Assembly (NCBI GenBank): GCA_017938215.1
Contig: JAGBBZ010000027.1
Location: forward strand, 1-34,972
From: Eubacterium sp.
Lineage (GTDB): Bacteria > Bacillota > Clostridia > Lachnospirales > Lachnospiraceae
DNA length: 34,972 bases
Direction: 5' to 3'
Made by a program: the position numbers and the translations under genes. Below, piece after piece: positions 1 through 34,972 of the stretch (positions are counted from its first letter, which is position 1; each line of letters opens with the position of its first letter). Below the pieces are notes generated by a model, which saw only the letters and a list, made by a program, of their open reading frames with translations, was not told the DNA's origin and made no database searches.

Positions 1-111
1 GGCGAACAGAAATTCGCAAGGCGATTTCTGTTCTGCCATCAGAACATATTTGTGACGCTCCGTCACAAATTGTTGTGTGAAAAATCAGCTTCTCAAAGTG
101 ATTTTTCACAC
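1..111 (-). repeat. Three-hairpin element, copy 1
   Basis: Three consecutive hairpins, read here on the minus strand. Hairpin A (99-111 with 75-87) is a perfect 13-bp stem that contains the stop codon of the upstream gene. Hairpin B (48-57 with 61-70) is a perfect 10-bp stem with a 3-nt loop. Hairpin C (1-37) has a 3-bp base, one bulged A and then 10 bp. The same order, the same B sequence and the same bulge recur at 33993-34110. The element is cut by, or ends close to, the left window edge. It may be a 3' UTR, a leader of a gene further left, or a dispersed repeat; the sequence does not decide. Confidence 0.6.
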
Positions 112-1614
112 TTTTTCCTCTACCGTAATCGCTAATATATGAATCTTGTCACATGTCGGCAAAATGACACTTTGACAATTCTTTTCGGCATCCACATAGA
201 TTGTTTTGGACACGATCTTTCCATGGTGATTGATCCCCGACGGATCCCGATTGATGTACTGTTCCTGCCACACAATCTCTTCTCCCACCAATGCCTTCTG
301 CGTCCAGTCCGAAACAAACAAGTCGTATTTCTCACTTCCATCCTCATAGACAAGTTCCATCTGTTCGTGCTGATCTCCATAGGTTCCGTAAATCAAAAAA
401 CTCAGCTTGCTTATCGGCTTCTCAAATCGAATCTGCTGACCGTCACAATACATACAGTTAAACTCGTCTTCACTTCGTTTTGGCAACTGATACGTGGTTT
501 CGCTGGTTTCCCATAGCTTCCCGTACTCAGGGTTCCTCTTCACGATAAAATCTTTCGGATCAACCATGTGAGTCATTTCGTTATACGGAACGTCCACATA
601 CGAAATCTTCTGTACTTCTTGTACTTCCGCCACATCAGTTTCCATGGAAGAAAAATCTTTCTTACACTGTTGTTTCAGTAATTGTAGCAGTTCCTCTTCC
701 ATTTCAGATATTGTTTGTAACACCTCAGCATATTTTGTCTTATATACCTCGAGTTTTTCTCGATTTAACCAGTTTTCTTCATACTCTCGATGAAGTTTCA
801 CTGTCAGGATTTTAAGTCCTTCCCACTCCAGTGCCAGGGCTTCATTCTTTCGGATCAAAGTCGCCTCTCCCAACTCCGGATGCGTCTTTAGATACATACC
901 AAACTGAATATGAGCTCCCGTGGCACGGATAAACAAATCATACAACGGAACCTTCCATATGTTTTTTTCGGTTCCAAACTCCTGTACCACATCGAAGTCC
1001 CGTCGGATTCGTCTGGCAAGCTTAACTATGGTTTTCGGTCTGACATTTTTCTTGGCAGACTTCCACACATCGCGTAGCGACACTTCTTGTGTTTTCCCTT
1101 TCTTTTCGAAAGCTTCCAAATCCTGAATTTCAATAATACTACAAAGCCCCGCTTCCACATCCTCCCAACCGATCACTGCGTCTTGCCGTTGTGGCATGGT
1201 GTCGATACACTCGATCCCCTCACCGCTCAGCGCAGTTACGATGAGAAAATGCACCACATAGTCATTGCTTCGGTAAGATTTTTGCCAAGGACAGCAGTTG
1301 GTGCGAATCCCGATGACCACCATGCCATTCTTATCCAGTTGTTGCTGAAGCAATTTTCTACTTTCTGTGGCTTCAAATCGACCAAGCGGACGAAAGTCAA
1401 CTCCATAGATTCTTTTACCATTTTCCGTTATTCGTTTGGGAAAGTAACAGAAACCTTCTCCGATTCGGGAACACGGTTTGTAGCAAACTCGCCATGCATC
1501 CCAAAATACTTTTTTATATTCCCCACGAAGCATCTGGCAGACGGTTAGGATCGTGTTGTCCACACAATCCAAACCTTCTACCGCTACGGGCGAAAACTTT
1601 TGATTATCTAGCAT
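106..1614 (-). CDS. BtrH-type N-terminal domain protein with C-terminal beta domain
   Basis: A 502-residue protein with no signal peptide or membrane segment. The first ~170 residues resemble the BtrH N-terminal family (butirosin acyl transferase and NRPS-cluster relatives): an early Cys in LDCVDN, a block ending in VVHFLIVTAL with the expected His, then an acidic IDTMP. A basic helical segment (about 180-220) and a coiled-coil-like stretch (about 270-320) follow. The last ~170 residues (from about 340) look like a beta-rich carbohydrate-binding or accessory domain that I cannot name. Such proteins often sit in peptide or polyketide clusters, so partners may lie left of the window. AGGAG precedes the ATG. 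The stop codon lies inside a long hairpin stem. The function is inferred from a weak family resemblance. Confidence 0.6.
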   Translation of the reverse strand: MLDNQKFSPVAVEGLDCVDNTILTVCQMLRGEYKKVFWDAWRVCYKPCSRIGEGFCYFPKRITENGKRIYGVDFRPLGRFEATESRKLLQQQLDKNGMVVIGIRTNCCPWQKSYRSNDYVVHFLIVTALSGEGIECIDTMPQRQDAVIGWEDVEAGLCSIIEIQDLEAFEKKGKTQEVSLRDVWKSAKKNVRPKTIVKLARRIRRDFDVVQEFGTEKNIWKVPLYDLFIRATGAHIQFGMYLKTHPELGEATLIRKNEALALEWEGLKILTVKLHREYEENWLNREKLEVYKTKYAEVLQTISEMEEELLQLLKQQCKKDFSSMETDVAEVQEVQKISYVDVPYNEMTHMVDPKDFIVKRNPEYGKLWETSETTYQLPKRSEDEFNCMYCDGQQIRFEKPISKLSFLIYGTYGDQHEQMELVYEDGSEKYDLFVSDWTQKALVGEEIVWQEQYINRDPSGINHHGKIVSKTIYVDAEKNCQSVILPTCDKIHILAITVEEKV

Positions 1615-1645
1615 CTTCTTTCTCCTGATTAAAATTTGGTCTGAT

Positions 1646-1700
1646 CTATGACAATCAGCGGAATCACAAAAGCTGGACTGTCAACACAAAACTGTCATAG
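1646..1700. promoter_or_regulatory. CTATGACA/TGTCATAG inverted repeat upstream of the BtrH-like gene
   Basis: CTATGACA at 1646-1653 is mirrored by TGTCATAG at 1693-1700, and a second nested pair (AGCGGAA / TTTCCGCT) surrounds it. It lies 30-85 bp upstream of the start at 1614. The same 8-mer pair occurs upstream of the third LRR gene (6811-6852), and a TGTCATA variant upstream of the first (3159-3188). It could be an operator or a leader hairpin. Confidence 0.4.
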
Positions 1701-1981
1701 TTTCCGCTTTCTGTTTTATACATTTTCTGGTTAAAATATCCATCTTTCCTTCAACGATTGCTGATACGAGATGGGGTGGGAATTCTTTTTGGTAATCAAC
1801 GGGGGCTCTTTTGCAAACGCAAAGGTTCCAGTAGAAAATGAAAAAGCAGAATGACTGTTAATATAAGAAATTTGAATATTTTTTGAAGCATAAGTCTTTT
1901 CATCCTTCTTTTGATTCGATTATATAGGGAAGGACTGTGGAAACCACAACCCTTCCCCTATTGTTTTTTGATATATGTTTG
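1701..1981. other. Intergenic region with a terminator-like hairpin
   Basis: No convincing gene. A hairpin at 1924-1961 (ATAGGGAAGG against CCTTCCCCTAT, with an inner GTGG/CCAC) lies 20 nt past the LRR stop and probably ends that transcript. Its run of T is on the plus-strand side, so as a minus-strand terminator it lacks a U tract. A 48-codon open stretch at 1731-1875 on the minus strand has no start codon or ribosome binding site. Confidence 0.4.
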
Positions 1982-3127
1982 CTATTCTTGCTCGATAATG
2001 GTAATCTGATCTGGATGAGCAGAAATCTCCTCCTTCAACTCTCTTTCGTAAGCTTCCTTACAGCCCACAGGAACGCATAGCGTCAGTTTCACAAAAGGAG
2101 AAATGCTATCCCCCGACAAATTAAACGGAATCCTCCCTTCCGCGACACATACTAATTCCCCAGCATCGGAGTAATTAATCCTTATTTCCACTTGTTTTAC
2201 ACTTGCCGGTAAGACTATTGTCTTGGCAGTATAGCTCGGAAAGTTAGTTACATATGTTACTCCTTCTGGAATACGCAACACCCCATCTTTCGACACATAT
2301 GTCGCTATCAAATGCCCTGTCTTTTTATTATATAGACATCCATTCTCTACTGCAAATTTCTTACTTCCCTTCGCAACTTTTATCGTCATATCCGCACCTA
2401 TACTAAGCCCCTCAGTTTTTATTTTGGTAACGCTTTGGGGGATAAAAATTTTGAATGCACCCTCATAAATCCTAGGAAGCGACACAATTGTCTTTACTGT
2501 TTTCGGAATAACGAATTTTTTCCTTCTCTCTGCAAAACCATAAAATATTTTCCCATTTTTGGACAGAAAACATCCTTGAACCACCTTATATTTTTTGTGC
2601 TTAGAAGAAATTGTTATCTTCTTCCAGTTTGCCTTCCACAGAAGCCCCTCTACATTTTCATTTACCCCTTTCGGAATATTGATGCTTATCCCATCTGGAA
2701 TATGAGAAAAGCAATCGTATGTTATCTTCTTCACAGTGGAGGGAATCTCGATTTTCTTTATTTTTTTCACTCGTTCATATACATCTTTTGGAGCAGTAGT
2801 AGTCTCACTACCATTTTCCAAAAGGAAACACCCCAAAAAATTCGTTACTCTTTTTTCATTTTTTTTCATGATAGCACGAGATGCTCCCAATTTTACAACT
2901 TTTCTACCATTGATCTTTTTCGGAATCTTCAGTGTAGAAATACCATCATCTGACAATGGAGTAATCTTATTAATAACAATTCCATCTGCTCCAACATGAT
3001 AGTCGTATTGAAACTTGCCAATGGTAGTTGTTGCCCTCTCGTATACTGTCTTTGTTTTTGCTTCAACATGAGAAACCTGTATCCCCCCTATTGCAACCAT
3101 CATTAGTATAAACAACATTTTTTTCAT
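1982..3127 (-). CDS. Secreted BspA-like leucine-rich repeat protein (paralogue 1)
   Basis: About 381 residues. The start at 3127 is chosen because AGGAGG lies 7 nt before it and a typical signal peptide follows (MKKMLFILMM... ending ...SHVEAKT); an in-frame ATG at 3154 lies upstream of that Shine-Dalgarno. The mature part has irregular LRR_5 (BspA/treponemal) repeats with phrases such as IPKTVKTI, IPEGVTYV and LPASVKQVE, and ends in a VPVGCKEAYERE block shared by the two neighbouring paralogues. There is no LPXTG, transmembrane or cell-wall-binding domain, so it is probably released or held by non-covalent contact. Such proteins often bind host or matrix ligands, but the ligand here is unknown. 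It is the most divergent of the three paralogues (1982, 3832, 5540). Confidence 0.8.
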   Translation of the reverse strand: MKKMLFILMMVAIGGIQVSHVEAKTKTVYERATTTIGKFQYDYHVGADGIVINKITPLSDDGISTLKIPKKINGRKVVKLGASRAIMKKNEKRVTNFLGCFLLENGSETTTAPKDVYERVKKIKKIEIPSTVKKITYDCFSHIPDGISINIPKGVNENVEGLLWKANWKKITISSKHKKYKVVQGCFLSKNGKIFYGFAERRKKFVIPKTVKTIVSLPRIYEGAFKIFIPQSVTKIKTEGLSIGADMTIKVAKGSKKFAVENGCLYNKKTGHLIATYVSKDGVLRIPEGVTYVTNFPSYTAKTIVLPASVKQVEIRINYSDAGELVCVAEGRIPFNLSGDSISPFVKLTLCVPVGCKEAYERELKEEISAHPDQITIIEQE

Positions 3128-3158
3128 TGTAGAACCTCCTAGTATTTTATTCATATTT

Positions 3159-3188
3159 TGTCATATTAACATGACATAAGTATGACAT
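3159..3188 (-). promoter_or_regulatory. Pho-box-like tandem TGTCAT repeats upstream of LRR paralogue 1
   Basis: On the minus strand two ATGTCAT heptamers are separated by 4 bp (11-bp period), followed by an inverted TATGACA. This is the geometry of OmpR/PhoB-family sites and is close to the E. coli Pho-box pattern (CTGTCAT, 4 bp, CTGTCAT). The upstream region of LRR paralogue 3 aligns with it. The regulator is not in the window; the assignment is inferred from geometry only. Confidence 0.4.
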
Positions 3189-3214
3189 TTAACTCATATT
3201 TATTTCCTTTTACT

Positions 3215-3825
3215 TCATTTGGACGGATAGGTTGGATAATATGTTAAATTCTGATCCACCTGCCGTACAAATTCTGAAAACTTTGTCAACGTATATCCAA
3301 ATGTTGTTCCATATGTCGCTGTAGCTCCAGGAAGCAAATCCTTCGCAAGAATATACTTCCAGCCATCATCTGAAAAATTCTTTATATCTTTCCTCATTTC
3401 ATCTGCATATTAAAATAGCTTCCCTCAACACATCCCGTCTCTTCAAATGTGGTAATCTCACTTTCATTCTCCGGAATCAATGCCGCTTCTGTCTCTGCGT
3501 CTTTCTGCACCTCTGTTATCTGCGGTGCATTTTCCTCGTACTTCTCTTTGTACTCATCGTAATGCTTCAGTGCATACTCAGCATCCACCAGACCATTTCC
3601 ATAGGCTTCCTCTTCGCCATATTGGTTTGCGCTTTCATTCAGCAAGCCACGGACAAAATCCGCGGATACACTTGGGTCCTTCTGCCAAATCAAAGATGCC
3701 ACCGCTGCGATCTGTGGTGCTGCAAGACTGGTTCCGGAAACCACTTCCTCTGTACCGATAAATCCTGTAGTACGTACCACTTCTCCCGGTGCCACGATTT
3801 CCACTTCTTCTCCTTCCCTGCGATT
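3215..3825 (-). pseudogene. 3' remnant of a subtilase gene fused by frameshift to a decayed hydrolase-like tail
   Basis: Reading from 3825, the frame gives the end of an S8 subtilase: VEIVAPGEVV, then SGTSLAAPQIAAV with the catalytic Ser, then a short linker ending GSYFN. Asp and His catalytic motifs are missing, and an in-frame stop at 3826 closes the frame just 6 bp from the LRR stop at 3832. Near 3397 the reading shifts frame into ADEMRKDIKNF...KYILAK. That block matches the fragment at 6932-7372, but about 90 residues are deleted before DLLPG. There is no proper start and no ribosome binding site. I read it as a recombination scar, not a working gene; the two open stretches overlap at 3394-3397. 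Confidence 0.7.
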
Positions 3826-3831
3826 TTATGG

Positions 3832-4956
3832 TTATTGTTCCTGTTCAATGTAAGTAACGTTTACAGAACGGTCAAATTTCAATGCTTGTTCATAAATAGA
3901 TATACAACCTTTCGGAACGTAGACGATTACATTTTTTACCCCGTTTGTTATTGCACAGGTAAACTTTGGCGGTTTCTTTCCTTTCATAACAAACTCCCCG
4001 TCGGGTCCCTCAAAAAAACCGAGTACTCTATCTAATTTTTCTACACTTGCCGGTACAATTATTTTTTGCGCTTTCTTCCCAAGAAAACCATCATATGATG
4101 TAGCGTATATTACACCTTCCGGTATCTGAAACACACCATTTGGTGCACTTCCTGCCACAAGTCTTCCCGTTTTCTTATTATAAATGCAGCCATATTTCAC
4201 TCCATATGTTTTGTTTCCTTTTGCAATTTTTATTGTCACTTGGGTATTTATATTAAGACCTTCATCCTCAATCTTTTTCAAGCTTTTCGGAAGTATTATT
4301 GTTGATACACCATCGTAAGCTACCGAAACAGATTTCATTATTTTTACTGTTTTTGGAACTACGATTTTCTCTTTCTTTATAACTGGTCCATATAACACTT
4401 TCCCATCCTTAGACAGTAAGCAGCCATTTTTTATCTTATACCATTTATTTTTTGAAGATATTTTAAATTTTTTCCAATTGTAACCCACTAAATCCTCAAC
4501 ATCCTTACTTACGCCTTGTGGGATATTGATACTCTTCTCGTGCTGAATCATATTAAAACAACTCGGCGTTATCACTTTCACCGTTTCAGGAATCTGAATC
4601 TTCTTTATTTTCTCTGTTCTTATATGAATTTTCTTGGGCGTATATCCATATTTTGCCTCATCTGGCGCATTACTTACACCAAACAGATTAACGCCTTCTT
4701 CATCCGGTTCTCTATCTCTAGGACCGAGCTTTACCACTTTCTTTCCTTTGATCTTTTCTGGAATTGCTAGTGTTTCAATCCCCTTATCAGAACAGGGAAT
4801 TATTTGTGTTATCCAATATCCCCCCTTGGTTGGTTTATACTCAAACTCGTAGTTTCCTCGAACAACTGAATCCGTCCACGCTTTTGATTCATTTACATTA
4901 AGCATTCCCAAAGCAAGAAACGCCATTAGTACAAATAGTTTTCTCATTTGATACAT
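3832..4956 (-). CDS. Secreted BspA-like leucine-rich repeat protein (paralogue 2)
   Basis: A 374-residue LRR_5 protein close to paralogue 3; both begin their mature part with WTDS or YTDS, then GNYEFEY and KIxGKKVVKLGP. The signal peptide is MRKLFVLMAFLALGMLNVNE...A. The start at 4956 has GAAAGGA 7 nt upstream; a second ATG at 4947 is also possible. Repeats such as IPETVKVI, VPKTVKIM and LPKSLKKIE are visible, and the C-terminus has the shared YVPKGCISIYEQA block. No anchor motif is seen. The stop is followed within 6 bp by the subtilase remnant, so its downstream end is a recombination junction. It differs from paralogue 1 in lacking TGTCAT repeats upstream; instead a 63-bp hairpin lies about 75 bp before the start. 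Confidence 0.8.
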   Translation of the reverse strand: MYQMRKLFVLMAFLALGMLNVNESKAWTDSVVRGNYEFEYKPTKGGYWITQIIPCSDKGIETLAIPEKIKGKKVVKLGPRDREPDEEGVNLFGVSNAPDEAKYGYTPKKIHIRTEKIKKIQIPETVKVITPSCFNMIQHEKSINIPQGVSKDVEDLVGYNWKKFKISSKNKWYKIKNGCLLSKDGKVLYGPVIKKEKIVVPKTVKIMKSVSVAYDGVSTIILPKSLKKIEDEGLNINTQVTIKIAKGNKTYGVKYGCIYNKKTGRLVAGSAPNGVFQIPEGVIYATSYDGFLGKKAQKIIVPASVEKLDRVLGFFEGPDGEFVMKGKKPPKFTCAITNGVKNVIVYVPKGCISIYEQALKFDRSVNVTYIEQEQ

Positions 4957-5030
4957 TTACCTATCCTTTCTCATAATTGTTATTCGTAACTTTACCCACT
5001 CCTAATTACGCGAAAATTCTTCAAATTAAA

Positions 5031-5093
5031 AGAAGGTACAGCATAATTCATTCTGATAAATAATACGTCAGATTGTTTTATCCTGTACCTTCT
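5031..5093. repeat. 63-bp imperfect palindrome (possible MITE-like element)
   Basis: The ends AGAAGGTACAG (5031-5041) and CTGTACCTTCT (5083-5093) are a perfect 11-bp inverted repeat. Inside, ATAA/TTAT and TCTGA/TCAGA pairs allow one long hairpin. It lies between the LRR2 start and the transposon-gene remnant. The bases to about 5187 also hold smaller hairpins (GCAGGAA/TTCCTGC, CCATAGG/CCTATGG), typical of a transposon gene's 5' end. Confidence 0.45.
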
Positions 5094-5187
5094 GTTATTA
5101 TATCAATGCCACTGTTAACAAAAGAAGCAGGAACCTCCCCGACCAAAGTTTGGTTTCCTGCCTCGCTCACACACCATAGGCACGCCT

Positions 5188-5559
5188 ATGGGCTACAAGA
5201 CTATGATAACCATTTTTGAAGAAGAAAGCAATCCCTTAACACAAAATTTTTATAATAATCTTATCAACTCCCTGCAGTTTCACAACCTGACCTGCACCTG
5301 CGGACACTCTGCCTGTCTTTCCATACACGGTTACTACACACGTTCCTTAAAAACACCGGAAGGAAAGATTCCTTTGCGTATCTGCCGTGTCATCTGTTCC
5401 TGCTGTCACCGCACCCACGCACTTCTACCTTCCTCCGTGGTTCCTTATTCACAGGTTGCTCTGAAAGAACACATTGATATCATTTCCTCATACGAAGATG
5501 GAGAAGGTTTTACAGTTCCTATGAATCACAATCCATATTTTACTGTTTTTTCTCAATGA
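5188..5559 (+). pseudogene. Truncated DUF6431 (transposon-associated zinc-ribbon) gene
   Basis: The only plus-strand coding piece in this region. The first ~105 residues match my memory of the DUF6431 family found with Clostridial transposable elements: MITIFEEESNPLTQNFY, a Cys-rich pair (CTCGHSAC, then CSCCHRTHALLPSS) and VPYSQVALKEHIDIIS. The family continues past NxNP into a further ~50 or more residues. Here the similarity stops at HNPY and the frame runs into the end of the neighbouring LRR gene, overlapping it tail to tail by 20 bp. The likely original start is the ATG at 5203. It is probably a dead remnant cut by the same rearrangement that placed the LRR gene. Confidence 0.65.
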
Positions 5560-6730
5560 AGGTGACGGTTAGGGAACTATACTCTTTAAACTTTTTCCCC
5601 CATGCTTTCTCATAAGCAGCTTTCACTCCTTTAGGAACATATACTGCTACATTTTTTATTCCTTGATGAACTAACAAGCAAGAAAGTTTAGGTGGTTTCT
5701 TTGCTTGCATAACAATTTCGCAATCCGGTCCGTCGAAGAAATTCAATATCCTATCTAATTTTTTCACGGTTGATGGTACAATCATCTTTTGAGTACCACC
5801 TCCAAACCAATGACTTCCCGTATCATCATATCTCACTCCAACAGAGACATAATACCCTGTAACATACGTCACGCCATGTGGAATATGGAGTACTCCATTT
5901 GGCGCACTTCCCGTCACCAATTTTCCCGTTTTCTTATTATAAAGACACCCATGTTTTGCTGCATATTTTTTATTTCCCTTGGCAACCTTTATTGTCACTT
6001 TGCTGGAAATCTGAAATCCATCATTTTCAATCTTACGCAGCCCTTTCGGAAGCACAATGGTAGATGTGTCATCATAGGCCGTTGCTGCACCTAACATCAT
6101 TTTCGTCACTGTCTTGGGCATCACTACTTTATCTCTCTCTTCTAATAATCCATACACAATTTTCCCATCTTTTGATAGCAAACAGCCATTCACTTTCTTA
6201 TACTTTTTGTTTTTCGGAGATATTGTGAATTTTTTCCATTTGTAATAAGTCAACCCCGTAACATTCTTCACCACTCCTTTTGGAATATTGATACTTTTTC
6301 CATCTTGCAAATGAATAAATGTCATTCCTGTTATTTCTTTTACTGTTTCCGGAATCCGTATTCTTTTTATCTTCTTGGTGCGCTCATAGATATCCATTGG
6401 CCAACAAGGAGTATCTGCGTCATCCGGTGCAAGCCTTACACCAAATACATTCTCCTCATATTCCTCATTTTCCCACTCCCCATTTTCAGGCTCTTTCGGC
6501 CCAAGCTTCACAACTTTTTTTCCTTCTATCTTTGCAGGAATCTTTAGCATCGAAATCCCCTCATCGGCTAATGGTGTTATCTTCGTGATCCAGATGCCTC
6601 CGTTGGTATATTCATACTCAAATTCGTAGTTCCCTTGAATGACTGAATCGGTATACGCCTGTGCTTGATTGACATTCAGAAAGCCTAATAAAAAAAGAGT
6701 TAAGAATAGTGCTATTTTCTTCAATTTCAA
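5540..6730 (-). CDS. Secreted BspA-like leucine-rich repeat protein (paralogue 3)
   Basis: About 396 residues and the longest of the three paralogues. The start is TTG; two in-frame TTG codons are possible, at 6730 and 6724, and the second has better spacing (8 nt) from GGAGG. The signal peptide is KKIALFLTLFLLGFLNVN...AYTDS. The LRR_5 repeats include IPETVKEI, MPKTVTKMM and LPKGLRKIE, and the C-terminus has the YVPKGVKAAYEKA block. A Gly-rich insertion near residue 305 (DDTGSHWFGGG) is absent from paralogue 2. A GTAACGA hairpin lies 25-30 nt before the start, and a TGTCATAG inverted repeat lies further up. The end overlaps the DUF6431 remnant by 20 bp. Confidence 0.8.
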   Translation of the reverse strand: MKLKKIALFLTLFLLGFLNVNQAQAYTDSVIQGNYEFEYEYTNGGIWITKITPLADEGISMLKIPAKIEGKKVVKLGPKEPENGEWENEEYEENVFGVRLAPDDADTPCWPMDIYERTKKIKRIRIPETVKEITGMTFIHLQDGKSINIPKGVVKNVTGLTYYKWKKFTISPKNKKYKKVNGCLLSKDGKIVYGLLEERDKVVMPKTVTKMMLGAATAYDDTSTIVLPKGLRKIENDGFQISSKVTIKVAKGNKKYAAKHGCLYNKKTGKLVTGSAPNGVLHIPHGVTYVTGYYVSVGVRYDDTGSHWFGGGTQKMIVPSTVKKLDRILNFFDGPDCEIVMQAKKPPKLSCLLVHQGIKNVAVYVPKGVKAAYEKAWGKKFKEYSSLTVTFIEKKQ

Positions 6731-6754
6731 ATCCTCCTCATTGTTTCAGCAGTT

Positions 6755-6796
6755 GTAACGATTCAAGATTTCCACGCATTGATTCTGAATCGTTAC
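6755..6796 (-). repeat. GTAACGA hairpin repeat, copy A
   Basis: GTAACGATTCA and TGAATCGTTAC form a perfect 11-bp inverted repeat around a 20-nt loop. On the minus strand it falls in the presumed 5' UTR of LRR paralogue 3. A second copy at 26025-26067 shares the arms and part of the loop (GGAAATC on the minus strand). Confidence 0.6.
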
Positions 6797-6810
6797 CAGT
6801 AGTTATATAT

Positions 6811-6852
6811 TGTCATAGAAACATGGCATAATTACGTCACATTTCTATGACA
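6811..6852. promoter_or_regulatory. TGTCATAGAAA / TTTCTATGACA inverted repeat upstream of LRR paralogue 3
   Basis: Perfect 11-bp arms with a 20-nt centre that itself carries TGTGAC- and ATGCCA-like repeats at about 11-bp steps. It aligns over about 35 bp with the element at 3159-3188 in front of paralogue 1, so the two probably share a regulator. The rest of 6853-6931 shows nothing I recognise. Confidence 0.4.
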
Positions 6853-6931
6853 AATCATTATCTTAAATCGTACATTATTACTTTGAACTTAACACAGAAA
6901 AATAATTGATACTTCCATCCACCTCTTTCAT

Positions 6932-7372
6932 TTATCGTCCATACTCCATCAACTCATATGTTACTGTAAAACCACCTGGCATAAGTAAATCACGTGCAAC
7001 CAAATCATCTCCGCTTATATATTTCGCCATCATTTGTCTTGCAACTGCTTGTGCATCTGTATATCTCCCATTTCTATAATCTGGATTATCTGCGTTTGTA
7101 GCATAATCTACAGTGTGACCAATACGGTTTCCGCCAATCTGGGCACTATGTGCATAAGTATCTGTTGCAGAATGTATTGCCATTCCCCAAACTATCGCTC
7201 GTTTAAAACCTGCTGTGTTTCCTTGTTTTTTTGCATCTGGATTTCCTTCATTGAATTTCTTCATCTTGGCTAAAATATATTTCCCCCCATCCCCTTTAAA
7301 ATCTTTTATATCCTTTTTCATTTCATCTGCATCCGCATACTCGACACCATTAAATGTTTTATCCGCTGTAAG
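6932..7372 (-). pseudogene. 3' fragment of a histidine-rich, phospholipase C/nuclease-like domain gene
   Basis: An open frame of about 145 codons without a start. It begins just past the malQ terminator and reads TADKTFNGVEYADADEM before KKDIKDFKGDGGKYILAK. The central phrase GMAIHSATDTYAHSAQ, with HxxxDxxxHS, resembles zinc-dependent phospholipase C or S1/P1-type metal sites; this is a motif resemblance only. The same domain, with a large internal deletion, lies at 3215-3397 behind the subtilase remnant, so the parent may have been a subtilase fused to this domain. An ATG at 7321 would give 129 residues but has no ribosome binding site. I call it a truncated gene. Confidence 0.55.
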
Positions 7373-7374
7373 GC

Positions 7375-7413
7375 AAAAAAATTTCTTAGAGCAATTACGT
7401 CTCTAAGAAATTT
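7375..7413 (-). terminator. Rho-independent terminator of malQ
   Basis: A perfect 13-bp stem (7379-7391 with 7401-7413), a 9-nt loop and a run of T on the minus strand, starting 12 nt past the malQ stop. It ends the pth-mfd-malQ side of the region. Confidence 0.85.
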
Positions 7414-7424
7414 GATATCCATAT

Positions 7425-8924
7425 TTATGAAGTTTTAACCAATCTTCCATACAACTTGGTCATTTTCTTGATTTTCTCGCAAAGCTTGTCCGTAAACGCA
7501 TCTTTTTTCATGCGCCACTGCCAGTTATAACCGAGAGTAGATGGCGTATTGATTCGTGCTGTCGCTGGCAAGCAAAGATAATCCTGTGCCGGGATGATAC
7601 ATAAGTCTGACACACTGCGCTGCGCCATAGTAATCAACTGCCACGTCAGCATTTTCTTTGTCACCCAGCGATTTGGCAAATTCATGTAGCGAAGTGCCAC
7701 CTCACGATCCACTTCGGACATTTCCTTCCACCAGCTCAATGTAGTCTGATTGTCGTGTGTTCCTGTATACACCACACTATTTGCAGTATAATTGTGAGGC
7801 ATGTAGTCACTTTCTTCCCGGGAATCAAAAGCAAACTGTAACACCTTCATACCCGGATATCCGGTATCTATCAAAAGTTTTCGAACACTATCTGTCAAGA
7901 ACCCAAGATCCTCTGCGATAATCTGCTGCTTTCCTAATGCTTCTTCCATCGCTTCAAAAAGAGCAATTCCCGGTCCCGTTTCCCATTTTCCATTTACCGC
8001 CGTCGGCTCCCCGTATGGAATGGCATAATATTCATCGAACCCGCGGAAATGATCGATACGAACCATGTCGTACCAGGAAAAACAATTTCGAAGGCGCTTC
8101 AACCACCACGCAAAGCCCGTCTCTTCGTGATACTTCCAATCATATAACGGATTGCCCCACAGCTGTCCCGTTTCCGAGAACGCATCCGGTGGACATCCTG
8201 CCACTGCCTTTGGCTTCAGTTCCTCCGTGAACTGGAACAATTCCGGATTTGCCCATGTGTCAGCACTATCCAGTGCCACATAAATCGGGATATCTCCGAT
8301 GATCTGCACGCCCTTTTCATTGGCATATTTTTTTAACGCTTTCCACTGTCTTGCAAATTCGTATTGCAAAAACATATAGAACGTAATATCCTCTTCATAA
8401 TCTGCACGATACCTAGCGAGCGTCTCCGGTTTTCGACGTTTAATGTCATCTTCCCACTCCAGAAAGCTCTGACCACCTTTGCTATCCTTAATGGCCATAA
8501 AAAGTGCATAGTCCGGCAGCCATTCTGCATTGGCTGTCACGTATTCCTGGAATTCCACAGATTCACTGATATTGCTCCCCTGATATGCCCGACGCAAAAG
8601 TGGAAAACGTTTCTCATATATGTTCTCATAATTTACGTAAGCACCATCATCCGACAATCCTGCCGCATCCAAATCCTGCTGTGTCAGATATCCCTGGGAT
8701 ACCAATTCCGGCAACGAAATAAAATATGGATTCCCTGCAAAAGTAGAAAACGCCTGATATGGGGAATCTCCGTATCCTGTTGGTCCCATAGGAAGAATCT
8801 GCCAATATGCTTGTCCCGCTTTTACCAATGTATCCACAAAATCATAAGCACTTCGATCAAAGGCACCGATTCCATATTCCGATGGAAGGCTGGAAATCGG
8901 CAACAATATTCCGCTTGCTCTCAT
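7425..8924 (-). CDS. malQ: 4-alpha-glucanotransferase (amylomaltase)
   Basis: 499 residues, the normal length for the short bacterial form (GH77). It moves alpha-1,4-glucan segments between maltodextrins and glucose in the cytoplasm, in maltose and glycogen metabolism. The N-terminus RASGILLPISSLPSEYGIG is a family signature. Catalytic regions are visible: MVRIDHFRGFDEYYAIP (nucleophile Asp), IAEDLGFL (acid/base region) and YTGTHDNQTTLSWW (third acidic site). GAGGAAAA precedes the ATG. It begins 19 nt after the foldase lipoprotein gene and is closed by its own terminator, so it is probably the last gene of the mfd transcript. No other maltose genes are present in the window. Confidence 0.95.
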   Translation of the reverse strand: MRASGILLPISSLPSEYGIGAFDRSAYDFVDTLVKAGQAYWQILPMGPTGYGDSPYQAFSTFAGNPYFISLPELVSQGYLTQQDLDAAGLSDDGAYVNYENIYEKRFPLLRRAYQGSNISESVEFQEYVTANAEWLPDYALFMAIKDSKGGQSFLEWEDDIKRRKPETLARYRADYEEDITFYMFLQYEFARQWKALKKYANEKGVQIIGDIPIYVALDSADTWANPELFQFTEELKPKAVAGCPPDAFSETGQLWGNPLYDWKYHEETGFAWWLKRLRNCFSWYDMVRIDHFRGFDEYYAIPYGEPTAVNGKWETGPGIALFEAMEEALGKQQIIAEDLGFLTDSVRKLLIDTGYPGMKVLQFAFDSREESDYMPHNYTANSVVYTGTHDNQTTLSWWKEMSEVDREVALRYMNLPNRWVTKKMLTWQLITMAQRSVSDLCIIPAQDYLCLPATARINTPSTLGYNWQWRMKKDAFTDKLCEKIKKMTKLYGRLVKTS

Positions 8925-8943
8925 ACTTTTTTCCTCATTTCTA

Positions 8944-9927
8944 CTATTTTGCCAAAAGAGATTTACTTACCTTAACCTCATATTTTTCTGCATAATTTTC
9001 ATATGCCGCCTGAAACGCTGAACTTTGTTGTTCTGCTATATATTGTTCCCGATAATTCTTATTCAATGCCTTGGTATTGCTCTTGAGACACTGAATTACA
9101 TAAAACCCATCTTTTTCTTCAATGACTCCACTAATGCTGTGACGTTCCATAGTTAACGCTGTGTTCACCAAATTCACACGACCATCCATCTTGCCAATGA
9201 TCACTTCCTCTGGCGCGGTTCCTGTCTTGTCTTTGATGAAAGAATAAAAATTCCCGGTATAATTTGCCTTCTCTGCCACCAGCGTATTTACTTTGGCTCT
9301 CACTTCTTCACGGTTGCTATCATTTGCCGGTTCTTTGTATAGAAGAACTTTTGCCGCCTGCATTGCCGCTTCATCGATGGTAGCTTCTACATTTCCTGTT
9401 ACCACATCGTACATCTTCCGGGCAATCTCATTTTCCTCAAAGATAATGTGCATCATCTCTGTGGTAATTCCGTTTGCCTGCTGCACTTCCGGCGGAATTG
9501 TAGCCAGATATTGATCCGCTTTGTAATCGATGTCCTCTTTTTCGTCCACCGCAAGAGCGATTCCCTGCTCCGCTGCTGCCTTATTTAACACCTTGATTTG
9601 AATAATTAAGCGTAAGCAATCTTCCACCGCCAACTGTCCTACGGTAGTTTCACCAAGATTGTAATTCCATACGTCCGCTGTCATGAGTCCTTCGTATTGG
9701 TTTCGCAAAAACCAATCGTACGCTTGGTACTCTTGATACAAGACTTTGGTACCTCCGACACCAACCACTACAGAGTCCGCTTTCAGCTCTCCGTCGGACA
9801 CCGCGGCGGCCTTCTCCACCTGCACCGTCTTCTTCGGCTCTTCTTTCTTCTCCGAGCAGCCCGTGGCACCAATGGTCAAACTGGCAACCAAAATACCACA
9901 CACGATTTTTCGAATGCTATATCTCAT
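8944..9927 (-). CDS. Peptidylprolyl isomerase-like lipoprotein (PrsA/SurA type)
   Basis: 327 residues with a lipoprotein signal peptide (lipobox IGATGC near residue 24). It then has a Lys/Glu-rich spacer, a SurA_N-like helical region (LYQEYQAYDWFLRNQY ... VEDCLRLIIQIKVLNKAA) and a degenerate parvulin-like region. The segment from KVLLYKEPANDSNREEVRAK to GFYVIQCL has the parvulin outline, but several active-site positions are not clear. It probably acts outside the membrane as a chaperone for exported proteins. Its start overlaps the end of mfd by 11 nt, so the two genes are cotranscribed and probably translationally coupled. This mfd-foldase order is common in Clostridia. prsA is plausible as a symbol but not proven. 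Confidence 0.75.
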   Translation of the reverse strand: MRYSIRKIVCGILVASLTIGATGCSEKKEEPKKTVQVEKAAAVSDGELKADSVVVGVGGTKVLYQEYQAYDWFLRNQYEGLMTADVWNYNLGETTVGQLAVEDCLRLIIQIKVLNKAAAEQGIALAVDEKEDIDYKADQYLATIPPEVQQANGITTEMMHIIFEENEIARKMYDVVTGNVEATIDEAAMQAAKVLLYKEPANDSNREEVRAKVNTLVAEKANYTGNFYSFIKDKTGTAPEEVIIGKMDGRVNLVNTALTMERHSISGVIEEKDGFYVIQCLKSNTKALNKNYREQYIAEQQSSAFQAAYENYAEKYEVKVSKSLLAK

Positions 9928-12900
9928 GTTCTTCCTTCTCCTTCGGTAATTTTATTTCATTTATTTGTTCTACCACTTGTTCCAATTGTTCCAATAAGGA
10001 CTCATTTTCCTTTGGGATGTATACAAAATACGGCACCGCTTCCGGCACAAATCGCATATTTCGTCCAAACTTCGACACCAACTCCGGTATTTTCTCCGTC
10101 GTCACCTCTGCCTTCGGATACATAACGATTCGCACACCATTTGGCTTCATGGTAATGGAAGTGATAAACGCATCGTGCGCACGCACCTTCAAAAGCGCAA
10201 TGTCAAGCAAGTTGCACACACTCTTTGGTGGCTCCCCAAAACGGTCGATGAGCTCATCCAAAATGTCCGCCTGCTCTTCCTTTGTCTCAATATCCGCGAT
10301 TCGTTTGTACACATCCAATTTCTGAAACTCGTTGGTTATATACGTCGGCGGGATAAATCCATCCACCGGAAGGTCAATGTTGGTTTCGTATTCGTCGCGC
10401 TCCACCTTTTCCCCCTTGAGACGTTTCACCGCTTCATTGAGCATCTTGCAGTACAAATCGTATCCCACCGCCTCCATGTGACCGTGTTGTTTGGCACCCA
10501 GCAGATTTCCTGCACCACGAATCTCCAAGTCCCTCATGGATATTTTAAACCCTGAACCCAGTTCTGTAAACTCTTTTATCGCCGCAAGTCGTTTTTCTGC
10601 AATCTCTTTTAACATTTTATCCCGTTTGTACATTAAAAATGCATAAGCAGTACGATTGGAACGACCCACACGTCCACGCAACTGATAGAGCTGGGAAAGT
10701 CCCAGTTTATCTGCCTCGTCAATGATAATGGTATTGACATTCGGGATATCCAGTCCGGTCTCCACAATGGTGGTTGCCACCAACACGTCAATCTCACCAT
10801 TGACAAAGGAAAACATGGTGCGCTCCAGTTCTCGCTCATTCATCTGACCATGGGCATAGGAAACTACCGCCTCCGGCACCAGCTTCGCAAGCTCCCCTGC
10901 GATAATATCCATATTCGCCACGCGATTGTACACATAATACACCTGCCCGCCTCGACCAAGTTCACGCAAAATCGCCTCTCGCACAATCTCATCATTTTTC
11001 TCCATGACAAAGGTCTGAATCGGCATACGATCCACCGGCGGTTCCTCTAGCACACTCATATCGCGGATTCCCACCAGACTCATATGAAGAGTTCGCGGAA
11101 TCGGCGTCGCCGTCAATGTCAGCACATCAATGTCATTTTTAATCTGTTTCAATTTCTCTTTATGGGTAACGCCAAAACGCTGCTCCTCGTCCACGATGAG
11201 AAGTCCCAAATCTTTGTATTGCACATCTTTCGCCAGCAAACGATGGGTTCCAATAACAATGTCCACCGTTCCCTTTTTCAGCTTCGCAATGGTCTCCCGA
11301 TTTTCTTTCGCAGTACGAAGGCGGGAAAGCATACCCACTTCCACACTAAAGTCACGCATTCGCTGGACAAAGGTATTGTAATGCTGTCCAGCCAGTATCG
11401 TGGTGGGTACCAAAAGCGCCACCTGTTTTCCATCCATTACTGCCTTAAAGGCTGCTCGGATGGCAATCTCCGTCTTACCATATCCCACATCACCACACAC
11501 GAGACGATCCATGATACGGGTACTTTCCATATCATTCTTTGCCGCCTCGATGGCACGAAGCTGATCCTCCGTCTCTTCGTACGGGAAGACTTCCTCAAAT
11601 TCCTTTTGCCACACCGTATCTTTTTCAAAGGCATGGCCCTGTCTCGCCTGGCGCTTTGCATACAAGTCCACCAATTCCTGCGCAATTTCCTTGACAGCAC
11701 CCTTTACCCTCGCCTTTGTCTTCTTCCATTCCGGCGAATTCAATCGATTCAGTTTCGGAACTTTCTCCGCATCGCTTCCTGCGTATTTTTGCAAGAGTTC
11801 CAAAGATGTTGCCGGGATATACAGATTACTTCCCCCCGCATACGCCACCTTCAAATAGTCTTTTGTAATATGGTCCACTTCGATTTTTTCAATCCCTTCA
11901 TAAATACCAAGACCATGGCTCTCATGCACCACATAGTCTCCGATTTTCAAATCATTGAAACTGTGAATCGCTGCTCCTTCGTAGCGCTTCGGTTTCTTTG
12001 CCCGCTTTTTCTTCGCGCCACCGAAGATATCCCCCTCTGTCAGAACGATAAATCGAAGGTTCGGGTACTCAAATCCTTTGCGGAGATTTCCCTTGGCAAT
12101 CATAACCTCCCCCGGCAACAATTCGTGCTCCAGATTCGTCCCATAAAAAGCCACAATGTCAAAGTCCTGCAAATCCTGACACAAACGCTCCCCACGAGTA
12201 CGGGATCCGGACAACACCAGCACGCGATATCCATTTTTCTTAAATCGTCCGATATCCTTTGCCAGCATGGAGAAGTTATTATTATACGAAGGTGCCGCCT
12301 GCGCCTGAAAGTTAAACTTCCGCTTCACCGAGAATTCTTTCACTTTCATATCCAATGTAGTCAAAAGAAGCAATGGCAAATCTCCCAACTTTTTCAACAC
12401 CACCGGCAAAGAAAACAATACTTCCATTTGCCTTGGTAAGATGTACCCCTTTTCCAGACGACTTACCATGCTCTCCCGAAATTCATATTCCACTGCCTCG
12501 CCCTTCTCCACACATCGGCTTGGCTCATCCAGATACACACACACATCTTCCTCGACAAAATAGTCAAAAAAGGACTGCACATCCTTCGCAAAATAGCTGA
12601 CATAACTTTCCAAATTTACCATGCCATGATAAATCTGGTACGTTTCTTTGAAATTTTCCACATTTTGGCGAAGTCTTGCCGCCTCTTCTACTTTTCCCTC
12701 TTCTTTGAACTTCGCCACACATTGCTGCAGCTCTTCTTCCATCTCTCGCATTCCCACAAGAGCCTGATCCTCTTCCACGAAAATCTCTGTAGCAGGATAG
12801 ATGCAGATTTCCTCCACATTTTCCACAGAACGCTGACTCTCCACATCAATACGGCGGATGTTGTCAACCTCATCTCCCCACAACTCGATACGGTACGGAC

Positions 12901-13477
12901 ATTCTTCCGTCAATGGAAATACATCAATGATACCGCCTCGCACCGAAAACTCGCCCTCACGGTTCACCTGTCCGGCATTCTCGTATCCGATGTACACAAG
13001 TTCGCGTTTCAGTTCATCCAGATCCACCACATCCCCTGTCTGCAGGGCAATGCTATGATTTTTGTACATGGCAAATGGGAGGCAATAATCCATGCCCCCG
13101 TCTATGGTTGTCACAATGGTGGTTGGTTTCTTTTCCATAAGACGCTTGATAACTTTCAATCGCTCTTTCACAATCGCCTGACCATGAACGTCCGCACTAT
13201 AGAAAATGAAATCTTTCGCCGGATAATACATGGTCTCCCGCTCATTCCCAGCACCACCGTCGTAAAGCTTTAAGTCTTCCACCAATTCCTTTGCCCGCAC
13301 CTCATTGTGGGTGATCACAAGGCGAAACAAACGCTCCGCCCCAGCCCCGGCGATCATATGACTTTTCTGGGTATCCATGCAACCGATGAGCTGCACAGGA
13401 AACTCGCCTTTTTTCATCGACGTATTCAGTTGATCAAATTCCTCCAGTTCCCGCAGCGGGGCAAATAATGTGTTCAA
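9917..13477 (-). CDS. mfd: Transcription-repair coupling factor
   Basis: 1186 residues, full length. It pushes stalled RNA polymerase off DNA and recruits UvrA. Domains in order: UvrB-like region (about 1-480, including GGIIDVFP), RNA-polymerase interaction domain of CarD type (about 505-570, with GDYVVHESHGLGIY), and the RecG-like helicase with Walker A GDVGYGKT (662-669) and DEEQ (763-766). TATPIPRT, a QLRGRVGRSN motif VI, and a C-terminal TRCF domain (about 1030-1130) follow. The start is TTG, with AGGAC upstream; MNTLFAPL fits the family. It normally follows pth directly; here a Fic gene lies between them. It overlaps the downstream lipoprotein gene. Confidence 0.97.
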   Translation of the reverse strand: MNTLFAPLRELEEFDQLNTSMKKGEFPVQLIGCMDTQKSHMIAGAGAERLFRLVITHNEVRAKELVEDLKLYDGGAGNERETMYYPAKDFIFYSADVHGQAIVKERLKVIKRLMEKKPTTIVTTIDGGMDYCLPFAMYKNHSIALQTGDVVDLDELKRELVYIGYENAGQVNREGEFSVRGGIIDVFPLTEECPYRIELWGDEVDNIRRIDVESQRSVENVEEICIYPATEIFVEEDQALVGMREMEEELQQCVAKFKEEGKVEEAARLRQNVENFKETYQIYHGMVNLESYVSYFAKDVQSFFDYFVEEDVCVYLDEPSRCVEKGEAVEYEFRESMVSRLEKGYILPRQMEVLFSLPVVLKKLGDLPLLLLTTLDMKVKEFSVKRKFNFQAQAAPSYNNNFSMLAKDIGRFKKNGYRVLVLSGSRTRGERLCQDLQDFDIVAFYGTNLEHELLPGEVMIAKGNLRKGFEYPNLRFIVLTEGDIFGGAKKKRAKKPKRYEGAAIHSFNDLKIGDYVVHESHGLGIYEGIEKIEVDHITKDYLKVAYAGGSNLYIPATSLELLQKYAGSDAEKVPKLNRLNSPEWKKTKARVKGAVKEIAQELVDLYAKRQARQGHAFEKDTVWQKEFEEVFPYEETEDQLRAIEAAKNDMESTRIMDRLVCGDVGYGKTEIAIRAAFKAVMDGKQVALLVPTTILAGQHYNTFVQRMRDFSVEVGMLSRLRTAKENRETIAKLKKGTVDIVIGTHRLLAKDVQYKDLGLLIVDEEQRFGVTHKEKLKQIKNDIDVLTLTATPIPRTLHMSLVGIRDMSVLEEPPVDRMPIQTFVMEKNDEIVREAILRELGRGGQVYYVYNRVANMDIIAGELAKLVPEAVVSYAHGQMNERELERTMFSFVNGEIDVLVATTIVETGLDIPNVNTIIIDEADKLGLSQLYQLRGRVGRSNRTAYAFLMYKRDKMLKEIAEKRLAAIKEFTELGSGFKISMRDLEIRGAGNLLGAKQHGHMEAVGYDLYCKMLNEAVKRLKGEKVERDEYETNIDLPVDGFIPPTYITNEFQKLDVYKRIADIETKEEQADILDELIDRFGEPPKSVCNLLDIALLKVRAHDAFITSITMKPNGVRIVMYPKAEVTTEKIPELVSKFGRNMRFVPEAVPYFVYIPKENESLLEQLEQVVEQINEIKLPKEKEEHEI

Positions 13478-13505
13478 ATTTTCGTCCTAGCCTTTCTTAT
13501 TAATA

Positions 13506-14393
13506 TTACTCTATTCCAAAATAATCCAGATACGCTTTATATCGATCCTGCGCTGACAAGCACGTATCTCTCAAATACCCTCTTTCCTTTTTCCACTCTT
13601 TCAATCCACGATAATAAAACAATTTCATATCATCCTCTATGATAAATGGAACAATATCGTACTTGAGACATTCTTTAAACATAATCAACCGGCCCACACG
13701 ACCATTTCCATCTTGAAATGGATGAATCCGTTCAAAATTCACATGAAATTCTAAGATGTCTTCCAGTGTCTTGCGTCCTTTTTGATTATACTCAGCCAGC
13801 AATTTCTTCATTTTTTCCGGCACTTCCTCTGGCAATGCGGTTGCCATCCCACCAACTTCATTGGCTCGTTTTTTATAATCCCCCACTGCAAACCAGTCAC
13901 GCCTAGCATCGCTGGTTCCATTTTTTAAGATGAAATGCAATTCTTTGATGTTTTTTGCTGACAGCGTTGCTTTTGCATTGTCAATAATCGTATCAATACA
14001 CCGAAAATGATTGGCAGTCTCAATCACATCATCCACGTTTAACACTTCATTCTCCACACCAATTGTGTTGGTTTCGAAGATGTAGCGCGTTTGGTCATGG
14101 GTCAAACGACTTCCTTCCATGTGGTTCGAATTATACGTCAATTCGATCTGTGTCTTATGATAGATTCCCCCAGCGTATCTGCGCTTCTTCTCATCCTGCA
14201 GTACTTCTAATAAAGTAAGCGGTTCTTTCACTTTTTTATTGGTTCGCTCCGGCTTCTGCGCGTCCTCTGGTATATTCCACGTCTTTCCGGTAAGAAATGC
14301 ACCTTCAACTCGATCATTGGCACAATAATTCCTTACACTACGTTCTGAAACCTCCCATTTTTTCGCCATTTCTGCCACTGAAAGATATCTCAT
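13506..14393 (-). CDS. Fic-family protein with N-terminal HTH domain
   Basis: About 295 residues. Fic proteins transfer AMP or a related group to hydroxyl side chains of target proteins. The core motif HPFQDGNGR is intact (residues about 224-232). An inhibitory helix motif of the (S/T)xxxE(G/N) form, SNHMEG at about 89-94, lies in front of the Fic core, so this is a class II, self-inhibited Fic. The first ~45 residues (LSVAEMAKKWEVSERSVRNY...) form a helix-turn-helix, which suggests that it binds DNA, probably its own promoter. The start at 14393 is preferred because GGAGG is 7 nt away; ATG 14399 is only 1 nt from it. It is inserted between pth and mfd. The target is unknown. Confidence 0.9.
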   Translation of the reverse strand: MRYLSVAEMAKKWEVSERSVRNYCANDRVEGAFLTGKTWNIPEDAQKPERTNKKVKEPLTLLEVLQDEKKRRYAGGIYHKTQIELTYNSNHMEGSRLTHDQTRYIFETNTIGVENEVLNVDDVIETANHFRCIDTIIDNAKATLSAKNIKELHFILKNGTSDARRDWFAVGDYKKRANEVGGMATALPEEVPEKMKKLLAEYNQKGRKTLEDILEFHVNFERIHPFQDGNGRVGRLIMFKECLKYDIVPFIIEDDMKLFYYRGLKEWKKERGYLRDTCLSAQDRYKAYLDYFGIE

Positions 14394-14445
14394 CCTCATC
14401 CCTCCTGCAAAGATACTAACTACTTGTTTTCATTTCTCTGCACAT

Positions 14446-14474
14446 AGTATATCACATTATCGGCAAAATATCCA
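14446..14474 (-). promoter_or_regulatory. Candidate fic promoter with TTGCCGAT half-operator
   Basis: The -10 TATACT (14446-14451) has at the 17-bp position only a weak -35 (TGGATA, 14469-14474). The spacer holds ATCGGCAA (14459-14466, plus strand), one half of the perfect palindrome 40 bp upstream. A repressor bound there would block polymerase. The HTH-Fic protein is the obvious candidate, by inference. Confidence 0.5.
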
Positions 14475-14500
14475 CAAGGCTATCCTTTCGTTTTGCATAT

Positions 14501-14520
14501 TCTTGCCGATATCGGCAAGA
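14501..14520. promoter_or_regulatory. Perfect 20-bp palindrome, likely operator for the HTH-Fic gene
   Basis: TCTTGCCGAT is followed directly by its exact reverse complement. It sits 6 bp past the pth stop and about 50 bp upstream of the fic -10. The half-site is repeated inside the fic promoter. It has no loop or T run, so it is not a terminator. Confidence 0.65.
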
Positions 14521-14526
14521 TATCAT

Positions 14527-15096
14527 TCATTTCTTCTTCGCATTATAACGATTCATGGCTGCATCCACACCTTCCGCTACAATCGCTTCCACGGCATCCA
14601 CCGCCACATCCAAGCTCTCACCCATTACTTTTTCTTCTTCTTTGGAAAAGCGTCCCAACACATGGCGCACCAAGTCGCCACCCTCCGGTTTGCCACCAAC
14701 CCCCACTTTCACTCGTGGAAATTCATTGGTGCCAAGATGCTGAATGATGTTCTTGATTCCATTGTGTCCACCGGCACTTCCCTTACGGCGCACCCGAAGC
14801 TGTCCCACTTCCAAGTCGATATCATCGTAAGCAACGATAATGTCCTCCGAATCAATCTTATAATAATCTGCGATGCTTCGCACACTTTCTCCGCTGAGGT
14901 TCATAAAGGTCTGAGGCTGTGCAAGAATCACCTTCTCACCACCGATAAATCCTTTGCCACACACCGCTTTATGCTCTTTGCTATTCAATGATATATTATA
15001 TTTGTCTGCCAGTCTGGCGATGACTCCAAATCCGATATTATGTCTTGTCCCGGCGTAATCCCGTCCCGGGTTTCCTAATCCTACAATTAAAATCAT
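14527..15096 (-). CDS. pth: Peptidyl-tRNA hydrolase
   Basis: 189 residues, the usual length. It releases tRNA from peptidyl-tRNA that has dropped off the ribosome; cytoplasmic. Family marks are all present: MILIVGLGNPGRDYAGTRHNIGF with the catalytic His, QPQTFMNLSGESV with the binding Asn, DDIDLEVGQLRVRRKGSAGGHNGIKNI and RVKVGVG. AGGAGAGATACTACC precedes the ATG. It has its own promoter. In relatives mfd follows directly; here a Fic gene with its own control region lies between. Confidence 0.97.
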   Translation of the reverse strand: MILIVGLGNPGRDYAGTRHNIGFGVIARLADKYNISLNSKEHKAVCGKGFIGGEKVILAQPQTFMNLSGESVRSIADYYKIDSEDIIVAYDDIDLEVGQLRVRRKGSAGGHNGIKNIIQHLGTNEFPRVKVGVGGKPEGGDLVRHVLGRFSKEEEKVMGESLDVAVDAVEAIVAEGVDAAMNRYNAKKK

Positions 15097-15128
15097 GGTA
15101 GTATCTCTCCTAACTTCATAGTCCTTCT

Positions 15129-15157
15129 ATTGTAACAAATCCATGAGGGAATCGCAA
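15129..15157 (-). promoter_or_regulatory. pth promoter
   Basis: TTGCGA (15152-15157), a 17-bp spacer, then TACAAT (15129-15134), about 32 bp upstream of the start. No operator is visible. Confidence 0.6.
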
Positions 15158-15166
15158 GTTCACAAC

Positions 15167-16372
15167 TTAATTCACTTGATTTTCCCACAAGAAATCAATA
15201 ATATTTTTGTGGATAATTCCATCTCTCGAAAAATCCGCCTCATCCATACTAATGACATATTTCGCATAATTATCTAACACTTCTTTAAATGCCCCAAACT
15301 CTCGATCGATTACCGTTTGATCTGTCAAATAATACGCCACCTGATAATACTGCTTTTCCTGACCATCCACTGCCACAAAATCAATTTCACCTTTTCTTGT
15401 TTTCCCTACGTAAACGTCGTACCCTCGTCCTAACAGTTCATTGTACACCACGTTTTCCAACATTGCCCCCATCTCTAATTTGAAACCCGAATTTCGAATT
15501 CGTCCTAACCCCATATCAGTAAGATAGTATTTATCTAATTTAGTTAATATCTTTTTCCCCCGAATATCGTACCGCGAAACTTTTTTCATCAACAAAGAGT
15601 TCGAGATATATTCCAGATAATTGTACAATGTTTCTCTCGACACTTTTCGATCCACACTCAAAAAATAGTCTGCCATTTTATTGATGGAAAGTGTTTGCGA
15701 CGGATTACATACCAGATATTCAATCACACGACTAAACAGATCAATATCTCTTACTCCCGTTCGCTGCATGATATCACGCAAAACAATGGCATCATATACA
15801 TCTCGCAAAAATGTCTTGAGCTGCTCCTCATCCTCCATTTGAAATCTTTGCGGCAAACCACCCCACTGCATATAATCGATCACATGCTGGCTACTCACAT
15901 CCTTTCGTCCTAGCCCTCTCACCTGACATGCTTCACAAAACGAGAATGGCATAATATAAAAGCTTACGTATCTTCCTGACAAAAAGGTTGCAAGTTCCCC
16001 CGAAAGCAGTTTCCCGTTGGAGCCGGTAATAAAAATACTAACATCAAATTTGACACGCAATGAATTAATCACTCGCTCAAAGTCCGGCACCATCTGAATC
16101 TCGTCAAAGAAAAGATAGCACTTCTGATCCTGGACCATCCACGCTTTTACATACTCGTGTAAATCTTTTCCTGTCTGGATGAACGAAAAGTCATAATCTT
16201 CAAAATTCATATAGAGAATGCGTTCTGGCGCAATTCCCTCTTCCTTCAATTCCTGCATGATTTGTGTCAAAAGAACGGACTTTCCACAACGACGAATCCC
16301 TGTCAAAACCTTTATCAAATCCATATGATAGAATTTACGTATCTTTTTCAAATAGCTTTCTCTCTTAATCAT
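15167..16372 (-). CDS. AAA_14 / DUF4143 ATPase
   Basis: 401 residues. The N-terminal P-loop domain has Walker A GIRRCGKSVLL (about residues 25-35), a Walker B-like YLFFDEIQ and sensor-like FITGSN. The C-terminal DUF4143 domain includes YYLTDMGLG and a restriction-like fold signature (NVVYNELLGRGYDVYVG..GEIDFVA..YYQVAYYL). These ATPases are common, often multicopy, in anaerobes, and their role is unknown; the PD-(D/E)XK-like end suggests nucleic-acid work, without proof. It is a single gene with its own promoter overlapping the preceding terminator, and ends 70 bp before pth. Confidence 0.85.
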   Translation of the reverse strand: MIKRESYLKKIRKFYHMDLIKVLTGIRRCGKSVLLTQIMQELKEEGIAPERILYMNFEDYDFSFIQTGKDLHEYVKAWMVQDQKCYLFFDEIQMVPDFERVINSLRVKFDVSIFITGSNGKLLSGELATFLSGRYVSFYIMPFSFCEACQVRGLGRKDVSSQHVIDYMQWGGLPQRFQMEDEEQLKTFLRDVYDAIVLRDIMQRTGVRDIDLFSRVIEYLVCNPSQTLSINKMADYFLSVDRKVSRETLYNYLEYISNSLLMKKVSRYDIRGKKILTKLDKYYLTDMGLGRIRNSGFKLEMGAMLENVVYNELLGRGYDVYVGKTRKGEIDFVAVDGQEKQYYQVAYYLTDQTVIDREFGAFKEVLDNYAKYVISMDEADFSRDGIIHKNIIDFLWENQVN

Positions 16373-16421
16373 CCTTCTACCTCCGCATCATCCACATGTT
16401 AGTATGTCAATCTATAATTGA

Positions 16422-16450
16422 TTTATACCACAAAAATGCAAGGATGTCAA
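16422..16450 (-). promoter_or_regulatory. Promoter of the AAA_14/DUF4143 gene, overlapping a terminator
   Basis: TTGACA (16445-16450), 17-bp spacer, TATAAA (16422-16427). The -35 lies inside one arm of the blaI terminator stem. Confidence 0.65.
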
Positions 16451-16471
16451 TTTTCATTTGACTTCCTTGCA
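16437..16471 (-). terminator. Terminator after blaI, usable on both strands
   Basis: TGCAAGGATGTCAA (16437-16450) pairs with TTGACTTCCTTGCA (16458-16471) except for one mismatch. On the minus strand it is followed by TTTTT, and on the plus strand by a T run as well. It lies about 80 nt past the blaI stop; 16472-16547 shows nothing else. Confidence 0.75.
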
Positions 16472-16547
16472 CTTTTTACATTTTCGTCTAATTCTATTTG
16501 ATTTCAAATTCTTTCATCTGTAAATCTTCACCTAAGGCTACATAACG

Positions 16548-16937
16548 CTACTCCTCCCTCGACTGTTCCAAAAGATCGATGAGTTCCTGTACTTCCTTCT
16601 TCGAAAGTTTCTCCTGCTTCACCATGGTGGCAAGCATCAGACTGCCGTCTCCTGAGAAAAAGGCATCCTTGAAATTTTTGCTTTTCTCCCGGATACACTG
16701 CTCCTCCGTATACCGTGCCCGATAGTGATGTACCGTAGAATTCCGCTCATCCACCTCGTACTCCAGCACACCTTTTTTCACCAGACGATTGATCATCACT
16801 CGTACGGTCTGGGCCGAGATGCTTTTTACATCCGCCATTCCACTCACAAAATCTGCTGCCGTACAGGAACCCTTTTCCCATACCACCTTCATCAACAACC
16901 ATTCATTTTCTGTAATACTTGGAAATGTCTCTGCCAT
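16548..16937 (-). CDS. BlaI/MecI-family transcriptional repressor
   Basis: About 129 residues when started at 16937, where AAAGGAG lies 9 nt upstream and the family N-terminus (MAETFPSITENEWLLMKVVWEKG) begins. A longer frame to 17048 would run through its own operator. A winged-helix domain (SAQTVRVMINRLVKKGVLEYEVDERN...HHYRARYTEEQC) is followed by the dimerisation and cleavage region (about 85-129). BlaI/MecI proteins repress beta-lactamase or other cell-envelope genes and are cleaved through a BlaR1 sensor protease. No M56/BlaR1 gene or beta-lactamase is adjacent, so it is an orphan in this window. A perfect operator covers its transcription start, so it probably regulates itself. Confidence 0.9.
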   Translation of the reverse strand: MAETFPSITENEWLLMKVVWEKGSCTAADFVSGMADVKSISAQTVRVMINRLVKKGVLEYEVDERNSTVHHYRARYTEEQCIREKSKNFKDAFFSGDGSLMLATMVKQEKLSKKEVQELIDLLEQSREE

Positions 16938-16985
16938 TTTGTCAAACTCCTTTCCCTTATCGTGCAGTATCCTTGTTTTATAAGC

Positions 16986-17001
16986 GTTTACACTTGTAAA
17001 C
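16986..17001. promoter_or_regulatory. BlaI-type operator
   Basis: GTTTACACTTGTAAAC contains the TACA-NN-TGTA core of BlaI/MecI sites with 7-bp perfect arms. It lies 12 bp past the -10, over the expected transcription start. Confidence 0.8.
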
Positions 17002-17012
17002 ACCTTGGGTAT

Positions 17013-17041
17013 AATATACCATACCCCCATTCTCTTGTCAA
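17013..17041 (-). promoter_or_regulatory. blaI promoter
   Basis: TTGACA (17036-17041), 17-bp spacer, TATATT (17013-17018). A GAACCA/TGGTTC inverted repeat borders the -35 at about 17042-17060. Confidence 0.8.
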
Positions 17042-17093
17042 GAACCAAACAGTCTGGTTCCTACTCGATTTCGCTCACGAACATAACGCCCAA

Positions 17094-17134
17094 CAAAAAA
17101 GTAGCAACTGCATTCACCAGAACACAATTGCTAC
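17094..17134 (-). terminator. Terminator after the 153-residue membrane protein
   Basis: A 10-bp stem (17101-17110 with 17125-17134, one G-U pair) followed on the minus strand by TTTTTTG, immediately past the stop at 17140. Confidence 0.8.
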
Positions 17135-17139
17135 GTTTC

Positions 17140-17601
17140 TTATTTCTCGATATTTTTCAATGCTTTCAAGCGGATTTTCTCGAAAAATCCAAGCTTTTCC
17201 TCTGGGCTCAGCAAGTTATTACGAGAGCCTTTTACATCCATGATATAAATACCACTGAGAACCACTTTCAGCTCTTTTTTCACTGGGAGAAGCGGAAAAA
17301 TCTTCTCATCACACATCAAGGACATGATTTTCGGACCAATCTTCGCCTTTACAATCGGAACCTTGGAACGTCTCAAATATTTCGGCGTATTTTCCACAAT
17401 TACCTTCGGCAAACCGGCATCCTTCAGCCGCATTCGCTTTTTGTCTATAACCAGAATCGAAGCCACCTGCGCAGCTGCGTCCATCTGTCTCTTGGATTCT
17501 TCTTGCTTGCCTTGAAGTTTCTTACCTACAATAGATAAAACGATAAATACAATGAGAAGTACTGCCAGTACGATTCCCATCACAATCAAAAATGTTTTCA
17601 T
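17140..17601 (-). CDS. Membrane-anchored protein of unknown function
   Basis: 153 residues: one N-terminal transmembrane helix (MKTFLIVMGIVLAVLLIVFIVL), a short charged linker, then a basic domain of about 110 residues rich in Lys with phrases ILVIDKKRMRLKDAGLPKVIV and IYIMDVKGSRNNLLSPEEKLGFF. I recognise no family. The topology suggests a bitopic protein; the positive residues just after the helix favour the domain being cytoplasmic. It follows plsC by 72 bp, has a TATTGTATAA -10-like stretch in that gap, and is closed by a good terminator. It may share the vanY-plsC transcript. Confidence 0.7.
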   Translation of the reverse strand: MKTFLIVMGIVLAVLLIVFIVLSIVGKKLQGKQEESKRQMDAAAQVASILVIDKKRMRLKDAGLPKVIVENTPKYLRRSKVPIVKAKIGPKIMSLMCDEKIFPLLPVKKELKVVLSGIYIMDVKGSRNNLLSPEEKLGFFEKIRLKALKNIEK

Positions 17602-17673
17602 GTATTACCGTGCCTCACTTTCCTTTTTTTATACAATATGTATTCTACCATTTTTTTCTGGAATTGAAAAGAA

Positions 17674-18396
17674 CTATTTGTCGTACATTTTCTGAATCAC
17701 GCTCTGGACATACGCACCGATATGTTTTTTCTGCTCCTTATCCAACTGATTTGGATAAATCGGCTCACCATACTCGATGTAAATATCTCCCCCCTTAACC
17801 CAAGGGAGATGATCTTCGAAAATCTTTTCTGTATTTTTGATGCACACCGGTACAATCGGCGCATTGGTTTTGGTAGCAATCTTCATACTACCCTCTTTAA
17901 ATTCCAGCAACGTATCTGTGGCGTTTCGCGTTCCCTCTGGGGCAATGTAGATTGAATACCCATCCTTTACGAGCGAAATCGCTTTCAGGATAACACCCAT
18001 GTTCTGCTTGATATCTCCACGATCCATAAACAGACAATTCAGAAAATACATCCACTGCGCAATCATTGGGAACTTCTTAATCTCAATCTTGGATACGAAT
18101 GCCACCTGCACACCTGCTGACGCAATGGACGCATACGCGAAGATAATGTCATAAAAACTACGGTGATTCGCTGCAAACATAACCGGGGTATCCTTCGGAA
18201 TATTTTCAATTCCCGTTACATGCTTCCGACAACCGGATATAAACATCGTAATGTTAAATGCAACATATACAACCCGAATGGCAAATGCTGCAGCTGCTTT
18301 TTCATTGATTTTTCTTACAATGCACTCAATCAACAAAAGTGGAATGCTGATGACACATACGATAAAATAATAAAGTACAATAATTATCGTTCTCAA
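17674..18396 (-). CDS. plsC: 1-acyl-sn-glycerol-3-phosphate acyltransferase
   Basis: 240 residues. It adds the second acyl chain to lysophosphatidic acid at the membrane, giving phosphatidic acid. An N-terminal hydrophobic helix (IIIVLYYFIVCVISIPLLL) is followed by NHRSFYD (the NHX4D catalytic motif), FMDRGD and IAPEGTRN (the EGTR substrate motif), then IVPVCIKN. Genomes of this group often hold several PlsC homologues, so the exact acceptor is not certain. It begins 14 nt after vanY and is probably cotranscribed with it. Confidence 0.9.
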   Translation of the reverse strand: MRTIIIVLYYFIVCVISIPLLLIECIVRKINEKAAAAFAIRVVYVAFNITMFISGCRKHVTGIENIPKDTPVMFAANHRSFYDIIFAYASIASAGVQVAFVSKIEIKKFPMIAQWMYFLNCLFMDRGDIKQNMGVILKAISLVKDGYSIYIAPEGTRNATDTLLEFKEGSMKIATKTNAPIVPVCIKNTEKIFEDHLPWVKGGDIYIEYGEPIYPNQLDKEQKKHIGAYVQSVIQKMYDK

Positions 18397-18410
18397 CCTT
18401 TTCTTCCTCC

Positions 18411-19568
18411 TTACTGTCCTGTATGTTCATTTTGCGACGACGAATCTTCTTCCGGCAAAGGTGTCGGGGGTACCGGTTCACTCACAGGTGCCTTGGTCGG
18501 CTCCACTGGTGCCGCTGGTTTCTCAGGCTCAGATGGTGCCGCCGGCGCCGCTGGTACACTTACTTCCGGAGCCTTGGTACTTGTCGGCATCGCCGTTGTC
18601 GTTGGTTTATTCTCTGTTTTCTTAGACGAATCTTTGTCTTTTTTCTTCGTCTTTGACTTCTTTTCTTTCTCCGACTTTTCTTTCGGTTTCTTCTTCGGTT
18701 TCGGGGTAGCATAGGTTACGCTATCTGGATCTTCCACATCCACACGAGACTTGGTTTCTTCCTTCTCCGTCTCTTTCTTCATAGATTCAGCTACACCATA
18801 GTATTCTTCCATCGTCATATTATTTTCATAGAGATAAGTCGCCACCGTCTTCCCTACAAATCGAATGTGCCATGGCTCATAGCTATATCCTGTGATCTTG
18901 GCTTTTCCATATGGATAGCGAATGATATATCCATACAAATGTGCATGTTTTGCCAGCCATTTTCCTTCCTTGGTGTCACCAAAACTCTGGTCCAGTCGAT
19001 ACGCCACACTTTTGGCAGAAACGTCAATCGTAAGCCCCGTCTGATGCTCACTACTTCCTGGCTTGGCAGACACCGCATTCGTAGCCTCCACGCCCCTCGT
19101 AGCCACATTTCGATCGTAAATCTGTTTTTGGCGAGCATAGGAACGATATCCAGACACACCATACAAAATCACGCCTTCCTTTTCTCCAGCCTTAAACAGC
19201 CTTTCCAGCGCATCTGCCGCCACCTTTCGCATCTTTCGCTTATCCGAAGAATAGGAAAAACTAAAACGCACCTTCGGTTCCACCAAATGTGCTGGTACAT
19301 ATGTGGATGGCAATAAATATTTGCGATTCACCAGCACCGTCTTGCTACTCGGAATCGTATCCAATGGAACGGTTTGATTATCTGCTAGTATAGAACTCAA
19401 ATCCTCCGGCAAAAGAGAGTCCTCCTCATCTTCCATATCATTATAATAATATTCATAAGTCAATGTATTGTTATCCTCACTTTGGTGCTGTGGCTTTGCC
19501 GGATTCAAAATAATGGAAGCCGCAAACACAAAAAAGAGTATAATTCCAATTCGTAAAAACCTCTTCAT
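18411..19568 (-). CDS. VanY-type D-alanyl-D-alanine carboxypeptidase (M15B)
   Basis: 385 residues, exported: the N-terminal helix MKRFLRIGIILFFVFAASIILN is a signal peptide or anchor. The catalytic domain (about 95-260) has YGVSGYRSYARQ, the zinc-site SSEHQTGLTIDVS (HX6D) and EPWHIRF (second His), as in VanY/DacB peptidases that trim the last D-Ala of wall stem peptides. The final ~100 residues are a low-complexity tail, first Lys/Glu-rich (KPKKKPKEKSEKEKK) and then Pro/Ala/Thr-rich, probably spanning the cell wall. It lies upstream of plsC with a 14-nt gap. No van cluster is nearby, so this is routine wall remodelling rather than vancomycin resistance. Confidence 0.9.
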   Translation of the reverse strand: MKRFLRIGIILFFVFAASIILNPAKPQHQSEDNNTLTYEYYYNDMEDEEDSLLPEDLSSILADNQTVPLDTIPSSKTVLVNRKYLLPSTYVPAHLVEPKVRFSFSYSSDKRKMRKVAADALERLFKAGEKEGVILYGVSGYRSYARQKQIYDRNVATRGVEATNAVSAKPGSSEHQTGLTIDVSAKSVAYRLDQSFGDTKEGKWLAKHAHLYGYIIRYPYGKAKITGYSYEPWHIRFVGKTVATYLYENNMTMEEYYGVAESMKKETEKEETKSRVDVEDPDSVTYATPKPKKKPKEKSEKEKKSKTKKKDKDSSKKTENKPTTTAMPTSTKAPEVSVPAAPAAPSEPEKPAAPVEPTKAPVSEPVPPTPLPEEDSSSQNEHTGQ

Positions 19569-19630
19569 GGTTCCCTCCTGAAGTTTGGCACTGTCATTAT
19601 TTTCTCGTTATAAAGACAGCCTAACAAGAA

Positions 19631-19660
19631 TTATACTCTGATACACTATGAAAAGTCAAT
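19631..19660 (-). promoter_or_regulatory. vanY-plsC promoter
   Basis: TTGACT (19655-19660), 18-bp spacer, perfect TATAAT (19631-19636). The -35 lies within a weak GAAAAG/CTTTTC hairpin that may end the queT transcript. Confidence 0.75.
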
Positions 19661-19667
19661 TAGCTTT

Positions 19668-20162
19668 TCAATTATTCACTTGAAAGATATTTTTTCCATT
19701 TTTATTCACCCCATGCAAAAGCATCATTCCCAAAACTCCACAGGATATCACTTCTCCGACTCCCACCGTAAACATCAAGTACGGAATCGCCGCTGGAATC
19801 CCATAGGCTATGCGAAGCACCCACGGAACGATGAGCGTATTCGCCACAATCGGCGGAACTGGTGCCAGCCATTTGAATCGCCGCAGGGCATAGGTTCCCA
19901 CTGCCCCCAAAAACGTGGCTAGGGTTCCAAAGAGAACATCCAGTGGCATGCACTGGGTCAATATATTGCTCAAAAAACAACCAATGGTAAGTCCCGGAAT
20001 CGCCGCCGGGGTAAAGAATGGCAAAATGGTAAGCGCTTCTGAAAATCTCACCTGTATGTCTCGATTGGCGAGACCTAGCATATTTGCCACATACGTTAAC
20101 ACGACATAAAGAGCAGCAATCATCGCTGCCTGACAGATTATAATTATTTTTTTGCTTTTCAT
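19668..20162 (-). CDS. queT: QueT-family queuosine-precursor ECF transporter S component
   Basis: 164 residues from the ATG at 20162, which has AAGGAGAG 4 nt upstream; longer in-frame readings have no support and would cross the riboswitch. About five to six membrane helices. The family signature IQVRFSEALTILPFFTPAAIPGLTIGCFLSN is clear. QueT is the substrate-binding membrane subunit that takes up queuosine precursors such as preQ1 or queuine, using shared ECF energising subunits, which are not in the window. A preQ1-I aptamer lies directly before the ribosome binding site, which supports the assignment independently. Confidence 0.92.
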   Translation of the reverse strand: MKSKKIIIICQAAMIAALYVVLTYVANMLGLANRDIQVRFSEALTILPFFTPAAIPGLTIGCFLSNILTQCMPLDVLFGTLATFLGAVGTYALRRFKWLAPVPPIVANTLIVPWVLRIAYGIPAAIPYLMFTVGVGEVISCGVLGMMLLHGVNKNGKNIFQVNN

Positions 20163-20171
20163 TTTTTCTCT

Positions 20172-20211
20172 CCTTAGTTTTGTTTTACGTGTGGATGGTT
20201 TCGAACACACG
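20172..20211 (-). promoter_or_regulatory. preQ1-I riboswitch controlling queT
   Basis: Stem CGTGTG (20211-20206) pairs with CACACG (20193-20188) around a 12-nt loop starting TTC and containing ACC. An A-rich tail TAAAACAAAACTAAGG (20187-20172) runs into the Shine-Dalgarno. This matches the class I fold known from B. subtilis queC: a short stem, a 12-nt loop starting UUC, and a tail ending AACUAAGG. Since the tail contains the ribosome binding site, ligand binding would block translation of queT. A GC hairpin (20215-20231) lies just upstream. Confidence 0.8.
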
Positions 20212-20248
20212 GATTGCCGGGTCATCCGGCATAACGACACAGAGCCGA

Positions 20249-20509
20249 CTAGCTCTGAGCCGCTGCTTCTCTTGCTGCTACAACCGCTTTCGCAAGCTGG
20301 TCTGCACAAGAAGTATCCTTGAAACCGCACTGGATACCGGAACATTTTTCATGAATCTGATCCACTGTCAGCCCATCTACCAAGATTGGAATGGCTTTCA
20401 AGTTTCCATCGCAACCGCCATAAAATTTCACATTAGTAATGACGTCGCCGTTGATTTCAAGATCAATCTGCTGTGCGCAGGTTCCTTTGGTCTTATAGGA
20501 AAATTTCAT
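20249..20509 (-). CDS. TSCPD domain protein (TIGR03905 type)
   Basis: 86 residues from ATG 20509, with GGAGG 8 nt upstream. It is a small, soluble protein with the TSCPD-domain phrase GDVITNVKFYGGCDGNLKAI and four Cys in total, including CSGIQCGFKDTSC. The domain also occurs at the end of some ribonucleotide reductases; the function of the stand-alone form is unknown. It precedes queT, probably in one transcript with the riboswitch in between. A CAGAGC/GCTCTG hairpin overlaps its stop. Confidence 0.85.
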   Translation of the reverse strand: MKFSYKTKGTCAQQIDLEINGDVITNVKFYGGCDGNLKAIPILVDGLTVDQIHEKCSGIQCGFKDTSCADQLAKAVVAAREAAAQS

Positions 20510-20541
20510 TGATTTCACCTCCGTTTCTCATAACTTCTCTT

Positions 20542-20571
20542 AGTATACATCACTTCACAGTTTTTCGTCAA
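20542..20571 (-). promoter_or_regulatory. Promoter of the TSCPD-queT unit
   Basis: TTGACG (20566-20571), 18-bp spacer, TATACT (20542-20547), divergent from the DUF1292 promoter 20 bp away. Confidence 0.65.
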
Positions 20572-20590
20572 CGCTGATTTTAGGTTTGTT

Positions 20591-20619
20591 TTGACAGTTT
20601 TCTGGCAATATGATATGAT
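20591..20619 (+). promoter_or_regulatory. Promoter of the DUF1292-lipoprotein unit
   Basis: TTGACA (20591-20596), 17-bp spacer, TATGAT (20614-20619). TAGCGC/GTGCTA (about 20629-20644) can form a small hairpin at the transcript start. Confidence 0.8.
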
Positions 20620-20682
20620 TTATATTGCTAGCGCAAATGTGCTAAAATAGAAAACAATGAAATCATTAAGGAGGATACAAAC

Positions 20683-21027
20683 ATGGCAGATTTTAACTTG
20701 GAAGATATAGAAGAAATGACCGTCGAGCTTGAACTCGAGGACGGAAGCAAACTGGAATGTGAAGTCATTTATATCTTTGAGTGGAATGGAGATGATTACG
20801 CAGCTCTGACACCAACGGACGAAGAGATTGAAGAATTGTACTTCTTTGGCATCGCCATTCATGACAACGGCGGACAGCCGGAAATCGAACTTCTTCAGAT
20901 TGAAGACGAAGAGACATTGGAAGCCATCGCAGATGCATTTGATGAAATGCTTGACGAAGAAGAATTTGAAGATGATGAAGAAGATGCAAAATGGGATGAA
21001 TTCATCAACAAAAAATTAGAGGACTAA
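20683..21027 (+). CDS. DUF1292 protein
   Basis: 114 residues, very acidic (Asp/Glu-rich C-terminus EDDEEDAKWDEF). It matches the DUF1292 pattern common in Firmicutes: ELEDGSKLECEVIYIFEWNGDDYAALTP then ELLQIEDEETLEAIADAFDEML. It is small, soluble and of unknown function. AGGAGG precedes the ATG. It is followed 23 bp later by a lipoprotein gene with its own AGGAGG, so the two are probably cotranscribed. Confidence 0.85.
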   Translation: MADFNLEDIEEMTVELELEDGSKLECEVIYIFEWNGDDYAALTPTDEEIEELYFFGIAIHDNGGQPEIELLQIEDEETLEAIADAFDEMLDEEEFEDDEEDAKWDEFINKKLED

Positions 21028-21050
21028 GGAAAACTTTTAAGGAGGATCAT

Positions 21051-21647
21051 ATGAGAAAATCAGCAATTGCACTTGCTTTGTGCACATCACTTTTTATCAC
21101 TGGATGTTCCAGTGACCAAGTAACAGAAACATTGAATAAAGCTGCAGATCAGGTTGCCACCATGACGGAAACCACCGCTGCGCCAGTTGCAACACCAGCT
21201 CCTACACCAGCTTCTACGGAAACCGAGATGAAGCTTGGCAAAAAGGGAACTGTCGGAAACTGGGATATCAAGGTGAAAAAGGCTGAAGTTAAGAAGAAAA
21301 TCAAAAACGGAAGCTATCGTTACTTTGATCCAGGCAAAGGCAATCGTTTCGTCGTTGTGTCTGTTTCCGCTAAGAACAATGGTGAGGAAGCAGAACAGTT
21401 TCTTCCTCTTATGGGATTTGAAGGTAAAATGGTAACTGCTGTATTAATCGATGAAAGTGGCGAGGAATATAAAGCAACACAGCTTATCGCTTATTCCAAA
21501 GACTTGACAACACGTTCCATTAAACCGAATAAAACGGAAAGTGGCGTTGTCGCTTTCCAAGTTCCGAAAAAAGCTGCAAAGAGCTTAAAGAAGCTTACTT
21601 TGAAAATCGGGACAAGCAATGATGCACTTGTTTATACATTGAAATAA
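21051..21647 (+). CDS. DUF4352-like lipoprotein
   Basis: 198 residues. Signal peptide with lipobox FITGC (Cys about 19), then a Thr/Pro/Ala-rich linker (about 35-58), then an immunoglobulin-like DUF4352 domain: KKGTVGNWDIKVKKAEV, GNRFVVVSVSAKNNGEEA, IDESGEEYKA and KPNKTESGVVAFQVP. These lipoproteins are anchored outside the membrane; their partners are generally unknown. It probably shares a transcript with the DUF1292 gene, and a TATACT -10-like site (21658-21663) just downstream may serve the phosphorylase gene. Confidence 0.85.
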   Translation: MRKSAIALALCTSLFITGCSSDQVTETLNKAADQVATMTETTAAPVATPAPTPASTETEMKLGKKGTVGNWDIKVKKAEVKKKIKNGSYRYFDPGKGNRFVVVSVSAKNNGEEAEQFLPLMGFEGKMVTAVLIDESGEEYKATQLIAYSKDLTTRSIKPNKTESGVVAFQVPKKAAKSLKKLTLKIGTSNDALVYTLK

Positions 21648-21699
21648 TTTTTTGTGCTATACTTATTTCCAAGAAAAGCATTTTGATTGGAGGGGTTGT

Positions 21700-23004
21700 A
21701 TGGAACGATTTGTAGACGTCATTCATAAGAAAAAGATAGGATACGAACTTTCCGATTCGGAAATTGAAAATATGATTCATGGTTACTGTGACGGCACCAT
21801 CCCCGACTACCAGATGTCAGCCATGCTGATGGCAATCTGCTTCAATGGTTTGAGTGACCGTGAATTGACGACACTCACTCTCGCCATGCGAGATTCTGGT
21901 CAGATCAATGACCTGTCTCAGATTCCCGGCATCAAGGTAGACAAACATAGCACCGGCGGTGTCGGCGATAAAACCACACTGATTATCGGACCCGTGGTTG
22001 CAGCCTGTGGAATTCCCATCGCAAAAATGAGTGGCCGAGGCCTTGGCTTCACTGGTGGAACCATTGACAAACTGGAATCCATCCCTGGTTTTCGCACCGA
22101 CTTAAGCAACGAAGACTTTTTCCGCGCCGTGCAGACCGCCGGCATTTGCGTCAATGGACAAACTGCGGATTTGGCACCGGCAGATAAACTGATCTATGCA
22201 TTGAGAGATGTGACTGCCACCGTGGAGAGCATTCCACTCATCGCCGCATCCATCATGAGCAAAAAGCTGGCAGCGGGAAGCGACTGTATCGTGCTGGACG
22301 TCACCACTGGAAACGGTGCCTTTATTAAGGACTACGAACAGTCTCTGGAACTGGCACAGAAAATGGTTACCATCGGTAACAATGCTGGAAAAACCACCAT
22401 TGCCCAGCTCACTTCCATGGACGAACCTCTTGGCTTTGCTATTGGTAACAATCTAGAAGTTAAGGAAGCCATCGACGCACTCCACGGCAATGGTCCGGAA
22501 GATCTTATGCAAGTGTGCTATTCGCTGGCTGCACACATGATTTCTTTAGGGAAAAATATTTCCTACGAACAAGCAGAAAAGGAAGCCCGAGAAGCCATTG
22601 AAAGTGGCCGTGCTTGGGATGTATTTTTAAAAATGGTGGCAGGACAGGGAGGAGACATCTCTTATATGGAACACCCGAACACTCTGCCGCAAGCTCCTAT
22701 TGTACTGGAGTACCAAAGCCCATCCGACGGATATATCACTTTCATGGATACGGAAGGATTTGGTAATGTAGCAGGTATCCTTGGCGCAGGTCGAAGCAAA
22801 AAAGAAGATGCCGTAGACTTTACCGCCGGCATCGTTTTGCAACACAAAATCAATGATTTTGTCAAGGAAGGTGAGGTTTTGGCAACCCTTTATACATCCG
22901 ACCAAACTCGTGGCGCTACCGCCCTGAGTAAAATCAAAAATTGTTATGAACTCTCCGCAGAACCCGGAAAACCGATTCGTCTAATCGGAGATGTGATACG
23001 ATAA
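21700..23004 (+). CDS. pdp: Pyrimidine-nucleoside phosphorylase
   Basis: 434 residues. It splits uridine, deoxyuridine or thymidine with phosphate into base plus (deoxy)ribose 1-phosphate; a cytoplasmic salvage enzyme. ATG 21700 with GGAGG is preferred over the earlier in-frame ATG 21652, since MERFVDVIHKKKIGYELS is the family N-terminus. The signature KHSTGGVGDKTTL (phosphate site), SGRGLGFTGGTIDKLESIPGF and the C-terminal PYNP domain (DFTAGIVLQHKINDFVKEGEVLATLY) are all present. No other nucleoside-salvage genes are adjacent. A strong terminator follows. Confidence 0.96.
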   Translation: MERFVDVIHKKKIGYELSDSEIENMIHGYCDGTIPDYQMSAMLMAICFNGLSDRELTTLTLAMRDSGQINDLSQIPGIKVDKHSTGGVGDKTTLIIGPVVAACGIPIAKMSGRGLGFTGGTIDKLESIPGFRTDLSNEDFFRAVQTAGICVNGQTADLAPADKLIYALRDVTATVESIPLIAASIMSKKLAAGSDCIVLDVTTGNGAFIKDYEQSLELAQKMVTIGNNAGKTTIAQLTSMDEPLGFAIGNNLEVKEAIDALHGNGPEDLMQVCYSLAAHMISLGKNISYEQAEKEAREAIESGRAWDVFLKMVAGQGGDISYMEHPNTLPQAPIVLEYQSPSDGYITFMDTEGFGNVAGILGAGRSKKEDAVDFTAGIVLQHKINDFVKEGEVLATLYTSDQTRGATALSKIKNCYELSAEPGKPIRLIGDVIR

Positions 23005-23025
23005 TGAAATGACAGTAACATAGTA

Positions 23026-23057
23026 AAAAATCAGGTGCTTTGCTGCACCTGATTTTT
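23026..23057. terminator. Bidirectional terminator between pdp and the chemotaxis gene
   Basis: AAAAATCAGGTGC (23026-23038) pairs perfectly with GCACCTGATTTTT (23045-23057). The T and A runs serve both convergent genes. Confidence 0.9.
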
Positions 23058-23064
23058 ATTTATA

Positions 23065-24345
23065 TTACAGTGTAAATTTGCCTACATACTCTCGCAATGA
23101 GCTTGAACATTCTACTGTCTCCTCGTTCAAGGAACTAATCTCAGCAGAATTCTCCAACATAGCAATGGTGTCATCTGCTATGGCTGCGCTCTCCTTCGCT
23201 CCCTCATCACTCTTCTGTGCAATCTGACGAATCATCTCTGTCATCTCACTAACATCCGTAAGTGCTCGCTCTGTGGTGCTACTCAAAGAATCCACCAATG
23301 ACTCTACATACTCTGCATCCTTCTGGTACTGATCTCCTGTCTCCACCAAATCACGATACGCATCCATAACGGATGTATTGAAGAAATCAAGAACGACCTC
23401 GGATGTCTCAATCAAACTATTTACAGACTCTGTAACCGATGCTGCCACATTTTGAATCTTCTCAACTGCTTCGGAAGATGCTTCGGACAAATCCGTGATC
23501 TCCATGGCTACTACCGCAAAACCTTGTCCGCTTTCACCAGCTCGTGCTGCCTCGATAGAAGCATTGATTGCAAGCAAGTTTGTCTGATTTGTAATGTTAC
23601 GAATCGTCTCGGTAAGCACCTGAATCTGCTCGATATTACGGGACGCCTCGATGGCTTCCTTCATACGCTCACCGCTTCCCTTCAGAATGCGATTTGCATT
23701 ATTACGAGATTCCTTCGCACGAACTTGAAGTTTCTCTGCGCGATCGCTGATTTTCTCTACTTCCGCAGCCCCATCCTGTGCCTTCTGCGCAACGCCCTTC
23801 ATAAACTCTTCAATGTTATCCGTAGACACATCCAAATCATGCATTACCGCAGCAGTCTGCTCCAATCCATTGGAAACCTCTCGTGTCAAACCTGATAATT
23901 TCTCTAGCTTTCCAGACAATTCTTCGCTCATATAAGAAGTTTCGCCAACGGTCTCATCAATGTTGCACGCCACTTCACTGACTTCAGAAACCATCTCTTG
24001 AACGGTCTCCGTCACAGCCTTCGTCGCCTTCGCAAGACTTCCAATCTCGTCCTTTTTCTTCCACATTTTGGTCGGCATCTCATTGGTAAAATCTCTTGCT
24101 GCAATTGCTTTCATCTGCTTCTCGATTTCCTGCATCCGTCCGAACATTTTATTCGCAAAACGAATGGTAAGAAAGATTCCCAACGCGATCGCCACCACAA
24201 ATACAATTATCATAGGCACCAGCAATGCCACTAAGTTAACCCCTTCCATGCCATTGGCACTAATACATACCGCAACGACAGACAAAACAGCCGCCAATGC
24301 CAATACACTACTCATCATAAAAATAAGTTTTTGTTTCATCTTCAT
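23065..24345 (-). CDS. Methyl-accepting chemotaxis-like protein
   Basis: About 426 residues from ATG 24345, with GGAGG 8 nt upstream. Two N-terminal membrane helices (about 5-28 and 37-60) are separated by only a few residues, so there is no extracellular ligand domain. A HAMP-like stretch (about 60-115) and a cytoplasmic coiled-coil signalling domain follow, whose hairpin tip reads [29 protein letters not shown]. The tip differs downstream from the usual core ([17 protein letters not shown]). No che or flagellar genes are adjacent. It may sense the membrane state or signal from within the cell; it is followed by the shared terminator. Confidence 0.88.
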
Positions 24346-24390
24346 AAGCAAATCCTCCATCATGTTTTTTCCGCATCAGATATTTCATCC

Positions 24391-24419
24391 ATTGTAGCAT
24401 AATTCGGCATTTTTTTCAA
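24391..24419 (-). promoter_or_regulatory. Promoter of the chemotaxis-like gene
   Basis: TTGAAA (24414-24419), 17-bp spacer, TACAAT (24391-24396). The -35 overlaps the end of the upstream coding region. Confidence 0.65.
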
Positions 24420-24751
24420 GTATCATCTCGCACAGCATCGTAGTATTCATACAATTTTTGCACCCCATTTTCCAAGATATAATAATGCCTTACATACGGA
24501 ATCAAAAGCACAAAAAACATCAAGCAGAGCGCCAGCACCGCCCACTCCTGAATCAAGAGATTAGCAAGAATTGACATCACTGCCAAAATCGCAAATAACA
24601 CCGTAACGATCAGATGAATCAGGCGCTCATGCTGAAAAAACTGAATCTGCACCAGCATCTCCGCCAATGTCGCTTCCTTGTCCGTTACCTTCGCCTCACC
24701 TTCGGCATAGCTTCGGTATAATTCCAAATACTTCTTTAGTCGTTTTTCCAT
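24416..24751 (-). CDS. Small two-helix membrane protein
   Basis: 111 residues: an acidic/basic N-terminal helix (MEKRLKKYLELYRSYAEGEAKV), two close membrane helices (about 45-63 and 68-86), then a short tail YILENGVQKLYEYYDAVRD. I recognise no characterised family. It starts 18 nt after the tmcAL stop, so the two genes are very likely cotranscribed. Confidence 0.75.
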   Translation of the reverse strand: MEKRLKKYLELYRSYAEGEAKVTDKEATLAEMLVQIQFFQHERLIHLIVTVLFAILAVMSILANLLIQEWAVLALCLMFFVLLIPYVRHYYILENGVQKLYEYYDAVRDDT

Positions 24752-24769
24752 CGGTATCCTCCATTCCTT

Positions 24770-25999
24770 TTACACCAGAATCACCGGACGCTGGTACTCT
24801 GCCGGCAGAATCACTCCCGCCTTTGCCATGGCCACATTGCGATAAATATCCGCCGCGCGAATGTCCTGTTCGAAAAGCTCACTTGCTCCGGCCGTCAGTT
24901 TTTGCTTATCCTTTGCCACTCTGCCAATTAACACGGTATCCGAAATTTCACCCAAAAGTGGCGCCGCTTCCTGACGCATCCCCAAAAGCCGGAGATACGG
25001 AAGTTTCTCCGAACGCTCCTTTTGTTTTTTTACATCCAAAAGAACCTGAAACACACCACGCTTCACCCGAGACATGGTGATATTTTTTGTTTTACAACGG
25101 TTTACAAAATCCGAAAAGGATACTGCTTCCTGCCAGCTTTTCCGAAATGCCCCTGCCAATTCTTCCGAAACATCCTTGTACTGTTCCAATTCCTCCCACT
25201 TGTCCCGGATGGCATAGGCACACATCCCCCAAAAATCCTGTGCTGTCAGACGATATGGCACTTCCGCCAAGCATGTTAAACACTCCTCCGACATTCCCGT
25301 CATCGTCTCTCCATTTTCCAAAAGTAATTCACGAATGGCTGTCGCCGACAAAAAGCATTCCTCATCGCCTATTTTTCTTCCCTCCAGCCGTTCATGATAC
25401 CCCATGCCACACCGCTGAATGGCCACCGATTTCATGGACGAACCAAGCTTCTCTGCCGCCTTCATGTACTCCAGTGCCAATATATTATTCGGAGAAAATA
25501 ACGCCTTCACCACTTCTTCCGTCCAGCGTTCCGGCTCGTGCCGTCCTACCTTTTCCCGAAACGCCTGCTCCCTTGCCGCCGGATAGGATAGCCCCTGTCG
25601 AAGCGCCTTCCCAAGAGCATCCTTGTAATCTTGCGACTCATTTGCAAAATATTGTCCCGCCTCCACAAGTAATTGTTGCTCCACGGCTTCACTACCAAAA
25701 CAGTATTGGTCCACAAATCCCAGGGATTCCAGTGCCAATATTCCGCCATAGGCAAAGTCCTCTGCGCTGGATACGCCATACCGCACCGGCAGTTCAAAAA
25801 CAAGATCCGCTCCACCCTCCAAAGCCATCTTCGTACGAGTGTATTTGTCCACAATCGCCGGCTCGCCACGTTGCACAAAATCTCCATTCATCACAGCCAC
25901 TATCGTATCCGCTCCTGTAACCTCCCGCGCCTTCTGTATATGGTATTGATGACCTTTGTGAAACGGATTGTACTCACAAATAATACCTGTTACCGACAT
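24770..25999 (-). CDS. tmcAL: tRNA(Met) cytidine acetate ligase
   Basis: 409 residues. It activates acetate with ATP and acetylates the wobble cytidine (C34) of elongator tRNA-Met, which prevents misreading of AUA; cytoplasmic. Nucleotidyltransferase signatures: GIICEYNPFHKGHQYHI (HxGH-type site), VAVMNGDFVQRGEPAI and FELPVRYGVSSAEDFAYG. The C-terminal helical region is complete. TGGAGGAGCT precedes the ATG. It is divergent from the Big_2 gene; a GTAACGA hairpin lies 25 nt upstream of the start, inside the presumed leader. Confidence 0.95.
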   Translation of the reverse strand: MSVTGIICEYNPFHKGHQYHIQKAREVTGADTIVAVMNGDFVQRGEPAIVDKYTRTKMALEGGADLVFELPVRYGVSSAEDFAYGGILALESLGFVDQYCFGSEAVEQQLLVEAGQYFANESQDYKDALGKALRQGLSYPAAREQAFREKVGRHEPERWTEEVVKALFSPNNILALEYMKAAEKLGSSMKSVAIQRCGMGYHERLEGRKIGDEECFLSATAIRELLLENGETMTGMSEECLTCLAEVPYRLTAQDFWGMCAYAIRDKWEELEQYKDVSEELAGAFRKSWQEAVSFSDFVNRCKTKNITMSRVKRGVFQVLLDVKKQKERSEKLPYLRLLGMRQEAAPLLGEISDTVLIGRVAKDKQKLTAGASELFEQDIRAADIYRNVAMAKAGVILPAEYQRPVILV

Positions 26000-26024
26000 A
26001 GCTCCTCCATTTCAATTTTACTAT

Positions 26025-26067
26025 GTAACGACTCATTGATTTCCGCACCTTGGTCCTGAATCGTTAC
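26025..26067 (-). repeat. GTAACGA hairpin repeat, copy B
   Basis: Arms GTAACGA (26025-26031) and TCGTTAC (26061-26067), extendable with one mismatch, around a loop that shares GGAAATC (minus strand) with copy A at 6755-6796. It lies between the promoter and start of tmcAL. Confidence 0.6.
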
Positions 26068-26093
26068 TTTACTATTTACAAAATCTTTCTTTT

Positions 26094-26122
26094 ATGATAC
26101 CATTTAACCACCAATTGCGCAA
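26094..26122 (-). promoter_or_regulatory. Candidate tmcAL promoter
   Basis: TTGCGC (26117-26122), 17-bp spacer, TATCAT (26094-26099). It places hairpin copy B in the transcribed leader. Confidence 0.5.
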
Positions 26123-26149
26123 CCGTCTCTCCCGAATGGAGGGATATGT

Positions 26150-26935
26150 ATGAAGCATTTAATTCAACAACACATCAAATATTTTCTTATCTTTCTTTTT
26201 GTCATGAATAACATTTGTTCTGCTGGCTGTCCTGCTCTTGCAGCCACCAAATTACCCAACTTTGTTATTCTAACTACATACCGGAAAACGGTAAACATCG
26301 GGGACGAATTCTACCTCGGCGCCATTACGTCCAACGGTAGTTTTCCCAAGTGGAAAAGCAGTAATTCCAAAGTCGCCTCGGTAAACACCTACGGGTTAGT
26401 CACGCCCAAAAAGGCCGGGAAAGCCAAGATTACCGCAAAGATTTCCGGCGCAGAAGCCAGCTGTACGGTGACGGTAAAGAAAACAACCATCAGCCTTAGC
26501 AAAAAGACGGTAACTCTTGAGCACGACGAGACCTATCGCCTACGGGCGCAGACCTCCAACGGCAGTTCGGTGACCTACCGTTCCAAGAAAACCAGCGTGG
26601 CATCCATTACCGATGATGGAGTCATTCGTGGTGAAAAGCCCGGCAGCACCACCATCACTGTCATGGCGGATAACACGAAGGTCACTTGCCGTGTCAAGGT
26701 GAAAAAGCCCACAATCCGGTTAAGCAGCACGAAATTAAAATTAAAAGAAGAGGAAGAGCACAAGCTTAGTGCGACCACCTCTTCCGGCTTAGAACCCACC
26801 TGGCGCTCCACAAAGCCCAGCGTGGCAGATGTGGATGATGAAGGAAATGTATATGCCCTCAAACCTGGTACGACACGAATCTGTGTCAGTCTGGATGGCA
26901 CAAAAAAGTACTGTAGCGTCCGCGTCTTGAAGTAA
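26150..26935 (+). CDS. Secreted protein with three bacterial Ig-like (Big_2) domains
   Basis: 261 residues. Signal peptide (YFLIFLFVMNNICSAGC...ALAATK), then three Big_2 repeats of about 70 residues (about 37-110, 111-185, 186-261). Each has a W/Y-x-S pattern followed by SVAS/VAD...G, then KPG or KAG and a terminal TVTVKK-like strand. There is no enzymatic or anchoring domain, so it is simply an Ig-fold stalk, probably released or bound to the surface by charge. GGAGGG lies before the ATG. Its GC and codon use look slightly richer than the LRR genes at the left; that is an impression, not a computed value. Confidence 0.85.
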   Translation: MKHLIQQHIKYFLIFLFVMNNICSAGCPALAATKLPNFVILTTYRKTVNIGDEFYLGAITSNGSFPKWKSSNSKVASVNTYGLVTPKKAGKAKITAKISGAEASCTVTVKKTTISLSKKTVTLEHDETYRLRAQTSNGSSVTYRSKKTSVASITDDGVIRGEKPGSTTITVMADNTKVTCRVKVKKPTIRLSSTKLKLKEEEEHKLSATTSSGLEPTWRSTKPSVADVDDEGNVYALKPGTTRICVSLDGTKKYCSVRVLK

Positions 26936-27008
26936 CCACGAACAACATCTACAAAACGGAGAGCGGTTGGTGCAATTGTTTACATATTGTTGGTTGAGAT
27001 TTCATACA

Positions 27009-27033
27009 TTGAATTAAAGTGATAATAATTCAA
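27009..27033. promoter_or_regulatory. TTGAATTA / TAATTCAA inverted repeat upstream of the M14 gene
   Basis: Perfect 8-bp arms with a 9-nt centre holding GATAAT, 29 bp before the start. It is a possible operator. The remaining gap 26936-27061 shows no other signal. Confidence 0.3.
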
Positions 27034-27061
27034 GAACGATAAAGGAAGGTAGCATTGTCAT

Positions 27062-27883
27062 ATGAAAAAGAATATCCTATACTCATACCCTCAGATGGAG
27101 GAAAAATTGCAGGAACTTGCCACTACATACTCTTCGGCGTATTTTAACTACGAATCGCTGGGCACCACGTATCAAAATCGTCACATTTACGCCTGCTACT
27201 TGGGACCTCGAAACGCGAACCGACAGTTCGTCATTACGGCATCCATCCATGGCAGAGAGTATATTAACACCACGGTTCTTCTGGAAATGCTAGAGCACTA
27301 TCTGGCACATTATGAAACGTTGTACCAAAAAGCTTGGGAAGATGTATGCGTTTGCATGATTCCCATGGCAAATCCGGACGGCGTAGCCATCTCCATGACC
27401 ACTGATGCCAAACGTTGGAAAGAAAACGGACAGGGTGTAGACCTAAATCGAAATTTTCCTTGTGGTTTCGGGGAAGCCACCGATCGTCATCGCCAAAATC
27501 CCGGAAATCATCCCGGCGATCAAAAAGAAACGAAAATTCTAATGGATTTCATCAATGATCTGACTTATCCCCTAGCGGTGGTACACTATCATTCCCGTGG
27601 CAATCTAATTTATTATGACTATCAAGTCGGCGGCGTATTGAAAGCGAAAATCTGCCACCTTGCCAATATCGCTCACGCCGTCACCGGCTACCGGCTCGTG
27701 GAGAACACAAAAGACACACGTCCCGCTGGTGGGTTTGGGGATTGGTGTGTCTATGAAAAGAAAATACCGTCCATCACCATTGAAACCGGTTTTCTAAAAA
27801 CCCCAGTCCCAACTTGGCAACGGAACGGTATTTGTTCTCGTAATTTATTCGTTCTTCGTGATCTTCTTACCGGTATTTTGTAA
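27062..27883 (+). CDS. M14-family zinc carboxypeptidase, apparently cytoplasmic
   Basis: 273 residues covering a single peptidase domain. Zinc ligands are HGRE (first His and Glu, about 68-71) and the His in AVVHYHSRG; NPDG, VDLNRNFP and the catalytic Glu in SITIETGF fit the carboxypeptidase fold. The closest known types cut gamma-D-glutamyl-diaminopimelate bonds in wall peptides, which would suit recycling of imported muropeptides. There is no signal peptide, LysM or SH3 domain, so it should act inside the cell; this is an inference. AGGAAGG lies 12 nt before the ATG, rather far. Its last 39 bp overlap the end of the convergent sulfotransferase gene. Confidence 0.9.
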   Translation: MKKNILYSYPQMEEKLQELATTYSSAYFNYESLGTTYQNRHIYACYLGPRNANRQFVITASIHGREYINTTVLLEMLEHYLAHYETLYQKAWEDVCVCMIPMANPDGVAISMTTDAKRWKENGQGVDLNRNFPCGFGEATDRHRQNPGNHPGDQKETKILMDFINDLTYPLAVVHYHSRGNLIYYDYQVGGVLKAKICHLANIAHAVTGYRLVENTKDTRPAGGFGDWCVYEKKIPSITIETGFLKTPVPTWQRNGICSRNLFVLRDLLTGIL

Positions 27884-29863
27884 CTCATCCCCCAGCTGGA
27901 TGTAAATCTCATACTGATCCGGTGGGAGTGTATCCAACCACATAACAATACTATACTCTAATGTTTCAAAGATTTTCATCGTCTGATAGGTATCCGCAAA
28001 CTCCACATACCAAACCGATTCCAAGCCACGGAAATACACTTTCTTCACCGCATGATCCACCTCACGGATATAGAAAAGATCTTCTTGTCTACGATAGCTA
28101 ATAGACGGCTCACGCACAGATGGCGCCACTTCAAAGTTCAAACGTTCCACCTGATCCTCAGCCAATGGTTCCGGACGCTTCAAATCACCACATATATAAT
28201 CCGTGTTTTTAACCAAAGCCTTGGATAAAGACGCCATATCCGGTTCAAACGGATGGGCACGGAAAAATCCCGGTTTCACATAAAACTCGCCCAACACTTC
28301 CATGGTATCAAAATCATACTCGATGATCATTCCACGGTTTTCTTCGATGTTTGGCTCCAAATCTCCCGCCATGGCATACAGGCGTCGACTTTCCTTGTCA
28401 AACACCGCATTGGAACGGATCTTTGACTTCGGACATGGGAATCGTTTGTACAATTCCACCGTTCTATCCTTCTCATTTACTTTATAAAAACTAATGTAAC
28501 TATCCTTATCTTTGTCAAAAAACTTCACCGGACGGCGTTTGTGCCAATGGTTATCGAATACCATGACATAACGAATATCCGGATTATCATTTTCTTCCGG
28601 CTCCACTTCAAACACCGCATGCTGCTGATAGAACCAAGGAACATCACCAATCGGGGTCAATAACTTCTCTGCCGTCGGTGTCCCTTCCCAGAATCGAGGA
28701 TCTGCCATCACCCATTTAATCTCATTCTTGCCCCAGTCAAACTTGGCAACGGAATGAATATTTCTCATGGAAACCAACATGGAATCCTGCTCTCTATCAT
28801 AAGACGCTGAGTTAATGTGCGCCCAATCCATCATATCCTGGTATTTATCGTCAAAAAGATCGCCCACTTTGATCTGATGAACAATGTTTCCTGTCTCTCG
28901 ATCAATCTCTAAGATCAAGTCTTCCGAATGCTCTTCCAGACTGTTTCCCGCAGTCAATATATTGCCCGCCAATGTCTTCTCTTCCACCGTATGATGAGCA
29001 CCATTTTTCACAAGATAGGTTCTGCCCACACGTCCCAAGTAATCCATGTCATACATCTGCACGGAATGAGGATTCGTGTAAGATGGTGCTGAGATTTCTC
29101 GCTCCATGAAAAGAAAACGCCCCTTGGACAATGGAAAAATTCCATATCCCTTCGGTTTTCTCTCCAGATAATATCGAATCTGCCCTGCTCGGTCGAACAC
29201 ACATGGACGAATATCAATACCACCAGCCACTAGAATATTATCAAAGGCAGGATTTGGATTCGCTTTCTTCACCGAAATAACATCTTGCAGATCATCTGGC
29301 AACGGATCTGTGGTAAGTGGAAATGTCCTGCTGTCGCAAGGCTCTCCATTTTCATCCAAAAGTTCAATCACAACATCTGTGCTTCGTCCCGGATACAACC
29401 CAATAATCGGAATCCGATGTCGCTTCTCCGGTGGATATTCAAAGACAAAATCTGTCTCCGGAGTATCGCCCTTTACCGTAGCTCGAACACCATAATCCAT
29501 AATGGTCGTGAACAATACAAGTGCTGTCAATGGTGCTTCACTAAATGGATTCATCACTACCAGCATGTTCTTGAAGGTATACTTTTCGCTTCGAAGCTCC
29601 AATTCCAAGAACCAATCTCTCGCCTGAGATGTCACGGAATACATCTTCTCTTTTTTAATGTTTCCTCGAAGACACTTTGCCTGTGGACGGCGAAACATTC
29701 CTTCATACTCCACAGAACCTTTTTTTACCCATATGGTCGGACGAACCGTAATGGTTCCACCATTGTCATGAAACACTTCTTTTTTTCGCGCTCTCCGGAA
29801 CGTACGATACTTTCTGCGAGCTTTCTTGATTTTCTTTCTTAACTTGTCTGCTACATTACTCAT
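27845..29863 (-). CDS. Arylsulfate sulfotransferase (ASST family), cytoplasmic form
   Basis: 672 residues. ASSTs move a sulfuryl group from one phenolic sulfate to another acceptor through a sulfo-histidine. An N-terminal beta domain (about 35-190) is followed by a beta-propeller with the expected catalytic set: His290/His291 (GAHHT), His349 (DWAHINS), Arg367 (SMRN) and His415 (YQQHA). Known enzymes are periplasmic or exported; here there is no signal peptide, and the first 28 residues are strongly basic (KLRKKIKKARRKYR), about half Lys/Arg. AGGAGA lies 9 nt before the ATG. It is the last gene of the cysD-cysN-cysC unit (42 nt after cysC), so its sulfate source probably traces to APS/PAPS. 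The acceptor is unknown. Confidence 0.88.
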   Translation of the reverse strand: MSNVADKLRKKIKKARRKYRTFRRARKKEVFHDNGGTITVRPTIWVKKGSVEYEGMFRRPQAKCLRGNIKKEKMYSVTSQARDWFLELELRSEKYTFKNMLVVMNPFSEAPLTALVLFTTIMDYGVRATVKGDTPETDFVFEYPPEKRHRIPIIGLYPGRSTDVVIELLDENGEPCDSRTFPLTTDPLPDDLQDVISVKKANPNPAFDNILVAGGIDIRPCVFDRAGQIRYYLERKPKGYGIFPLSKGRFLFMEREISAPSYTNPHSVQMYDMDYLGRVGRTYLVKNGAHHTVEEKTLAGNILTAGNSLEEHSEDLILEIDRETGNIVHQIKVGDLFDDKYQDMMDWAHINSASYDREQDSMLVSMRNIHSVAKFDWGKNEIKWVMADPRFWEGTPTAEKLLTPIGDVPWFYQQHAVFEVEPEENDNPDIRYVMVFDNHWHKRRPVKFFDKDKDSYISFYKVNEKDRTVELYKRFPCPKSKIRSNAVFDKESRRLYAMAGDLEPNIEENRGMIIEYDFDTMEVLGEFYVKPGFFRAHPFEPDMASLSKALVKNTDYICGDLKRPEPLAEDQVERLNFEVAPSVREPSISYRRQEDLFYIREVDHAVKKVYFRGLESVWYVEFADTYQTMKIFETLEYSIVMWLDTLPPDQYEIYIQLGDELQNTGKKITKNE

Positions 29864-29905
29864 CTGTTCATTCTCCTAATCAGTCGCTTACAACGCTATA
29901 TTTAC

Positions 29906-30505
29906 TTATAGCATTCCCTTTACGACCAACTCATAAACCTGTTTTGCACATTCTACGGGTGAATATTTCACCGTATCCAGCACAATTTCCGGATTCAACG
30001 GCTCTTCATATGAAGAATCTTTTCCGGTAAAATTCTTTATCTGCTTTTTGTATAACCCTTTGGGATCACGTTCCATACAGGTTTCAAAATCAGTATTTAC
30101 ATAAACTTCGATAAAATTCCCCTCTCCAGCTCGCTCTCTGGCAAACTGTCGCATCTTGCGAAACGGAGAAATAAAGGATACCAACGTAATGATACCTGCA
30201 TCCTGAAACAAAGCTGCAATCTCGCTGATTCGACGAATGTTCTCATTACGATCTTCGTCCGAAAAACCAAGATCCGAGTTGATGCCACAACGGATGTTAT
30301 CACCATCTAAAAGATAAACGGCTTTCCCCGCCTCATTGAGCATCTTCTCTAATTCTACTGCCACCGTAGATTTACCGGACCCTGAAAGCCCGGTAAACCA
30401 TACGACAACACCTTTTTGCCCCAACACCTTGCAACGATCCTCATAGGATACTTTGTTGTTGTGCCAGACAATATTTTCATTTTTATTTTGCGATACGTCC
30501 TTCAT
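29906..30505 (-). CDS. cysC: Adenylylsulfate kinase
   Basis: 199 residues. It phosphorylates APS with ATP to PAPS. All motifs are intact: P-loop GLSGSGKS (39-46), DGDNIR (67-72), FISPFR for APS binding (111-116), and DPKGLYKKQ (147-155). An N-terminal extension of about 30 residues with VWHNNKVSYEDR is usual for this family. GAAAGG lies 8 nt before the ATG. It begins 19 nt after cysN. As CysN carries a damaged copy of the same domain, this stand-alone enzyme must do the kinase work. Confidence 0.96.
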   Translation of the reverse strand: MKDVSQNKNENIVWHNNKVSYEDRCKVLGQKGVVVWFTGLSGSGKSTVAVELEKMLNEAGKAVYLLDGDNIRCGINSDLGFSDEDRNENIRRISEIAALFQDAGIITLVSFISPFRKMRQFARERAGEGNFIEVYVNTDFETCMERDPKGLYKKQIKNFTGKDSSYEEPLNPEIVLDTVKYSPVECAKQVYELVVKGML

Positions 30506-30524
30506 GTTCGTAACCTTTCAATGA

Positions 30525-32315
30525 CTAACTAAAGATAATTCCTTTATCTTTCAGGAGTGTCTTAATCTTATTGATGTTTTTGCTGTAATCAAAGTCACTA
30601 TCCTTCAACTGAACATCTGCTTTGATATCCGTAGTCACTTTGTCACCAACCCAGATGATATCCATCTCACCCTGGATAACGGTCTTCATGATCTTTCGAT
30701 CGGACTCAGTTAATCCGGTTGCTGTTACGATAAGTACCATACCGGCATCCAACATCAAGTTCGCAACCTCGGCAAAACGACGAATCTGCTCTTTGTGATC
30801 CTCATCTGCCAATTTCTTTGTATCCGCACCAACACCATACAAATAGGAACCGATACCCATGTAATATACGTATCTTCCACTATCCAAAAGTGTCTTCTCC
30901 AACGCTTTCGCCAAATCCTTCTTACCAGTGTTCTTCTCACCAGTCAATACGATCAGCTCCGGACGCTGTGCGTAATGCTCGATACGAGCTTCAATATCAA
31001 TCTCACTGGTCTCCCACTTGTAGTTACGGAGCATTGCACTGGAACGGATTTCGCTTTCTTCATCCTCCAATGCCTCTGTGATGATACCACCACCAGCGAT
31101 TTCATAATCATCTACAATAACAAAACGGCTTGTGCTTGCGCCATCTGCCACAAGGTCGAAGGCGATTGGCTTATCGGTGCGAAGGATAACCTCTGCCACC
31201 TCATGACGCTCGACCCCTTGCTTTTCCTCTGCTGCAGAAAGGTTGGAAGAGTTGATAACACCTTTGATCTTCTCCACTTCCACCTTAACCTTCTCGCCAC
31301 CAATCTTCAAGAAATACACTTTTCCCGGAACAAAGTCCTTTTTCCCCAACCAGAAGATGTTTGCCGAAATACGAGAAGCTGTCTTCGGTTGTGGCTCACC
31401 AGCGATGGCCATAACCTCTCCACGTGTGATATAAATCTGCTCCTGCATGGTAAATCCGATTGCCATACCCGGCTTTCCTTCTTCGATCGGAGCTGTATTA
31501 AAGGACTCAATGGTCTTTACATGACTCTTCTTTCCCGATGGATAGAAAATAATCTCCTGCCCCGGACGAATGGTACCGGTCTCAATGGTTCCTGCGATGA
31601 TACGACGATCGTCCCCATCTCTTGTAAACTTGTACACATCCTGTACCGGCATACGGAATGGCTGCTTGTCATTTTCCTGCTCATTTTCAAATTCATCCAA
31701 CACCTGCAAAATGGACATTCCATCATACCAAGGCATCTTGTCACTCTTCGCAACAATATTCTCGCCTTGGAACGCACTTACAGGAAGCACAAATGCTGGC
31801 TCGATGTCGATTTCTTTCAAGAACGCCAAGTACTCTTCTTTTACTTTTTCATACACTTCCTGGCTGTAATCCACCAAGTCCATCTTGTTAATAACGACAG
31901 CAATCTGCTGAATACCAAGCATGGAAAGCATATAAGCATGACGTCTTGTATTTTCCTGTACACCCTCTGCTGCATCAATCATCAAAAGAGCCGCCTGTGC
32001 ACGGGAAGCTCCGGTAATCATGTTCTTCAAAAATTCGATATGTCCCGGTGCATCCAAAATAATATAATCACGTTTGTCAGTCTTAAAGAAACATCTTGCT
32101 GTATCAATGGTAATACCCTGAGACTGCTCGTCCTTCAACGCATCCAACAAGAACGCATACTCAAATGGCTTTGAATTGCGGCGGCATGTCTCTTTTACCT
32201 GCTCTAATTTACCCTCTGGTAAAGAATCTGTATCGGCCAACAAACGACCCATCAACGTACTCTTACCGTGATCCACATGACCAACGATAACAATATTCAT
32301 ATCTTCTTTTTTCAT
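30525..32315 (-). CDS. cysN: Sulfate adenylyltransferase GTPase subunit with degenerate C-terminal APS-kinase domain
   Basis: 596 residues. With CysD it makes APS from ATP and sulfate, driven by GTP hydrolysis. The GTPase part is complete: GHVDHGKS (12-19), DAPGH (88-92), NKMD (143-146); two EF-Tu-like beta domains run to about 415. From about 450 a CysC-like domain follows ([15 protein letters not shown] aligns with the kinase), but its P-loop is GEKNTGKK (459-466, Lys in place of Ser/Thr), DGDN is absent, and the APS-binding FISPFR is TATGLT. So it looks like a former CysNC fusion with a dead kinase domain. The ATG overlaps the cysD stop (TAATG), implying translational coupling. Confidence 0.95.
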
Positions 32316-33196
32316 TACATGTAGCCATCCTTCCTCAATTCTTCCAATCCGCCGCCACCTTCTTTGTCCTGGGCACGGCCGGAACGCTCTGCGATGTTCG
32401 CAAATTTACCAGTCTTCAACTCTTCGATAATCTCACGCACATTTTTCGCGGTGGACTCCACTGGTGTGGTACAAGGAGCACATCCAAGGGAACGATATCT
32501 TGTTCCATCTCCCTGATCGAAATACAATGGCACAACCGGAATATTTTCTCTCTCGATATACTCCCAGATATCCAACTCGGTCCAATCCAACAATGGATGA
32601 ACACGTACGTGAGTCCCCGGTGCCCAATCTGTCTTATACTGGTTCCAGAATTCTGGTGGCTGATCCCCTACATCCCAATCATTATTCTTGTCTCGTGGTG
32701 AGAAGTAACGCTCCTTCGAACGACTTCCTTCCTCATCCGCACGAACACCTACGATAACGCCGGTGTATGGCTCGATATTAACATCCTTTTCATAGATGCC
32801 TTTGCTATGGTTAAAACGATAACGTGGCCAAGACGCATTCAAGGTATTGGCAAGAGCAGTTGACTTCAATGCTCGACAACACTCAATGTGACTTACATTT
32901 CCATCCGGGAATGTAGCTTTCTGCTCTAATGCCTCTGTGTTCTCGCCGTAAATCATATCAAGATTCCATTCAGCGGCAAGACGGTCACGATATTCGATCA
33001 TTTCTTTGATTTTGAAATGGGTATCTACGTGAACAAGAGGGATTGGCACATGTCCGAAAAACGCCTTTCTAGCAAGCCAGAGAAGCACGGTACTGTCCTT
33101 TCCGATTGACCAGAGCATACACAAATTTCCAAGCTCACTGTAAGCTTCACGTAAAATATGAACGCTCTTATACTCCAACATATCCAAATGATCCAT
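32315..33196 (-). CDS. cysD: Sulfate adenylyltransferase small subunit
   Basis: About 293 residues. It is the catalytic adenylyltransferase partner of CysN. Family marks: [19 protein letters not shown] (PP-loop), [55 protein letters not shown] and [14 protein letters not shown], full length to the [14 protein letters not shown] end. The start at 33196 ([11 protein letters not shown]) is chosen because AGAGG lies 9 nt upstream and it matches relatives; in-frame ATGs at 33205 and 33223 are poorer. It is the first gene of the operon, behind a strong promoter. No cysH, cysIJ or sulfite reductase gene is in the window. Confidence 0.96.
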
Positions 33197-33278
33197 TGCT
33201 TTCATCCTCTCATTTCTGCACATTTTATTGCAAATAATGGAAAAAGAAACTTCTTTCCCACTATGCTCTATTCTTTAT

Positions 33279-33307
33279 ATTTTACAAAATTGTAACAATA
33301 CTGTCAA
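33279..33307 (-). promoter_or_regulatory. Promoter of the cysD-cysN-cysC-sulfotransferase operon
   Basis: TTGACA (33302-33307), exact 17-bp spacer, TAAAAT (33279-33284). In the leader, GGGAAAGAAG and CTTTTTCC (about 33239-33260) can form a hairpin. No S-box or CymR-like site was recognised. Confidence 0.8.
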
Positions 33308-33344
33308 TCCATTATAAAAAATATGTATGTTTTCTTTGTGAATT

Positions 33345-33959
33345 TTACTGTTCAATTTCGTAAACAATTCCTTTTTCTTTGTCGTGGTACAAGGCATAAC
33401 GATATCCGTCGCTCATAACAACCTGACCATGGTACTCCATGTCATCGTAGCTGTAATAAACCTCCACTTCACTTACCGGATACTCATCGCTGCGATACTT
33501 GTCTGCATAGTTGTCGATTGCCATTCTCGCCTGTGCCGAATACAGCGGATTGCCAAAGGCGACAAAACCAAACCCAAACGCAACAAACACGCTCAATATG
33601 CAACAAATAATGCCCACTACCAGTGGTTTTTTTCGATTGATCAGAACGCGAACCAAAAATCCGCCAGCGATTCCCAACATCATAAACAACAATATAACCG
33701 GTAAATTGGTCAAAATTACGTTAATTAAAGTTTTTTCTTGCACCATTTGGAACACGATTGCCAACGCAGATGTAGTTCCCAACACGAGAAAGCTGAGCTT
33801 CCGCAGAAAAATCGCCGCCACCATTCCAAAGAGCGGTACAACAAATACCACCTGTGGCATATCATAGGTGGTAGAAAGCTGCATGTACTCCCACAGTCCT
33901 CCGATGGAACACACAAGAATCAGTAGGCCTTTCATTATTTTCTGAAATCGTTCTTTCAT
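33345..33959 (-). CDS. Multi-pass membrane protein of unknown function with a leader RNA
   Basis: About 204 residues from ATG 33959, where GGAG lies 6 nt upstream; the earlier in-frame start (33995) lies inside the structured leader. Four to five membrane helices (about 8-25, 36-55, 55-75, 80-105, 112-135) are followed by a C-terminal soluble part of about 70 residues (YADKYRSDEYPVSEVEVYYSYDDMEYHGQVV...YRYALYHDKEKGIVYEIEQ). I recognise no family. It is transcribed from a consensus promoter at 34134-34162 through about 165 nt of leader holding three hairpins. It is a stand-alone gene; no terminator is obvious after it. Confidence 0.7.
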   Translation of the reverse strand: MKERFQKIMKGLLILVCSIGGLWEYMQLSTTYDMPQVVFVVPLFGMVAAIFLRKLSFLVLGTTSALAIVFQMVQEKTLINVILTNLPVILLFMMLGIAGGFLVRVLINRKKPLVVGIICCILSVFVAFGFGFVAFGNPLYSAQARMAIDNYADKYRSDEYPVSEVEVYYSYDDMEYHGQVVMSDGYRYALYHDKEKGIVYEIEQ

Positions 33960-33992
33960 ATTAATCTCCATTCCGAAGCGCAGCGTAGGAAC

Positions 33993-34110
33993 CACGAGAC
34001 AAAATCAGCGAATGTTGTTCTGTCTCTGTGATCAAGTGCTATTTGTGGCGCTTCGGCACAAACAACAATGCGAAAAAGTGTTTGAATAATGTATCATTAC
34101 TCAAACACTT
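33993..34110 (-). repeat. Three-hairpin element, copy 2, in the leader of the membrane-protein gene
   Basis: In transcript order: hairpin A (34110-34076, 16-bp stem with one G-U pair, then TTT, terminator-like); hairpin B (34062-34042, TTTGTG...CACAAA with an AAG loop); hairpin C (34030-33993: 3 bp, bulged A, 6 bp). B and the spacer before C resemble copy 1 at 1-111, while the stems of A and C differ in sequence but keep their shape. The GCGCTTCGG within B (plus strand 34048-34056) is the exact complement of CCGAAGCGC at 33973-33981, right before the Shine-Dalgarno, so an alternative fold is possible. Confidence 0.6.
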
Positions 34111-34133
34111 TCATCTCATACAACAACGATAGC

Positions 34134-34162
34134 ATTGTACCATTTGTTCGCTGTTTTGTCAA
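34134..34162 (-). promoter_or_regulatory. Promoter of the leader RNA and membrane-protein gene
   Basis: TTGACA (34157-34162), 17-bp spacer, TACAAT (34134-34139): near-consensus, so the leader RNA should be abundant. Expected start about 34127. Confidence 0.8.
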
Positions 34163-34194
34163 TTTTCGCCGTTATTGCCGATCGCATTATCCCA

Positions 34195-34972
34195 TCACTT
34201 CTTAATGGTTATCTTCTTGGTTCCACACCATTTTCCCGGTTCCCCATCTTCCACTTCGTCGGATTGCATATACGCACGAAATTGGAAATAATATGTTTTC
34301 CCTTTTTTCAATCCGCGAAATACACCTCCGCGACCTTCCTCTTCGATGGCATTGGACATGTCTTTATTCTCCGAGTAGCGAACATCATAGTACCCAAAGT
34401 CTTGATACGTCTCACTATCATCAATGTTAACATGAACGGTTCCTTTCTTCGGATTCGTAATCGAATACTTAAACCACAGTGGGCGAAGAACCACTTTGGT
34501 ATCATCCGGGCCGATATCTGTAAAGAAATATCCTCCATCATCATCCATTTTATCCCGATAATTCCAAGCCACCAACGTATAGCCTTTTTTCTTTACGTTA
34601 AATGGAATTTTTACTGTCGTTCCATACTCGTAAGAAGTAGGAAGTTTCCCTGTCTTTTTTCCGCCAAGCAGTTTGTAACGAATCGGAATCCGCTTTCCTC
34701 TCGACTTACCGGTTTTCCCTTTGGGAATCTTCGTGGTCTTTTTTCCTTTCACTTTCCAGATGCGATTTCCTTTGCAATTATCTACGCGAAGGGTTATCTT
34801 CGAACGGTTGACAATGGTCTTGAGACTTGGGCATTCCTCAGTTATGTCCTTTGTCCATGATTTCAAAGATTTCGAAACCACAAGCTTCTTTAAGTTCGTG
34901 CAGCCATCGAATGCGTAAGCGCCTATTTCCTTCACTGAATCCGGTAGGATAACAGTTTCCAGTTGTCTGCAA
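34195..34972 (-). CDS. C-terminal part of a BspA-like leucine-rich repeat surface protein (cut by window edge)
   Basis: At least 258 codons; the frame is open to the right edge, so the N-terminus is missing. It begins inside LRR_5 repeats (CRQLETVILPDSVKEIGAYAF, DGCTNLKKLVVSKSL). After about residue 55 it changes to a Lys/Gly-rich beta region with an InlB B-repeat-like phrase (GYTLVAWNYRD), and ends in a fibronectin III-like domain (YDVRYSENKDMSNA ... LKKGKTYYFQFRAYM...WCGTKKITIKK). It is not a close copy of the three LRR genes at the left, since their C-terminal YVPKGC block is absent. Probably secreted. Its stop lies 33 bp before the next promoter, with no separate terminator. Confidence 0.8.
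   Translation of the reverse strand, partial: CRQLETVILPDSVKEIGAYAFDGCTNLKKLVVSKSLKSWTKDITEECPSLKTIVNRSKITLRVDNCKGNRIWKVKGKKTTKIPKGKTGKSRGKRIPIRYKLLGGKKTGKLPTSYEYGTTVKIPFNVKKKGYTLVAWNYRDKMDDDGGYFFTDIGPDDTKVVLRPLWFKYSITNPKKGTVHVNIDDSETYQDFGYYDVRYSENKDMSNAIEEEGRGGVFRGLKKGKTYYFQFRAYMQSDEVEDGEPGKWCGTKKITIKK

Follow-up and report, generated by a model that had tools for sequence, protein, structure and literature searches.

The window, a stretch of 34,972 nucleotides on a contig of a gut-type Eubacterium sp. (Lachnospiraceae), carries a run of cysD, cysN, cysC and an arylsulfotransferase gene (ASST) on the minus strand (Table 1). The tight spacing described in an earlier sequence-only reading was confirmed, with a 1-nt overlap of cysD and cysN (TAATG) and gaps of 19 nt and 42 nt between cysN and cysC and between cysC and ASST, respectively. 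CysD, CysN and CysC exceeded the cut-offs of NF003587, TIGR02034 and TIGR00455, so all three sulfate activation activities are encoded. CysD fell below the TIGR02039 cut-off (237 vs 396.6 bits), and the window ASST had no NCBIfam match. Since many relatives have a CysD of 293 aa, the true start of cysD is probably an internal Met near position ~33196. The earlier reading had also placed the four genes under one promoter: a promoter-like site does lie upstream of cysD, but sites of this class were no commoner in the region than in shuffles (14 vs 14.8), so we regard a single promoter for all four genes as plausible. No Rfam model matched within the window. Profile scanning of its 31 proteins detected neither a sulfite reductase nor an APS/PAPS reductase, the PF01507 domain of CysD aside, in line with the earlier claim that no such enzyme is encoded nearby.

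Table 1. Coordinates of the features of the cysDNC-ASST locus in the window
Feature	Position	Strand	Evidence
Promoter-like site TTGACA-17-TAAAAT, upstream of cysD	33279..33307	(-)	11/12 matches; such sites not enriched over shuffles
cysD, sulfate adenylyltransferase small subunit	32315..33223	(-)	NF003587 356 bits vs cut-off 195; PF01507
cysN, sulfate adenylyltransferase GTPase subunit with C-terminal APS-kinase-like domain	30525..32315	(-)	TIGR02034 367 bits vs 336.1
Degenerate APS-kinase domain of CysN, ~residues 437-559	30639..31007	(-)	PF01583 43.9 bits over residues 453-559; Walker A ends GKK, not GKS
cysC, APS kinase, GLSGSGKST and LDGD motifs intact	29906..30505	(-)	TIGR00455 240 bits vs 138.7; PF01583 209 bits vs 21.1
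ASST, PF05935/PF17425 arylsulfotransferase, 672 aa, basic N-terminus, without hydrophobic N-terminus	27845..29863	(-)	PF05935 165.6 bits vs 24.2; PDB relatives 3elq/4p04; hydropathy
Codon of His415, counterpart of the sulfated His436 in E. coli AssT	28619..28621	(-)	Profile alignment; conservation
Codon of Arg483, position of E. coli AssT Thr501	28415..28417	(-)	Profile alignment, residue comparison

We compared the locus across 39 genomes of the genus. The results showed that ASST lies in the same cluster in all 32 genomes with an APS kinase, so the unit, whose gene-order conservation the earlier reading had proposed to check, is conserved in the genus. ASST directly followed cysC in 26 of these clusters (its frame split in G152, and only its first 173 residues present before the contig end in G177), and in the other six, cysD-cysNC and transporter genes faced ASST (a contig-edge fragment in G157). 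By genome, 32 had both genes, none had APS kinase only, one had ASST only and six had neither, the same-genus genomes being non-independent. Loci L002-L010, on the same contigs as loci already carrying genome handles, were excluded from the counts. Complete four-gene runs were found 20 times among the loci, with the genes on one strand in all 20; the gene order is therefore more than chance. CysQ, the PAP-removing enzyme, exceeded the TIGR01331 cut-off in two of the linked operons outside the genus (G323 and G229), and in the same two operons the ASST had lost its catalytic residues. In G178, the orthologous ASST is located elsewhere and has lost His349, Arg367 and His415, while cysC is followed by an ASST from a different clade.

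Outside the genus, ASST and APS kinase lay within 4.5 kb of each other in 6 of the 16 genomes having both (rough chance estimate, 2e-9). The link occurred in six other genera in differing arrangements, four of them ASST-cysD-cysNC: ASST came first at L177, L178, L179 and L180, the arrangement was divergent at L176, and a chromate-type transporter and two-component genes lay between the linked genes at L046. Family-wide co-occurrence was weak (16 genomes with both, 35 with APS kinase only and 64 with ASST only; p 0.04). The sequence-only reading had named an ASST homologue unlinked to cysDNC in related genomes as evidence against itself. Such homologues were found, making up 47 of the 82 ASSTs in the comparison, but they fell largely in other clades, and a hydrophobic N-terminus was present in 20 of them. 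At least two (L170 and L171), on short or broken contigs, were members of a linked clade. The ASST tree was built quickly and contains long branches and unresolved forks; only its 100% groups were relied on, and the distant ASSTs of L049, L050, L051, L052, L054 and L055 were left out of it. L117 was left out of the residue comparison, and L048, with a frame of 1500 aa, was excluded from the ASST set as too long.

The linked ASSTs look cytosolic, a hydrophobic N-terminus being present by hydropathy in 0 of 35 linked compared to 20 of 47 unlinked proteins. ASSTs lacking a signal peptide are already on record (PMC10932419). In the window ASST, H415, H291, H349, N351 and R367 correspond to His436, His252, His356, Asn358 and Arg374 of AssT, and the sulfo-histidine site was retained in 33 of the 35 linked ASSTs; in this histidine column, entry 4p04 shows Asn where 3elq has His. 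The window protein has Arg483 in place of Thr501, which excerpts of a 2026 review report as conserved in published ASTs (PMC13426309). Arg was present here in 32 of the 35 linked proteins, and Thr in 14 of 15 members of the secreted/lipoprotein set. Arg483 was considered as a marker of PAPS use, and this candidate was weakened: the substitute ASST of G178 has Thr, and Arg also occurs in 16 of the 25 unlinked proteins from the remaining ('other') set, which means that this residue does not mark the cysDNC link.

We then searched the genomes for CysH-type and siroheme sulfite reductases, as the earlier reading had suggested for cysH/cysIJ. CysH exceeded the NF002537 cut-off in none of the 39 genus genomes (positive control: 8 of 14 control genomes), but a PF01077 siroheme sulfite reductase-type protein was found in 16, including 15 of the 32 with APS kinase, where assimilation dependent on the operon is possible. 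No PF01077 protein was detected in 11 genomes of 90-99% completeness having PAPS synthesis and ASST, nor in the window's own genome (68% complete). Assimilation through CysH in that genome was rejected: the sole NF002537 match outside the operon (G000:C38) is BrxP/SspD-like and has SspB and SspC as neighbours, in a defence locus of the DNA-modification type. NF002537 matches also occurred in G179 (similar to G000:C38 and likewise scanned), G162, G183, G185 and G186. Absence of CysH was judged a weak diagnostic, since searching the 51 APS-kinase genomes outside the genus with PF01507 yielded matches of widely varying length and unassigned class, and 35 of these genomes had no ASST.

Because the 11 near-complete genomes have no PF01077 protein and CysH exceeded its cut-off in none of the 39, the genomic evidence supports sulfation well over assimilation as the role of the unit; the conserved order with ASST and the missing hydrophobic N-terminus agree with this, the central claim of the sequence-only reading. 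We consider it likely that the operon is a sulfation module with ASST as its sulfotransferase. It is quite unlikely that the link is regulatory only, with ASST supplying sulfate from aryl sulfates or answering sulfate status while APS/PAPS serves, for example, assimilation. Such a role would suit the 15 genomes with both APS kinase and PF01077, and also G155, whose CysN without an APS-kinase match adjoins a PF01077 gene. However, the 11 near-complete genomes keep the unit without PF01077, the few PF01077 neighbourhoods scanned (L200, L202 and L206) held tetrapyrrole, peptidase or phosphoketolase genes and not cysDNC, and a cytosolic-looking ASST would be poorly placed to take sulfate from aryl sulfates outside the cell.

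The earlier reading had left open whether ASST accepts PAPS or an unseen PAPS sulfotransferase makes an aryl-sulfate carrier. The search for PF00685-type sulfotransferases that it proposed returned matches over the cut-off in 5 of 39 genus genomes, with PF13469 in 2 and either family in 6; neither was found in G108 (99% complete) or in the genome of the window, which is incomplete. A dedicated PAPS sulfotransferase of these types is too rare, and this rarity favours an ASST that takes PAPS. In a two-step route, an unrecognised PAPS-dependent sulfotransferase would make an aryl-sulfate carrier for ASST to use, following the precedent of caprazamycin biosynthesis. Aryl sulfates are what known ASTs use as donors (PMC13426309, in excerpt), the catalytic His is kept in most linked ASSTs, and the few genomes with PF00685 or PF13469 would suit this route, but their scarcity makes it unlikely. 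A divergent or non-P-loop sulfotransferase would be compatible with that scarcity.

We propose instead that the operon would form a self-contained cytosolic sulfation module in which PAPS serves ASST directly. CysD-CysN would convert sulfate and ATP to APS, CysC would phosphorylate APS to PAPS, and ASST would act as the terminal sulfotransferase, most likely by a ping-pong reaction: PAPS, not an aryl sulfate, would sulfate His415 with release of PAP, and sulfo-His415 would pass the sulfate group to a hydroxyl acceptor. A small molecule is the probable acceptor, as no gene for making an acceptor is linked throughout; the operon flanks varied between species, and those scanned held housekeeping or unrelated genes and gave no clue to it. 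We infer both PAPS as direct donor and the kind of acceptor, and give the full mechanism an even chance. Slightly short of even is the wider reading that a cytosolic branch of the ASST beta-propeller turned PAPS-dependent while keeping the sulfo-histidine ping-pong, which would make it a second fold using PAPS, joined with cysDNC in several arrangements across Lachnospiraceae. Against PAPS as donor, excerpts of the 2026 review state that PAPS could not be used by any AST reported to date (PMC13426309). Also counted against the mechanism were the linked ASSTs of G323 and G229 without an active site, the PF01077 proteins, G155 and the weak family-wide co-occurrence.

Other uses of the phosphosulfates were weighed. 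APS is likewise a phosphosulfate anhydride, and G155 (84% complete, fragmented) has ASST, CysD and CysN with no APS-kinase match; APS as the donor is nevertheless very improbable, as 32 of the 33 genus genomes with ASST over the cut-off have APS kinase. Reverse use, in which ASST regenerates PAPS by moving sulfate from aryl sulfates onto PAP and the PAPS is spent elsewhere, has a precedent: HocST and other PAPS-dependent enzymes are reported to re-sulfate PAP with an external donor (PMC13426309, in excerpt). It is most improbable here: cysDNC would be redundant, and no constant PAPS consumer was found among PF00685, PF13469 and CysH.

AssT of E. coli is linked to DsbL/DsbI. BT_0416 of Bacteroides has a SULT-type fold, the caprazamycin route runs through a Cpz8 step and then Cpz4, with PAPS as the ultimate source via Cpz8, and Haliangium HocST belongs to the PAPS-dependent sulfotransferases and is not known as a member of PF05935. 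The window ASST shares its Pfam domain and the five active-site counterparts with AssT of E. coli CFT073 (PDB 3ELQ), of the PAPS-independent AST family EC 2.8.2.22, but differs in Arg483, in the absence of a hydrophobic N-terminus and in its linkage to PAPS-making genes; AssT itself is periplasmic according to the 2026 review (PMC13426309). In Bacteroides, PAPS-making genes likewise adjoin a sulfotransferase in gut bacteria for sulfation, in a cysDNC-BT_0416 cluster reported for cholesterol sulfation, with BT_0416 assayed with PAPS (PMC9417993, in excerpt), whereas the partner here is a PF05935 ASST and not a PF00685-type enzyme. Cpz4 is an ASST-type enzyme in a biosynthetic setting (PMC13426309), but most genomes here have no PF00685 partner and the PAPS genes themselves are the partners. 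HocST, called a putative AST, uses PAPS (PMC13426309), and resembles the proposed ASST in combining the AST label with PAPS use.

For most bacterial ASSTs, the natural substrates are described as an open question (PMC13426309). The family is defined as PAPS-independent, and the repeated linkage of cytosolic-looking ASSTs to PAPS-making genes opens the identity of the donor to direct testing. Should it be PAPS, the family definition changes, a SULT-unrelated sulfotransferase with its own cofactor supply becomes available, and Lachnospiraceae would gain, alongside the route already known from Bacteroides, a predicted capacity for sulfating small molecules. A cysDNC-ASST operon was not found in titles or abstract openings among the matches listed from the open-access literature, with subscription papers mostly outside.

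CysN has an additional, degenerate APS-kinase domain, which the sequence-only description did not include. Its Walker A motif ended in GKK in all 23 operon-type CysN proteins examined, and in GKS in the 5 CysNC fusions examined. We infer that this domain is perhaps a PAPS sensor. Penicillium ATP sulfurylase is reported to be regulated by PAPS through an APS-kinase-like domain (PMC4220642, in excerpt). Both enzymes have such a domain attached to ATP sulfurylase; here, its carrier is CysN, the GTPase subunit of a heteromeric enzyme, and the regulation is putative.

The four genes cysD, cysN, cysC and ASST each scored above a curated family cut-off in profile searches, and they lay at the positions claimed in the sequence-only reading, with the claimed spacings of -1, 19 and 42 nt. 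Many relatives of CysD are 293 aa long, so the start of cysD was probably the downstream one in the table. Among the 39 genus genomes, PF05935 was above cut-off in 33 and APS kinase in 32; ASST was present in all 32 APS-kinase genomes and stood alone in one (G155), and both were absent from six. The genus genomes are related, and the Fisher value for this co-occurrence (2e-6) therefore overstates independence. ASST directly followed cysC in 26 genomes (24 intact frames, a split frame in G152, and a partial one in G177, which ended with the contig after the first 173 residues). In six genomes, ASST was faced by cysD-cysNC and transporter genes (G157 as a contig-edge fragment), and the transporter binding protein of the one such locus scanned (L166) was of the sulfate type (NF008022, 430 bits, cut-off 288). 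All genes shared one strand in 20/20 complete four-gene runs, so the proposed check of gene-order conservation came out positive. The flanking genes varied between species, indicating that the four genes are the unit.

Features of the operon, its surroundings and related loci
Feature	Location	Remark
Promoter-like site TTGACA-17-TAAAAT	window 33307-33279	upstream of cysD
Probable cysD start	window, near 33196
M14 peptidase gene	window 27062-27883	convergent with ASST; 3' end overlapped by the ASST stop
BspA-type leucine-rich repeat proteins (several), one Big_2-repeat protein	window 1982-6730, 26150-26935, 34195-34971	likely surface proteins
Fic/DOC-family protein (PF02661, 72 bits)	window 13506-14399	flanked by transcription-repair coupling factor and peptidyl-tRNA hydrolase genes
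BrxP/SspD-like PAPS-reductase-domain protein with SspB and SspC	L195:5951-12058 (G000:C38)	predicted DNA phosphorothioation-type defence locus
cysD and CysN (no APS-kinase match) adjoining PF01077 sulfite-reductase-like gene	L187:7935-10791 (G155:C114)	assimilation-like in gene content, a contrast inside the genus
Lipoprotein-type ASST	L137:4647-9665	adjoins LysR regulator, Cys/Met PLP enzyme, ThiF-family protein
ASST-family proteins without catalytic His	L178:12521-14440, L179:6746-8671	in cysD-cysNC-cysQ operons; perhaps a regulatory or re-tooled branch
Tandem ASSTs, 552-586 aa	L107:7771-12864 (G181:C6); also G136:C300, G015:C64	alongside double-ASST open frames, 1168-1506 aa

The operon had been read as serving sulfation, not assimilation, and a search for cysH and sulfite reductase elsewhere supported this. 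CysH (NF002537) was above cut-off in 0/39 genus genomes (controls, 8/14); weak matches in 31/39 were mostly CysD. The sulfite-reductase siroheme domain PF01077 was not found in 11 unit-bearing genus genomes of at least 90% completeness, including G108 and G151 at 99%. PF01077-less genomes would thus make PAPS without a sulfate reduction route recognisable from CysH or PF01077. However, PF01077 occurred in 16/39 genus genomes, where the operon could also feed reduction; the few genes scanned next to PF01077 genes were of tetrapyrrole, peptidase or phosphoketolase type. The window corresponds to contig C23 in a genome that is incomplete (1.84 Mb, 68%) and whose CysH candidate outside the operon proved to be the BrxP/SspD-type protein of L195. 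G179 carried a similar locus (L197, SspB-position gene assigned from position alone), and L196 of G186 resembled it in gene lengths.

In the proposed search for sulfotransferases elsewhere, PF00685 was above cut-off in 5/39 genus genomes and PF13469 in 2/39 (six genomes combined), so that, of the families covered, ASST was the sole constant candidate for using PAPS. E. coli AssT His252, His356, Asn358, Arg374 and His436 corresponded to H291, H349, N351, R367 and H415 of the window ASST; the His436 column was confirmed by the 4p04 entry, with Asn there. According to the review PMC13426309, these five residues plus Thr501 form the AST active site and are conserved across published ASTs. Unlike AssT, the window ASST has R483 at the Thr501 position, which was Arg in 32/35 linked ASSTs and Thr in 14/15 secreted or lipoprotein ASSTs; the 25 others included 16 with Arg and 8 with Thr. 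By our own hydropathy rule, rather than a signal-peptide predictor, a hydrophobic N-terminal segment was found in 0/35 linked and 20/47 unlinked ASSTs; signal-peptide-less ASSTs are already described (PMC10932419).

These results suggest with good confidence that the operon is a cytosolic sulfation module. The fuller mechanism, in which PAPS would sulfate His415 and the group would then pass to a hydroxyl acceptor, has about an even chance of being right. The same review (PMC13426309) describes all ASTs to date as unable to use PAPS, with one putative Haliangium AST as the exception. Among working systems, the closest parallel is the PAPS cluster of Bacteroides that contains BT_0416 (PMC9417993), compared with which the ASST-family partner is new; among the literature matches listed, we found no earlier description of PAPS synthesis partnered with such an enzyme.

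Linkage was also surveyed outside the genus. ASST occurred in 82/397 family genomes, most family ASSTs being in genomes without PAPS synthesis. APS kinase matched in 123, many weakly; counting only matches above 60 bits left 51 genomes outside the genus, 16 of which also had ASST. Family-wide co-occurrence was weak (16/35/64/280, the first three being both, APS kinase only and ASST only; p 0.04). The two genes lay <4.5 kb apart in 6/16 (G082, G285, G367, G323, G229, G307). Four of these had the order ASST-cysD-cysNC; another was divergent, and in the last a transporter and two-component pair separated the genes. G323 and G229 added CysQ (TIGR01331, 242.5 and 241.9 bits, cut-off 228.8; under the stricter NF008182), an enzyme that clears the PAP released when PAPS is used.

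In G178, the orthologue of the window ASST (L160, same contig as L010) lay away from cysDNC and had lost His349, Arg367 and His415, while cysC was followed by an ASST from another clade (L159). This arrangement is what would be expected if an active ASST is needed next to the PAPS genes, although it may be a MAG assembly error. However, the substitute had Thr, not Arg, at the Thr501 position, and the linked ASST-family proteins of G323 and G229 had lost the same active site, both of which argue against a simple story.

The C-terminal APS-kinase domain of CysN scored 33-46 bits across the genus, and its Walker A read GKK, not GKS, in 23/23 operon-type CysN examined, whereas CysC kept GLSG(S/A)GKST in 25/25, including one that is fused, and GKST was intact in the five CysNC fusions examined. 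In fungal ATP sulfurylase, PAPS regulates the enzyme by way of a comparable domain (PMC4220642), and we infer that the CysN domain may sense PAPS. Relatives of the window ASST bearing names came from Roseburia, Lachnoclostridium and Eubacterium MAGs and from Eubacterium xylanophilum ATCC 35991. In E. xylanophilum (L009/L153), a 2614-aa open frame lay immediately 3' of ASST on the same strand.
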